Assembly: GCF_000151315.2 (NCBI RefSeq)
Contig: NW_011887301.1
Span: 1,266,661-1,330,660 of the forward strand
Reading direction: 5' to 3'
DNA: 64,000 nt
Source: Capsaspora owczarzaki ATCC 30864
Lineage: Eukaryota; Opisthokonta; Filasterea
In this document: piece after piece, positions 1 through 64,000 of the stretch
Layout of the letters: every line of letters begins with the position of its first letter
Numbering within the stretch: position 1 is the stretch's first letter
The notes under the pieces: generated by a model
Databases searched by the model: none
What the model saw: the letters and a program-made list of their open reading frames with translations, nothing else
Told to the model about the DNA's origin: nothing
Position numbers and translations under genes: made by a program

Positions 1-33
1 GCAAAGAAAACGTCGAAAAAAGACGAAAAACAC

Positions 34-2498
<2,465 letters not shown>

Positions 2499-2689
2499 TT
2501 ATGTGCGTGTGTGTGTGTGTCTGTGTGTGCTGGTTTGTGTTTTTGGTTCCCTTCTCCACACCCCTTTTTGTTGTTGTTGACTGAGAAACAAGATATGAAA
2601 GAAAATAAAAAAGAACTGAGCTGAGCTGAGCGGAACTTCTCTGAGATTTGATACTGTATTTCACAACAAAATTCTAACATGCCATGCAT

Positions 2690-2720
<31 letters not shown>

Positions 2721-2740
2721 CGAACCCCCCTTTTTGTTTT

Positions 2741-4333
2741 TCAGTCGTCCAAGTAAGCAGTCTCGCGGAAGAATACAGTCGGAGAGCTTCTTGACCCCGG
2801 TCGCTCAATGAAAAACGCGCTGCTGCTGCCGCTGGAGGGACTGCGAGCGCTGGATGGGGTGGGCGGAGGCCGAACATCGCCCTCAGCACCGGCGTGCGTG
2901 TTCTGGACGGTCGCGCCGAGAATAACCAGCAAAAACCAAATCACAAGCGAGCCCGACACGGGTTCCTCCACCTTGACCAGTCGCGGAAGCGCAAAGAGCA
3001 TCGAGGCGCCAACAGCAGAGCTGACGAGCATTTCCAGCTGCCAGAGCAAGCTCGCGGCAATGCTAAATCCGTGAACAAACCCAGCAGAAATGACTGGGAC
3101 GGCAAGAAGCTGTGCCAGCCGCCAGGGTTTGAGTGTGAGGGTCAGCGGGACGAGGAGCGGATGGAAAATGTCGGTCGGATCGACGTCGAGAACAAACGCA
3201 CTGCTGTCGCTGGCGTCGAGATAGACGTGCGTCACGTGCGTTAGAATCGCATACGTCAGAAAGCCGACAATGTACGAGATGAAGCGCACGGGCGCAAAGC
3301 ACTTGTCCACCCAGGTTGGAATCAGACGGACGATAAACGACTCGTGCAGTGATTTGGCCACAAGCCTGCCAACACTGATGGAAACAATCAGCGCGAGCAG
3401 CACAATGAGCGAAGCGTACGTGATTTGCATCTGGGGCGCAGCAGGCGGCACATGTCCACCAAAAAACCCAGAGAACGGCCACCACGAGCCATCCGAGGAG
3501 GACGAAGGAGAAGTCGTCGCACGCGCCGCACTCCGATAAGACGATGCACTGTGCGCCTTGTCCGAGAGGCCGCGGCCGGCATCCGCGTCCGGGCCCACGG
3601 AGGTTGCGACAAACCCTTCCAGAATCGCAGTGATTGCGCCAAAGATGCCGTTCGTGAAGGGCTCGAGTGCGGCCACTGCCGGGACGCAATGCAGCTGAAA
3701 GTTCATCAACGCCGATCCACCGAGTGTGGACAGCACGACCACAGTGCCGACATAGACAAAGCAGGCGAGGACCAGTCCGAGACCCGCTCCGACGATCGTG
3801 GCCATGCGCGTGCACACGACGCGGTAGGTGAACAGCGTGGCCATTGCGACCACCAGTGCAGCGGCAATGTTTGGCAGGATCGTCCCAGCGCCATCCGACG
3901 CCGAGTCGAGCTTGGCCAGCGTTGCGAACGCGGCGACGAACGCGACGCCAAACACAAACTGGCTGAAGAAGCGATGGCCAGCGAGCAGCAGCAGCAGGCC
4001 GACGAACGCAATGCCACTCAGCAGGACTGCGACGAACGGCTCGTTGGGGTCGCCGAGCTCGGGCAGTGCGTCATAGGCCGAGTACGACGACGACGACGAC
4101 GACAAGGATGATGACGTGCCGCCGAGGAGGACTGAGCTGGCACCACCGCCGGAGCGGGAGAAGAGGGTGCTCCAGAGGCTCTGTCCGTGGGTGCTGGCAG
4201 GCATGGCGCCCTTGACATGGTCGGCGTCGAGGGACTGCGGGCGCCAGGACGGCGGGAGCAGCGCCGGGACGACGAGCACGAGCAAGCTCACTGGCGCCTG
4301 GACGAGGAGGTCGGTCAGCTCATTCAGCGCCAT
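2741..4333 (-). CDS. Multi-pass membrane protein, TMEM198/DUF4203-like
   Basis: A single-exon ORF of 530 residues starting MALNELTDLLVQAPVSLLVL. It has about ten hydrophobic segments: one at the N-terminus, then after a Ser-rich linker a run of closely spaced helices (around residues 95-220) rich in small residues (AVLLSGIAFVGLLLLLAGHR; FVFGVAFVAAFATL; IVGAGLGLVLACFVYVGTVV). A second membrane block lies around residues 300-480 and the tail is Ser/Pro-rich. The spacing and Gly/Ala-rich helices resemble the TMEM198/TM7SF3 (DUF4203) fold, a multi-pass membrane family of uncertain biochemical role. That assignment is inference; membrane location is clear from the sequence. Stop at 2741. The downstream neighbour is the start of the ankyrin gene, 240 nt away on the same strand. 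No introns are needed. Confidence 0.75.
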   Translation of the reverse strand: MALNELTDLLVQAPVSLLVLVVPALLPPSWRPQSLDADHVKGAMPASTHGQSLWSTLFSRSGGGASSVLLGGTSSSLSSSSSSYSAYDALPELGDPNEPFVAVLLSGIAFVGLLLLLAGHRFFSQFVFGVAFVAAFATLAKLDSASDGAGTILPNIAAALVVAMATLFTYRVVCTRMATIVGAGLGLVLACFVYVGTVVVLSTLGGSALMNFQLHCVPAVAALEPFTNGIFGAITAILEGFVATSVGPDADAGRGLSDKAHSASSYRSAARATTSPSSSSDGSWWPFSGFFGGHVPPAAPQMQITYASLIVLLALIVSISVGRLVAKSLHESFIVRLIPTWVDKCFAPVRFISYIVGFLTYAILTHVTHVYLDASDSSAFVLDVDPTDIFHPLLVPLTLTLKPWRLAQLLAVPVISAGFVHGFSIAASLLWQLEMLVSSAVGASMLFALPRLVKVEEPVSGSLVIWFLLVILGATVQNTHAGAEGDVRPPPTPSSARSPSSGSSSAFFIERPGSRSSPTVFFRETAYLDD

Positions 4334-4621
4334 TCCATCAGAGGAAACGGGAAAAGAGAGCTAAATAGCGCAAGGACGACAAGGGACCAGACTGGGTGCC
4401 GAGGAAGGGGGGGCAGGGGATTTGGCTGTGCAAAAGAGACGGCTCAGACAAGCAAGCAAGAGCAAATGAGACTGGTCTGAAGTGCATCACATGCATTTGG
4501 TCTACTGTTGTACTGTTAGGCTGGAAGTACAGTACTGTAATGGTCGACGAAAAAGTGTATGATTGCTCGAGGTTGGACAGAAAACAACAAAAATAGGACA
4601 AAACCACCTCCCTCTCTGCTG

Positions 4622-7600
4622 TTACACACCACCGCCGCTGCGATGCACGGGAATGCGGTTGGCAAGATTCGAGCCCTTGTCGAAAATCGTGGCGAGACGG
4701 CTGTTGGAAACGGCGCCAGTGCGGAGGGCAGACATGAGCTGCAAAAACTCGTCAAACTCGATCGTGCTGTTCTGGTTGAAGTCGACCTCGGAGATGAGCT
4801 CGTGCAGCTGGTTTTCAGAGACCTCCTCGCCCATCGAGTCGAGAACCTTGCGCAGCTCGATCGCGCTGATGTGGCCGGTGCCGGCCAGATCAAAGCGGTC
4901 AAACTCGCGACGCAGCTCGGAAATCTCGCCCTGGTTGAACTTGACGGGCACCTTGGTGGAGCGCGCAGACGTGTTGGCGGCAAGGCCCATGGTCTGCAGG
5001 AAGGCTTCAGCGTCGGCCTTCTCGGCGGCGCACTGCTCCTCAGTCCAGTTGAGCTCCTTGGACATGATCTGGATGACCGACGGCAAGGCCTGCAGCGCGG
5101 CCTGCACGTTCAAGAAGGCCAGGCGGGTGCGGCGCGCCAGGACGTCCACGGCCGTGCAAGCATACTCGCGGATGGCGTAGCGAACCTCCGCCTCAATGTA
5201 CGGGTACTCCTCGGCAAGACGGCGACCCACGACCGGCCAGCGGCGGCCAGTGATGGTGGCAAGCAGCGCCACCTCGCCGGCGCGATCGCCGTACGTGTTG
5301 GCCAGGTGCTGGGCAACTTCAACGTCGAGTCCGTAGTCTTGAACCAGGCGAATAAACATGGTCGGGGTGTAGCCAGCGCCGCCCATGAGCATCAGGCCGT
5401 CCGTCTGGCAGCCGCGCTCGGGCTTGAGGTTGCAGGCGGCGATGGCGGCGTCCACAGTGTCGATGGCCATGGTGCGGTAGGTCGTCCACTTGCCGCCCGA
5501 GATGGTGACGAGCTTGGAGTCGCTGACATGGACGAGGTGGTTGCGGACGATCGATTGCGTGTTGGCCGAGTCGGGATCGGAGACAAGCGGGCGAATGCCG
5601 CTCCACGCGGCAAGGACATCGCCGCGGCGCACCTGCACGTCGGGGCTCAGGTAGTGACGAACTTCGTTCAGGATAAAGTCGATTTCCTCCTCCGTCGGCA
5701 TCGGGTTGGCGCTGACCTTGGTGGGGGCGTCCGTGGTTCCGGCAATCGTCATGTTCTGCCAGGGCAGGAAGAAGATGACGCGTCCGTCGCTGGTGGCGGG
5801 GTCGAGCAGGCCCATTCCGCGGGGGCTGTGTAGTAGTAGAGTAAGAGAAGCAATCGGTTAGCAAAGTGGGATGTTGAACAAAAAAACAAAACCATCCAAA
5901 ACAAGCGAGCAAAAACGCATGCCTCTCACCTGTAGTAGTTCGGGAGCACAATGTGAACGCCAGAGCTTGGCTGAACAATGTCCATAACCTTCGGGTTGTC
6001 CATCTTGCGAATGGCATCTGTGAGCATTGCGTGTTGCGTGAGTGGAAAAGGTACGACAAGACGAGGACGAAATGTCTGTCAATCGTGTGGAGCAAACGTA
6101 CCGCAGAAAGGACCGGTAGCGTTGATGACACACTAGCGACGGAATCAACCAAGATGAATGAGCAACGTGAGTCAAACGCTCCAACTCCGACAACCACAGC
6201 CACAACAAAACTTTCATACCTTGGCACGAACATCCCAGCTGTCTCCGGTGATGGTGTCGCGGACGGTGGCGCCGCACACGCGCTCCTTGCCAGTAGACGG
6301 ATCAATCTCCTTGAGCAGCGACTGGACTTCAACGTGGTTGGCAACGGTGGCTCCGCGCTCCGCGGCAGTCAGTGCGATGGAAATGTTCATGCGAGCGTCG
6401 TTGTGTTGGCCTGGAGTGAAGTAAAGAGGTGCAGGAACGAGAGTGAGCTGCGCTTGTTCACTCGCTTTCCACTTGGCAAAACAAAAACAAACCACCGCGA
6501 AATGTACCGTCGTAGTAAACAATGGAGCCGACCAAATCCTCACGCTTGAGCATGGGGAAGGCTTCCAAAGTCTTTTCGGGGGAGAGGACGTAGGAGGTTT
6601 TGACGTTAGCGGTGCCGGCGATGAGGTCGTACATTTTGATGCCCGACCAGAAGTACGGGAGCTGCCACAGCTTGTAGACGGGCAGCATGATTGGCAGAGG
6701 TCCGGAGAGGTGCGGGGCGATTTCGAGAAGGTTGGCACGCTCGTGCAGCGCCTCCTTGACGAGCTTGAACTGCTCATAGTCGAGGTTGAAGACGGCCTTT
6801 TGCAGGTAGCGCACACCGCCGTGAATCAGCTTGGTGCTGCGGCTGCTGGTGCCGCTGGAAAAGTCGTCGCGTTCAACAAGGGCAGTTGAGAGGCCTGAGT
6901 AAGTGGTGGAGGTGGAGGAGGTGTCGGTTAGTACAAGTTGGGAAAACTGAAGCGCTGCGACACGACAAAAAAGGAATCCCCCCCACTTTACCGCGAGTGA
7001 CTGCGTCGAGAGCAACGCCAGCACCAGTTGCACCGGCGCCAATGATGAGGACGTCGAATTGCTTGGTTTCGCGCAACGACTTGAGCTGCTGCGCGCTACA
7101 ATTTGGTGTAAAACGGCAGAATCGCAGAATCGGGGTGAGGAAGGGTTTGGTTTCAAAAGTGAGTGCGACACGGGGATGCTGCGACACAGCCCAGCCAACC
7201 GTCGGATTCAGAACACAAAAAGGAGCGCCATTGATGAAAGTCGCAGCGTCCAATGTGACTTGATCGATGGTTGGCCGACGAGTGTGGTTTGGTTTGGGGT
7301 CCAATTTGTGGGCTGTGCGAATGTATTACCGCGTGGGAAGCTCGGTCGATCGGAGGACAGCTGTCTCTGCGAGTGCCTGCTTGGTCTACAGAATTGATTA
7401 AATCACGAGCACGATCAAGTGAGTTGAAGTGAAGTGAAGTGAAGTGGAGTGAAGTAAAGTGAGATTCGCAGTGAAGTGAGATGTGAGACTGAGAGACTGA
7501 GAGCAAAGTGCATTTGAGCCCCGGGTGTTGTGAATGGAGACAACAACCGAGTCAAGTGTTTGTCAATAGTGTAGTATAGTAAATGTCAGGTCAGTGTGTG

Positions 7601-8423
7601 TGTGAGTGAGTGTGTGAGTGTGAGTGAAGGTAGGGTCTTAAAGCGAGTGGAGGAGGGAAGGAGCGAACTCGGTTGTCACTTTCACCGAGTGGAGGGGGGA
7701 AGGAGCGAACTCGGTTGTCACTTTCACCGTTCCAGCGAATCTTGCATGAATGAAGTGAGTAAGCCGAGTGGGTATAAGGGGATGAAGGGGATGAAGGGTG
7801 ATAGGGGGAGGTTGGGGTTGGTCATCGCGAGTGCAGTGAGCGAATGAAAACGCAGCAGCAGAAGCAGCAGCGCCTCACACTTTGCCATTTCCCCTCTTTT
7901 TGATTGCAACGAAGCGCCAGAATAAAGTAGATGAAAGATGAAAGCGCGTGCTTTGTGTTTGTGTTTGTGTTTGTGTTTGTGTGGGTGCAGCGGTGCTGAG
8001 CGAGAATCGAAATGAAGAAGGAAGAAGGAAGAAAGGAAGAAAGTGCCGCGGGTCGATTTTTATAAGCTTGCTTTCCTTCACTTCGTTCTTCTTACTTTGC
8101 ATTGCTCATCCTTCACTCAGCGTTCACTCGACTGACGATTACGATGACGATTACGATGATGATGATGATGATGATGGGCGTGGTGCATCAACAGAAACGA
8201 AAAACAACGAGAAGAGCGGCTGGATCAACGAGCACGTTCTCGCTCTTAGTCACTCTCTCTCACTCGCTCACTACAGCATGGCGAGTTCGGTCGGATGCCG
8301 AGACGCTTCATGTTGAATACTCACTCGGTTAAAGTCAGAGTTGTAGAGCGCAAGACCAGTCGCAGTCGCAGCCGCCGCAACAGCACCAAGGTTGAGCGCG
8401 CGACGAGCGTAGCGTGCAAACAT
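4622..8423 (-). CDS. GPD2: Mitochondrial FAD-dependent glycerol-3-phosphate dehydrogenase with EF-hands
   Basis: Eight exons (8423-8325, 7385-7330, 7095-6992, 6894-6508, 6410-6220, 6132-6102, 6017-5930, 5825-4622) give 719 residues with every phase closing, close to the animal enzyme's length. It oxidises glycerol-3-phosphate to dihydroxyacetone phosphate and passes electrons via FAD to ubiquinone at the outer face of the inner mitochondrial membrane (glycerol-phosphate shuttle). The N-terminus (MFARYARRALNLGAV...) is a basic, Ala-rich targeting segment. ELPTR precedes the dinucleotide fold DVLIIGAGATGAG (GxGxxG at 71-76). STKLIHGGVRYLQ, DDARMNISIALTAAE-type and KCVINATGPF segments are family hallmarks. 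Two C-terminal EF-hands lie near 631-642 (DLAGTGHISAIE) and 667-678 (DFNQNSTIEFDE); the second has the better loop. They imply calcium control, as in animals. Intron 1 (about 940 nt) carries tandem repeats. Confidence 0.95.
7644..7727. repeat. 42-bp tandem duplication in GPD2 intron 1
   Basis: Two adjacent 42-nt copies (7644-7685 and 7686-7727) differ by one base. They are followed by GAT/GGGGAT-type simple sequence and preceded by a (GAAGT)n-like run at about 7420-7460 and GT/GAGT repeats near 7590. All of this lies in the long first intron of GPD2. Confidence 0.85.
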
Positions 8424-8974
8424 TGGGGAGATGATCAGCGAAAATAAAGAAGCAAGCAGAAAGAAAGAAGAAGAAGAAGAGGTAAGGATGGAGAAGGAGA
8501 AGGGAAGAAGAGGAAGAAGGGAAGAAGGGAAGAAGGGAAGAAAATGAAAAACTGAGACTGGACTTGCTCAGAAAAAAACCGATTTGGCACAAAAAGCAAG
8601 CTCACAATTTATTCATCCATCACCCAACCATCCATCCACCAAACTGAGGATTGCGCTTGGGATCATGACGCATTGGAAAGTCCGTTTCAAGTCACAACAA
8701 CCAAAAAACGCTTCAGTTCCACTACTGCAACCACTTCACGACTGGAACATGTACGAATCAGCGACGGAAAACAAAGGATCGACAGCTCCTGTCGAATAGA
8801 ATCGGTTGTGGCAGCTTTGTGCTTGAGCTGCATGAGGACCGCAGATGTCTGGTTGCTCTCATTCGCTCAGTTCCACTGCAATCACTCACTCTCCAACCCC
8901 CTTTTGTTTTGTTTGTATTATTGCATTTGGACAATCTCAGCAATCTCAGAACTCTCAGATGCAGTCTTACTCTT

Positions 8975-9005
<31 letters not shown>

Positions 9006-9025
9006 AACTGTCACTCACTCTCATA
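8424..9025. promoter_or_regulatory. Divergent promoter region, GPD2 / TPR glycosyltransferase-like gene
   Basis: About 600 nt separate the GPD2 start (minus) from the start at 9026 (plus). A purine-rich GAA/GGAAGAA stretch follows the GPD2 start (8455-8545). A CT tract at 8975-9004 ends about 20 nt before the plus-strand ATG. No TATA box is convincing. Calling it a shared promoter rests on geometry only. Confidence 0.5.
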
Positions 9026-11602
9026 ATGCGGCTGCTGCTGGTCGCGCTCCTGCTAGCAACCGCATCAGCAACCTCATCGTCAGACGATGCACCATCATCA
9101 TCATCGTCGTCGTCGCCCTGTGGACGAGTCCTCCTCGCACGCGCCCGCCAGAGCGAGCTGACCAGCACCAAGGGCGACCAGGCTGCAGCAGCCGCCGCCG
9201 CCGCTGCCGCCACCAAGAAGCGCGGGCCTCCACTCGCAGGCACTCCTGGCGCAAGTAGTAGTGGCTCTGCTGGCTCTGCGGGCGCTGGGCTCAAGCTGCG
9301 CCAGGCAAAGTTCGCTGTGGCGGTGCTCTCGCCCGATGGCATCTTCCCACTCCCGCCACTCAAGTCTGCAGCGAGCAACAAGGACGAGCAAGCTGACGCG
9401 AGCAGCAGCAGCAGCAGCAGCAATGCTCAGTCGATGAACGCGTCGGACGCATCGTCGTCATCGTCGTTGTCGTGGGCAGCGCCGGAGGACACCGACTCGC
9501 TCTTGGCCGCCGTTCCGCTGCGTTATATTGACGCGGCGCAAATGCTGGTGCACCAGCTGCGCACACTGGGCCATGACGTGATTCTGACATCGCGGTTTGA
9601 TCTCAAGCTGGCGCGCGAGCGGCAGTTTATCGTCCTCGCTGCACACCACTTGTTCAATCGCGCCCAATTCCCGCAGTCGGACGTTGCCATTGTCAAGCAA
9701 GTGCTCGACGAGGCCATCCTCTTCAATCTCGAGCTTGTGGACTCGGAGGGCGACGAAAACATCACCCCAGAGTACATTGAGCTGCTGCAAGACCGATGCG
9801 TTTGGGACGCGTCGTCCATCAACGCGCAGCGCCTGGCAAGCGTCGGACTGACCAGCCCCGTCGAGCATGTGGCGCTGTCCTTTGCACCGTGGCTCAACCG
9901 CGAGTACCGCGGTCTTGTGCCAATGGCCTCGCTGACCAAGGACGTCGATCTGCTCTTCCTCGGCAAAATCTCTTCACGCGCGCGCGAGCTGCTCACCCTC
10001 GTCCAACAGCAGGGCATCAATGTCATGGCGCTGGACGGCAGCCACGAGCGCGGACTGACAATGCGCGAGCGAGACGTGCTCATTGCCCGCGCCAAGGCCG
10101 TCATCATGCTGCACTCGAGCGAAGAGGCCGCATCCACAGCATCCTACAACGACGAGAACGATCATCAGCATGATCACAGCCACGCCTATGATCAATCCGA
10201 CGCCGGAGAGGGCGCTACCGACGACATTCCCGATGAACTGAATCTGGACGACGAGGCGGCCGGTGTGGCACCCGACTGGGCCACCATCAACCTGGCCTTG
10301 GAGAACAGAGTGTGCATCCTGATCGAAGGCCTCACCGAGGCCTCCGACGACCACCGCGGCTCTGGCAGCAGCGATTCGGACGACCCCTTTTCCGACGCCA
10401 TCCCATCGCGCACGCAGGCCTCAAAGCTCGCTCGCGGCGTCGTGACGGACAAGTCGTTGGTGCGCTTCCTGGCCGACGCCGGCGGCTTGGTGGTCTTTGA
10501 AACCGCCAGCGAGCTCGTCGATTTGACAGCAAGCTTGCTCGTCGACGCCCCGGATGCAGCGAGCGAGCGGAGTGCAATTGCGCTCCGAGGTCAGCGCACC
10601 TTTGAGCAGCTCGACGCTTCCGGTAATCTTCGTCGCCAACTGGATGCCATCCTCCCCGACGGCATGACCAAGTTTGCGCAACGGCTGGTCGAAGGTACGC
10701 GCCTTGTGACACAGTTTGAAACCCACCAGGCGGGCGCCTCGGACCAGCCGAACGTCAATGTCAGGACGGGGCACCACTACCCGTCCATCGTGTTGGCGGC
10801 AGATGTCTCGCTGTCACAGCGGGCCCAAAAAGCGCATCAGTACAACCCGCAAGACGCGCTATTGGAGCGCGCGGTTGGCTTGTTCGAAAAGCTCACGCAG
10901 AGCGCTCCCAAGAGCAGCGCGGCGCTGGCGGGCATGGGTCGCGCCCTGTTCCTGCTCGGTCGCTACAAGGACGCCGCCAAATACCTCGAGCGAGCTCGCC
11001 GGCGGAATGAAGACGACCCCGAAATCTACGAGCTGCTTGGCCTTGCCCAACAGAGCTTGGAAGAGTACGACGAGGCCAGCGACGGTTTCTTGGCAGCGCT
11101 GGAAACGACGATCGAGCAAGAGTCGCACCATGGCACCGCCCTTGGCACGTGCCCTGTCAGTGTGCTCGTTCATCTGGCCGATGTTTCGGCTCAGCGAGAT
11201 GATTACGAGCGGCTTGCGACTGTGATTTCAAGGTTTGTTTTGAGCGTTTTCGATGTATTTGTTTCTTTTTTTTTTTGGGAGGGGGGGGGGCGATCGCGGT
11301 GGGGCTGGGGCTAGGGTGTTGGATTGAATCGGTTACTGCAGGTGCCAAAGTTGTCTCACAATCTTGGTACGGTTTGCGTTGCCGATTCATCTCTTTCTGC
11401 AACACAACACAGATTGATGGACTGCGCACCAGGCAACCGGGACGCACTCCTGGCTTTCGGCTACGCGTCGATCAGCCTGGAGATTCCCGAGAACGTTGAT
11501 TGGGTGTTGACCCAACTCGGTGCACTGGATGGCGCCGAGCAAGATGTCGCAGATCTCGACCAGGCGCTTGTCAAACTGCGGCAAAATCTTTCCCTGCAGT
11601 AA
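9026..11602 (+). CDS. Secreted/luminal glycosyltransferase-like protein with C-terminal TPRs
   Basis: Two exons (9026-11232, 11413-11602; donor after TTTCAAG, phase 2) give 798 residues. The N-terminus MRLLLVALLLATASA is a clear signal peptide. Ser and Ala homopolymers follow (residues 15-60 and 125-150). The central part has an alternating fold whose segment VDLLFLGKISSRARELL... through RERDVLIARAKAVIMLH (around 305-365) looks like the middle of CgeB-type/GT-B glycosyltransferases, in which a family member reports RxLI..AK.vlnlH. The sugar donor and acceptor are unknown. An acidic, His/Asp-rich insert lies around 375-420. Tetratricopeptide-like helices follow (ALLERAVGLFEKL; ALAGMGRALFLLGRYKDAAK; PEIYELLGLAQQSLEEYDEA), around 610-700. 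Likely secretory-pathway location. The glycosyltransferase relation is inference from motif shape. Confidence 0.78.
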
Positions 11603-11778
11603 CGCCTTGGCTGCCCTTTTTTTTTTTGACATGTTACCGTCTTGGTTTGAATTTTTGTTTAATTGCTGCTTTTTTGTTTCTGCTGCTATCTGTATTCTGA
11701 AGTTTCTGGTTTTACTTTGTACAAGAACTTTTTTTTTTTTTGTCTACAAAATGGTTTGGTTGCAACCCGCACCTGGTT

Positions 11779-12580
11779 TCAAGCTTGTTTGAGTTGCATG
11801 TACACTGGCAGCAGGGACGCCATTGGGAACAGACTCCAGATGGTCGTCCACATGACACGGTTGGATGCGCCCTCGGAAAACACTGCGTGCAGCAGAATGA
11901 GGCCTGTCGCTGTCATGGACAATCTGTCAACAAGGGCAGTTCATCATTTTTTGCAAACAGTGAGTAAATGTCGAGATGAGTGTTCACAGGCGAGTCTTGG
12001 CAAAAGGTGGATGAAAATTCTTAGACTGTGTCATTGCAAACGCAGCCAAACCTTGCCGCCAAGACAAATCTATTTGGCTGTTTGCTCTTGCTTTTTTGCT
12101 GCCTCACTCCAAAACCCGCCCCATCACTCCAAAGCCACACAAGCGTCGAATTCTGTAAAAGTATAGAAAATTTAGAAGAGTCGGATGGTGGGAAGGGACT
12201 GACCCTGCGGCGTGGACAAGCTGGATGCCGAGCGCGGTCGAGTTCGCTTCGATTGTCTTGGCGGATTCTGAAACTCTGGCGTCATCATCGTCCTGCCCGG
12301 CAGCCGCCGCCGCAGCTGCAGCAATGCCTCGCTTGCGCAGCTCAAACACGCGCGACATGACATAGACCGGGTTGGCCGTGAGGTAGATGCCTCCGAGGGC
12401 GCAGGTGAGCCCCGCAGTGGCCGAAAAGGAAAGGAAGGTGACGCGTCCGAGCGTTCCCACGACCATGGCTGCAGCCGCCGCAGGGCCGCCAAGGCGAGGA
12501 CAGTGCGATGCAGACACGGCGAGGATTGACGTGGGATCAGGACCGGCCGAGCACACGGGCGAGTTGACGTAAATGTTCAT
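11779..12580 (-). CDS. Small multi-pass membrane protein, 173 aa
   Basis: Two exons on the minus strand (12580-12204, 11923-11779; phase 2) join to 173 residues. Exon 1 encodes MNIYVNSPVCSAGPD, two hydrophobic stretches around residues 28-65 (MVVGTLGRVTFLSFSATAGL; CALGGIYLTANPVYVMS) and an Ala-rich/Asp linker. Exon 2 encodes LSMTATGLILLHAVF and TTIWSLFPMASLLPVYMQ and ends LKQA. The two-exon join is my inference: exon 1 could instead read through, or use a 51-nt intron, to a stop at 12104. I prefer the distal exon because it is strongly protein-like, in phase, and flanked by a pyrimidine-rich AG acceptor. No family was recognised. Confidence 0.62.
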
Positions 12581-12910
12581 TGTTGAATTGAATGGAAAAC
12601 GGCGTTCAAAAACCAAAAACAAACAACGTTGGCGTTGAAACTTGAAACTCGAAACAAAGAAGACTGAGGACTAAGACTTTGTGTTGACTTTTTTTGACTT
12701 TGTTGTTAAAAATTGAATTGCTCTGATTGATGACTCGCATGCACCACACTACAAGTGAAATAGCGCGCTCACAAAGAAAAAAAAAACCGGAAAATAAACA
12801 AACCAACAAACAACAAAACACCATAAAACGAAATCTCTTTCTCTCCAACACGAAAAACGCCCAGCGCTCGGCAGAGAGTGGACTGCCTCACTCGACTAGA
12901 AGCATGGACT
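12581..12910. other. Intergenic, A/T-rich
   Basis: About 330 nt between the start of the small membrane protein gene and the stop of the GT43-like gene. It holds AAAC/CAAA simple sequence (12778-12835). No gene or RNA was recognised. Confidence 0.6.
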
Positions 12911-14134
12911 TTACGCTTCAAACCGTTTCAAGTCCGACTTGGGCTCGTATCGTAAACTGGGCTCCTCGGTGAGCAGGTTCCAGACGAGTATATCTCGGCC
13001 GAGCCTGGCCTGTGGTTCGAGCAGAGTGAGGTTGAGGTTGACGCACGAAGCAACCATGTCTGAAAGGGGTCGCAGAGGGTTGAGTTGGGACTGCCACATG
13101 AGTGTTTCTTTGGCCGAAAGAACAAGTGCAATGTTCATAGCAAAGCCCACGACAGGGAGTGGCAGCACTGCGGTCTGCTCCGCAGTCGTGCGCCAGGCAA
13201 TGATACGCCGCGAGTCGGGATCGACGACGGGGCCCTCGTAACTCAAGCCATCCGCAAACCCAACCGGCCAGACGGACGCGTGTTTGGTAAACCGCATCTC
13301 GCGGAATAGCGCCAGACTGTAGACGTACTCCATGTCTGCAAAGAACACGACGCCCGATGGCGTTGCGTGCTGGATGCATCTTCGGTTGACTGGCGGCATG
13401 TCCTGGGCAATGTATGGCTTGTAGTCCACGACGAGACCCCCCGCTATCCGCAGTGGCCGGCGAAAGAGCTCTCGCTCAATGTACCCGATCGCGAGGCTGC
13501 GCTGGCGGATGAGATCCGAGCTGCAGCCTGTAATGGCCAGATGCGAGTACGCGCCGTCCATGCCCGAGTCGCGCAGGACGTGCGAGACGCGCGCGAGCGG
13601 CTTTGAAGCGCAGTCGACGACGACCCAGTGCAGCGCGGGCACCTGGCGCAGCGTGTTTGCCAGGCGGACCAGATCGGCCTTCATTGCAGGCGTGTCCTTG
13701 ACGACCGTGATTGCGTAGATGACTGGCAGCGTGGCTGGGCATCGTGTGGCTGCGGCCTGTGGCGCGCGGTTCCACGCGACGCTGACCGACCACTCGGCCG
13801 CGTCCTCGCCCATGCACCCCGCAGCAGCAGCACCACCGCTACCATCATCGGGCGCTGCTCGTTGCTGAAGTCGGAGTGCTGCGTGCTCGCTGGGTGGAAT
13901 CAGCCGCAGTGGGACTGCGTTCGCGCCGTCCAAGTCCACAAAGCCGTGCGTTACAACACTGCCGCTCTCCAGGATGGTGATGCCGGGCGCCGGCGGCCGT
14001 GGCAGGATGCCGTCTCTGCACATCAGCATCCAGCACGCAGCCGCAGTGACCGCGCACGACAGCAGCGCAGTCAGAAGCACCGCGCGACGCGTCAGCCGCA
14101 GGTGGTGCAGCAGCTTGGCGACCCTTCTCAGCAT
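12911..14134 (-). CDS. GT43-family (glucuronyltransferase-like) Golgi type II protein, altered catalytic motifs
   Basis: 407 residues in one coding exon. The start chosen is MLRRVAKLL at 14134, directly after a TTTTTTGTTCGCAG acceptor, so an upstream 5'UTR exon is likely. A basic cytosolic tail and one signal anchor (AVLLTALLSCAVTAAACWML, about 20-40) give type II topology. From about residue 145 the sequence follows the beta-1,3-glucuronyltransferase (GT43) pattern: PVIYAITVVKD, ADLVRLANTLRQVPALHWVV, then GVVFFADMEYVYSLALFREM, HASVWPVGFADGLSYEGP, and a C-terminal ILVWNLLTEEP. Family members transfer GlcA or xylose in glycosaminoglycan or matriglycan linkers. Here the metal-binding DDD triplet reads D-M-E, and the usual WHTRTEKP-type end reads WNLLTEEP. 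Activity is therefore doubtful. Divergent from SFT2 by only 207 nt. Confidence 0.85.
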   Translation of the reverse strand: MLRRVAKLLHHLRLTRRAVLLTALLSCAVTAAACWMLMCRDGILPRPPAPGITILESGSVVTHGFVDLDGANAVPLRLIPPSEHAALRLQQRAAPDDGSGGAAAAGCMGEDAAEWSVSVAWNRAPQAAATRCPATLPVIYAITVVKDTPAMKADLVRLANTLRQVPALHWVVVDCASKPLARVSHVLRDSGMDGAYSHLAITGCSSDLIRQRSLAIGYIERELFRRPLRIAGGLVVDYKPYIAQDMPPVNRRCIQHATPSGVVFFADMEYVYSLALFREMRFTKHASVWPVGFADGLSYEGPVVDPDSRRIIAWRTTAEQTAVLPLPVVGFAMNIALVLSAKETLMWQSQLNPLRPLSDMVASCVNLNLTLLEPQARLGRDILVWNLLTEEPSLRYEPKSDLKRFEA

Positions 14135-14341
14135 CTGCGAACAAAAAAGCGTGCTTCCAACCGTGTGTAAGGAATAAATGAAGCAAATATAGAGTGAATA
14201 AGGTTGTTTCAAATTGAAGTGGAAGATCAGACAGTCTGAGAAAAGCCCAATCCTTCTTTTTGTGTTTTTTGTTATTTTCTCAGTTCAACGAACAATCTCA
14301 ACTGTTTCAAACTGATCAACAACTCCAGTCTCGTATATTGA
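14135..14341. promoter_or_regulatory. Short divergent promoter, GT43-like / SFT2
   Basis: 207 nt between two start codons facing away from each other. It contains the putative last 5'UTR acceptor of the GT43-like gene (14135-14150) and TTTTTGTGTTTTTTG-type tracts. Shared regulation is inferred from spacing. Confidence 0.45.
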
Positions 14342-15644
14342 ATGATGAGTGGCAGTGCAGTCGGAGGAGGAGGAGGAGCAGCAGCGGGAGGAAGTCGAAG
14401 TGACGCGTTCGCTGGGCTCGCATCGCTGTCGGCGTTCAGCGGGAGCGGCTACACTCCATCAGCAGCCAAAGGCAATGCCAGCCACATGTCCGTCGCAATC
14501 CCAATGGACGGCAACAGCAGCAGCAGCAGCAGTGGGTTTGCAGGGCAGCTCAGCGCAATGGTCTTTGGCGGCAGCAACAATGGCGCGTCAGCCACGTCCA
14601 CACAGAGCGGCAATGGTACTAGCACTGGCAGCAATGCATCGAGTGCAAGCAACGATGACGCCTCGTTCGTGCTGGGCAACTCGGCGCTCTACGGCGGAAG
14701 CAACGAGTCGGTACGTTCACGTTTTCTCAGAACAATCAGATTTCTGAGTTTTGGAGACTTTTGTTAGATGCTTCTGAGAAAAAACAAGCATGACACGATG
14801 GTTTATATCGCTTATGAGGTCCTCACCTCTATCGTTGTGTTCATCGCAGTGCATGGAACTCTCACGAACGCAACGAGCCATCGGATTTGTACTCTTCCTC
14901 GCTGCAGGTGCATTCTGCTTTGCCCTTGTAAGAGCAAGCTCGATTTTGATGTCGTCTTGGAGAGCTTGTTGAGCAGAGCTGCTGTGATCACTTTGATCGG
15001 CTGGCTACTGTCGCATTGCTGTTTTCCTAACATTGCCGCTTTCCTACAACAGTCATTCCTGTACACTCCAATGCTCATCCTCAAAGCCCGGCAGTTTGCG
15101 CTCATGTTTTCGCTCGGCAGCGTATTCGTTTTGACAAGGTATATGTCGGATACAAATGCGGATTTGCTTCAAACAATCGTGCGGTGACTCACGTCCCCAA
15201 TTTCCGTCTGTCGTTCATTCCGTGCTCATTCCTCTGCTGATTTTACAGCTTCTTTATCCTCGTGGGACCGGTCACACAATCACGGAGACTAATAGCGTCC
15301 GAACGCGCGCCGTTCACCGCCTTTTACTTTTTCACGCTCTTCATTACCATCTACAGCGCCCTGATATGGCAGAGCTTCATTTACACGATTGTGTTTGCTG
15401 GGCTTCAAGTTGCCGCCCTTGTCTGGTGAGCTTCATGCGTGTGAATTTGTTTCAAGCGTTTTCTGCAGTTTGGCTGATTGTTTCGCGACGATCGTGTTGT
15501 TGTTGTTGTTGTCGCTGGTGCCAATGTCATGTCTGCAGGTATGTTATTAGCTTTGTACCCGGTGGATCGGTCGGGCTCAAGATTCTGGGAAGATTCACCT
15601 TCAAGGCCGTTCGTACCACAGCGCAAGCAGTTTTGCCACGATAG
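14342..15644 (+). CDS. SFT2: SFT2-domain vesicle transport protein
   Basis: Five exons (14342-14710, 14850-14927, 15053-15138, 15249-15425, 15539-15644) give 271 residues with all phases matching. Residues 1-123 are Gly/Ser/Ala-rich and disordered. From 124 the SFT2 tetraspan domain follows in family order: LSRTQRAIGFVLFLAAGAF (TM1), then LILKARQFALMFSLGSVFVL (TM2), FFILVGPVTQSRRLIASERA, FYFFTLFITIYSALIW (TM3), IVFAGLQVAALVWYVISFVPGG (TM4). SFT2 proteins act in fusion of endosome-derived retrograde vesicles with the Golgi, with yeast Sft2 as the reference. The PGG end motif and the PxxFALxFSLGS motif are diagnostic. The long low-complexity N-terminus is unusual compared with the roughly 160-215-residue animal and yeast forms. 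Confidence 0.93.
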
Positions 15645-15905
15645 CCTTTCCTCCTCTCACTTTGACCGCTGTTTACTGTCGTTGTTGTTGCTTAAGTTTA
15701 TTCACTCGTGATGAGTGCTTTTTTCCCATACTGTACGTCTTTTCTCTGATCAGCGTTTTGTCACGTCCATTTCATTTTCCAACCGCCACTCGCCTGCTCT
15801 AAATGCCGAGACATCGCATTTTCATGGTACTGGAATACGAAGCGAGCCAAGGCACCTGTCGTCTCGTACAATGGACAAAAAGCCCGCCAGTCCAGTCCTT
15901 CATAA

Positions 15906-17351
15906 ATGATGCTCCGGCGGTGTCGGCGACCAACCATCGCCGTTGCTGCTGCACTTTGCATTGGGATTCTGGTCATCCTCGCACTTGCGATAGGCAGTGG
16001 ATGGCGGCTCACATTATTAGAAGGAGCACCTGCCATAGACACACCGACCACCACCACCATGCGAATTTACTCAGAACAGGGTGTGGCGCCGTTCCAGTGC
16101 ACCCCGCTCTCAGCCAGTGCGCCGCGCTCGCTGCGAATCTTTGTCTATCCGCTTCCTGCAGAGTTCAACACGCGTGTGATTGAGCACAACCTGGCGCATC
16201 CGCCCGACATGCGCGATCCGGTCTGCACGACGAGCTTTTACTCGAGCGAGTGGGCGTTCCACCAGTTGCTGCTCGACAGTCCGCTGCGGACGCTCAACCC
16301 GCGCGACGCAGACTACTACTATGTCCCCGTGTATGGGACATGCCACGGCTTCAACCGGATGGCGGTGCAGCCGAACGCGAGCGCCGAGCTGTTCAGCGCC
16401 GCGCTGGACTGGATCACCTCCCATGGGAGCATCCCGCGGGACACGCTGCCGTGGCGCTACGACCCGTACAGTCCTGACTGGAACAGTCTCGGCACCATTG
16501 AGCAGGTGGCGACGCGGGGCGAGTACCCGCCATTCCCCGCGTTCGCCCAGGACCACTTGTGGCTTTTCTCCCAAGGCCACGGCGCCAAGCTGTTTGGAGA
16601 CTATTCAAGAATCAAGAACGCAGTCTTCCTGACCGCGAATGGCCAGCTGTCCGCGGCCGAGTTTACGCTGGCAAAGGATGTGACGATTCCGCCGCGATTG
16701 ACGCACTACGTCCCAACGCCAATTTACGCCAACAAGTCTGTTGACGAGCTCGAGGTCATTTTGACGGGCCAAAGACCGACATTGGCATGCTTTGGCGGGA
16801 CCAAACTGCCCTGCTTTGTGAACGATGCTCGAGGATCATGCCACTCCCGAGGCGTTCGGCCCTACCTGAAAGAAACCTTCAGCAAGCACCCGGACTTTCG
16901 CATTCTCGGCATTCGGTCGAGTGGCTACGAAAAGGCACTTCGCTCGTCGACATTTTGCCTGTGCCCCGAAGGATGGCACGCCTGGACGCCGCGCGTTTTT
17001 GAAGCGATTCTCTCGGGATGCATCCCCGTGCTCATCTCTGACGACCTGGCGCTCCCATTCGAAAGCCTCATTGACTATGACGCGTTTATTGTGCGCATTC
17101 CGCCTGCCCGTGTTGCTGCAGATCTTTTGTCGACGCTACAGAGCATTTCGCACCAAGACGTTGTTCGGCGACGCAGAGCGATGGCAGCTGTTTGGGGGCG
17201 ATTTGTGTGGCACGACGTATCGCAGCACGGTGATGCATTCTGCTCCATCCTCGAGCAGTTGTACCTGAAAAAGCGGCAGGCGAGTCGGCGCTGGGCCGAC
17301 CAGAAGGATGTCGAGTTTCGACGATGGGTCGAAGCCGGAGGATCGCCGTAA
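15906..17351 (+). CDS. Exostosin-like (GT47) glycosyltransferase
   Basis: Single exon, 481 residues. MMLRRCRRP plus AVAAALCIGILVILALAIG (about 12-30) is a type II signal anchor, so the catalytic part faces the Golgi lumen. The GT47 pattern begins near residue 75: LRIFVYPLPAEFNTRVIE, then CTTSFYSSEWAFHQLLLDSP, RTLNPRDADYYYVPVYG. The C-terminal half has RSSTFCLCPEGWHAWTPRVFE-type and AILSGCIPVLISDDLALPFE segments, the nucleotide-sugar-binding signature of exostosin-type enzymes. Animals use these for heparan sulphate, plants for xyloglucan and other wall polymers; the product here cannot be told. It follows SFT2 by 262 nt on the same strand, in a run of Golgi genes. Confidence 0.93.
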   Translation: MMLRRCRRPTIAVAAALCIGILVILALAIGSGWRLTLLEGAPAIDTPTTTTMRIYSEQGVAPFQCTPLSASAPRSLRIFVYPLPAEFNTRVIEHNLAHPPDMRDPVCTTSFYSSEWAFHQLLLDSPLRTLNPRDADYYYVPVYGTCHGFNRMAVQPNASAELFSAALDWITSHGSIPRDTLPWRYDPYSPDWNSLGTIEQVATRGEYPPFPAFAQDHLWLFSQGHGAKLFGDYSRIKNAVFLTANGQLSAAEFTLAKDVTIPPRLTHYVPTPIYANKSVDELEVILTGQRPTLACFGGTKLPCFVNDARGSCHSRGVRPYLKETFSKHPDFRILGIRSSGYEKALRSSTFCLCPEGWHAWTPRVFEAILSGCIPVLISDDLALPFESLIDYDAFIVRIPPARVAADLLSTLQSISHQDVVRRRRAMAAVWGRFVWHDVSQHGDAFCSILEQLYLKKRQASRRWADQKDVEFRRWVEAGGSP

Positions 17352-17473
17352 CGCGCTCTTTTTTTTTGTTCCATTGTCCTTGTCTTTGTGGTATTTATTC
17401 CTCTTGTAATTTAACACGTTTATTCCATTGTCTGTGCGGCGATACTGCGACTGGAGCGCTGAGAGTCTGTTTG

Positions 17474-17567
17474 GACCTCCTTTTCTCACTCATTGTTATT
17501 TGACCTCAAATTTTCCTTGCCGACCTCCTTTTCTCACTCATTGTTATTTGACCTCAAATTTTCCTTG
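17474..17567. repeat. 46-bp direct tandem duplication
   Basis: Two identical 46-nt copies (17474-17519 and 17522-17567), separated by two bases, lie between the GT47 stop and the metallophosphoesterase start. The second copy ends about 77 nt before the ATG at 17645, so it may fall in the promoter or 5'UTR. Confidence 0.9.
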
Positions 17568-17644
17568 ATTTACCCGCACTCTTCCAGCCATCTCAGTCTT
17601 TTATTCTCGTCTCTGTTGATATTGACAAACACAACCAAATCCAA

Positions 17645-18878
17645 ATGCTGAACGCCATTCGCAGCAAACTCAAACCAGTCGTCACCAACAATATCAGCTC
17701 AGCAGCAACCACCGCCACACGCCATGAGCTGTCAACTGCTGTAAGCGCGGATACCTTTGAGGTTGCTTTTTGTTGTTATTCCCATGTCCGCGAGTTTGGG
17801 TGCACGACGATGACATGCTTTGACGTCATGGATTTCAGTGAATTGCATGAGTGAGCCTTCACGGCCGCGATCCAGCTTGAGCTATTGCTTGATGATTTGC
17901 TTGACATTGTCGTGCATTGGGGCTGATTGAAAATTTGGACTTGCGAAATTTTTGTTTTGTTGCTGGATGGCTGTGCAGACTGGCAGCGCCGACGCGTACT
18001 GGGAATCGGTCAAGCACACGCATACGGTCGAGACGGTCGAGCCGGTTGACGCAGCCGCCGTCGCCAAGCCAGAAGGGTTCTTCCGAGTCGTGTGCATATC
18101 CGACACGCACTCGCTGACGGACAAGCTCGTCGTGCCGGACGGCGATTTGCTGGTTCACGCCGGCGATTTCAGCAACAAGGGCTCGAAGGCCGACATTGTC
18201 AAGTTCAACGAGTTTCTCGGTCGGCAGCCACACAAGCACAAGGTGGTCATTGCGGGTAATCACGACCTGACGCTCGACGAGAGCAATATTGAAGAGCTCA
18301 GGGAGCAGTTTCGGTGCAAGGACACGGAAACGCCGGCACAGCTCAAAGCGCTCCTCACCAATTGCATCTATCTCGAGGATGCGCTGGTTGAGGTCGAGGG
18401 GTTTCGCATTTACGGGTCACCATGGTGCGTATCAGAGCGAGTGTCGTGTGCTTCGAGGAGTGAATGTTGGAAAAGCCTTTTCTTTTGTTGACTTTGAGCG
18501 AGCTGGATTCTTCCTCCTTTCTGAATTTGTTGCAGGACGCCGTACTTTTTCGGCTGGGGATTCAATCTGGAACGAGGCGCGCCCATTCGCGCAAAGTGGG
18601 ACTTGATTCCGAACAATGTCGACATTTTGATCACACACGGTCCCCCGGTTGGGTATGGCGATCGCACGACCGGTGGCAACTATGCGGGATGCGCCGACTT
18701 GCTCGAGGCGATTCAATCGCGCATCAAGCCAAAACTGCACGTCTCTGGCCACATACACGAGGGTGCGGGCCTGACGCGTGACGAATTTGGCATATTGTAC
18801 GCGAATGCCTCGACTTGCACACATCGCTACCAACCCGTGTTGCCAGCCATCGTTGTTGATCTTCCCAAAAAAAATTAA
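17645..18878 (+). CDS. Calcineurin-like metallophosphoesterase (MPPED/UPF0046 type)
   Basis: Three exons (17645-17740, 17979-18424, 18536-18878; phases 0 and 2) give 294 residues. All metal-site motifs of the family are visible: SDTH (73-76), HAGDFS (93-98), GNHD (125-128), ILITHGPPVGYGD, and LHVSGHIHEGAG near the C-terminus. MPPED-type enzymes are dinuclear-metal phosphodiesterases with activity on cyclic nucleotides in mammals; the substrate here is unknown. About 65 N-terminal residues precede the domain and are Ser/Thr/Ala-rich; the first exon (MLNAIRSKLKPVV) could be a weak targeting peptide. The histidine that rodent Mpped1 has lost is retained, so the site looks complete. Convergent with the ceramide synthase gene 246 nt away. 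Confidence 0.93.
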
Positions 18879-19124
18879 GCGTGTCAAAGTGATTTTGGAT
18901 TTCGAATGACGCCCAAATACAGAATGACATTCACGCAAAAACGAAAAAAAAAACGTGGGAAAGAAACAAGAAACGGCAAACAAGAAAAGGGAGAAGAAAG
19001 ACGGCACAAGCAACGTGTTCCAAGCAGAGAGACGAAGAGAAATGGCAGTAGCAACAACAACTACTCACGCAATCAAAAAAGCAAACACCCAGGGGAGATG
19101 GGGGGGGTCTCGGACAACAATCCA

Positions 19125-21236
19125 TTAATGCTTGACGGGCTTGGCTGCCGGGATGGCCTTAACGGGCGCTGGCGCAGCGGGGTGGGCCGTGTCGTCCTCC
19201 TCTTCGGCCTCAGAGTCACTGCGGTCATCGCCAGAGACCTCGCCCTTGGAAGCAAAGCTGATCACCATCTTGAAAATCGTGATAAACCACATGACGTGGA
19301 GGGCTTGCAGGATCCACAGCAGAATGTTGAAAAACCACAATCCAAAGAAGGGCTCAGTGTTGAGCAGGGCGCGAACGTCCCAGAAAGCGCTCTTCAGCAC
19401 ATAACGGGGGTAGACGAACAGACGGGCGACGAAAAAGACAATGGCAAAGACGACAAAAGTGGCGTCGCAGAGCTTTTGGTACTTGAGGTAGTTGAACGCC
19501 TTGGCGCCCTCCAGGAAAATGTCGCTCACGTCGTGCACGAGAAGCACAAGCGTGCCGATTCGGATAAAGTTGGCGTGGTACGAGAATGCAACCAAGAAGA
19601 TGGTAACAACGTGGTGAATGAACATTTCCCAAAAGTCCTAAATGGATGGCATGTGCAGCAAAGAGAAAGGAAAAGGGAAAGGGGAAGCAGGTGAGAATTG
19701 ATGATTGGAGAGCATCAACGAGAATTATTCAAAAATATCAAGCGTTACCTTGCGTTTGACGTCGGTGAACTGCGAGAACAACAGCGACATGTAAAAGCCG
19801 AGTTGGATAAAGTAAATCCACTGGATCGTCGGGTCCAATGTTTGCTTTTCGGGGTAGCCAATCCAGCAGTAGTCGGTGTCGGTCAGCCAGGGGTACTGTG
19901 ATCAAGAGAAGACGCGATTTAGGAATTGAGCAACAGGGCCCGCCCACATTTGTGAAATGCATAGCAAGGGGGAGGGGGAAACTTACGCCAGACAGAATGT
20001 AAACAGACCAGACAAACGCAGTCGTATAGTAGATGAGGCGCCACCTGCATGAACGACATGGGGGGGGGCATGTAAGCATGCGAGCAACAACAACAACAGC
20101 CACAACAAAGCGAGAGTAAAAGAGGCTCTTACACTGCCTCTTGGAAGCGAACCATCTTGCTGGGCTTGTCTGCGTTCCGGCGACGGTGGAACCAGGTCAT
20201 GATGTACTCGGGAGTCTTGTCGGTCTTCTTGGTGAGGTCTGCAGCGCGCTCGGGGGTCATTCGCTTCTTCTTCTTGTACTCGGCCTCGAGTGCAGGGTTT
20301 GGCTCGTTGCGCTTGGTGGGCTTGGTCGAGATGCCGAGGCGGACACCGAGTGGGCGGATGAAGAATCTAGCATCAAACCATGCGAAACGAGGACATAGCA
20401 AGGGTAAGTTTCATTCAGGGAACATGGTCGTACATCTGTGGGTTTGAGAGAGAAATGTTTGTTTGGTTGATGGATTGTCGCAGCAACTCAGACTGCACCA
20501 AATCTCATTTCGTTTCAGACAATCGGCAAATCGTTCCGTTTATCTCTCCGCTACAAGCGTGATTGATTGATTGATTGATTGATTGATAAATTCAAGTTTC
20601 TCAGACCTGGATTACAAAAAACACAAGCGAGGAGACATCTGCTCAGGCATATGCCAAAACGACGACGAAATGTAAAATGTGGCGCGATTCACCACACAAA
20701 CACAGTGCAAAAGGGAGGAGCAACCGAGACCGAGACCGAGACCGAGACCGAACTAGTCAAAGATGGAAGGAGGGTGATGATGACAAGGATTGCTATGGGG
20801 ACGGGGAAAGAGCTGGAGAGAGAGTGGTTGTGAGAGAGAAGATTAGGTGGGATGAGATTGGGAGTGCCACGCAGACAGACAGGAGCACAATCAGCAACCC
20901 ACACACTGCCAAAACACGAGATGGAGGGGAAACAGCAAGCATCAACACACACATACATAGATGGATGGATGCGATGGAGAGTGGAGAGTGGAGAGTGGAG
21001 AGTGGAGTGGAAGAGAGTGCGCAAAGCAAGTGGCTGAAAAGACCCCGCTGTTACCGCTCAAAGACGATGCGCGCGACAAAGAGGGCGACGGCAATCGGGA
21101 GGACAATCCACAGCTGCCTCAAGTGCGGGTAAATGTCCGGGTTGGTAGCGCGCAGGCGGGGGAAGGCGCTCCCGGGTGGCGCGAGCTCAGTGGCGACATA
21201 GTCATCAAACTGCGACAGGAGACTCCACAGCGACAT
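19125..21236 (-). CDS. CERS: Ceramide synthase (TLC domain) with Hox-like segment
   Basis: Five exons (21236-21055, 20366-20133, 20044-19987, 19895-19749, 19637-19125) join to 377 residues. It N-acylates sphingoid bases with acyl-CoA in the ER membrane. An N-terminal membrane segment (QLWIVLPIAVALFVARIVFE) ends in FFIRPLG, as in animal enzymes. Residues about 86-130 form a Hox-like segment, KTPEYIMTWFHRRRNADKPS (WFHRRRN at 119-125). The TLC/Lag1 domain follows: VWRLIYYTTAFVWSVYIL, DPTIQWIYFIQLGFYMSLLF, KRKDFWEMFIHHVVT (HH at 215-216) and LVLLVHDVSDIFLEGAKA, all with the conserved His and Asp positions. The tail is acidic (DDRSDSEAEEEDD), like the phosphorylated C-termini of mammalian CerS. 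The family call is very secure. Confidence 0.95.
20709..20754. repeat. Simple tandem repeats in ceramide synthase intron 1
   Basis: (GAGACC)n lies at about 20726-20752. (GATT)n at about 20560-20586 and (GAGAGTG)n at about 20978-21010 occur in the same 688-nt intron. No coding potential. Confidence 0.8.
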
Positions 21237-21593
21237 CGATGGCGACGGATTGTGAGACGAGAGAAAAAACAAAGAGTGAAGCTGGAGGTTGGAGTTGAGA
21301 ATCCAAAAGTGGGAATGATCGACAAGTGACTGAGGAAGAGCGGGGGGATGGAGTAGAGTATGAGAATGGCAATGGAAATCCAATACAAAAACCGCCCGTC
21401 GGTCGGTGGCGAATGCTGCTTCTCGTCCACAAGTGAACAGACTCACAGACACACATACGCCAAACGTAACAACGTAGTTTCAAGCTCTAGTCATTCTTTT
21501 TTGTTGCCCGACTCTGAGAATCGTACCTGCGCTCGTTCATTCAGACTTGTGACCTCTCTCTCTCCATCTCTCTCTCTCTCTTTCTCTCTCTTC

Positions 21594-21628
<35 letters not shown>

Positions 21629-21758
21629 CCTCATCCATCTGTCTCTGAGTGTGTCTCATTGTGTGTGTGTATTGCGAGTCAAGCCACGTCCTCTCTCTCT
21701 CTCTCTGTCTTTCTCTCGCTGTCTCTCGCTCAAATCCCAGTCTTCTAGACCGCAAAGA
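21237..21758. promoter_or_regulatory. Divergent promoter region with CT tracts
   Basis: 522 nt separate the ceramide synthase start (minus) from the RanBP2-finger gene start (plus). CT-rich microsatellite blocks lie at 21553-21627 and 21690-21732, the last only about 27 nt before the plus-strand ATG. The frame is open through the CT tract, but an in-frame ATG at 21759 immediately precedes the zinc finger, so I take that as the start. Confidence 0.5.
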
Positions 21759-22644
21759 ATGGCCGACGAGTGGTCGTGCCCGTCGTGCACCTTCCTGCAG
21801 CCAATCTCGTTCAAATGCAGCATGTGCAACACGCCCCGAAGCACGTCCACGCGGCAGATCAAGCGCGTCTCCACCTTCGACGAGCATGCCCGGCTCGCCC
21901 ACCTCGCGCGCTCATCCTCAACGCCAGGCTCGGCGCCGGCCTCTGGCTCGTCATCGCCCAGTCCAGCAAGTCCCGCGGCAGCATGGCCAGTGGCATCCGG
22001 TCCGCGGGACAGCCCCGCCGACCCCGCCGCACGGCTGGAGCAGCCCACGTCCCCGCTCAAGTCTGCTGTGACTGCTGCTGCACCAGCACGAGCCAAGCCG
22101 CCTGCCACTTCTGCTGCCGCTCCTGCCACTTCTGCTGTTGCTACTGCTGCTGCTCCTCCTGCAAGTATCCCGCGTGCAAAGAGTCAAGGCTTCTCGGCGC
22201 CCGACCCGGTAGCACCAAGAACAGAGGTGGCGACGAACAGCGACCCGGGCTCCACCCTGTTGCCTTCTGAGCTCGCAAGAAGCCGCCAGCAGCAACACCA
22301 GACCACCTCGAGCATGTTTTCGTCAGTACAGCTCACACCAAGTCCAACTGCAAACGTCGAGCGGTCCAAGAATACAGAGCCTACGCACACAGAGCCGAGT
22401 CACACCTCAAGGCCCCGGCCACCTTCTGAGCCGCTCAAAAGCCGCCAGCAACAGCATGACGCCAACTCTGGCACATCCTCTCCCGTGCAGCTCACTCCAA
22501 GCCCAACTGCTAACGTCGAGCGGTCCACCGCCTCAGTTGAGACGCAATCTCTGACGAACGCTACCAGGGCAAGCACGACCAATGGCCAGGTTCCGATGCC
22601 CGCTGCTGTACGTGATGACAGTAAGAAACGTCCTGGTGGACTTT

Positions 22645-22708
<64 letters not shown>

Positions 22709-25334
22709 CCCGCGGACGAAGAGTCAAAGTTGCTCGGCGTCCGGCACGGCACCAAGACCAGAGCCTGTGCACCGAGACCCGCTCAACAAAACAAGCGACA
22801 CCTCAAGGCCGCAGAGTCCTTCTGAGCTTCCAAGAACCACCCAGCAACAACATGACACCAACTCCAGCAAGTCCTCTCCCGCACAGCTCACTCCAAGTCA
22901 AAATAGTCCGGCTGCAAACGCCGAGCGCTCCACTGCCTCAGTCGATGCACACCCATCTCCCACCAATGCGACAACCCTCACCACAACAGTAGCAAACACA
23001 CCCAATGGCCAGGTTCCGACGCTGGCTCTTGCACGTGATGGCAGCGGGAAGTTTACTGGTGGGGTTCAGTTGAAAAAACCCGCTCTTCCAGGAGCGCCTC
23101 TTCATGTAAGCTCGTCGTCTCGCACAACACAGCCCGCGTCCAGCATTCCGTGGTGGACCTCTCAGGCAACGTCTCCTGGTCCATCCCAGTTCCCTACGAC
23201 CCCTGCCCCCGCGCTGGCTACTGCTGCCTCGTCTCCGTCCTTGACCTCTCCGTCCTTGACCTCTCCGTCCTTGACCTCTCCGTCCTTGACCTCTCTGTCA
23301 TTGACCTCTCCGGCCTTGACCTCGTCCTCGTCTGCCTCTCCGATCGCATCCTTCTCTGCTGCGGCTGCAGCGGCTGCATCTGCAGCAGCGCTAATGGTGC
23401 AAAATTCGAGCAAATCGCTCTCCATCTCGTACACAGGGGGACTACAACGTTTGGCCTTTTCGTCTCGCTCGCCAGCAGCGCCGTCTGGCTCACCGACAGC
23501 GCCGTCTGACGCACCAGCAGCGCGGTTTGACGCACCAACAGCGCGATCTGACGCACCAGCAGCGCGGTTTGACGCACCGACAGCGCGGTCTGGCTCACCG
23601 ACAGCGCCGTCTGACGCACCAGCAGCGCGGTTTGACGCACCAACAGCGCGATCTGACGCACCAGCAGCGCGGTTTGACGCACCGACAGCGCGGTCTGGCT
23701 CACCGACAGCGCCGTCTGACGCACCAGCAGCGCGGTTTGACGCACCAACAGCGCGATCTGGCTCACCGACAGCGCGGTCTGACGCACCAGCAGCGCGATC
23801 TGGCTCACCGACAGCGCGGTTTGACGCACCGACAGCGCGGTCTGACGCACCAGCAGCGCCGTCTGGCTCACCGCAATCCCCTGTTGTAGAGCGCCCCATA
23901 TTCGCTCCCGAGTCTCCCGCCGTTCCGCTGGACATTGATGCTCAGGGCTCGCTCGTGCACGACAACACGGCCCGGGTCTGGCGTGTCCCGGATGTCACGC
24001 AGATCCACTTACCTGGATCCACGATGGTTGTCCGCTTTGAGGCCCGATCATCTGACACCTCAGCGCCATTGCTTTCACGCGAGGAGCTCTTTTGCACTTT
24101 CATGTCGCCCGAGAAATTTGCCCACCATGAGCGACTTCTAGAGTACTGCGGATTGCTGAGGGCAGTCAAGCTTCGCGGTGGGGTGCTTCTTCGTGCCCAA
24201 CCCCTAGACACTTGGCTCGATCGGATGATGGGAGTTCTGAATGGCACTTTGAGAAGGTTCAGAAACACTGCGCACTACATGCGCGCGCCAATGCAGGTTG
24301 TCAGTGACTCTGCTCTCTTGCAAGACATTCCATCTGAGGTGTTCAGCCAATGGGATTCGCGTCAAATCTGCAACTTTATTGCGTTTGCGACTGAAAAAGA
24401 GAGAAGAGACCTATTCTTTTCGGAAACGCATCCCGAATCGCTTGTGGACTTGTTCAAACAGAGCGACGCAAATGTTGCTCCTGCTGCTTCACGCAGGACC
24501 AATCTGCCTCGCAGCTCCGCAGTCGCAGCAGCACATCGCTCTTCCATCCCTCACAAGCGTCGCAGTGCAGCTCCATCCTCGCCGCCAGCAGGGCGGGAAT
24601 CGGAAGGCGGTCACGTTGACTCTCGAAATGCTGCAATCCCGCAACCGCAGCCGCACACAACGACTGCACCAGCAGCAACGGCTGGGCCGGAAGCAGACAT
24701 TGCTGCATCCACAGAACGCGACACGCCTGCAGCAACCACAGCACCAGAGCCCCGGGTGCAGCGAATTCTGATCAAGTTGTCCAAGCTGGCGTCGCCCAGG
24801 TTGAGTGCAGAAACGGGAGTGCAGGATGGTTCTTCGCCCGAGCAAACGGGCAATCTGCAAGACGCTGCTACTCGCTCCACCTCATCCACCATGCCAGCAG
24901 CAAATCCATTGCTCGGAGCTAATTTTTGGGAGGCAGTTCCTTTGGCAACCGATGATGCTCAAAAGACCGGAGATGCTCTGGACCTCAGTCGAACTGCCCG
25001 GCCACACAAGGATGCCGCGGAGCGAGAGCAATCGCTCCTTGCTCGTCGTCGCCTTGAAACCCGGAGGAGGCAGTCGTACCCCATCAAGCGACGCAAAAAG
25101 CGAACCCTTTCCTCGCGCAAAACCGTCGTCCTCATGAACGACAACGGCGATGGTCGTAGCCACGAGGACGCGGCCCCAGCCCACGCCTCCGACCACTCTT
25201 CCGGGGAGGGCGAGTCCAGCGAGGGCGACTCGGACGGCTACAGCAGTCACGATGACTCTGCCATTGTAGGGCCCAGCAGCGAAGAGGATCTGGACTCTGA
25301 GTATGCCAGCGATCTCATTCCGACCGTGCATTGA
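21759..25334 (+). CDS. RanBP2-type zinc-finger protein with long repeat-rich disordered region
   Basis: Single exon, 1191 residues. MADEWSCPSCTFLQPISFKC (Cys-x2-Cys, then Cys-x2-Cys in SMCNTPR) is a textbook RanBP2/NZF zinc finger, which binds ubiquitin or RNA in other proteins. Residues about 50-570 are Ser/Pro/Thr-rich and contain three degenerate copies of a roughly 130-residue unit (motifs SIPRxKSQ, SRQQQH, QLTPSPTANVERS), a pure (AGC)19 Ser run at 22650-22706, and LTSPS pentapeptides. Residues 575-707 are 19 heptapeptides of a 21-bp minisatellite. A globular stretch of unknown family covers about 708-904 (VWRVPDVTQIHLPGSTMVVR; REELFCTFMSPEKFAHHERL; FSQWDSRQICNFIAFATEKE). The tail is basic (RRKKRTLSSRK), then strongly acidic, suggesting a nuclear protein. 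The function is not known. Confidence 0.85.
22650..22706. repeat. (AGC)19 trinucleotide run encoding poly-Ser
   Basis: A perfect AGC array inside the RanBP2-finger gene. Unlike the mixed-codon Gln runs of the zinc-finger gene at 29.7 kb, it uses one codon only, so it is slippage-prone and probably length-polymorphic. Confidence 0.9.
23481..23879. repeat. 21-bp coding minisatellite, 19 units
   Basis: Heptapeptide units of the types PSGSPTA, PSDAPAA, RFDAPTA and RSDAPAA are arranged in higher-order blocks; for example RSGSPTA-PSDAPAA-RFDAPTA recurs. Unit variants differ at only a few bases, indicating recent unequal exchange. A 15-bp LTSPS array precedes it at about 23236-23320. Confidence 0.9.
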
Positions 25335-27443
25335 CCGACCGTGTCGTTGTTTTGGTGCGTGTGCGGCGCGGGCTCTTTTGAGGCTCGATTTGGTTTTTTG
25401 TAGATGGCTTTTTTGTACATTTTAGATCCATTTGTTTAAGCTTAGATCGTCATTGCAGTTGTTGTTGTTTTGTAATAGACTTCAACTCGAGCTCATTGTA
25501 TGCATGATGCCCGGATCTAGTTGAAGATGTCGAGAGTTTGCATGATGCGATCAAGAATAAAACAACACGCCCGACGGCGGTTCCGGTTGCGGGAACCAAA
25601 GCGGCATCAGTCACACCGCGACGGTCGCAGGCTCTTTGACCAGGTGTTCCGTGTACTCAGTCCACCTCATACGATGGTGCAATGACCGGCGTGACACAAT
25701 GCGCGGACACTGCGAGAGCAACCAAACAAAAAAGCAAGAACCAATAACTCCTTGCTCGGATTAAAATCGAAACTCTGCAGTGATTTGTATTTTCCCACGA
25801 ACCGAGCCCACCCGTGTCTTGGCTTGTAAGACCGAAGAGGCGTCGCGTACTCGACCCCCGGACAATTCATGCACACATGTGTGGCAGGAAATCGGGAGGC
25901 AGACAGGGTGCACACAGCTTGTGGCACATACACCAGTCCCAAAATAATCATGTTAAAATAAATACTGCATCAAGACATTTTTTTAAAATTAAAACAACCC
26001 GAAAATCACTATATAAAAAAAAAAAGATCACCATAAAGAAGGCAAAAACGTGAGCGACAAGCCCCCGCGTTCCGGGTTTATGTGTGTGTGTTTTTTTTTT
26101 GTTTTTTGTTTTTTTGGCGGCCATGGGAACGAGTTGTCAATGTCGCAGTGGCGCGCACGGCTAGCTCGCACTCGCGCTGGAACATGCCGGTGCCATTGGG
26201 GACGCTGCGAGCATCGTCTGCGTGAAGCAGGCGACATGTTGGTGCGAACTCGCAGGAATTCGTTTTTTTGTTTCTTCCGACGGGGGTCACCAAGGAGGTA
26301 CACGGACCCCCGACGGAACATCCCCGTGAATACAAGGCGGCGGTGATATGTCGCTTACTCGTCACTGTCACTGGCATTCCACGCTTTGATTGTTCATCCG
26401 ATGAAGAAAAAGGTGGAGCGTCAGCCAGGGGTGTGTTGGCAACATGGCGTGAGTCACGCACCAATATTCTGCATTTGGTCTGCTCTCGGCCCGCCGCTTG
26501 CTCCCGACGTCGAATGTGTCCCGCCACCCCCTCTTCCAATAAATGCAGGTCGATAGAGTACCAGCTAGTGCGGCTCATCGGATTGGGCGCTCCCAGAAGC
26601 CGGACTGTGTCATGCGGCGAAGGATGGTCGTTTGCGGTTGGTTTAAAGTATAAAAATTGCTGTTGTTGTTGTTGTCTGTTGCTGTTGTCTGTCGTTGCTG
26701 TTGTTGATTGCGTTCGCCACCGCGCTTCCTGCACATCCGAGCAAAAAGTGAGTTCGCTTTACTAGCATTCGCCACCCTCGGCCGCACTCTCATGCACACA
26801 ACCGCGCTCGGACTGCGGCCCGATTCCTCATTAGCGGTGCAGACAAAATGCCAAACCCTCCATCTTTTGTCTTTGCACTCCTGTTTTTGTATTTTGGTTT
26901 TTTGTTTGACGGTTTTTTTTCCGGTCCCTGTTTGAAATTCGCGCTCTCTTCCTGTGGACGCCCGTTGCATTGTGTCCTGCTTGGAAAAATCCTCTTCGTT
27001 GTGCCGTTGATTCAGGTACACGTTTTTTAAGTGGCTGGTGTTATTTTTTCCGATACATTTGCACATCTCTGGTTTGTCGGGAGCCGGTGTGACAAGCGAC
27101 AGGAGCGGGGAGTTGGTTTGGGGTTGGCTGCGCCTGGTGCCCGTTCAGCGGCGTTGCGGGCAAGCCGCATTGCGGTGGTGCGGGAGTGGGGAAACGCACC
27201 GCGGGGGGTGGACGTGCGCTGCCCGCCAGCCAGCCAGGGCAACTGTCATCTTCACTTGCTGTCAACGGCGTGCCAAACCCCCCGGTCGAGCTCCCCGCCC
27301 GATCCCACGCGTTGAATCAGCGTCGGGGCACCACAATGTGCTCTTTGCCTTGACCGCGCGTCGAGACCAATGGCGAGCGAACGCCGCGAAGAAAAAAAAA
27401 TAATAAAGAAAGAACAAGAAAAAAAAAACGAACCGGGAAACAG

Positions 27444-27474
<31 letters not shown>

Positions 27475-28236
27475 TCGGTTGCCGACAACACACTTTGGCT
27501 TGCGCCCGCTGGACCCTGTGTCGTCCTCGCTGAGCTGATTGTGGTGCTCCTGCGACTGCAACGAGCGCAAAGCATCGATGAAGCACCAAAAAGCGCGAAC
27601 GGGGAATTTTCGAACGGCAAATGGCGGCGAGCCCAAAAAGATACAAAAACATCCAAAAAGAAAAAAAAAAAAAAAAGCCGGAAATCGATGNNNNNNNNNN
27701 NNNNNNNNNNNNNNNNNNNNNNNNNNNNNNNNNNNNNNNNNNNNNNNNNNNNNNNNNNNNNNNNNNNNNNNNNNNNNNNNNNNNNNNNNNAAAAAAAAAA
27801 AAAAGCGATTCGATTGGGAGGAAATGACACGGAACAAAAGGCGGGGAGGGCGCGATCTGCGCTCCGTGCAGCGTGCATCGCCGCTGGCGCGATGTTGCTG
27901 TCGGTCGTGCACTGGCCCCGTGCGGTGCGGCAGTCCGAGCACCGGTGCCCCCGATAAGAGGTCCCCAATAACACGAGTCATGACCCCGGCTTTCGCGGTT
28001 TTTTTTTTTCTAATGTTTCCAACCAAACCAAGCCCGAATCGCTCCATCTACGTCTTCCGCTGTTCGCGCTGCAGCCCACGGCGTCCCACTCACCCTCATA
28101 CTAGCTGTGTATTTGTGCCTCGCTCTGCTTCGATCTCGCGGTCGCATGCGCTGCGGGGTGGGCGGAAGCGAATCGTGCACTCGGTCTCCTCTCATTTGTT
28201 GATTTTAGCATGTATGACGCACACCGCAAAACAAAA

Positions 28237-28270
<34 letters not shown>

Positions 28271-29678
28271 CGACGCAACCCAACAACAACAACAATATCA
28301 ACAACAACAACGAAATAAGATCTCACACTCGAAAGTATCCGCACGATTGCGACGTTGAACACGCAGCAGTCAAACAGCTCGAAGCGACGAGTGACGGGTG
28401 ATGACGCCGGAAGACAGTTGGCGTTTTAGAAGGGGGAAAAGGAGGAGACCGATCGATCATCGAAACGGAAGTGAAACGGAAGGGGAATCAAGGCGTAACA
28501 CACCCAATCCCCCTTTCCCCCTCCCCCTTTTGTTAACGCCCCTCCACGTTCCGTTGCGCCAGACGTTGCTTGAACGCTCCACTCCAGGGCGCCAGGCTTT
28601 TGTTTTTGTGCGTGATGGATTGGACGGTCGATCGTTTCGCCGAAACCCTTGCAGTGACAAAACAAAATCAAAAAAAAAAAAAAAAAACAATCTCCCAAAC
28701 GATTTTCAAAACAATCGGACCTGACGCACACAACAACAACAATCTGAGACATTGGGGAGGGGGGGGGGTGAGCGAAGGCGTGATGAGTCGCACTTTGGAG
28801 TGATTTAATAAACACACACACACACACAGACCACAAAAGAGCTGTCGACTCAGATCCAATCGCCAAGATGTGCAATATCCGCATTTGAGCGCTGCGCCAT
28901 TCGCTGTTTATCTGACTTTTGGCCTTGTTTTTTTGTGTTTTTTGTTTTTGTTGTCTTTGACTATTATTTTTTTATATTCCTCCGCTTTTATTTTTTTTCG
29001 AATGTTCGCTTCCGGCTGTGCGTGCGTCGCTCCCACTCCGACCGTGCCCCTGGTCCGCCCTCGCTCTGCCTAACGCCAATCCACGTCGGGTCTTTTCTCA
29101 CTCGCCGGGCTGCAGCGGGCACAAACAGCCTGTTCTCCCTCCGTTTCAATTCATTGCTTTTCAAACAGGTTTGGCGGGTTTATCCCAACGCCGAAACAGC
29201 GAACAAGCGAAAAACCAACATCACACTATCAGGTAACAGATCCAGATTTCTCCCACTTGCTTATGAGCACACCGACTACCCCCCCCTCCCCCATGACGGC
29301 GACGCGTTGATGCGGGATTGTCTGCTGCAACGACTGCGGCGAGGACTGCTGCGGCTTTGCTGTTGCTGCGGCAATCGGTCAAAATTAAAGCCCGCGCTCA
29401 ACACTCGCGCGCTCTTGTCTCTCTCGACCTCCCGCCTTGTCTCTTGCAACATGCGTTCATGGAGAGTGCGGTGAAAAATCGTGTTGCTGACCCGCCCCGT
29501 TTTACTGGTGTGTTGTGTGGACTGCTTTTGCTTCCTGGATTTTGCCTGTTGCGCAGCAGGAAGGGGTGAGGCCCGATTGGCCCAAGTCAGTACACTGCTC
29601 ACCTGTCAGGCGCCTCCCTCTTGTCTCGCTCGAAGACCGACTGTGCGCGCGGCCGGGGGCTTTGATTTTGTTTTGCGG
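25335..29678. other. Long intergenic region with assembly gap; no gene recognised
   Basis: 4.3 kb without a supported gene, against about 200-1000 nt elsewhere. An AATAAA at 25556-25561 may serve the upstream RanBP2-finger gene. The rest has many poly-A and poly-T runs (for example 26091-26116, 27445-27471, 28239-28269), a CA array near 28812-28828 and GTT/CAA repeats. Open frames here are homopolymer artefacts. The region from about 29,000 to 29,678 precedes a long-5'UTR zinc-finger gene and may hold its promoter and untranslated exons. I found no tRNA-like or rRNA-like structure by eye. Confidence 0.6.
27691..27790. other. Assembly gap, 100 N
   Basis: Exactly 100 unknown bases, with a long A run ending about 14 nt before it and 14 A immediately after it. 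The round number marks a gap of unknown true size. Reading frames that cross it are meaningless. Confidence 0.99.
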
Positions 29679-31964
29679 ATGAGCTGGCCGGGAACCGCAC
29701 TGCAGCAGAGCGACCACTCCAACTTGCTGGCTGCGGATGGACAACCAGGGCCGACGCTCAACGACGCTCAACCGCAGCGACATTCCCCTCCGAGATCACT
29801 AATGGCGCACACGGAATTGTTGCCTCGCCCGACCTTCCAGCCAGCACCGTATGGGTCGGCGGGTGGCGTGGTGGCACTTCAGCAACTGCAACTGGACCAT
29901 CGTCCACTCCAGCAGCACCAGCACCATCCACAACCGCCACAGCAGCAGCAGCAACAACAACAGCAACAACAGCAACAGCAACAGCAACGGCTTCAAGGGT
30001 TTGTCCCATATCAGCAAACGGCATTGGCGCAGTCAGCACCATCGCCCGTGTATTATGCGTCATCCCAGATGGCACCGATTGGACAGCATGTCCCATTCGC
30101 ATCGGACGCGCAACGGCAAAGTGTAATGCACTACCAGATGGGCTCGTCAACCCATCCTCTGCCTCAATCGTTCATGCCACACCCAGTACCCGTCACGCTG
30201 CACGACTTGCAAGCCCAGCTTGTACAAAACCCAATATCAGGTCTCTCGCAGCCGCAGCACTTGCACCTGGTACAACCCGCCACCACCCAGCAAGGCGGAA
30301 TGCCGCAACCGCAGATGGTGAGTGTTGTGCAGCCAACACTGCAGCAACAGCAACAACAACAACTGCATCTGCAACAACAACTCCAGTTGCAGCAGCAGCT
30401 GCAACAGCAACAACAACAGCAGTTGCAACAGCAACAACAACAGCAGTTACAACAGCAACCACAACAACTGCAACAACAACTGCCCTACTCGAGCCTTCCA
30501 CTCAATCACCCTTTGTACTTGCAAGCAATGACCTCAGGGTCGCATGTGTCAGCATCCCAGCAAACTGCCTTGCAACTGAACTTCGGACAAGGCCAGGATG
30601 GCATTCCAGTGTTGCAGCAGCAACCAAGCATCCTTCCCACACAACCGACTGCGCCAGGCTGGCATTCTAGCGCACCGACCTCGTCATTTCATGCTGCACC
30701 CACAAGTTCGCCCTATTCCGTGCAGGACGCGCAATATCTGCCGACTTTGAGTCACTACCAGCTGACTCTGCAGCAAGAGCAACATCAACATCAGCAACAA
30801 CAACAACAGCAACAGCATCAGCAACAACAACAGCAACAACAACTTTCACAACATCAACAACAGCTTTCACAACATCAACAACACCCACAGCAACTTCAGG
30901 TCGGATATCCTCCTCAAAACCTGGTATCTCCACAGCTGTTCGCCGCAAAGAGTCCGCAGCAACTCGCTGCGCCTCCGCTGCTTGCACCCTCCCCATCGTT
31001 GATTCGACACCTTGGTGGTGCGGATGCTGCTTCCATGCCATTCCAATCGGTTTACCTCCCCGTTGCGCGGGGCAGAGACTCGCTCCCGTCATCAAAGCAT
31101 GGATCGAGCGCAAACTCGCTTCAAGGAAGTCCTCGACTTGAATCGGCAGAGGCTTCTACTGCTCAGAGGCGCACGGCGAGCCAGGCTGATTTGCCCGATC
31201 GCTCACAGTCGAGTCGACAGCGGGTCCGGCGCAAGTCGAGCACCGAAGGCAGCACGACCAGCAGCGATGACAAGACTGCTGGCCTGGCGCAAGCCGCTTC
31301 GGCACAAGTCACCGCAACACCAGTCAGCTCTGTACAAGCCGCCACGGCGCCCGCCGTCGCACCCGCTGTACCACGCACAGTTTTCGTTGACAACAGCGTG
31401 GCCGGGGCGTCCTCGACCTTCCAGTGCGAATGGCAGGGCTGTTCGGACTCGTTCCTGTCGTTCTCCGACTTTGTTTCGCACGTGACCGACGAGCACATTG
31501 GAAGCGGTCTTCGCTTTTACTTTTGCGATTGGAAGAACTGCATGCAGGCTGGCAATCCCTTCCGGAAGCGCCACAAGATTATGACGCACGTCCGGATTCA
31601 CACGGGCGAGAAACCGCACTCTTGCTCGGTGCCTGGCTGTGGAAAGCGCTTTCCGCGCATCGACTCGCTGCGTGCGCACATGCAAGTCCACTCTGGCACT
31701 CGAAAGTTCACCTGCCCGCTGGCCACCTGCATGCGGTCGTACTACCATCCTCGATCCCTCCGCAAGCACGTCCGGACCAAGCAGCACGGCGACGCGGATG
31801 CCATCATTCGCGAGATTCTTGAATCGCGCCGCGCAACCGGTGATGCGCAAGATGACTCTGACAATCTCGAAGAAGAGGAAGAGGAAGAGGAGGAGGACAC
31901 GGATGGCGACGATTCCGCGGACGGCTCTGGCGATGGAGGCAGCCAAAGCCACTCTCCACGCTGA
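29679..31964 (+). CDS. GLI/ZIC-like C2H2 zinc-finger transcription factor with poly-Gln
   Basis: Single coding exon, 761 residues, starting MSWPGTALQQSDHSN. Residues about 70-430 are Gln-rich activation-type sequence with several interrupted poly-Q runs (mixed CAG/CAA) and poly-HQ. Four C2H2 fingers lie at about 582-702. Finger 1 (FQCEWQGCSDSFLSFSDFVS, then HVTDEH) and finger 2 (FCDWKNCMQAGNPFRKRHKI, THVRIH) have the long Cys-x4-Cys spacing and linker TGEKPHSC of GLI/GLIS/ZIC proteins. Fingers 3 and 4 are CSVPGCGKRFPRIDSLRAH and CPLATCMRSYYHPRSLRKH. An acidic (EEEEEEEEED) tail ends the protein. It is probably a nuclear DNA-binding regulator. Orthology to any one animal subfamily cannot be decided by eye. 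The frame is open upstream of 29679, but that part looks non-coding. Confidence 0.88.
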   Translation: MSWPGTALQQSDHSNLLAADGQPGPTLNDAQPQRHSPPRSLMAHTELLPRPTFQPAPYGSAGGVVALQQLQLDHRPLQQHQHHPQPPQQQQQQQQQQQQQQQQRLQGFVPYQQTALAQSAPSPVYYASSQMAPIGQHVPFASDAQRQSVMHYQMGSSTHPLPQSFMPHPVPVTLHDLQAQLVQNPISGLSQPQHLHLVQPATTQQGGMPQPQMVSVVQPTLQQQQQQQLHLQQQLQLQQQLQQQQQQQLQQQQQQQLQQQPQQLQQQLPYSSLPLNHPLYLQAMTSGSHVSASQQTALQLNFGQGQDGIPVLQQQPSILPTQPTAPGWHSSAPTSSFHAAPTSSPYSVQDAQYLPTLSHYQLTLQQEQHQHQQQQQQQQHQQQQQQQQLSQHQQQLSQHQQHPQQLQVGYPPQNLVSPQLFAAKSPQQLAAPPLLAPSPSLIRHLGGADAASMPFQSVYLPVARGRDSLPSSKHGSSANSLQGSPRLESAEASTAQRRTASQADLPDRSQSSRQRVRRKSSTEGSTTSSDDKTAGLAQAASAQVTATPVSSVQAATAPAVAPAVPRTVFVDNSVAGASSTFQCEWQGCSDSFLSFSDFVSHVTDEHIGSGLRFYFCDWKNCMQAGNPFRKRHKIMTHVRIHTGEKPHSCSVPGCGKRFPRIDSLRAHMQVHSGTRKFTCPLATCMRSYYHPRSLRKHVRTKQHGDADAIIREILESRRATGDAQDDSDNLEEEEEEEEEDTDGDDSADGSGDGGSQSHSPR

Positions 31965-32457
31965 GTTGAAGCAGAGTACACGACTTGTCGACCATGTGGG
32001 GGGGGGGTTTCTGTATGATCATTCCGTCCCTGCAGAGAGTCGACCCAGCTTATTGATTGTTAAGCGGCTTTTTTTTGTGTTTTCGTGCTTCTGCAACTCT
32101 ACAATATATTTATCGGTTTATTATCGGTTGTCTGTTGTGCGGTAGTCCACTCTTTTATTGACTTGATCTTGTATTTTCCTTTGGTTTCTGAGTTTTTTGT
32201 TTCTCAGACCATCTCAGACCTTCTGATTCACTCCTTTTGTTTCCTTTTTGTTCCTTTGGTTTGCTTTTCCAGCCCTGTCGCTGCTCTCCTTCTTCCTCCC
32301 GCGCTTCGCTTCCGCCGCAGTCGCCGTGGCCGCAGTCGCATCCTCCTCTTCCTTTGTCGCTGCTGCTGTTGTCGCGCCGCAGTCCCTCCGTGTGCCCTCC
32401 CTCGCTGCTGCTCTCACTACTGCAAGTCGACCACGCGTTCTCCGCTCAAGCTCATCC
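31965..32457. promoter_or_regulatory. Intergenic / 5' region of PUS1 gene
   Basis: 493 nt. The frame is open upstream of the PUS1 ATG from about 32248 with Ala/Ser-rich sequence but no ATG in that frame. A TTGCTTTTCCAG at 32261-32272 could be a 5'UTR acceptor. Nothing else was recognised. Confidence 0.45.
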
Positions 32458-34439
32458 ATGTCGTCCTCCCCACCACCACCGCCGCTGTCGCCGCTGTCGC
32501 CGCCGCCGTCCAACACTCTCACTGATACTGCCAATAATGCTCCTGTGCCAATGACCACGGCGCCACTCGCCTCGTCTGCGGTCGTGGCTGCAAAGCGGTC
32601 GCACGAGGAGTCTGTTGCGACCGACGACGATGCTGGCAGCAACACTGCGACCACCACGTCTGCCCAGCAGGCCGATGATGACACTCGTGATGCAAAGCGC
32701 ACACGCACAGAAGGCGCAGACGAAGCCAACGCGGATGCAGCGACCGCCACCGCCTCGCCACCCGGTTCGCCAGGATCGCCGGGATCGCCTGCCGCTCGCC
32801 TCAAGCGCACCCGCAAGCAGGAGGCCGAGTTTGGCAAGCAGAAGCGCATGCAGCCGCGCGACGAGCCCAGACCCAAGGGACCCGATGGCGAGGACGACGG
32901 CGAAGGTGCCGAGGGCGTCTTTGACGAGAACGGCGTCCGCATCCCGAAGCGCAAGGTTGCCATGCTCGTGAGCTTTGTTGGAACACGGTACCGCGGCATG
33001 CAGTACAATGGCGACGTTCCGACCATCGAGGGCGAGCTCCTCAAGGCATTTGCCAAGTCGGGCACTGTGGCCGCATGCAACGCCGAGTGAGTTTTGTATT
33101 GGTGAAAGTGTGCGATGCTCTGAAACTCGTGCGTGGCACGAGGTCTCGACGATAGCGCGTTGGTGCAACGCAGCAGTCGCGACTGGTGGATGAGAAGAAA
33201 TGAGCGGTGTGTGCGCGTTTGTCGGCCGATTTGGACTCATGTTGCCTGCTGTGCTTTCCCTGCTGATCCCAAACCTCCTTCCCTCTTTTTGTAGCATTCA
33301 CAAAATCAACTTTCAGCGATGCGCTCGCACAGACACGGGAGTCTCGGCGATCGGCCAAGTGATTTCATTCAAAATGCTGATGGTGCCCAACCCGATCGAA
33401 CGCATCAACGAGCAGTTGCCTCATGATATCCGAGCACATGGTATTGGCACCTCGCTCATGCTCGTTGCTTTGCAATGACGTTTTGACCCAACCAACGACG
33501 TGGACGCTCGCTCACAACGTTTTCCCGACTTTTCGTTTCGTTTCGTTTCTTGTTTGTTTTGATGCCACAGGCTATGCGCGTGTCGCAGGTAGCTTCAACG
33601 CCCGGACAGCTTGCACGAGTCGTGTGTATTCCTACACTTTGCCAACGTTTGCATTTGCTCCATACAAGAGCATGACTTGGGACTACCGCATCGACGCCGC
33701 GACGCTGCAAAAAGTGCGCGACACGTTCGCCAAGTACACTGGCTCGCACCGCTTCCACAACTACACCATCAAAGTCCGCATTAACGATGCGCAGGCCATG
33801 CGTGTCATGCAATCCTGCACCGTCAACGATCCGCTGCTGACACCCATCGATCGCGAGTGGCTCGCCGCGAATCCAGAGCCCGTCTCGGCCGACCAGCCCG
33901 CTCCGGAGGGCTGCCCAGACCATCTCACGCATCTCGAGATGGTCACAATGGTCATTGAAGGGCAGAGCTTCATGTACAACCAAATCCGCAAAATGGTCGG
34001 CATGGTGATTGCCATTGTGCGTGGTCAGAGCGAGACCTTCTCCATTCCAAACTCGTTTACGCTGCCGCAAATGGCTGTTCCGCGCGCGCCTGGGCTTGGC
34101 TTGGCACTCGAGCGCGTCAAGTTCCGCGATTACGAGCGCAAGTTTGGCAAGTCTGATGGGCACGGCTCTGTTCATTTCGACAGCGCAAATGCCGCGCTGG
34201 CCCAATTCAAGTTTGACCTGGTGGATCGCGAAGTGGTTTTGAAGGAAGCGCGTGAGGGTGTCATGTACCACTGGCTGGAGGAGCTGTCGCGTGTGCGCGT
34301 CGGCGTTGACAATCGACCCGAAAGCGAAGTTCCCGCCTACGTTGCTGCCCCAAGCTCGACCGAGAATGGACGCTCTGGACGCCCCGGCCTTGGTATCACT
34401 GAGAGCGCGAGCGACAACGAGCAAGAGACTGCCGAATGA
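32458..34439 (+). CDS. PUS1: tRNA pseudouridine synthase 1 (TruA family)
   Basis: Three exons (32458-33086, 33295-33440, 33571-34439; phases 2 and 1) give 547 residues. It isomerises uridine to pseudouridine in tRNA and other RNAs. Residues 1-160 are Ser/Ala/acidic with basic clusters (AAKRSHEE, RDAKRTRTE), suitable for nuclear import. The TruA fold starts at KRKVAMLVSFVGTRYRGMQY. The catalytic motif CARTDTGVSAIGQ puts the nucleophile at Asp223. SFNARTACTSRVYSYTLPTF is the second TruA hallmark, and GQSFMYNQIRKMVGMVIAIV the conserved C-terminal one. Exon joins fall between conserved motifs and restore the family sequence exactly. The start is the first ATG in frame. Complete and ordinary. Confidence 0.95.
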
Positions 34440-34826
34440 CGAACTTTTTTTGTGGGGGGGGAGCTTTCTGGGCTTTTTGTTGATGCAGTTAATGAGTTGC
34501 GTGTCGAGAAGGCACATGCAATACAACACGGTTTTGCATGTTTTTCTTGTTTTATTTTGATCAAGGTTGATGAAGAATGGTGCATTTTGTGTTTTTCCAT
34601 CGTGAGTGACATTACGGTCAAGGAAATCTCGTTCAAGACACACTGCTACCAATCACCAAAACTGCTCAGAATCAGTCATTAAAGCTCTCAATCGTACCCA
34701 GCACGAGTAAGACCGCAAATACCAGAATGTCCTACCTTTGAGGATGAACGACTCGTGTGAGTTTACCGCTCCTCTGGTCGTTACCAGCTCACTCCACCTC
34801 ACAAATCGTCACAAACAGACTCCATC
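34440..34826. other. Intergenic
   Basis: 387 nt between PUS1 and the next plus-strand gene. G-run and TTTTG sequence follow the PUS1 stop. The frame at 34757-35041 is a shadow. Nothing else was recognised. Confidence 0.55.
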
Positions 34827-36047
34827 ATGCATATCGAACTCACGCGCGCCGTGTACGTCTGGGGACGAGCTGCCGAGCTGATCAATCCGACCAATGTTCC
34901 AAATCGGGCTGCGTTCTTCTCGTTCCTCCTCAACCCGCGCCCTGGCGCGCCCTGTCAAGAGATCCCCATGCATGCGCAGTCAGTCGGTCGACCAATTGGA
35001 GCTGTTTCTGCCATGAACCCCTTCAATCGGATTTACTTTGAAGCCGATCGAGACAACCTGTCCAATCCTACCTGCGCCAACCAGCTTCGAGCCTTCTTGA
35101 AAGAGTGCCATCGGCACGGAATCGCTGTCGAGTTTCTGGACGGACAGCCCAAATGGCTGAGCTCAGAGCAGTCGATTCTGGCGCCGTCAGAGCTCGTTGC
35201 GGAAGTGCTCGCATTCAACGCTGCGGCGGCCGATCCAACAGAAATGTTTGATGGTATTCATCTCGATATTGAGCCGCATTGTCTCGGCGCGGACGTGTGG
35301 CTGGCAACGCCACAGAGTCCACCCGCCGACATTGACGCCAAGCACGATCCAGCTTGGCTGCTGCTCACAAGCGCGCGGCAGAAGACGGACTTTGCCAAAC
35401 TCGGCATCCGCGACGGAAGGCGGTACAACAACCATGTCAAGCGCCGGTTGCTCGCCATTTTGATTGACGCACGCCGTCAAATGGCACAGAAGCGCTCGGC
35501 CATGACGCTGAGTGTCGATCTCGGGCCAGATTACTACTACAATGTGGGAGATTTGTGGCTCGCGCTGAATGCGAGCCTTCCCGTCATTGAGAAGCCATCA
35601 GCCGCATCTGGACAAGGACTGCTGCTCGATGCAATCACAATCATGAACTACTACGCGTCGACAGACGGGTTTCTGAATGGTGATTGCGAGCACATTGGCG
35701 GCCTGCACAACAACTTGCGATTGCTGCCGACGCCGGGATGCAACTTGGTTTTCGCGGCGGAGACCATCCAGCCACCCCGAGGTGAGATTGTTGCGCAGCG
35801 ACTGGTCGAGTACATCAAAGCTGGAGCAGGGAGTTGTGAATGGAGAGTGAGCGGGAGAGTGAGGTAAATTGCATCACTCACGCAACGCGAACCATGCACA
35901 GCTCCAGAGGAATGCACGTTCTGGAACAAGGGCTTTGCCGCCTTGGCACAAACCTTGGACGCAGCTGTGGCTGCTGGGTATGCGGCCGAGCGCTTTGCTG
36001 GTGTGGCAGTGCATCACTACGACTCGTTCGTTCTGCTCAAACCTTGA
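34827..36047 (+). CDS. TIM-barrel-like protein, possible glycoside hydrolase; family not recognised
   Basis: Two exons (34827 to about 35832 or 35835, then 35902-36047) give about 383 residues. The donor is weak (GTTGTG or GTGAAT, both phase 1) but the second exon (PEECTFWNKGFAALAQTLDA ... HHYDSF) continues the protein well. Alternating strand/helix order, FDGIHLDIEPH near residue 145, AMTLSVDLGPDYYYNVGD, and AITIMNYYAS near 275 recall GH18-like barrels, where a D-x-E acid pair sits at the end of strand 4 and an MxY motif on strand 6. No signal peptide or membrane segment is visible, so it is probably cytosolic. Substrate unknown. The enzyme-class suggestion is inference from motif placement only. 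Confidence 0.68.
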
Positions 36048-36308
36048 ACGACCTGTGCAGTGTGCAGTGTGCAGTGTGCAGAATGCTTGTTTTGTTGTGT
36101 CGCAGTGTAACTGGCGTTGGCGGTAGTGTTGCTTGTTTGGCTGTTCCGTTCATGCTGTCCTGTACGTGTTTGGCTGTGGGAGTAGTGCTGAAATTGGCCA
36201 AATCCAAATTCGACTCGTTCACTCTTTTCCTTTTAGTTGTTCTCGTTCTGATTCTTCTTTTGCAGCTCTTTCGTATCTTCCTTCGTTGAACGCTTTCTTT
36301 CTTTCCAA

Positions 36309-39073
36309 ATGACTCACATCACAGCTGACGAGCAGACGACGACGACGACGACGACGACTTGCGACGCGGTGGCAGCTGCACCTCCTGCGGCCGTTCGCGA
36401 GGCTGACGCTGCTGCCGCTGATGCTGCTCGTGTCGCCACTGAGACCACCTCTGGCGTTCCCACCACGCTCGACACCATGGATACTGCTGCTTCTTATGTT
36501 TCTGATGTCACCTCCGAAGCTCCCTCCTCGCTCGAGACGGACAGCGAGTTTGGCGAGAGTCTCGCGTCGTCGTCGCTCCTCTACTCTGAGCGCGACGCGT
36601 CGTCCGCCTCGTACGCAGTGACGCTGCACCTGGCACGCGCAAGCTTCCGCCCTGGCGAGGCCCTGCGCGTCGGCGTGGAGTTCCAGCGCACCAGCGACGT
36701 CCGCGACTGGGCGGCTCAGGACGCGCAGCAGCAGCAGCGAGGCGGTTTTCCGAGCGCGATGGGCATTGGCTGCGCGATGACGCAAGCATCGCCGACCGCA
36801 CCCTCCTCGAAGACTGGCCGCGTGGTCCTCTCGTCGTAAGTTTGCTTTGCGATTCAGCACTTTATGGGTGGAGGTTGTTTTGGGTTTGTTTTTGGCAGAG
36901 AAGAGAGAGAGAAGAAAGAGAGAGAGAGAGAGAGAGAATTGGCCGTGTTTTGAGCTGTGTTGTCGGAGGGAAATCGAAAATGGAAAAAAAAAAACAAAAA
37001 AAAAAAAAACACCCGCACCCACACAGCTAAACGCGAAACACATTGAAAACACATTGAAAACACATTGAAAACACATTGTACACAATGTATAGCTAATCGA
37101 TGCTAATCTCGCATTGACATTGGATCAAACGGAACAAGAAAAAAAAAAAGAACGCAAAAAAGTCGTGGCGACGTACGGCAAGCGTTCATGCATCCCGAAG
37201 CTCACTTTGTTTTGACTCGCCGTTTCGTTTTTGCTCGAACAGATTGCCGGACAACAAGAAGATTGCCGAAAAGATCGTCCTGTGCAGCGCAGGCGACGAC
37301 ATGGGCTACGCCGACTTCCCGGAGAACAGCGTGCCGACCGTGAGCGGCTGGTGCCAACTCGAGTCTTACGGCCTGGCCTCTGCAAGCGTGCCGTGCGCCA
37401 AGGAAGTCGTCCTGTTCCTGGAGAATGGCGATCCGGATCATCTCGAGAGGATTGACAAGTTCCTGGGCGACTACCGCGGAGTTGGCGCACTCGGCGCGGG
37501 TGAGGACGACGAGGACGAGTACGTGCTGCCCGTCACGCTTGAATTGGACGCCGAGCAGCAAGCAGACTTGGTTGCCCAAGTCAAGTTGGGCGAAAGGCGT
37601 GTGAACGATGTGATTGAATGCTCCAAGAAGGTGATTGAGCAGCTGGCTTCTCGGGCCGCTGCTGCCGATGCCGCCGCCGCTACCACGCAGCAGGCTGCTG
37701 CTCAGGCTGGAGCTGACGATGTGTCTCAGCAATCCGTGGAACGTCTCCAGGCCGAGAACCTTGCGCTGAAGCGTGCCAATCAGGTGCTGGTCCAGCAAGT
37801 CAGCCTCGAAAGCGACGCCATCAAGAATGCAGTGACGCTCAAGCACGAGAACGATGTGCTCACCGAGAGGCTTGCTCAGTTTGCAATTTTGCAACAGGCT
37901 CACGACGACATTCAGCTGCGCAATCTGTTGCTCCAGCAGGAAGTCCGGCGCTACGAGTTGTCCCATGAAGACCTCAAGTCGCGCCTTGACGACGCGGACA
38001 GGGACGTCCAGGCCATGAAGGCCAAGGTGGGGACACTGACGCAAGAGTGGCGCGCTGCGAGCGACGAACTGACCCAGTCGGAGCGTGAGACCAAGCACGC
38101 CAAGGACGAATTGACGCAGCTCAAGCTGGACGCAGCCCAGGCCAAGCAGGAGCAGCTCGACATGCTCGGCCGTCACCAGATGGAGTTGCAGCAGCTCAAG
38201 CAGGATGTGGCACAGCACAAGCAGGAAGCGGCACAGCACAAGCAGGACAACCTCGACTTACTCAGCCGTCACCAGGTGGCATTGACCAAGTCGGAGCGCG
38301 AGACCAAGCTGTTCAAGGACGAACTGACGCACCACAAGCAGGATGCAGCACAGGCCAAGCAAGACCGGCTCGTCATGCTCAGCCGTCACCAGGCGGAGCT
38401 GCAACAGCTCAAGCAGGATACGGCTCTGGCCAAGCAGGAGCAGCTCGACATGCTCAGCCGTCACCAGGTGGAGCTGCAGCAGGCAGTCTCTCGTCAGCAA
38501 GGCGCGGAGGCGCGCGCAGTTGCTGCTCTTGAAGGCGAGGCCGCGCTGCGTGCCACTCTCGAGAAGGAGCGCCACGAACGTGCATCGCTGCCATTGGCAA
38601 AGGAAGTCGAACTCTCCCAAACGATTGCGGAGCTGCGGAAGGATTTGGCGACTCGCGCTAACAGTGCTGCGGCGCTGGAGGCACGATGCATGGCCTTGCA
38701 GGAATCGTCCGACAAGATGGCAGGGTATGCTCGCCAGTTTGAGCAGGAGGCGACAGCGTCGCGCGCGCTGATCACGACGCTCGAAGATGACATGGGGTCT
38801 CGCCACGCCCGTATTGCCGAGCTCACAGTCCATCTGGAAGAGTCTGAACGCAAGCATCTTGTGCGCATCGAGCAGCTCGAGCAGGCCAACAGCAACCTCG
38901 AGGCGGCGCTCGCGCTAGAGCAAGCTCGCAAGTTCAGCAACCCAGACATTGAAGATATCAAGAATCTTCTTGGTACCACCAGTGCCGAAGCCGCCCAGTA
39001 CTTGCAACGTTTTAACGGCGATCTCGTCGCGACGCGCACGGCGATTGCAAGGGAGAAGTTTGGCCATTTGTGA
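36309..39073 (+). CDS. Coiled-coil protein with N-terminal beta-domain and C-terminal UBA-like motif
   Basis: Two exons (36309-36835, 37243-39073; phase 2) give 785 residues. Residues 1-100 are acidic and Ala/Thr-rich. A beta-rich region spans about 100-260 (YAVTLHLARASFRPGEALRV ... RDWAAQ ... GWCQLESYGLASASVPC). A very long coiled coil covers about 290-740 and includes four near-identical QLKQDxAxxKQ...LSRHQ segments. The end, IEDIKNLLGTTSAEAAQYLQ, then RFNGDLVATRTAIA, has the three-helix spacing of UBA/NACA-type ubiquitin-associated domains. The order beta-domain, coiled coil, ubiquitin-binding tail is that of SKICH/CALCOCO-TAX1BP1 adaptors, but the first domain match is weak. Likely a cytosolic dimeric adaptor; function unproven. 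Confidence 0.8.
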
Positions 39074-39987
39074 GGCGGCAACTGGAGTTTGCATGTACAT
39101 TTGCTGTATCTACTAGAGAGTGTTAATACAAAAACAAAACAATACAGATCGGATAGTTTTTTCAACTTTGACGGTTCAAACAAAACAAAAAATAATAATA
39201 ATAAAAAATAAAAAAACCGCAATGGAAAGCCCACGCACAGAATAAAATAGATCTAGAGTCGTTCACGTGCGGCGCAGTGAAACACAGAGCGGCAAACGTC
39301 GATTCAGGACTGCAGAACTAGTCAACGCGTTGACTTTGCTCCTGCAGTGCAACCATCGCCCCCGCCTGTTCATAGAATAAACAAACATGTTTGCATGTAT
39401 CACTTTCCGCGCAAAAGGAGGCGGCTCGGACCGCGTCTACTCGAGATGCAGTTTCGGGCTGTTCAGCCCATTTGGTTGTTCATTCTTCATTGTTTTGATT
39501 GTAAGTGAGTTGGTTTTCCAAGTTGGTTGGTTTTTTTCTTTTTTTTCCTTTTCTTCCTTGGTTCGAAGACAGTGCGACAACAGCAACTACTATTACTACT
39601 ACGACTGCTTAGCACTCAAGACCAGCGAGTATCGCGTGAAAAACGTCTGCAACTGTGAACGTGAACGGCTGAAATGATTGCTTTGCCGTTTTCGCTGTGT
39701 TGCCACGTCAGAACGCTCGCTCACTCGTTGTGTTGCAGCGCGACGCTTTCAAGCCCTGAAAACGAAATACGATCGTGGATTGGAAGTTTAGGGGTTTGTG
39801 GGAGGTTTGCGTGTCGATGGTCGGACGGCAGTGAGCGAGGGAGGGGTGGATGATGATGATGACGAGATCTCGCTCTTTGGCGGTCAGACCTGCCTCCTCG
39901 TCCTGCCTCATCATCCTGACTATACGACCTGTCCGTCTTGCTGCTTGCTTTGCGTTGGATAGAAACCCCCTCCCCCGATTCTTGAAA
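39074..39987. other. Intergenic
   Basis: 914 nt. AATAAA-like signals lie near 39240 for the upstream coiled-coil gene. The remainder has T-rich tracts and purine-rich GATGATGATG sequence just before the BAP31 start. No gene was recognised. Confidence 0.55.
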
Positions 39988-40404
39988 ATGGCTCTCGAGT
40001 GGACATTCGTCTACTACCTGCTCATCACTGAAGTGGTCATTTTTGCACTCTTGTGCATTCCGCTGCCCATTCGCTGGTAAGCTTGTGTTTGTGTCATGTT
40101 TGCCTTGTATTCCAAGGGCACGCGTGTGTGAACGTGGTCGTGCTGAGCTCGCGAAGGCCCGATTCGCCCCTGACACTGGAATTCTGTGCTGGTTCTCATT
40201 TGCATCTTTGTCTACATGCGTCACAGGCGTCAGGCCATCCTGTCTCGCATTGCCAACTCCAAGACCTTGCTCAAGCTGTGGCCATTGGCGTTGGTGGTCG
40301 TTGCCATCCTCAGCTTTTTGTTCTTTGGTATGGTTTTTTGTTTTCATTTTGGTCGTCTCTTGCCCGCTCACTCCTCACTCCGCGTGCGTGGTGTGGGTCT
40401 AACC

Positions 40405-40452
<48 letters not shown>

Positions 40453-41421
40453 CTAACCGTATGCGTGTGTGTGTGTGCGTGACTATTGCTGCTCTGGGTC
40501 AACACAGCCGCTTTGACCGAGGCTCGTGCCACCCACCGCGAGCACGAAGAGCACAAGCGCCACAACGGCTACCACCACAGCGGCGACATGCAGACTGAAA
40601 TTCGCATGTTCCGCGCGCAGCGCAACATGTACATTACCGGCTTTGCTCTGTTCCTCCTTGTGTACGTACTTTTGCTCCTGATTTGGCGCTTTTTCGTTTG
40701 TGTTTTTCTGATTGTTGTGTGAATTCTCGTCTGTCCAAATCCCGCAGTGTCTTGAACCGCTTCTACTCGCTCATCACCGAACTTGTTCGTGCGGATGTTC
40801 TCGCCAGTCAAGCGCGCAACCAGTCCGAGGTAGGTGGACTTTTTTGTGCATCGCCATCTTGCTTCAAGATTGGGGTGGCCGCGGGATTAACTCTGGGTGT
40901 TGTTTTTGTCGTGTCTTGCCGCAGACGACTGTCAAGGCCCTTGGCGACGCTGACAAACTCAAGAAGGAGAATGAGACTTTGACTCAGAAGCTCAAGGAAA
41001 GCGAAGAAGGTGAGCAAGATCTCGTTTTTTCGCTCTCCCTGTCCCCTCCCACCTTCCCTCCGTCTCGCTTTCTGTTGTTTCTTTGGTTGGAATTCCAGTA
41101 GCAGTAGCTTGGCGTCTTGCTGCTGCGTCCATCTGGTGCCTCACTTTTGGTTGAATTCTTCCATTGAAACGACCCACAGCCAAGAGGAAAGCCCTTGTCA
41201 ACGTTGACAACCTTGTCGAACAAGCCAAGCGCAACCAAGCGGCGTTGGATCGTCACTTTGAGGAGCGCCAGCAGGAGGTACAGATCTATAATGATGCATC
41301 GGATTTCTTTGAGCCGTTCGCCAACCTGATCTTATGATTTTTGTTGTGGGTCTGATTTTTGGTTTGTGTGGTCATCTAGGCGCAGAGCTCCGCACCCGCT
41401 GAGCGCAAGAAGGACAAGTAA
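39988..41421 (+). CDS. BCAP31: B-cell receptor-associated protein 31-like ER protein
   Basis: Seven small exons (39988-40076, 40227-40327, 40508-40661, 40748-40829, 40925-41009, 41180-41277, 41380-41421) give 216 residues with all phases closing. BAP29/31 proteins are three-pass ER membrane cargo receptors that retain or export membrane proteins. Visible: MALEWTFVYYLLITEVVIFA (TM1), LWPLALVVVAILSFLFF (TM2), the His/Glu-rich loop THREHEEHKRH, MYITGFALFLLVVLNRFYSL (TM3), a cytosolic coiled coil, and a perfect dilysine ER-retrieval signal at the C-terminus (KKDK). Length matches the family, slightly shorter than the human protein. Intron 2 holds two GT microsatellites. Confidence 0.95.
40409..40480. 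repeat. Duplicated (GT)n microsatellite in BCAP31 intron 2
   Basis: A GGTCTAACCGTATG unit followed by GT repeats occurs twice (from about 40396 and 40449), so the microsatellite and its leader were duplicated together. Confidence 0.85.
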
Positions 41422-42318
41422 AACAATGTTTGCCTGATTGTTGTCGCACAGTCAAGCACCACTTTTTGGAATGGCTGTGGCTGCTTGTGCCTTTAAAAAA
41501 AGTCGCACCTGAGATCGGGAATGAAATTGCGCATATTCTCTGATCTGATTTGTTTCTTGCAGAGTGAAACGTTGAGGTTGTGAGTTGTGCGAATCGCTCT
41601 GCTGTGAAATGGCCGCGCGGATGAGCAGAAGAGGCGATCGTCTTGAAATTGAAAGGCAAAACCATCGCTCAGCTCCATGTGCTGCGCTGTTGGAGTTGTC
41701 GAGCAATGCCAGCCTGTTCAGTGCCTGCATGTCAATTCGAAAAAGTCGTGAAACAAGTGAGTTGAACGTCAAATTGCACGCCACCAGCATGCCGTTGGAC
41801 TGCAAACCCAACTTGCACGCGCGGCTCTCTCCCTCTCTGACGGCAGAAAGTGATGCTTTGTATTGATGTTATGTAAAGCGGACGAGGAAGGAGCTACGAG
41901 CCGGGCCGGGGTGCTCGCAGACGGTCGAAACACATTCGCAACAAATTCATCGCGCACCTTGTTTTGCGTCCCTTTCCCCCCCCCCTTCCCTATTGCCGAC
42001 AACGACCTGCATCCAAAAGCAAAGGCAGCAACCACCAACCCATGGACTCAAAATCGGTGGCCAACTGCGGCCAGAACAGCAGAAGCGTCAACCCGAGCTT
42101 TGGCGCCAAAACGAACTTGTTTCAACTTGCAACTGGCGTTCAACATCTTCCCGCCAAAAGTTTGCCCTTGCGCTTTAAAAGGCCCTCCTATTTGGGAACA
42201 ATTTCGCTCACTCTTCCTTCACAAAACACAAAAACCCCATTTTGTGATTTTTTTCACTCGCACACGCCAACCACCAGTTGCCCCTCGCTCTCTCGACTCC
42301 CCCACCAACACAACCACC
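41422..42318. other. Intergenic
   Basis: 897 nt between BCAP31 and the DEK-C-like gene. Several open frames on both strands show no protein-like pattern. Nothing recognised. Confidence 0.5.
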
Positions 42319-44391
42319 ATGACCACTGCCGTCCTCCCTCCCATGTCGGAAATCACGCCGTTGCTCAAAGACGTCGTCGACAACGCTGATTCAAGGTGAG
42401 CGCAGCGCAATTTGTTTCACTTTTGCTGATTTTTTGTTACTTTCTTGCAAGCAACTAAAATGTTTCGTTTTGGATTTTTGTTTTTTCTGAAACAATTTTT
42501 TGTTGGACTTCGTTTGCTTGCTGCAGCCAAGTCACTGTGGCGGACGTCCTCCGTGCTGTGGAGAACAAGATGTCTCTCGCCGAGGGTACCTTCAAGGAAG
42601 ATCCCGAGATGAACGAGCAGCTGTGCGCGTACATTGACTCGTTGCTGGTGAGTGAAGCAAAAAAACACACAGAAGAAAAAAAAAGTGTTTCGCGCCATTT
42701 TTTCGCCTTTTGTTTTGTGTTTTTTTTTTTTTTTTTTTTTTTTGGTTTTTGGCTCACCTCTCCTTTGTCATGTTCACTAGGGCGCACATACCAACCCGGA
42801 CTCGCCCATCGACAAGACCATCCATGGCATGGACTCGCCCGCTTCGGACGGCGAGAACGACGACCAGGCGGCCAACAAGACGGCCGACACACCCGACTCT
42901 GGCTGCTCGACTCCCATGCAAATGGACCCTGCTGCGGAAAAGCCAGCTGCGACCAAGGCATCGGCCAAGAAGGCAGCCGGCAACAAGACTCCGAGCAAGG
43001 GACAGGCGGACGCACCCACGACCACCGAGTGGGACGAGGCGGAGGAGGCCACGACGGTCGAGCACCTGAAAAAGTGCGTCAAGCTGACTGGCTCGCGCAA
43101 GACGTTTGCCAAGGAGCTGGCTGGCAAGACCCCCGAGGAGCAGTGCGAGGTGCTGGCCAACGCGCTGACGGAAATGGGCGTTGCCAGCCCCATCACGCTT
43201 GCGCGCTGCACGGAATTCAAGACTGCCCAAGCGGCTGCCAAGGCAGCGTCTGCTGCGACGTCCAGTGCTGATGAGAGCGAGTCGGCCGAGACGATCGCCG
43301 CCGCTGCTGCTGCCAAGCGTGCTGCCGCCCAGATTGCCAGCATTGACGTGGATGCCAGCAACATTCTGACCGAGGCCTCTGGCGGTCGTGCGCGTCGTGC
43401 AACTGCGCAGCGCACACTCGAGCTCATGCGCAAGGTGTCGGAGAGCGCCCAAGCCAAGATCGAAGGCAGCGATGACGAGGAAGACGGCAACGCGGGCGAG
43501 GACGACGACGACGATGCCAACGAAGAGGACGACGATGACGATGATGCTGCTGAAGAAGAGGAGGACGAAGACGACGACGAGGAGGAGGACGAGGACGACG
43601 TTGCTGACGAAGAGGAGGAGGAGGACGACGAGCCGACTCGCAAAAAGTCCAAGTCGGCCAAGAAGCAGCCTTCCTCGTCGCCTGCCAAGAAGCCTGCCGC
43701 CGCTACGAGCAAGTCTCCCAGCAGCAGCGCCAAGAAGAGCCCTGCTGCCAAGTCTCCTGCCGGTGCTCCCAAGGCTGCCTCGCCCGCTTCGAAGGCTACG
43801 ACTGCCGCCAGCAAGGCCAAGTCCCCAGCGAAGGCGCCTGCGACTGCTGCTGCGAAGGCCAAGAAGGCGACCACCGACGACATGGAGGTGGACGATGACG
43901 ATTCCGCTGCGAGCTCCAAGAACAAGAAACAGGCAACCTCTGACGAAGAGGGCGACACTGCTGAAGCGGACAACGCTGGCGAGGACGAGGAAGCCGACGA
44001 GGAAGCGCCCAAGAAGAAGGCTGCTGCTCCAAAGAAGGTGGCTCCGGCTACGAAGAAGCCTGCCGCCAGCCCCGCCGCAACTACCACCGCCAAGCCTGCC
44101 ATCGGAGGAGGAGGCATCAAGCCGCAGATTGGCACTCCGCGCAAGGGACTTGGAGCTGGTCGTCCACTTGGCGCACGCGCAGGCTTCACGCCTCCGTCGC
44201 GCGTGGCGCCTGCAGCAACTCCCACAAACACCCCGACCAAGGGCGTGAAGCGTGCCGCAAAGTCTGGGGACAACCAAGAGGACGATGAGGAGGAAGGCTC
44301 TCCTTCCAAAAAGTCGCGTTGCTCGGACGACGACGAGGACGACGAGGGCAACGAGCGCCGTCGCCGTGATGCAGAGTACGAAGATTGCTAG
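42319..44391 (+). CDS. Acidic nuclear protein with N-terminal DEK-C-like domain
   Basis: Three exons (42319-42395, 42527-42647, 42781-44391; phases 2 and 0) give 602 residues. Residues about 9-65 (SEITPLLKDVVDNADSSQVT, VADVLRAVENKM, NEQLCAYIDSLL) fit the three-helix DEK C-terminal fold, which binds DNA or protein in chromatin factors. A second small helical segment lies around 140-190 (TVEHLKKCVKLTGSRKTFAK; EEQCEVLANALTEMG). Then come a poly-Asp/Glu region (about 290-345), a Lys/Ala/Ser/Pro-rich histone-H1-like region (SPAKKPAAATSKSP), a Gly/Arg patch near 500 and an acidic tail. Charge blocks suggest a histone- or nucleic-acid-binding nuclear protein. Large antisense frames over this gene are codon-bias shadows. 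Confidence 0.85.
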
Positions 44392-44574
44392 CTTGCTTTG
44401 TGTGTTGTTGAGTCGATGATGTGATGGTGGTGGTGTAGTTACAGTTGATGATGTCGGAAATGTTGTGAGTCGATTGAAATTTTGTTTGTTTCTGCATGTA
44501 CATGAACTTTGGACCTTTTGATAAACAAAAACAAAAACGTTCTGATGAGGACGACTATTGGCAATTCACACAAT

Positions 44575-46257
44575 CTACAAAAGAACAGTCAGAGATTTGT
44601 TGACTTTGCGCGCCTCATCGATTGCTTGAGCACCCACGTCGCCAACGGGATTGGAGATTAGTCTGTCCAGTTGGTTCAAGCGGTGATAAGTCGGGAAGAC
44701 ATTGGCTCGAGCTCTCGCCATCAAAGAGCGACGTACACAAGGCGAGTCAGCGTCTTGGTCACTTTGATTGCCTCAGCAAGCGCGAGTGCACCGGCAACAC
44801 CGATAAAATTCTCTTCCAAACTGGCGATCGATCGATGAGCTGTGCAAAAACCGAATCGTGTGTGCGAGCGTTTTAAGTCGACCTACATTAGCCCGGTGAG
44901 TGTCTTGCTCGCTTGAAGGGCTCGACCAAGTGCGTGTGCGCCAGCATCGCCAATCTTATTCTGGCGCAGGCTGTTCGGAAAATCAGTCAGCAACCGACTT
45001 CATCCCTCGCACGCACTCATAGGTGCAAGATGACTGACGAGAGAACAATCAGCTTTGGGTTTGCTTCGCCAATCGCCTGCGCGCCTGCGTCGCCAATCTG
45101 ATTCGAACCCAGACTGCTTTGTCCCATTCCGCTGGTGAGCGGCGCTCTCGAAAGATTCTCCGCAACGCGACTCGACTGCCCACCAATGACCCATCTTTTC
45201 ATCCGACTTACCCAAGCACAGCCAGCGCCTTGTTCACTTTGAGTGCTTCGCCGATGGCGCGCGCTCCATCGTCGCCAATCTGATTCCCACTCAGGCTGCT
45301 CGGGTCCCTCGCCCAGTGAGCACGCACAGTTGCTCGCAGCTAGCTACCCCCAATTCGGTCGTACGCAGCTGTAACTTACTGTATGTCAGTTAACGCCTTG
45401 TTCACGCTGAGTGCCTCGGCAAGGGCTTGCGCTCCAGCATTGCCAATCTGATTTTGGTGCAGGCTGTCCGTCCCCACGCACACAGCATCAGTGAGCACGC
45501 TTCCCACCCGGTGGTGAAGCACCAGCAGTCACTCTAGCATACTTGAGGAACGTCAAGGAGTTGCTCACTTTGAGTGCATTTGCAATCGCCAAGGCGCCAT
45601 CGTTGTCAATCTGATTCTCGTGCAGGCTAACCAGTCAGCAATATTGTTAGTGCCCATAGCTGCGCCAGCCAGTCACTCAAAGACACCTGGAACTGTGAGG
45701 TGGCTCACTAGAGACGAGCCAGCGTGGAAATGGCTTGACTGAGTGCTTGTGCACCAGCGGACCCAATCTGGTTGTCACCCAGACTAGCCCCGACCACCAC
45801 CACCCCCACCTCGGTGAGCAATCTCAATATCAGCATACTACACCAATTGCTACAGGACTTCATTGAAATGGGCTCACTTGAGCGTCGTCAGCTTCTTGTT
45901 GACACTGAGCGCTTGAGCAATCGCCAGTGCTCCAACATCGCCAATCTGATTGTGGTACAAACTGACCTCGCTCTTCAGTGAGCAATCTTGATGTCTGCTG
46001 CAGCATCAACTACCCCTCAATTCGCCTCTCAAACGTACCTGAGCTCCTTCAGCGTCTGGTTCACTTGGAGTGCTTCGGCAATCGCTTGAACTTCATCGGC
46101 GTCAATCTGCCTCCCACCCAGACTGACAGTCCACTTTTTTCATCAGCGCCCTGCAGGATGTACACTTGACATGAATCTGTGTGCTTCCAACGCACTAGAG
46201 TGTTCCATTCGTCGCGCTCTTGACTTTTCCATCCAGGTTGCTCTGTCGCCAAGCCAT
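44575..46257 (-). CDS. Leucine-rich-repeat (RNI-type) protein, one exon per repeat
   Basis: Eleven exons on the minus strand: 46257-46196, 46122-46039, 45961-45878, 45783-45709, 45626-45543, 45463-45380, 45295-45212, 45113-45039, 44970-44887, 44820-44737 and 44662-44575. They total 888 nt, 295 residues, ending in TAG. Exons 2-10 are 84 nt (28 aa) or 75 nt (25 aa), each a single LRR with the consensus LxxNQIGDxGAxAIAEAL then KVNKxLTxL, as in ribonuclease-inhibitor/NLR-type proteins. Every intron is phase 2 and 66-98 nt long, so exons can be added or lost without breaking the frame. Exon 1 (MAWRQSNLDGKVKSATNGTL) has no signal peptide. Such horseshoes bind proteins; the partner is unknown. Protein-level support is strong because all ten repeats align. 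The start exon is the least certain. Confidence 0.85.
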
Positions 46258-47270
46258 GCTGCGAGTCTGTCAATTCTGTGATGGCATCAAAGCCGGTCAG
46301 TCGCTCGCTCTCTCTCTCTCTCTTTCAGGCCGTGTCGTGAGTAGCTACATTGGTTAGCTCCACCAGCCACGTTCACAGCGTCCAGCCTCCACCCTTCACA
46401 CGAGAGCAACGCGAGCACAGCACGAAGATGGACAAGCAAAACCGCAGTCCGATTCTAAGAATCTTCGATCAAACGCACTCGAACAAATAAAGACTGCCCG
46501 AGAATGGAAGTACAATTCATTCAGTATAATTGAATCAGCACTGCGCAAAAGACCTTCACACAACGTAGGAAAGGGTGGAAGGCAGGCAGCTGTTCATTCA
46601 GCACGGCAAGGTGTCCGGACTCTGTTTGTTTTGGCGGTTCCTGCTTGGCTGTTCTTGATGCCGATGATGTAATTTGTATTGCGCTGTTTGTGCTTTCATG
46701 TGTAGAGAGTTTTACGCTGTGATAACGCAAAGTGTACATTTTGAGCTTGTTGTTCAGTTTGTGAACCCATTGTCTTGCATTCTCAATGGACCAAAAATTT
46801 ATAGACCAAAATTAAAACCAAACGTTTGCTCCAAGCCGACACCAGGATATGATGCAAATGTCTTGTGTGATGAAGAATACCACAAAAAATAAGGGGAAAC
46901 GCGAACAGACTAGTCAGGACTGAGCCAAATTCGTAACACCAACCTTCAACGAGGCATTTCCCCCCTCGCCAGTGCACTAAAATGCCTCCGAGTGTGACTA
47001 CAATATTGCAAGTGACATTTTCCACGACATGCAAGTGGCGAGGTGATGGATTCATGAGCTCAACTGGCTTGACGAGCTCTTGGCGCAAGCCACTTTGAGA
47101 ACCAAAAAGTGTCAATGTTGCAACGCGATTTTCCCCATTCCTTTTTCGCCTGTTGCCCTGCCAGATGTTTTTCTCGGTTATTTTGCACAGCATGCTTTGT
47201 AGTTTGACATACCGAAGATACGAAGGCCAGTCTAGTCATTGTCATCTCATTTCGGCTTTCGTCAGAAAAC
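46258..47270. promoter_or_regulatory. Divergent intergenic region, LRR gene / conserved 891-aa protein gene
   Basis: About 1 kb between two start codons facing away from each other. A CT tract lies at 46302-46325, close to the LRR start. No further gene or structured RNA was recognised. Confidence 0.45.
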
Positions 47271-50200
47271 ATGTCGAAAATGATGATGAAGAAGAAGGCC
47301 GGCAATCTGCGAGCGCAGGAGGAGCTCTTCCAGCAGATGCAGGCGCTGAGCTCGAGCAACGACGAAGCCGATGTGGACTTTTTCTCTGCAGCCCCGGCAG
47401 CCCCGCAGATGCAGATGCAGATGCAGATGCCGGTCCAGCAGCAGCGGAACGCCGTTCGACGGATGAACAGCATTACGATGAACAACTTGGCTGGACCGGT
47501 CGCGACGCCAAGCGCCCTCCTCCCGTTCGGACATGCACAGCCGCAGGACGCCAATGGCAGCGTTGCGGTGCAGCAGTCGCACCAGGCGGCGCTCAGCAGC
47601 ATTCTCGACGAGACGCAGCTGACGCTCGCTGACGGCAAGACGGACAAGGGCCTCGCCACCGTCCCCATCAGCGCCATCATGCGACTGATGGATGCAGGCA
47701 AGCGCACACTGTTGGCGTTTGTGTTTTGGGTCGACGCGTGTTGAGCCTTTGCGGGGGGGGGGGAAAGCGGGGGCCGGACGGTTAGGGCCTTCTTTTGGTT
47801 GAGGTATTTTGAACCGCCCTGGTCAACTTGGATCAGTCGACGAGTGCTGGGTTTTCGAGAAGAGAGAACGAAGGACAAACAACAACAACCAAACTCACGC
47901 GATCTGCCGAACAGCAGAGGCGTCGAGTTGAAGCGTGTTGAATGCTGAAATTTTCATTCAATCCACTCGAAATGTGCTCGCACTGCTACATCTCACGATC
48001 GACAATTGTTTGATCTTTCTTTGTGTATGTGTTGCGTTTTGTGTAGCCGCAGCACAGCAGAAGGAAACGCCGCCCAAGAGAAACACAATCCTCTCCGTCG
48101 AGATGGAGGGCCAAACGACCAACAGCCACCATGCCAGGTACGATCGAACGAAACACAAAGACTTGCTCCTTGCTGCTCGTTGCTACCAATGACTCGCCCT
48201 CTCTTCACTTCGCTCACCGTCGCTATGAAAATAAAAATGCAACCCAGGTTTGTCTGCAAGTTTAAAATCATGGTATTCGCAGAGGACTACACGGCCACGA
48301 AAATCTTGTCGCAATCGGTCGCACTCGAGTCGGCCACTATTCTGCGCGAGGACTTGGACGCGGGGTTGGATGAGAACGGCCAGCCCATTGAACGCAGTCA
48401 ACCAACGGCGGACGACGCTGCACAGGCCAGCCGCGAGCTGGACGCCGCGCAACAGCCGTGCGTGCTGCTGCTCGACGCCCACCATGCTCTGGCCTCCTTC
48501 CGTTCCGGCGTGTATACCGTCACGGTGGTGGCGCTCGCGCCTTTTGCCACTGCGCGAGAGACCGGCTTGCGCCTGCAAGTGCCGCCCGCGTCGCGGCGAG
48601 AGCTGCGGTTTACGGTGGTGGCGCAAAGCCCGCTCGAGTTGGAGGCTGCCATCGCGGTGCACCCGTGCCTGCGCTACGAAAACATTGAGCCACCGGCCGA
48701 CGTTCGCGGCACCACGATGAAGTTCTCCATTCCACCAACGTCCTCGTGGCTCAATGTGCAGTGGCTCCGGCAGTTTGACGACGACCCGAGCGCCACCACG
48801 ACCACCACGCCCAAGGCCGCTGCCCCGGCTCCGGTTGCACAGGCGCTTCCACTGCATGCGACGGTTGACCAGCAGCATTTGGTGGCTGTCGGGGAGAGCC
48901 TGGTGCTCGTCACTTCACAGCTCGAGTACACCATTCTGAACGGCTCCATGGCGGTGTTTGAGCTGTGCCTGGATGCTGATTTGCGCATCGTGAATGTCGA
49001 CACGGCATCCAACGGCGTGCTTCGCAAGTGGGACACCACCACGGTCCACCCTGACGACCCCAGTTATTCCGAGTTTGATGTTGCGGCGGGAGACGCTGCC
49101 GAGCCGTCCACCGCCGTCGCCAAGGGCAAGAAGCGTGGGCTGCCTCGGCAAATTCTCAAGGTGTTGCTCGAGTATGGTGTGGAGGACAAGTTTGAACTTC
49201 GTGTGACCGCTGAAAAGCAACTGCCGGCAACGTCCTGCAAGTTTGTCGTGCCGACATTCCGCCATGTTCGGGGCCCGGTTTCACGCGAGAAGGGCACTTT
49301 GGCCGTCGAGGCCACAACGAGCGTCGAGGTTGAGCAGGTGCCAGGAGGCGCCGTCGGTGTCGGCTTGCTCGATGTTGCCGAGCTCCCTGCGTCATTGAAG
49401 ACACGCGCTGCCAATCCAATCCTGCTTGCATACAAGTTCCTGACACCGACCTACGAGATTGAGCTCGATGTCAAAAAGCACGCGGACGTGGATGTCTTGA
49501 TGGCTTCCATCGATTCCGCGCAGTTTGATGCCACAGTCACGGATGAAGGCAAAACCATGTACCGTCTGGCGTTTGAGATTCGCAACACTCAAAAGCAGTA
49601 CCTTCGCATCACTTTGCCTGCTGACGGTGAGGTCTGGTCCACCACTGTTGGCGACAAGGCAGTCAAGCCTGCACGAGACAATCTGACGGGCGAACTTTTG
49701 ATTCCCCTCCAAAAGCTCGGCGGTCCAGAGGACGAGCCGTCGCGTGGCGCCCTGGATGTGTCTGGCGCAACCTCCGATCCCGCTGGATACACGAGCTTCT
49801 CTGTGGAGTTTATGTACGTGCGGCATCCAAGGGCAGGAGATTCCGCCGCGATGCCGGATCCCAAGCAGGGGAAGGCAGGCGAGTCGGGGCTGGCAGCTCC
49901 GTCCTCCACCTTGTCCATGACTCGTCGTGGTCTGGGAGCACAGCCATCGGCTCCTGTCCCTGCGCTCTCGCCCATGCAGCGCGCCGGTGAGCTTGTTCTG
50001 CAGTTCCCGCCAGTCGATGTTCCAATCAACATTTTGCAAGTCTCCTGCTGGTTGCCTCAAGACTATGTTTATGGAGAATTTGAGGTGCGGTTCTCTCCAA
50101 AAGAAAAAAAAAACAATGCTTCCGGAGGTTGTTGACTGGGGGGTCAAAACGCTCACCAGATTTTTGGTTTTGTTTCCACTATTCTTGCGTTTGCTGTGAA

Positions 50201-50664
50201 AACACGATTTTGCCATGCACAGGGAGACATCAAAGAAGTTCACCGATTCAGCCGCGTGAGCAAGATTTCACAGCCCAGGTCCAAGCCCAGCAGGGCCAAG
50301 AAGGACTCCAAGATGGATTACCAAATGGACAAAATGAAGAAGGGCGGCGGCTTGGGAAGCCTCAGTTTCGGCGGGAAGAGAAAAGGCATTGTTCCCGTCA
50401 AGGTGGATATGGTACGTCTTGAAACAAGACAAAAAAAAACTGTGCTGTCTGATGCGGGGTGTGGTCAAGTCTGGAACCTAACGTTGGCGAACTTGTTCTC
50501 ATTTTTTGTTTGGGATTTGGCTGTGGCTGCAGGTCAAGAGCGGCACCGAGTTCAAGTTTGAAAAGCTCCTGGTGGTCCATCAACCGATTCGACTCGCAGT
50601 AGAGTATCTCAAGCAGTCCAAGAAGGGCCGGCGCGAGCTCGACGCCAAATGCGTGATTTCCTAA
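47271..50664 (+). CDS. Large conserved beta-rich protein, function unknown
   Basis: Five exons (47271-47697, 48047-48137, 48248-50084, 50223-50411, 50533-50664) give 891 residues. Joining exon 1 to 2 requires a GC-AG intron (ATGCAG|GCAAGC). The N-terminus (MSKMMMKKKAGNLRAQEELF) is Gln/Met-rich. From residue about 170 it is a chain of predicted beta-sandwich units: FKIMVFAEDYTATKILSQSV, ELRFTVVAQSPLELEAAIAV, LLEYGVEDKFELRVTAEKQL, YKFLTPTYEIELDVKKHADV, then YLRITLPADGEVWSTTVGDK ahead of AVKPA. The LP-x-EVW...V..KPVKPA-like motif is familiar from uncharacterised bacterial and eukaryotic proteins. The C-terminus is Lys/Met-rich, then basic. No signal peptide or clear membrane helix. Function not inferred. 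Confidence 0.8.
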
Positions 50665-51027
50665 GACTTTTGAGGTTGTGTTTGCCATGCTGTCGTGTTG
50701 TTTTCATTTTGATTGTTTTAGCGTTTTTGCTGCTTGTTGCTTGTCAGTGTTGTGCCTCATGTGTGTATGCGTGTATGTGTGCGTTTTGACTTTTGCAATG
50801 TAAATCCCGCTCAGATTCAGTCGTCCTTGAGATCAGCGATGTTGCAATGAGCCAATTCTCTTCCCTCCTTCCCTCTTCTCCAAAAGCAGCTGCAAGGTCA
50901 CAGATAATCGTAATAGTGTAATAGTAACTGCCCTGCTACAAAAGAGATGCTCTTCTGTCTCAGTTTGTCATAAAAAGCTCGCCTTTTGTTGGTTTTAGTT
51001 ACATTTCAATCCTCCACTTCGAAGCTC
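50665..51027. other. Intergenic
   Basis: 363 nt of T-rich and GTGTGT sequence between two plus-strand genes. Nothing recognised. Confidence 0.5.
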
Positions 51028-51996
51028 ATGAACGCAACAACCACGAAATCAGGATCATCAGAACAAACTCAATGCAGTACAAATGAAGATGTGCAACATC
51101 ACAGCTCACTCAACAATGAGCAACCTTTATCTTGTTCGCACACGCTCGCCACTGTCCGCAAGGAGGAATGGCTTCCAGTTCTCCACTCGCTTTTGCAGCG
51201 TCGCTTGAACGCTGTTTCGCAACCCACACCGAAGGATGTCGAAGCGCTACGGCAACTCGAGCCGCAACCGGCATCGGCGAGAACAGCAGCGACAGATGCT
51301 GCATCGCCTGCCGCACCACTGGTTGCATCCGAACAGCGACCATTGCTGGCGCCAGCATTGCAGCCTATCATCGATGGACAAACCCAGCATCGAGATTTTG
51401 CGAACACAAGTACACAGCAATCTGGAATTTCCACTACTATTCCTCGAGTGGGTATGCAAGAGCTTGCTAAAGCCACTGACAACTTTGCCGAATCACGGCG
51501 CATCGGTCGTGGTGGCTTTGGCAACGTTTATGCTGGCGTCTTGGCGGGTGCAAGCGTCGCTGTTAAGCGTTTGGCTGTGGATTCAAGGCAAGACATCGCT
51601 CAATTTGAGGCCGAGCTCGAATCCCTCTCTCGTTTTCGCCATTGCAACATTGTGACTATCATGTGCTATGCTCAAGAAGGCAACGAATGCTGCTTGGTGT
51701 ACGAGCTGATGGCAAATGGTTCAGTCCGTGATCGTCTGGATTGCAGGAGCGGCACGCCCGCTCTGAGTTGGCCACAAAGCCAGAGAATCGCAACCGAGAT
51801 CGCAAGCGCTATGAACTTTGTTCAGACTGCCATTCCACGGCAGCCGCTGTTCCACCTGGATCTCAAGACTGACAGTGTTTTGCTGGATGCTGAGTTTCAC
51901 GCCAAGGTCGCCGATTTTGGACTGACGCGCTCAGCACCAGCACCAGCGCCAGCAGCCCAAGGACAGCCAGCCGCGTCCACCTTGCCATTCAGATAG
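51028..51996 (+). CDS. Truncated Pelle/IRAK-type protein kinase, possibly a pseudokinase or gene remnant
   Basis: 322 residues starting MNATTTKSGSSEQ. About 140 low-complexity residues precede a kinase start of the plant-RLK/Pelle/IRAK style: MQELAKATDNFAESRRIGRG then GFGNVYAG (Gly loop about 160), VAVKRL (catalytic Lys), FEAELESLSRFRHCNIVTIM (helix C Glu) and CLVYELMANGSVRDRL. The catalytic loop reads FHLDLKTDSVLLD instead of H-R-D-x-K-x-x-N: Arg is Leu and the metal-binding Asn is Ser. DFG is kept (ADFGLT, about 295), but the protein stops 27 residues later after a Pro/Ala-rich stretch, with no activation segment end, APE or lower C-lobe. The following 320 nt do not encode the missing part. 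Either a decayed gene or a scaffold-only kinase fold. Confidence 0.7.
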   Translation: MNATTTKSGSSEQTQCSTNEDVQHHSSLNNEQPLSCSHTLATVRKEEWLPVLHSLLQRRLNAVSQPTPKDVEALRQLEPQPASARTAATDAASPAAPLVASEQRPLLAPALQPIIDGQTQHRDFANTSTQQSGISTTIPRVGMQELAKATDNFAESRRIGRGGFGNVYAGVLAGASVAVKRLAVDSRQDIAQFEAELESLSRFRHCNIVTIMCYAQEGNECCLVYELMANGSVRDRLDCRSGTPALSWPQSQRIATEIASAMNFVQTAIPRQPLFHLDLKTDSVLLDAEFHAKVADFGLTRSAPAPAPAAQGQPAASTLPFR

Positions 51997-52319
51997 AGCT
52001 GATGGGATCCCCAACTTAGATCAACTATATTGTATTCAAAAACACGCACACTCCGCCCAATGAAATGTGGACCAAAGCGGCTGTTGAGAAAAGGGAACAA
52101 CAACTGTTAGACTGAGCTTCTCAGATTTCTGAGCAGCAGTGCTAAATGTGAGAATGAACAAAAACTCAAATGCTGATAGCGATGATTGCACAAGTGACAG
52201 AGAGCTGTGCCGTGTCAGGATTGCACAATTGTTTGATCAGTCGCGTTTCGAAACAAGACGCGCTCGCCAAGCCACAAAGGACTCGAAAAATCTGTATTTG
52301 TTGACAAAAACGGCGATGA
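51997..52319. other. Intergenic between convergent genes
   Basis: 323 nt between the kinase stop and the Crinkler-like gene stop. I looked for the missing kinase C-lobe in all frames and saw none. Confidence 0.55.
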
Positions 52320-54800
52320 CTATGTTTGGTCCGGAAAGGTAAGTTTGCGAGAAGGATCGACGACGTTGTTCAGAGTATCGAGATCCCAAAGCGCCACTTG
52401 CATCCGCGGGGGAATATCGATGACCTCGAGCTCCTCCTCATCGACGACTTCCTCCTTCTTCTTCTTGACTTCCTTCTTCTTGACCTCCTTCTTCTTCTTG
52501 TTCTTTGCGCCGGACATTGTGACCCGACCTTCGAGCAGCTTGCTATTCATGGAAGGCTTGAGGTAGTTTGGTGGCCTGGACAACACCGAGATGAGAAGTT
52601 GGCGCGGTCGGAGGTTCTTCTCAAGATGAGCAAAGTGGCGACTCAGACGCTCAATGTCCTCATTCACAATGGTTGGGCCGGTGAACGACATCTTGTTTCG
52701 ATTGAAAAGCTTGCAGGCAACACCGATCCAGACAGTGTTTTGCACTGTCGGGCTTGCGGCCGTGCAAACAGCAATCATTCCATCAGACGACTGGGACGCT
52801 TTGCCAATCCACTCGACAACCGCAATAGGCCCAGTCGGAATTGTCGTCCGGAGTTCCACGAGGCGTGCCACCAACTGATCCGGCAATGCAGCTGCGTCGA
52901 TGCCATGGCGCTTCGCGCTGGTCGCGTGTGCAACGGAGACGGTGATCGAGCCCGCACGCTTGCTCAGCGTCCGCTCGTCAAAGCCAATGCCTTGATGAGG
53001 CGCAGATGTTTGGAGAATATGCTGCACGACATCCGAGTCGAGCACTGCTTGAGGAAGCACGCCCTTCGATTGGGCCAGCAGCCAGCTGCTACTGGGGTCG
53101 CCAATTGTGGCTCGGTAAAGTGCAGCAAAGATGGACCACAACGCCAGCACCTCGAGTGTCTCCGACGTAACGACGGTGCCTGCGAGTTCGATGATCAAGG
53201 TCGCGAGAGCCAGTTCCTTCCGAGTGCCAACAATTTGCGGCAGGATGACTTGAACTTGAGGTCCACGAGAGGAATCCACGGGCTTGGTGTAACAGAAGAG
53301 TCTGTCCAACAGGAGTAGAACTTGAACTTGAACAGGGTCAGGTTTTCCTGGAACGCGGACTTCGATTGTTGACTTGGGATCGAACACCTCACCCGCGAGC
53401 GCCCGACGGACAATGTTGGCGCTCGCCAGATACAGTGGATCATGCGGGCGGCTGATCACAGCGGTCAGCTCGAGCGAGTTCATGAGGAAGACACTGGCGA
53501 TGGACGCTTGAGTGGTACCGAGGGCGAAGTACGCCCGGATCTCGTCTGGTGTCATGGCGCCAAAGTCGATGCCGCTGCCCCAGGGCACTTGCAGCGCATA
53601 CGAAACCAGACGTGGCACACCAGCGGTGAGAGTGTGAACGCATTCGGTGAAGGCAAGGCGTTGAGCATGCTTGTCGCGCAGACCGAGGGTATCAATCAGC
53701 TCTGGGGAGCTGACATCAGGGCGGTGTCGGTTCAGAATCTCTTCAATGTGCTCGCCGCCAAGTGGTGGCAGGATGATCGTTTGCAATTCTGACGGCGATG
53801 TCATGGGAATGTGAGGGTCAGCGGTGCTCGAGCCCACAGGCGCATCGCTTGGAGCTCTGAGAAGCCCGTGCTGGATGAGACTAAATGCGACCGACTTGCC
53901 CGAGCACACAATGTACACATTGTCGAGGTTGAGTAGCGGTGCAAGGAGACGCGACCAAAACGTGTAGTGACGACGCAAGGCTCCAGTGTTCGGCGCGAAC
54001 ACGTTCGGCTGGCTGGAACAGCGGTACTCCGAACCAGGGAACCACGGATCGAAGCCAGAATTCTCGATGGCGCCCATCTCGTCAAAGTGGAGGAGCAGAG
54101 GGACACCAGCGTGCTTCTGAAGACCCGAAATCACGCGGCCAAGGGGTCCTCGCGGCACTGCGAGCGGTGGCAGGCCGAGCGTGGAGCAGGTGTTCAAAAA
54201 TATCGCTTCCAGAACATCATCAGCCATATCACTCATGCGGTTGAAGTGGGTCATGTCGATGAGGATGTAGCGCGCGTTGAGGACGGACTCGTACAGCGGC
54301 CTTTTGATTGCCGGGGCCGAATCGAGGATTTCCTTAGCGTGGGGATTGCGCTCATTGCCAATGTGCTCCACAAAGCTTGTCTTGCCCGAGCCGAACATTT
54401 GAGGTAGAGTGAACAACATGCCCTTAGGCCGCTTGGATTTGTCGGCCAGATTCTCGACAGCTTCTTTTAAGCTATCGTGCCGGTTGACAAAGGGCAGTTT
54501 CAGCTCAAACAGACCCCGCCTACCGTTTGGTGCTGGTCAACAAATCAAGTACACACACAAAAGAAGTCGGTGAGAGTGATGGTCGGTCAATGCTGCGTTC
54601 TCGCACAGCAACAAGAGCAAAGGAAGCGTACCATCCGGACGTTGAACGATCGTCGTCGCAGCCGCCTTGGTCGACAGGCACTTGGCAGTCGGATCAGCAG
54701 CACGGAATGCCGCAGCAGCCGGGCTACGCCTCGCAGCACTAAAGAGCGCCGCTTTGATTGGAGCGAGCGGAAGGCGAAAGAATCGCGCGGTTCTCAGCAT
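52320..54800 (-). CDS. Crinkler/RHS-like P-loop NTPase
   Basis: Two exons (54800-54632, 54532-52320; phase 1) give 793 residues. Exon 1 (MLRTARFFRLPLAPIKAALF, then SAARRSP) has the basic, Ser/Ala-rich look of a mitochondrial presequence. Exon 2 opens LFELKLPFVNRHDSLKEAV, resembling the PFV-x-R header before the NTPase domain of Crinkler and retrotransposon-hot-spot (RHS) proteins. Walker A is QMFGSGKTS (about 101-109, lacking the usual first Gly); Walker B is VPLLLHFDEMG (about 200-209). VYIVCSGKSVAFSL and HTLTAGVPRLVSYAL fit the sensor region of the same class. The C-terminal 350 residues are a different alpha/beta unit (in this class often a nuclease-fold domain, not provable here). A Lys-rich tract (KNKKKKEVKKKEVKKKKEE) follows and an Asp-rich end. 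A start at 54875 is possible. Confidence 0.72.
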
Positions 54801-55646
54801 CGTGTCCAAAGAAGCGAGGACGGACTGAACCTGCCAAACCGATCGAGTGCTTTGGGCATCGTCAACGGCGGGCATCGATGGTGAGTTAGTTTGTTTCTTG
54901 TATCAAGCTTCATCACGGCCAATTGAAGACACCAATGTTGCATTGATGGTGTTGTCGACTTCTTTTTGTTGTTTTTTTTTTTTTGTTTTTTTTTTTCTTT
55001 TTTTTTTTTCCTTTTTTTTTGGTTGGCCGCCGTTCGAACAAGCTTCACTCTTTTTGAGCTCTCAGGGCGTGTTCTGGGTTTTGCTGTTTTATGACAATTC
55101 ACTCAATGACTTCTCATAGATAACCAAGGTGGTGCCGGCGAGGGGGGAAGGGGTCAAGGGTCAAGGGTCAATGCCGAACACGCTGAATGCCCACTTGTTA
55201 CACCCCGCCTGTCATTTAACGTGTCGCCTTATGTTTTTCTAGGGATTTCAATCCTACTCGCCGCCACTTTCAGGATGCATTTAGTTATATTCGTAGGTTG
55301 GACGAAACGAGAGAAAGGAGCATGAAGTCGAGATGCCATCTCAGGGGGCTCGGTTGAAAATGGGCGGCGGGGTTGAGGATTGCCGATCTGAGCGTGTGTC
55401 AGCCTCCCAGTCCCGCCACTCTAATTTCGTCCAACCTACAATATTATATATATTCTTGGGCAAAAAATGGGCGGACCAGTCCCGTTTGGTCATAGGGTTG
55501 ACAGGGCGACATTTGACTTGACGCGACTTTTGACCTCCAAGCGCGAGACTCATCGTCACAACCACCGCAAAAGGCTCAATACTCAAAACACAGATACTTG
55601 TCGCATATAATTAGGGCTTGAAGCTCGGTTTCTGACGCGCTTGGAG
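54801..55646. other. Intergenic, with T-rich tract and inverted repeat
   Basis: About 850 nt. A long T-rich run lies at 54961-55020, GGGTCAA repeats at 55149-55168 and an inverted repeat at 55293-55439. No gene recognised. Confidence 0.55.
55293..55439. repeat. 15-bp perfect inverted repeat, loop about 117 nt
   Basis: GTAGGTTGGACGAAA at 55293-55307 is the exact reverse complement of 55425-55439. Weak matching continues on both sides (TATATT and AGAG). It could be ends of a small non-autonomous element or a long hairpin. No target-site duplication was identified. Confidence 0.6.
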
Positions 55647-56318
55647 ATGGTGGTGCATCGTCAAAGGTTGGCGTTTTCATGTTCATCGCCATCACGTCTT
55701 CCCTACTGCTCACTGCAGCGCCAAACCCAGTCGGACGTCATTCTACTACATCAGCCAACATGTCTCTGGCAAGGAGGCGGCGGAGTTCATGTCTACAGGC
55801 TGCACTATCCTCCCGCCATTTTTTTTCTGGACAAGGTTGCACTGCTTCCACCGCAGGCACTTCCTTCGGCCTCCGAGTTTCTTGATTCGGATGGGCACAT
55901 GTACATGTCATGCGAGGACCGTGTCAAGGCGGCTGGACAACGCGCTATGATGCAGCTAGACAACGACTTTGAATCCGCACACTCCACACAAAGTTCGGAC
56001 AGCTCGAACTTGGAAAGCTCGAGGTGCTGTGTAGCAACACAACTGCTACAGACCCCGCCCCACTCCATTCTCTCTGGGCTACAAAAGAGAAGAAAGCTGG
56101 CAATGTCGGAAGGCTCGAAACGCCGTTCGAGCAGCGATCGCGAATGCATGCTATGTTACAACGCTCCGACGACAGCCAAGTTGATGCCTTGCTGTCACGC
56201 ATGTGTTTGCGTGGCGTGTGCTCAAGAAATGATTCGACGTCAGGACAAGTGCATGGTTTGTCGTGTCATCCCGACCGCGTTCGTCCCGGGTTTTTTCAAC
56301 CAGACGTTTGTTCCGTGA
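55647..56318 (+). CDS. RING-finger protein (C-terminal RING)
   Basis: 223 residues from the ATG at 55647. The C-terminal 60 residues form a compact RING: ECMLCYNAPTTAKLMPCCHA then CVCVACAQEMI and DKCMVCRVIP, i.e. Cys-x2-Cys, Cys-x-His-x-Cys-x2-Cys and Cys-x2-Cys, of the MGRN/IAP/Mdm2-like short type. Such RINGs recruit E2 enzymes for ubiquitin transfer. The middle is Ser-rich (SAHSTQSSDSSNLESS), with a basic patch KRRKL. The N-terminal 60 residues have mixed composition and another frame there also looks coding, so the true start or an upstream exon is uncertain. The protein ends FFNQTFVP. Confidence 0.68.
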   Translation: MVVHRQRLAFSCSSPSRLPYCSLQRQTQSDVILLHQPTCLWQGGGGVHVYRLHYPPAIFFLDKVALLPPQALPSASEFLDSDGHMYMSCEDRVKAAGQRAMMQLDNDFESAHSTQSSDSSNLESSRCCVATQLLQTPPHSILSGLQKRRKLAMSEGSKRRSSSDRECMLCYNAPTTAKLMPCCHACVCVACAQEMIRRQDKCMVCRVIPTAFVPGFFNQTFVP

Positions 56319-56763
56319 ACGTGTTTGTTTTGGCGTTTGACTGTTTGTGCTTTTTGCACATGCGATTTGCATTGATTCAACGACTTGTCAATCGAGACGT
56401 GTTTTCCGCTCAACTTTGATTCTGCTGGCGATGCATTCTCCTCTGGGTGGCTTGGCGATTGGAATGGAAACGACCGGGTTGCTCGGGGTTTCATCTTTGT
56501 TGTATTTCCTTCGACGGAAGCCACAGTTTTCAAACCAACTCAACAACCGTTCAAATTCTGATTTTCCATCCATTGAAACCAATTCATTCACCCAACAAAA
56601 TCCGACGAAAAGAAACAAAAGCTCAGTTTTTGTTCGTTTTTTGTTTTTTGGTTTGCGGATCAAAATCGGCGCTCCATTCGCGCTGAATCGACCTTTTCCA
56701 CCACGTCGAGTTCTGGTATTTTCATAGCAAACAAACAAACAAGCAAACATATATCATATCAAT
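56319..56763. other. Intergenic
   Basis: 445 nt of T-rich sequence between the RING and C2H2 genes. AAAC repeats lie immediately before the next ATG. Nothing else recognised. Confidence 0.5.
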
Positions 56764-58746
56764 ATGCTGCTGAGCGGCTGCGGCGGCGTGCGAGATGAAC
56801 TGCTGCTGCGACTCGTTCGCGCACACACGACGTCCGCCGGGGTCGCCCGCTCCTATCGCACTGCTGCTCCGGCTGCTGGTACGGCTGCTGCTGCTGCTCC
56901 GGCTGCTGCTGCTGCTGCTGGATCCAGTCGCACCTGCTTCTTGGGCGGCGGCAACAATGGCAAGGGCCGCGCTGGCGATCGAGCGCCACTCCAGCCAAGA
57001 CAAACCGCCGCTGCGCCTGGCGACGAGCACTGCCGAGCACGCGCTGTGCCGCGCCCATCCGCCATGCAAATCCATGGTCTCCAGGAGGGTCTTCTGAACC
57101 CATCAATGCTGGCGGGCGGGGCGTCCGTCGCACTCTCTGCTGTGACACAACCACGCGCACGAGCAGCTCGCTCATCACTGTCGTCGCTGCCGTTCGGACT
57201 GGGATTGGCCGCGTTCGGGTGCTCGTTCTCCTCGATCGCCACGCATGGTGCAAGCGTCGCCGCTGCGCAGTCGCGGAAAGAAGCCGCTTCTGTCGCAACG
57301 AAGAAGGCAAAGGCAAAGGCGAAAGAGGCAGCCACGAAACCGGTGCCGGCGGGTCTGAGCAGCTCGGATTCAACTACTGCCGGCGACGAAGAAGCCAGTG
57401 ATCAACCCAATGCTCGTCGTGCAAAGTCGCGGAAAACTGGTGCCGCGACAACGTCGCAAAGCACTGGCGCAAAGACGAATGCTACTAAAGCGCCAGCCAC
57501 GAAACCAGCGAGTTTGAGCAGGTCTGATTCGACGACTGCTGCTGCTGCTGCTGCTGCTGCTGCCGGCGACAAAACGGATGGCGCTCCTCGCCCAAAGTCG
57601 CCAGAAGCGAGCGCCACTGTCGAAGTCGCACCGCAACCAGCGAGTTCGAGCAGCCCAACTGGTGCTCTTCGTCCCGTCATGCAGCCCAACCGCGTCAATC
57701 GAGCAATACGAGAAGCTCGAGCTGGCGGAGATCCAGCCGCACTCGCGATTGTCGAGGATAAAAAGAGGCGCGCGCGGTCTCAGGCGATACGGTCGAGGTT
57801 GCACAGTACAATTTCGGGTTTTACCACCTCACGAACCGTGCTCAAGCGCACCTTTCTTGCTCCCGAAGCGCGGCTCAAGTGTCCCGAATGCTCCAACACG
57901 TATGCGCAAGGGTTTTTGCTCAAGCTGCACATTTTGAACGAGCACCGTCCGCACACCATCAAGTGCTTCCATTGTGAATTCACGGCGGGCCATCTGACGA
58001 CGCTTCACTCGCACATCCGGCGCAATCACGCGACCCTGCTGGAATGTCCGTACTGCACGGCCAGCTTTTCAAAGCTGACCCATGCCGAATCTCACATCAG
58101 TGCGTGCCACTTGCAGACACTGCACCAATGTGAGATTTGCGAGTACACGACCAACCTTGGTCACCGCGCCGTTTTCAACCACATGCGCATCGCGCATTCG
58201 TTCAGCTTGCGCTGCCATGTTTGCGGCGTGATTTGCCATTCGCCGGAGCTGCTGGTGCAGCACATTGAGCACAAGCACAACGAAACCATGTGGGGCAACC
58301 GCGCCCAACGCTCGTGCGAAGTCTGCGACGAAGTCTTTGTGTTTGAACCACAGCTCGCGGGTCACATGCGCGACAAGCACCCGGAGACTGCCATCCAATG
58401 CCCCGATTGCCACCATGTGGCCTATGGCGAGACCGAGCTCCAGAGACACAAAGTGTACGTTCATGGTCCCGAAGGCGTTTCCTCAATCAACGAATCCCTG
58501 ATCACACCGCCAGAAAAGCAGCCAGCAGGCTACCGCACAAAGTTGTCTCGACGCCAGTTCTTGCTACAGCAGCTAGAAGCCGCCGGAGCTCAGCAGAGCG
58601 CTGCCGCTGCCCTACAAGTCGAGCTTGATCAGGCTGAGCTTGATCGGGACGAGCCTGCTCAGGGTGAGCGTGGCGAGCTTGATCAGGATGAGCTGGTCGA
58701 GCTTGATCAGGATGAACACACCGAGCTTGATGCTGGGGAGGATTGA
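56764..58746 (+). CDS. C2H2 multi-zinc-finger protein
   Basis: Single exon, 660 residues. Residues 1-330 are Ala/Ser/Lys-rich and disordered (AKAKAKEAATK, TTSQSTGAKTNATKA) with AAP homopolymers; the start at 56764 is the first ATG, but an internal start at Met101 is possible. Seven or eight C2H2-type fingers follow from about residue 372 to 565: CPECSNTYAQGFLLKLHILN, CFHCEFTAGHLTTLHSHIRR, CPYCTASFSKLTHAESHISA, CEICEYTTNLGHRAVFNHMR, CHVCGVICHSPELLVQHIEH, CEVCDEVFVFEPQLAGHMRD, CPDCHHVAYGETELQRHKVY. Linkers are not TGEKP-type. The spacing resembles REST/ZNF-like polydactyl proteins. The C-terminus carries acidic (E/L)-D-Q-D-E repeats. Probably a nuclear, DNA- or RNA-binding protein. Confidence 0.82.
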   Translation: MLLSGCGGVRDELLLRLVRAHTTSAGVARSYRTAAPAAGTAAAAAPAAAAAAGSSRTCFLGGGNNGKGRAGDRAPLQPRQTAAAPGDEHCRARAVPRPSAMQIHGLQEGLLNPSMLAGGASVALSAVTQPRARAARSSLSSLPFGLGLAAFGCSFSSIATHGASVAAAQSRKEAASVATKKAKAKAKEAATKPVPAGLSSSDSTTAGDEEASDQPNARRAKSRKTGAATTSQSTGAKTNATKAPATKPASLSRSDSTTAAAAAAAAAGDKTDGAPRPKSPEASATVEVAPQPASSSSPTGALRPVMQPNRVNRAIREARAGGDPAALAIVEDKKRRARSQAIRSRLHSTISGFTTSRTVLKRTFLAPEARLKCPECSNTYAQGFLLKLHILNEHRPHTIKCFHCEFTAGHLTTLHSHIRRNHATLLECPYCTASFSKLTHAESHISACHLQTLHQCEICEYTTNLGHRAVFNHMRIAHSFSLRCHVCGVICHSPELLVQHIEHKHNETMWGNRAQRSCEVCDEVFVFEPQLAGHMRDKHPETAIQCPDCHHVAYGETELQRHKVYVHGPEGVSSINESLITPPEKQPAGYRTKLSRRQFLLQQLEAAGAQQSAAAALQVELDQAELDRDEPAQGERGELDQDELVELDQDEHTELDAGED

Positions 58747-58930
58747 AGACGTCGTGTTTTCTCACTGTCAGTGTTTTGAAGAGGCGGAATGCTGTATCAT
58801 CATAAACTCGTTGTCGGCATTCTTTTTTTTTTTTAGTGCTTGTTGTGATTTGATTGTTGCATATGCATAGTGCACTTACTGCAGCCCCAGTCCCTTATTT
58901 CTACATACGCTCGAGCTCGAGATTGTCGAA

Positions 58931-59769
58931 ATGCGGCGCCGTTCAATCTCAGCATTGACGACGGGCGTCCTTCGGTTGCTCGTGCTGCTCTTCTGCGCCG
59001 TCGTCATCACTCTGCTGCTGCTGCTGCTGTGGCTGCACCCGCACCTGCACCAGTCAACGAGATTGACAAAGCAGCTGCAGTCCCAGCAGACCGCCAGCAG
59101 CAACGCGGCGCCGAACCTCGAGCCGAACATGGAGCCAAACCAGTGCTGCTGCTCGACCCACCGCTCCCGCCGCTGACCGTCCTCCCGCTGCATGGAAACG
59201 GTCTCCTGGGCTACACGGTGACGGCCACAGTCCAGACGGCAATCGGCCCGTCGGACGACGACCTCGACCGGTTTGAGCTGCTTGTGGACACGGGTTCGAC
59301 GTCGCTCGCTGTGAGTGGCAGCGACTGCTGCGGGCCATACGTCACCCCGGGCGTCAACTGGCGCTCATCCAGGGTCCTCGGCCATGCTAAAATGCGGTGC
59401 GGATTCAACCACACTCGCTCTGTTTGTTGTTTTGTGACGGACGCTGTTTGGCGGTTGTTGGTCTGAGCAAGTTGTTTGAGGAAAGGTACTTGGCAACTCA
59501 GATTGGACTGTTGTTGGGCTGATGGCTGCCGTTTATTTTGCAGGTACGGATTTGAAGGCGCGCGCAGTGGATGGGACGGTGTTGTCATCCAGTCTCGCGT
59601 CTCGCTGCTGGATGCGATGGGAACGCCCGCCGCAGCCGCTCAGATGCCAGTCGCAGTGATCACAGCAGAGCAAGATTTCTTTGCCGAGGCCAAGGTCAAG
59701 ACCCGGTCGCACATGAATGGCATTCTTGGGCTTGCCTACCACGTCATGGGATCCAAGTACAATGACAAG

Positions 59770-59800
<31 letters not shown>

Positions 59801-61377
59801 ACGATGCAGAGCACAAAAGCACAAAGTACCGGCTCGATTCGTTTGTGGCGGCCGCAGTCTCAACACCAAATTCGAACGTCTCTGCAGATGTGTTTTCGAT
59901 GCAGCTATGCGCGACTGGTGGTGAAATGATCTTAGGTAAGAGTGGGGATTGAGGCTCGAAGCTTATTCGACTTTTCTTTTCTTGCAAGCCTGTTGCTCTT
60001 GGCATTTGCATGCTCACTATCTCTGTTTTCCAATCCCTCCCCCCAACCTCCACTTCGCCCTCAAACATCCACAGGAGGCATCAAGCCCGACGCAATTTCT
60101 TCGCCGGTGTATCATGTTCCTGTGGTTTCAAAAACCCTCTTCTTTGTGCGCATGTTGGACATGCTCGTCGGAGCTCAACGGATTGGCGTCAAGCCCGAAA
60201 GCTTCATGGCACCTGGGGTGGCTTCGGGTGCGATTGTGGACTCTGGCACGACCTACCTCACCCTGTCTTCTGCGGCCTTTTCGGCATTGGTCGCAAAAGT
60301 CAAGCTCGGCGTGTGTGCGTCATGTACGGCCAACTCGAGCGACGCAGTCTGCACCGTGGTTTGCAAGCCCAAATCGACCTTCTTTAGCGGAACGGTGGAT
60401 GGTCGCGTCGCTGTCCCGCTCAATCCGTGCGCGTGGCCGGATATCACCATCATTATCGAGTCCCACGAAGGAAACGCAGCTGCCACGCATATTGCTCTTG
60501 TCGATGCGGTCGAGCAGCACTTTGCGTATGCGGGCGTACCCATCACCAAGCCATTGGACATTCCTCGCGCTGCAAACCAATCGGCTCGTCTGCCCCAGAC
60601 GGCCATTGCCCTGACAGTGCCAGCGTTTAGTTATCTGCACTGCAAGCAAGACTGCTCGAGCGGCACATGCACGTGTGCTCTTGACGCTGCCACAAAGCTA
60701 CCGCTGTACTCGTTTTCAGTCCAAGACAGCGGTGAGCATGGTGTCTCTGTTCTAGGAAACACTTTCATGGAACCTTTTGTGACACTGTTTGACAAGCAGC
60801 TCCATCGTGTCGGTTTTGCGATCAAGAGTGCATGTCGTAAGTCCGAGTTTGGCCGCCGAGAGAGGGGGAGAGAGAGAGAGAGACTAGCGATTTATGAGGT
60901 GCTCACTTGTTTGATGTATGATTGGCATTGTTTTGTTCGCTCTCTTGAGTAGGAACAATCGATACAGTGTGCCCAGCTCGGGCAGCATCCGCCATTGGTC
61001 TTGTTGAAGGAGCAACGGCTTACACGTACGAATTCGACGACGACGACGATGAGGATGAAGAGCAGGAAAAAATCGTCACCTCGATGCTGTCACTCGTTGC
61101 GGTGGTGCTCGTTTGTGGGCTGGTTGCGACGGGAGTATCTGCATGGCGCACAAACAGGCAGCACAGCGAGGAAGCCACCACCACCACCACCACCACCACC
61201 ACCACTCCTGTGCAGGTTCCACAGCGTCGTGCCGAAAGCTCGCTTCCAAATGACGAAGAGGCCAACAGCCGGCTTCTTAGCGACACGGATGATGACGCCG
61301 ACGAAGACACAGCCTTTCGCGATGATTCTGGCAATCAAGCCTTTGCGCTGCGAGAAATCCGGCCCTCGGCGACGTGA
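58931..61377 (+). CDS. Membrane-anchored pepsin-family aspartyl protease (5' frame unresolved)
   Basis: Exons to 59396, 59544-59935, 60075-60836 and 60953-61377 join in phase. Catalytic motifs are LLVDTGSTSLAVSG (first Asp) and GAIVDSGTTYLTL (second Asp), with GNTFMEPFVTLFD in the C-terminal lobe and Cys-rich loops. After the protease come a juxtamembrane Asp run, one TM helix (MLSLVAVVLVCGLVATGVSA) and an acidic cytosolic tail with poly-Thr, giving a type I membrane protease like BACE or yapsins, probably in the secretory or endosomal pathway. A loop of Asp residues (KDDDDDDDDDEHD) interrupts the N-lobe. The ATG at 58931 gives an excellent signal anchor (VLRLLVLLFCAVVITLLLLL), but that frame differs from the protease frame and stops at 59176; no good intron bridges them. 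Confidence 0.82.
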
Positions 61378-62085
61378 GAGTGTGCGTTTTGGTTGTTGTT
61401 TTGTATGGTTTTGTTGATATCAGTGAGCTTTGTTAAGAGAGGTGTTGTTGCTGGATGCGATTCTTGTTAAGAGAGGTTTTTGTTGTTTGTTGTGCGTGTT
61501 TTATGTCTGAACTCGTTTGTTTGATCTTTGAGTAGTGAGTTGAATAGTAACCGTTTTTGTTTTCGTTTTCCAGTCTTTTTCTTTTCATACAAGTGCGTGT
61601 TGAGTTTTTTCCTTCGTTCCCCTTCCCCTTCGCTTCCCCTCCCCTCCCCTCCGTCCTTTTTGATGCTTGGACTCCTTTTTTTGCTCGGACCTCTGCTGTT
61701 GTAGTCGTCGTCGTCGTCGTCGGCTGCAGTCTCGAGTTCCGCTGCTTCCCTCGTGCATTCGGTGTTGTTGCTGCATCGTCTCCCAGCGGCGCGCGCTCTG
61801 CCTCACATTTTCCGCATCATGCCATCGTTTCGCAGCCATGCTGATGCGCGAGTTGCAGTTGGATGGATGGATGGGGTGGCTGGTGCGCTGCGCTGCATTG
61901 CATTGGAGCCGTGCTTTTGAAAGCGAGATCTCCCCCCTTCTTCCCCCGTCGTCGTCCCCCGTCCCACACACAACGCCGCTCAACCACTCATCCGCACTCA
62001 TCTAACACTTTGCTTCTCGACGCCTGGCTATTTGCGTGTTTTGCACTGGACGAGCGCCCTCACTGACCCCTTCCCACTCTCTCCC

Positions 62086-62116
<31 letters not shown>

Positions 62117-62128
62117 GCCTTTGCAGTA
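61378..62128. promoter_or_regulatory. UQCR10 upstream region with likely 5'UTR intron
   Basis: 751 nt. A CT tract (about 62091-62116) leads into CGCCTTTGCAG, a strong acceptor placed 2 nt before the UQCR10 ATG, so a 5'UTR intron is likely. Imperfect GTTAAGAGAGG repeats lie near 61432-61476. No separate gene seen. Confidence 0.5.
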
Positions 62129-62387
62129 ATGTCGCTCGGCTCGTCCATCTACCAGCTCGCCTTCAAGCGAAACTCGGTCTACATTACTGGCATCATCACC
62201 GGCGCCTTCATTTTCGAGAAGGTCTTTGACTCGTCCATGGACGGTCTCTTTGCCAAGCTGAACGAAGGCGTAAGTCTTCGCTGTGTCATCATCATGGTCT
62301 CATCATGGTCGCATCATGGTCTCATCATAGTCCCTCGACTGGCAGAAATCGTTCGAGGACCTCAAGAAGGCTCGCAACCTGCAGTAA
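62129..62387 (+). CDS. UQCR10: Cytochrome bc1 complex subunit 9 (UQCR10/QCR9)
   Basis: Two exons (62129-62269, 62346-62387; phase 0) give 60 residues, the normal family size. MSLGSSIYQLAFKRNSVYIT precedes a single membrane helix (GIITGAFIFEKVFD). NEGKSFEDLKKARN follows the helix, matching the F-x-R-x-S...G..FFE..FD....D....N.GK pattern of the family. It is a small single-pass subunit near the Rieske protein and cytochrome c1 in the inner mitochondrial membrane, supporting complex III assembly. The 76-nt intron lies right after the conserved NEG. Confidence 0.92.
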
Positions 62388-62654
62388 TTCAACCAGAGAT
62401 TCATTTTTACCAAAATCTACAAAAATCATCAAGTCCAGCTGTTCTCGTTCATCGACCCTTGCGTCTGGTGGAAAGATGTTGTTTGGTGCTTTGCAAATAC
62501 ACAGTTGAAAAACAAAAAAGGACGAAGAAGAAGAAGAAGAAGAAAAAAAAAAAAAACCGACGTCCTCCATCAAGACTGGGAACTAAATCAGTTTGTTTTC
62601 ATCTTGTTGTCAAACGGGGCAACTTCTTAAGAAACACGGGAACAACACGCGTCC
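62388..62654. other. Short intergenic between convergent genes
   Basis: 267 nt with (GAA)n/poly-A at 62521-62557. It presumably holds both 3'UTRs. Confidence 0.55.
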
Positions 62655-63792
62655 TCAAGCATCGCCAACGGGAGTATCATCCGTCACAACCGTGTCGTCC
62701 TTGGCGCCAAGCGACGCGGCAACGTCGGTCTGGTGCTTCTTGAGCTCTTCCACAGAGACGACTCGCGTCTTGGAAGCATCAAACTTGATCCAGGGCTTGT
62801 GGTCTGGGTTGTTCTTCTCCTTCCACGCAGGGTACCTACGAAAGACAGTAAAAAAAAAAAAAAAAAAAAAAACGTCGAAAGTACGGAGAAACAAACAAAC
62901 AAACAAACAAACAAACAAACAAACAAACAAACAAACAAACAAACAAACAAAAAATGAGCCATTGGAAGGAAGGCGACAACAGCAACACACACAAAAATCA
63001 CGCCTTGCTCGGCACTTACTTTTTGCTAGTCTCGTAGAGCTTGGTCATGATCTTGGGCGCGAAAGCTGCAGCACCCTTGTTGACAAGCGCCTTGGGAATG
63101 CTCCCTAATGTGTCAATGCAGCAGAAAGTGAGAGCAGAACACAAGCTATTCGTACTCAAACCCCAACGAGACCTACCGCGAGGGTCTGTTTGGGTAATGT
63201 AGGTCAGCTGGCAGCCGGAGGAGCTGCTCGAGCTGGACTCTCCGGACGGGCGAACAAGGTAGCCAGTGAGGATGGAGACGGCGCGGATGAACTCCTTCTT
63301 GGGCGGGCACTCCTACACGTTGAGAACAAAGAAAGAAAGAAAGAAAGAGAGAAACCAACAAAAAAAAAAAAAAAAGGTGAGTAACATGATTTGCGCAAAC
63401 GGCAAGCGAGAGCAGGGAGTTGCTGCTGCAGCTTTACATCGTGAGCGACAGTGTGATTCATGATGATGTACTCTGAGCCATCGGCAGCGGCAAACCACGA
63501 TCGCTGGTTGAGAAAGTCTCGGTTTTTGAGCGGAGCAGGCAAGCGAGCTGTCACAAACCGTCGCACACCATTCCAAGTCAGACAAGTGTTGAAAGAGCCT
63601 ATTGCTGTTTGTGGTATTTGTTTTGTGCTCGTTGACATTGTTACCAGCATAGTAGCCAACGTCGTTGTTGGCGTCGAGGTGGAAGAGGTCAAAGCCCTGG
63701 ATCATGTTGTCGTCCCAGACCTTGCGGTAGTCGGGATCGTGCAGCGCGTCGTAGAGCACGCTCGCGGGGATGTCGCTGAAGATGGTTTGCAC
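62655..63792 (-). CDS. START-domain lipid-transfer protein (PCTP/STARD10-like), 5' end missing
   Basis: Five exons on the minus strand (63792-63645, 63547-63438, 63312-63177, 63104-63020, 62835-62655) join in phase. The first exon(s) lie beyond the right edge; 63792 begins at an AG acceptor. START-domain order is clear: IFSDIPASVLYDALHDPDYR then KVWDDNMIQGFD; LPAPLKNRDFLNQRSWFAAA; YIIMNHTVAHD; PPKKEFIRAVSILTGYLVRP; LTYITQTDPRGSIPKALVNK. START domains carry a lipid in a helix-grip cavity; the phosphatidylcholine-transfer/STARD10 group shows the RDF and GG(x)IPK motifs. The C-terminus after YPAWKEKNNP is a polar tail. No membrane segment appears in the visible part, so it is probably cytosolic. 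Ligand not inferable. Confidence 0.92.
62889..62951. repeat. (AAAC)n microsatellite in START-gene intron
   Basis: About 15 perfect AAAC units between the last two exons of the START gene, preceded by a 22-A run. Confidence 0.95.
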
Positions 63793-64000
63793 CTGTGATG
63801 ACGTGGAGAATCCAATGCGAGTGAGAATGAGAGTGTGTGTGTGTGTGTGTGGGGGGGGAGACAGAGATCAAGCGATAGCATGGTGAATTATAATAGAAGC
63901 AGCTGTCCTTTCTGCTTCAGTTCTCCACTCGCTCGCTCGCCGGGTCACTCGCTGCTGCGGCATCAACGTCCGCCCTTGTCTTCCCGTTCGTTCGATGGTT
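63793..64000. other. START-gene intron and right window edge
   Basis: About 208 nt upstream (minus strand) of the first visible START exon. It holds a short GT array and G-run (63831-63860). The N-terminal exon of the gene is not visible. Confidence 0.6.

Follow-up and report, generated by a model that had tools for sequence, protein, structure and literature searches.

A gene of uniform phase-2 LRR exons in Capsaspora owczarzaki looks like an ancient member, with LRRs alone, of a very large gene family

The window analyzed here is a 64,000-nucleotide stretch of contig NW_011887301.1 of Capsaspora owczarzaki. On its minus strand, running from 46257 to 44575, lies an LRR gene that we rebuilt from its splice sites; the model has 11 exons and an open spliced frame of 295 amino acids (Table 1). 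All ten introns are GT-AG and in phase 2, and measure 73, 77, 94, 82, 79, 84, 98, 68, 66, and 74 nt in order. Exons 2 to 10 come in two lengths, 84 nt and, for exons 4 and 8, 75 nt, with one RNI-type LRR per exon, and the codon split by an intron is in every repeat the one directly before the L of L-x-x-N. The rebuilt model reproduced the original prediction of eleven exons, nine of them 84 or 75 nt with one LRR each, of introns all in phase 2 and 66–98 nt long, and of a boundary at the same residue of every repeat. The 9-nt losses of exons 4 and 8, which the prediction took to be independent, may be so.

Table 1. Coordinates of the LRR gene within the window
Feature	Position	Strand	Basis
Whole gene, ten phase-2 GT-AG introns of 66–98 nt	44575..46257	-	
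Exon 1 (62 nt), with the start codon and the N-terminal cap MAWRQSNLDGKVKSATNGTL; phase 2 at its end	46196..46257	-	
Exon 2 (84 nt), LRR 1	46039..46122	-	gene model
Exon 3 (84 nt), LRR 2	45878..45961	-	gene model + motif match
Exon 4 (75 nt), LRR 3, 9 nt shorter	45709..45783	-	gene model + motif match
Exon 5 (84 nt), LRR 4	45543..45626	-	gene model + motif match
Exon 6 (84 nt), LRR 5	45380..45463	-	gene model + motif match
Exon 7 (84 nt), LRR 6	45212..45295	-	gene model + motif match
Exon 8 (75 nt), LRR 7, 9 nt shorter	45039..45113	-	gene model + motif match
Exon 9 (84 nt), LRR 8	44887..44970	-	gene model + motif match
Exon 10 (84 nt), LRR 9	44737..44820	-	gene model
Exon 11 (88 nt including TAG), LRR 10 and stop	44575..44662	-	gene model

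Retention of any one of the ten introns would bring in an in-frame stop (10/10), which supports the exon joins; the joins themselves are predicted from homology and splice consensus. Two introns have donors off the consensus (GTGCGT and GTCAGT). Exon 11 consists of an 84-nt LRR unit followed by GTAG, a donor-like sequence whose read-through yields the stop TAG. A convergent ORF ends at 44391.

As controls against chance, we searched the window with an exon-start motif and with an exon scanner that looks for an AG, an LRR-like frame, and a GT, and calls an array at three or more exons. At up to three mismatches, the motif matched seven times in the 64 kb, all within the gene (exons 3–9), against 0.01 expected. 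The scanner chained 10 exons at the gene, at most three elsewhere in the window, one in the reversed window, and at most two in five triplet shuffles of the window. A three-exon chain at 50429, upstream of a kinase ORF, was rejected by eye as low-scoring junk, and a phage origin of the gene was rejected, as no match was found.

The spliced 295-residue protein matched Pfam LRR_6 with an E value of 2.6e-42 (139.9 bits against a curated cut-off of 23.4); a family search of the organism's own genome for LRR_6 returned 0 matches, as did 14 controls, and is thus uninformative. Among the solved chains in the PDB that the protein matched were ribonuclease inhibitors, several NLRPs, and 5irl_A, which is labelled uncharacterized and which we take to be rabbit NOD2. 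Pfam detected no NACHT/NB-ARC, TIR, or other receptor domain in this protein, and no kinase.

We searched the genome (27.46 Mb, 29 contigs) with the exon-start motif at up to two mismatches and found 1,217 places, 582 forward and 635 reverse, with 0 in the control. The same genome has six T-box matches, corresponding by position to about four genes, and six integrin-beta matches spread over four regions; both T-box and beta-integrin are recorded for Capsaspora owczarzaki (PMC6040629, in part). Among the exact matches listed, which lie on contigs C1–C5, many were clustered about 160 nt, or a multiple of this, apart. Thirty loci were then sampled (20 regions of 8–10 kb and ten of 3.2 kb), picked by motif matches rather than at random, and the scanner found arrays in 29 of the 30, the exception being L039. 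Adding the window gene brings the total to 32 arrays with 294 candidate exons, of which 259 measure exactly 84 nt and 20 measure 75 nt; judged by eye, a few of those at the ends of arrays are false, such as the first ones in L041 and L051. The motif within two mismatches fits 197 of the 294 candidates, and scaling from the 1,217 places puts the family at about 1,800 exons, a rough figure obtained from loci chosen by exact matches. Exon boundaries in the sampled paralogues were found to be the same; unrelated ones would have refuted the original prediction. In 9 of the 32 arrays the first exon has the pattern M-x-x-RQRELYDKVKNAS-x-x-L, or varies it, and ends in phase 2; exon 1 of the window gene resembles this family exon by eye (8/20 residues when compared with L055).

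Within this family, the closest partner of each of the ten scanned exons of the window gene belongs to a different gene, and identity is no higher than 0.69–0.82. Introns 2–10 reached a best identity of 0.72 to other introns, where the top of 4,000 shuffled pairs was 0.70. When a class A intron profile was run on the ten window introns, five scored 6.0–10.6 bits, one scored 1.7, and four had no score; among controls, 5 bits was reached by a single one of 400 random GT..AG pieces and by none of 400 shuffles. From the family-like first exon, the near-shuffled identity of introns 2–10, and the five of ten introns that score above the profile controls, we regard the gene as an old member in which recent change is not demonstrable. 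Judged by its sequence, the gene looks real, and it would count among the older genes, with LRRs alone, of a very large LRR family.

We observed joint copying of exon and intron in four dimer arrays (L034, L043, L044, and L048), in which intron length switches back and forth, mostly between about 65 and about 83 nt, with the exon types in step. Identity at lag 2 in these arrays was 0.74–0.78 for exons and 0.67–0.71 for introns, compared with 0.59–0.63 and 0.55–0.56 at lag 1; the short first piece of L048 gave 0.70/0.66 versus 0.59/0.55 (exon/intron), and in arrays other than these four the lags differed little. The three dimer arrays that are seen in full close with a 118–132-nt intron and a 75-nt last exon. 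Inside L042, five intron pairs recur at 0.89–1.00 identity, in an order that is not kept. Exon and intron thus go together in copying in the dimer arrays and L042, which supports the exchangeable one-repeat exons of the original prediction. Separate, introner-like insertions into an intronless LRR gene, each hitting its repeat at an equivalent position, could also produce the uniform insertion site of the sampled exons; however, intron type alternates and is copied with exon type in the dimer arrays, and class A introns have a common profile, so we consider this origin very improbable.

Repeat number also differs between some close paralogues. The scanner counted 10 exons in L055 and 6 in L056, which are 82% identical across 1,650 aligned columns, and L038 and L051 have most units in common with one extra unit in L051, whose fetched stretch is cut at its 3' end. 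One exon of L060 is 12 nt shorter, in frame, while the same exon is whole in L031 (by eye). No change in exon number was seen among L057, L058, and L059 or between L053 and L054. The latter two are inverted copies, 97.8% identical, and lie close to the two ends of the 2,526-kb contig C3 (10 kb and 2,510 kb), as expected from subtelomeric duplication. The anticipated gain and loss of repeats is supported in the family by the in-frame number change between some close paralogues, and was not seen in recent form at the window gene, where the nine introns compared show no recent duplication.

L044 and L048 form a mosaic join, with a near-identical 3' part and a diverged 5' part. Their last five aligned units are 0.94–0.98 identical in exons and 0.88–1.00 in introns, compared with 0.69–0.82 and 0.67–0.92 in the seven aligned units before them. 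Identity (exon/intron) steps from 0.81/0.67 to 0.94/0.92, and the kinase ORF is identical over its first 125 residues, beyond which the L048 stretch does not extend; an intron that precedes the step is already at 0.92, which counts against a clean mosaic. Equal exons might be nothing but inherited structure, a relic of ancient LRR-domain duplications with no present-day exchange, as the near-background identity of the nine window introns and the constant exon number in L057/L058/L059 and L053/L054 would suggest. Such an account is unlikely, given that other paralogues vary in repeat number and that near-identical introns occur both within and between genes; for the window gene itself it may still hold.

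The 1,217 motif places, the uniform exons, the joint copying of exon and intron, the number changes, and the L044/L048 mosaic lead us to read the window gene as one of the old members, composed of LRRs only, of a family that is large and dispersed and whose copying unit is one 84-nt phase-2 exon plus intron; we give this reading a probability of roughly 0.75. Units in this family would change by unequal crossing-over or ectopic exchange within arrays.

We assigned kinases and other domains from the ORFs downstream of the arrays. A TKL-like kinase lies downstream at 9 of the 30 loci, recognized by Pfam at L034, L035, L044, and in two genes of L050, and by tblastn also at L048, L052, L057, L058, and L059. 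The match of L057 (near 2,640) falls in two frames, and L058 and L059 gave single matches. At L050:3230-6532, a 1,101-residue ORF directly after the LRR array contains three kinase stretches. The kinase-type member at L034 adds a RING, and the best matches of its kinase are FERONIA, SymRK, IRAK4, and BAK1. Among the ten catalytic loops with a clear reading, HLD or HFD is found in nine and HRD in one; three of these kinases are near-copies. Non-RD kinases are common in innate immunity.

A 190-residue domain follows at another 10 of the 30 loci (L032, L033, L036, L040, L041, L042, L046, L047, L055, and L056), with pieces of it at L038, L045, and L049. This domain (QINPLAF..LPALPAEIAERIMDEAHYWQGVQ; L042:2747-3322) has 118 places in the genome at 1e-5, about 100 genes by position. 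Ten members searched against Pfam gave only three single-member matches (best E 0.03), and the domain profile matched nothing in the PDB up to E 1. Neither kinase nor 190-residue domain is present in the stretches fetched for L031, L037, L039, L043, L051, L053, L054, and L060; L043 has a RING match, L060 has a weak match to a kinase ORF, and a place of the 190-residue domain follows L051 just outside its stretch. Genome-wide, the L035-type kinase has 83 places at 1e-30; some places of the kinase and of the 190-residue domain are two pieces of one gene. On contigs C1–C4, with the query genes themselves counted, an LRR exon that matches without mismatch is found no more than 5 kb from 14 of the 21 kinase places and from 21 of the 29 domain places, compared with 3.7% of random places; the other 7/21 and 8/29 have no exact-match LRR exon within that distance. 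NACHT was absent from 20 ORFs around paralogue arrays. The suggestion that the window gene is of NLR type fails on the absence of NACHT (Pfam) from its own protein.

The window itself holds a kinase ORF (50974-51996, plus strand) that stops inside the kinase domain and is 75% identical to residues 76–244 of the L034 kinase, and a separate RING ORF (55611-56318, plus strand) that is 78% identical to the L034 RING. The two may be pieces of a kinase-RING member; the scanner found no LRR array beside them. Between them, on the minus strand, a 738-residue ORF (52320-54536) has a P-loop-like GSGKTS by eye and no credible Pfam match (best, STAS at 0.19).

The LRR gene of the window has neither a kinase nor the 190-residue C-terminal domain and stops in its last LRR exon. 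A reading of it as the decaying remnant of a family gene with the kinase or the C-terminal domain would agree with the missing C-terminal domain, with a stop formed inside the donor-like site of the last unit, with the two off-consensus donors, and with the divergence of its exons and introns from the sampled ones. On the other hand, 11/11 exons are open, the splice sites are GT-AG, and the first exon is family-like, which makes decay a doubtful explanation. The gene could act as a short LRR binder, a decoy or an adaptor, or could be a member that lost its C-terminus.

To follow selection along the repeat, we used the predicted concave face. Residues 1 and 2 (L-x-x-N) and 25 (L-T-x-L) have an entropy of 3.7–4.0 bits in 259 exons, and the rest do not exceed 2.7. 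In the RNI-type LRR fold, residues 1, 2, and 25, together with the one encoded by the split codon, point into the concave side of the horseshoe; the concave codons were fixed after the peptides had been viewed, and their facing was taken from this known fold. Across 33 collinear units from five disjoint gene pairs, picked by resemblance rather than at random, dN/dS was 1.98 (bootstrap 1.27–3.07) at the four concave codons and 0.36 (0.25–0.52) at the other 24. In the same five pairs, the concave codons make up 15.7% of the sites but account for 53 of the 110 nonsynonymous differences (binomial 1.6e-15), and among 20,475 four-codon sets the concave set alone reached its nonsynonymous count. The five-pair test leaves out L055/L056, two of the three L057/L058/L059 pairs, the seven diverged L044/L048 units, and one L038/L051 unit of unequal length; a collinear set that keeps the three overlapping L057–L059 pairs gave a ratio of 2.55. 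When pairs were ranked by intron identity, concave dN/intron was 5.0, an intron part biased by the ranking, and dN/dS was 1.56; our conclusions are based on the collinear pairs.

The signal was also apparent when exon pairs were binned by identity. At 90–97%, 85–90%, and 80–85% identity, the ratio at three concave codons was 1.78, 1.44, and 1.20, compared with 0.35, 0.30, and 0.30 at non-concave codons, and at 75–80% identity it was 0.80 versus 0.30; pairs at 97% or above had 3 nonsynonymous and 0 synonymous differences at concave codons. Two gene pairs showed no concave excess: L053/L054 had no nonsynonymous change at any of 60 concave sites, and L044/L048 had a concave dN of 0.070 against a dS of 0.075. 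Pooled over the sampled paralogue pairs, replacement at the concave face was shown to outpace synonymous change. The claim of fast evolution is thereby upheld for the sampled paralogues (1.98 versus 0.36). The idea of a fast-evolving recognition receptor of NLR type thus suits the family only partly and the window gene badly, the latter having no receptor domain and no recent duplication among the nine introns compared. Variants would be kept by selection for varied binding surfaces; full-length members would bind putative ligands, probably inside the cell, and would signal via the attached TKL kinase or act via the 190-residue C-terminal domain.

Skipping any single 84- or 75-nt LRR exon keeps the frame. 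On retention, the donor itself would make a stop in 160 of 240 family introns sampled, which follows from phase 2 combined with GTAAG/GTGAG-like donors, and some in-frame stop would arise in 228 of the 240; retention would therefore in many cases terminate the protein neatly at the end of a repeat. The window gene ends in just this way, after a repeat and at a donor-like site. According to the portion of an RNA-seq study available to us, Capsaspora has 191 cassette exons with a PSI under 95% (39 under 85%), 29 of them stage-regulated, as counted with single-mapping reads; differential skipping is enriched in Tyr and Ser/Thr kinase genes, and of the differentially skipped exons two thirds overlap domains and about 60% keep the frame (PMC3870316). 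A second source, in the part available, describes splicing variants as mostly retained introns, in about 33% of genes (PMC5560861).

Alternative splicing might be the main point of such a structure, with cassette LRR exons skipped to give many isoforms in a Dscam-like manner. The exons, each skippable in frame, and the frame-keeping, kinase-enriched skipping (PMC3870316, in part) fit such a role. However, the cassette exons number only 191 and none is named as an LRR exon in the accessible part of that paper, whose single-mapping reads may miss repeat exons, and the reported variants are mostly retained introns (PMC5560861, in part); we think splicing quite unlikely as the main point. The family could still be a source of the kinase-enriched exon skipping reported in Capsaspora (PMC3870316, in part).

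Building on the reading of an old member in a dispersed, exon-exchanging family, we tentatively propose a wider picture, with the odds somewhat against it. Capsaspora would have roughly 150–200 LRR recognition genes with 1,200–1,800 exchangeable exons, joined either to a new domain or to kinases of the IRAK/RLK kind, in at least one case together with a RING. They would be diversified through exchange of exon units and positive selection acting on the binding surface, with stage-regulated skipping as a further possible source. They would serve immune- or self-recognition, convergent with brown algae and ciliates. The family offers a candidate recognition system, open to testing and with microbes, prey, or kin as its possible targets, in a single-celled organism closely related to animals.

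The window gene is itself an array of equal-length phase-2 LRR exons; number change was seen in its paralogues, not at the window locus. NOD/NLRC genes have 84-bp LRR exons. Animal NLR and ribonuclease-inhibitor genes have RNI-type repeats in common with the window gene, which lacks NACHT. Plant LRR receptor kinases and IRAK resemble the L034 kinase, whereas the Capsaspora LRRs are of RNI type and L034 adds RING. No obvious TLR was found in Capsaspora, according to the part of PMC9621439 available. Our searches of the open-licence literature on Capsaspora LRRs found no description of 84-nt LRR exon arrays, nor did the matches listed for the Capsaspora TKL kinome and for gene-family expansion in innate immunity.

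Equal-exon phase-2 LRR arrays are already known from Tetrahymena and brown algae, and it is the 84-nt Capsaspora version that we found undescribed in the open-licence literature searched, some of it available in part. Brown-algal LRR-ROCO genes, candidate immune receptors, also have one LRR per exon, phase-2 introns, and diversifying selection; they differ from the Capsaspora family in their 72-bp exons, which encode 23-residue LRRs and for which splicing variants are reported, and in a ROC-COR GTPase in place of a kinase (PMC11378527, in part, relaying Zambounis et al., 2012). In Tetrahymena, a 2019 study describes very many tandem 90-bp LRR exons with an extreme bias to phase-2 introns, whose length is about 257 bp where the genes are youngest and about 56 bp in older genes, and an association with a LINE-like element (PMC6564038, in part). 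Uniform tandem LRR exons, phase-2 introns, and repeat-number change among close paralogues are common to both organisms, and unequal crossing-over has been proposed for Tetrahymena; young genes there are subtelomeric, and in Capsaspora one pair sits at both ends of a contig. Unlike the 90-bp Tetrahymena exons, those of Capsaspora are 84 nt, with predicted kinase or 190-residue C-termini and a measured selection on the concave face. The Tetrahymena authors suggested, in the part of the paper available, that such an array may have evolved only once (PMC6564038); Capsaspora would provide a further case, here in a holozoan, and adds a signal of selection, measured on the face predicted to bind, together with attached signalling kinases.
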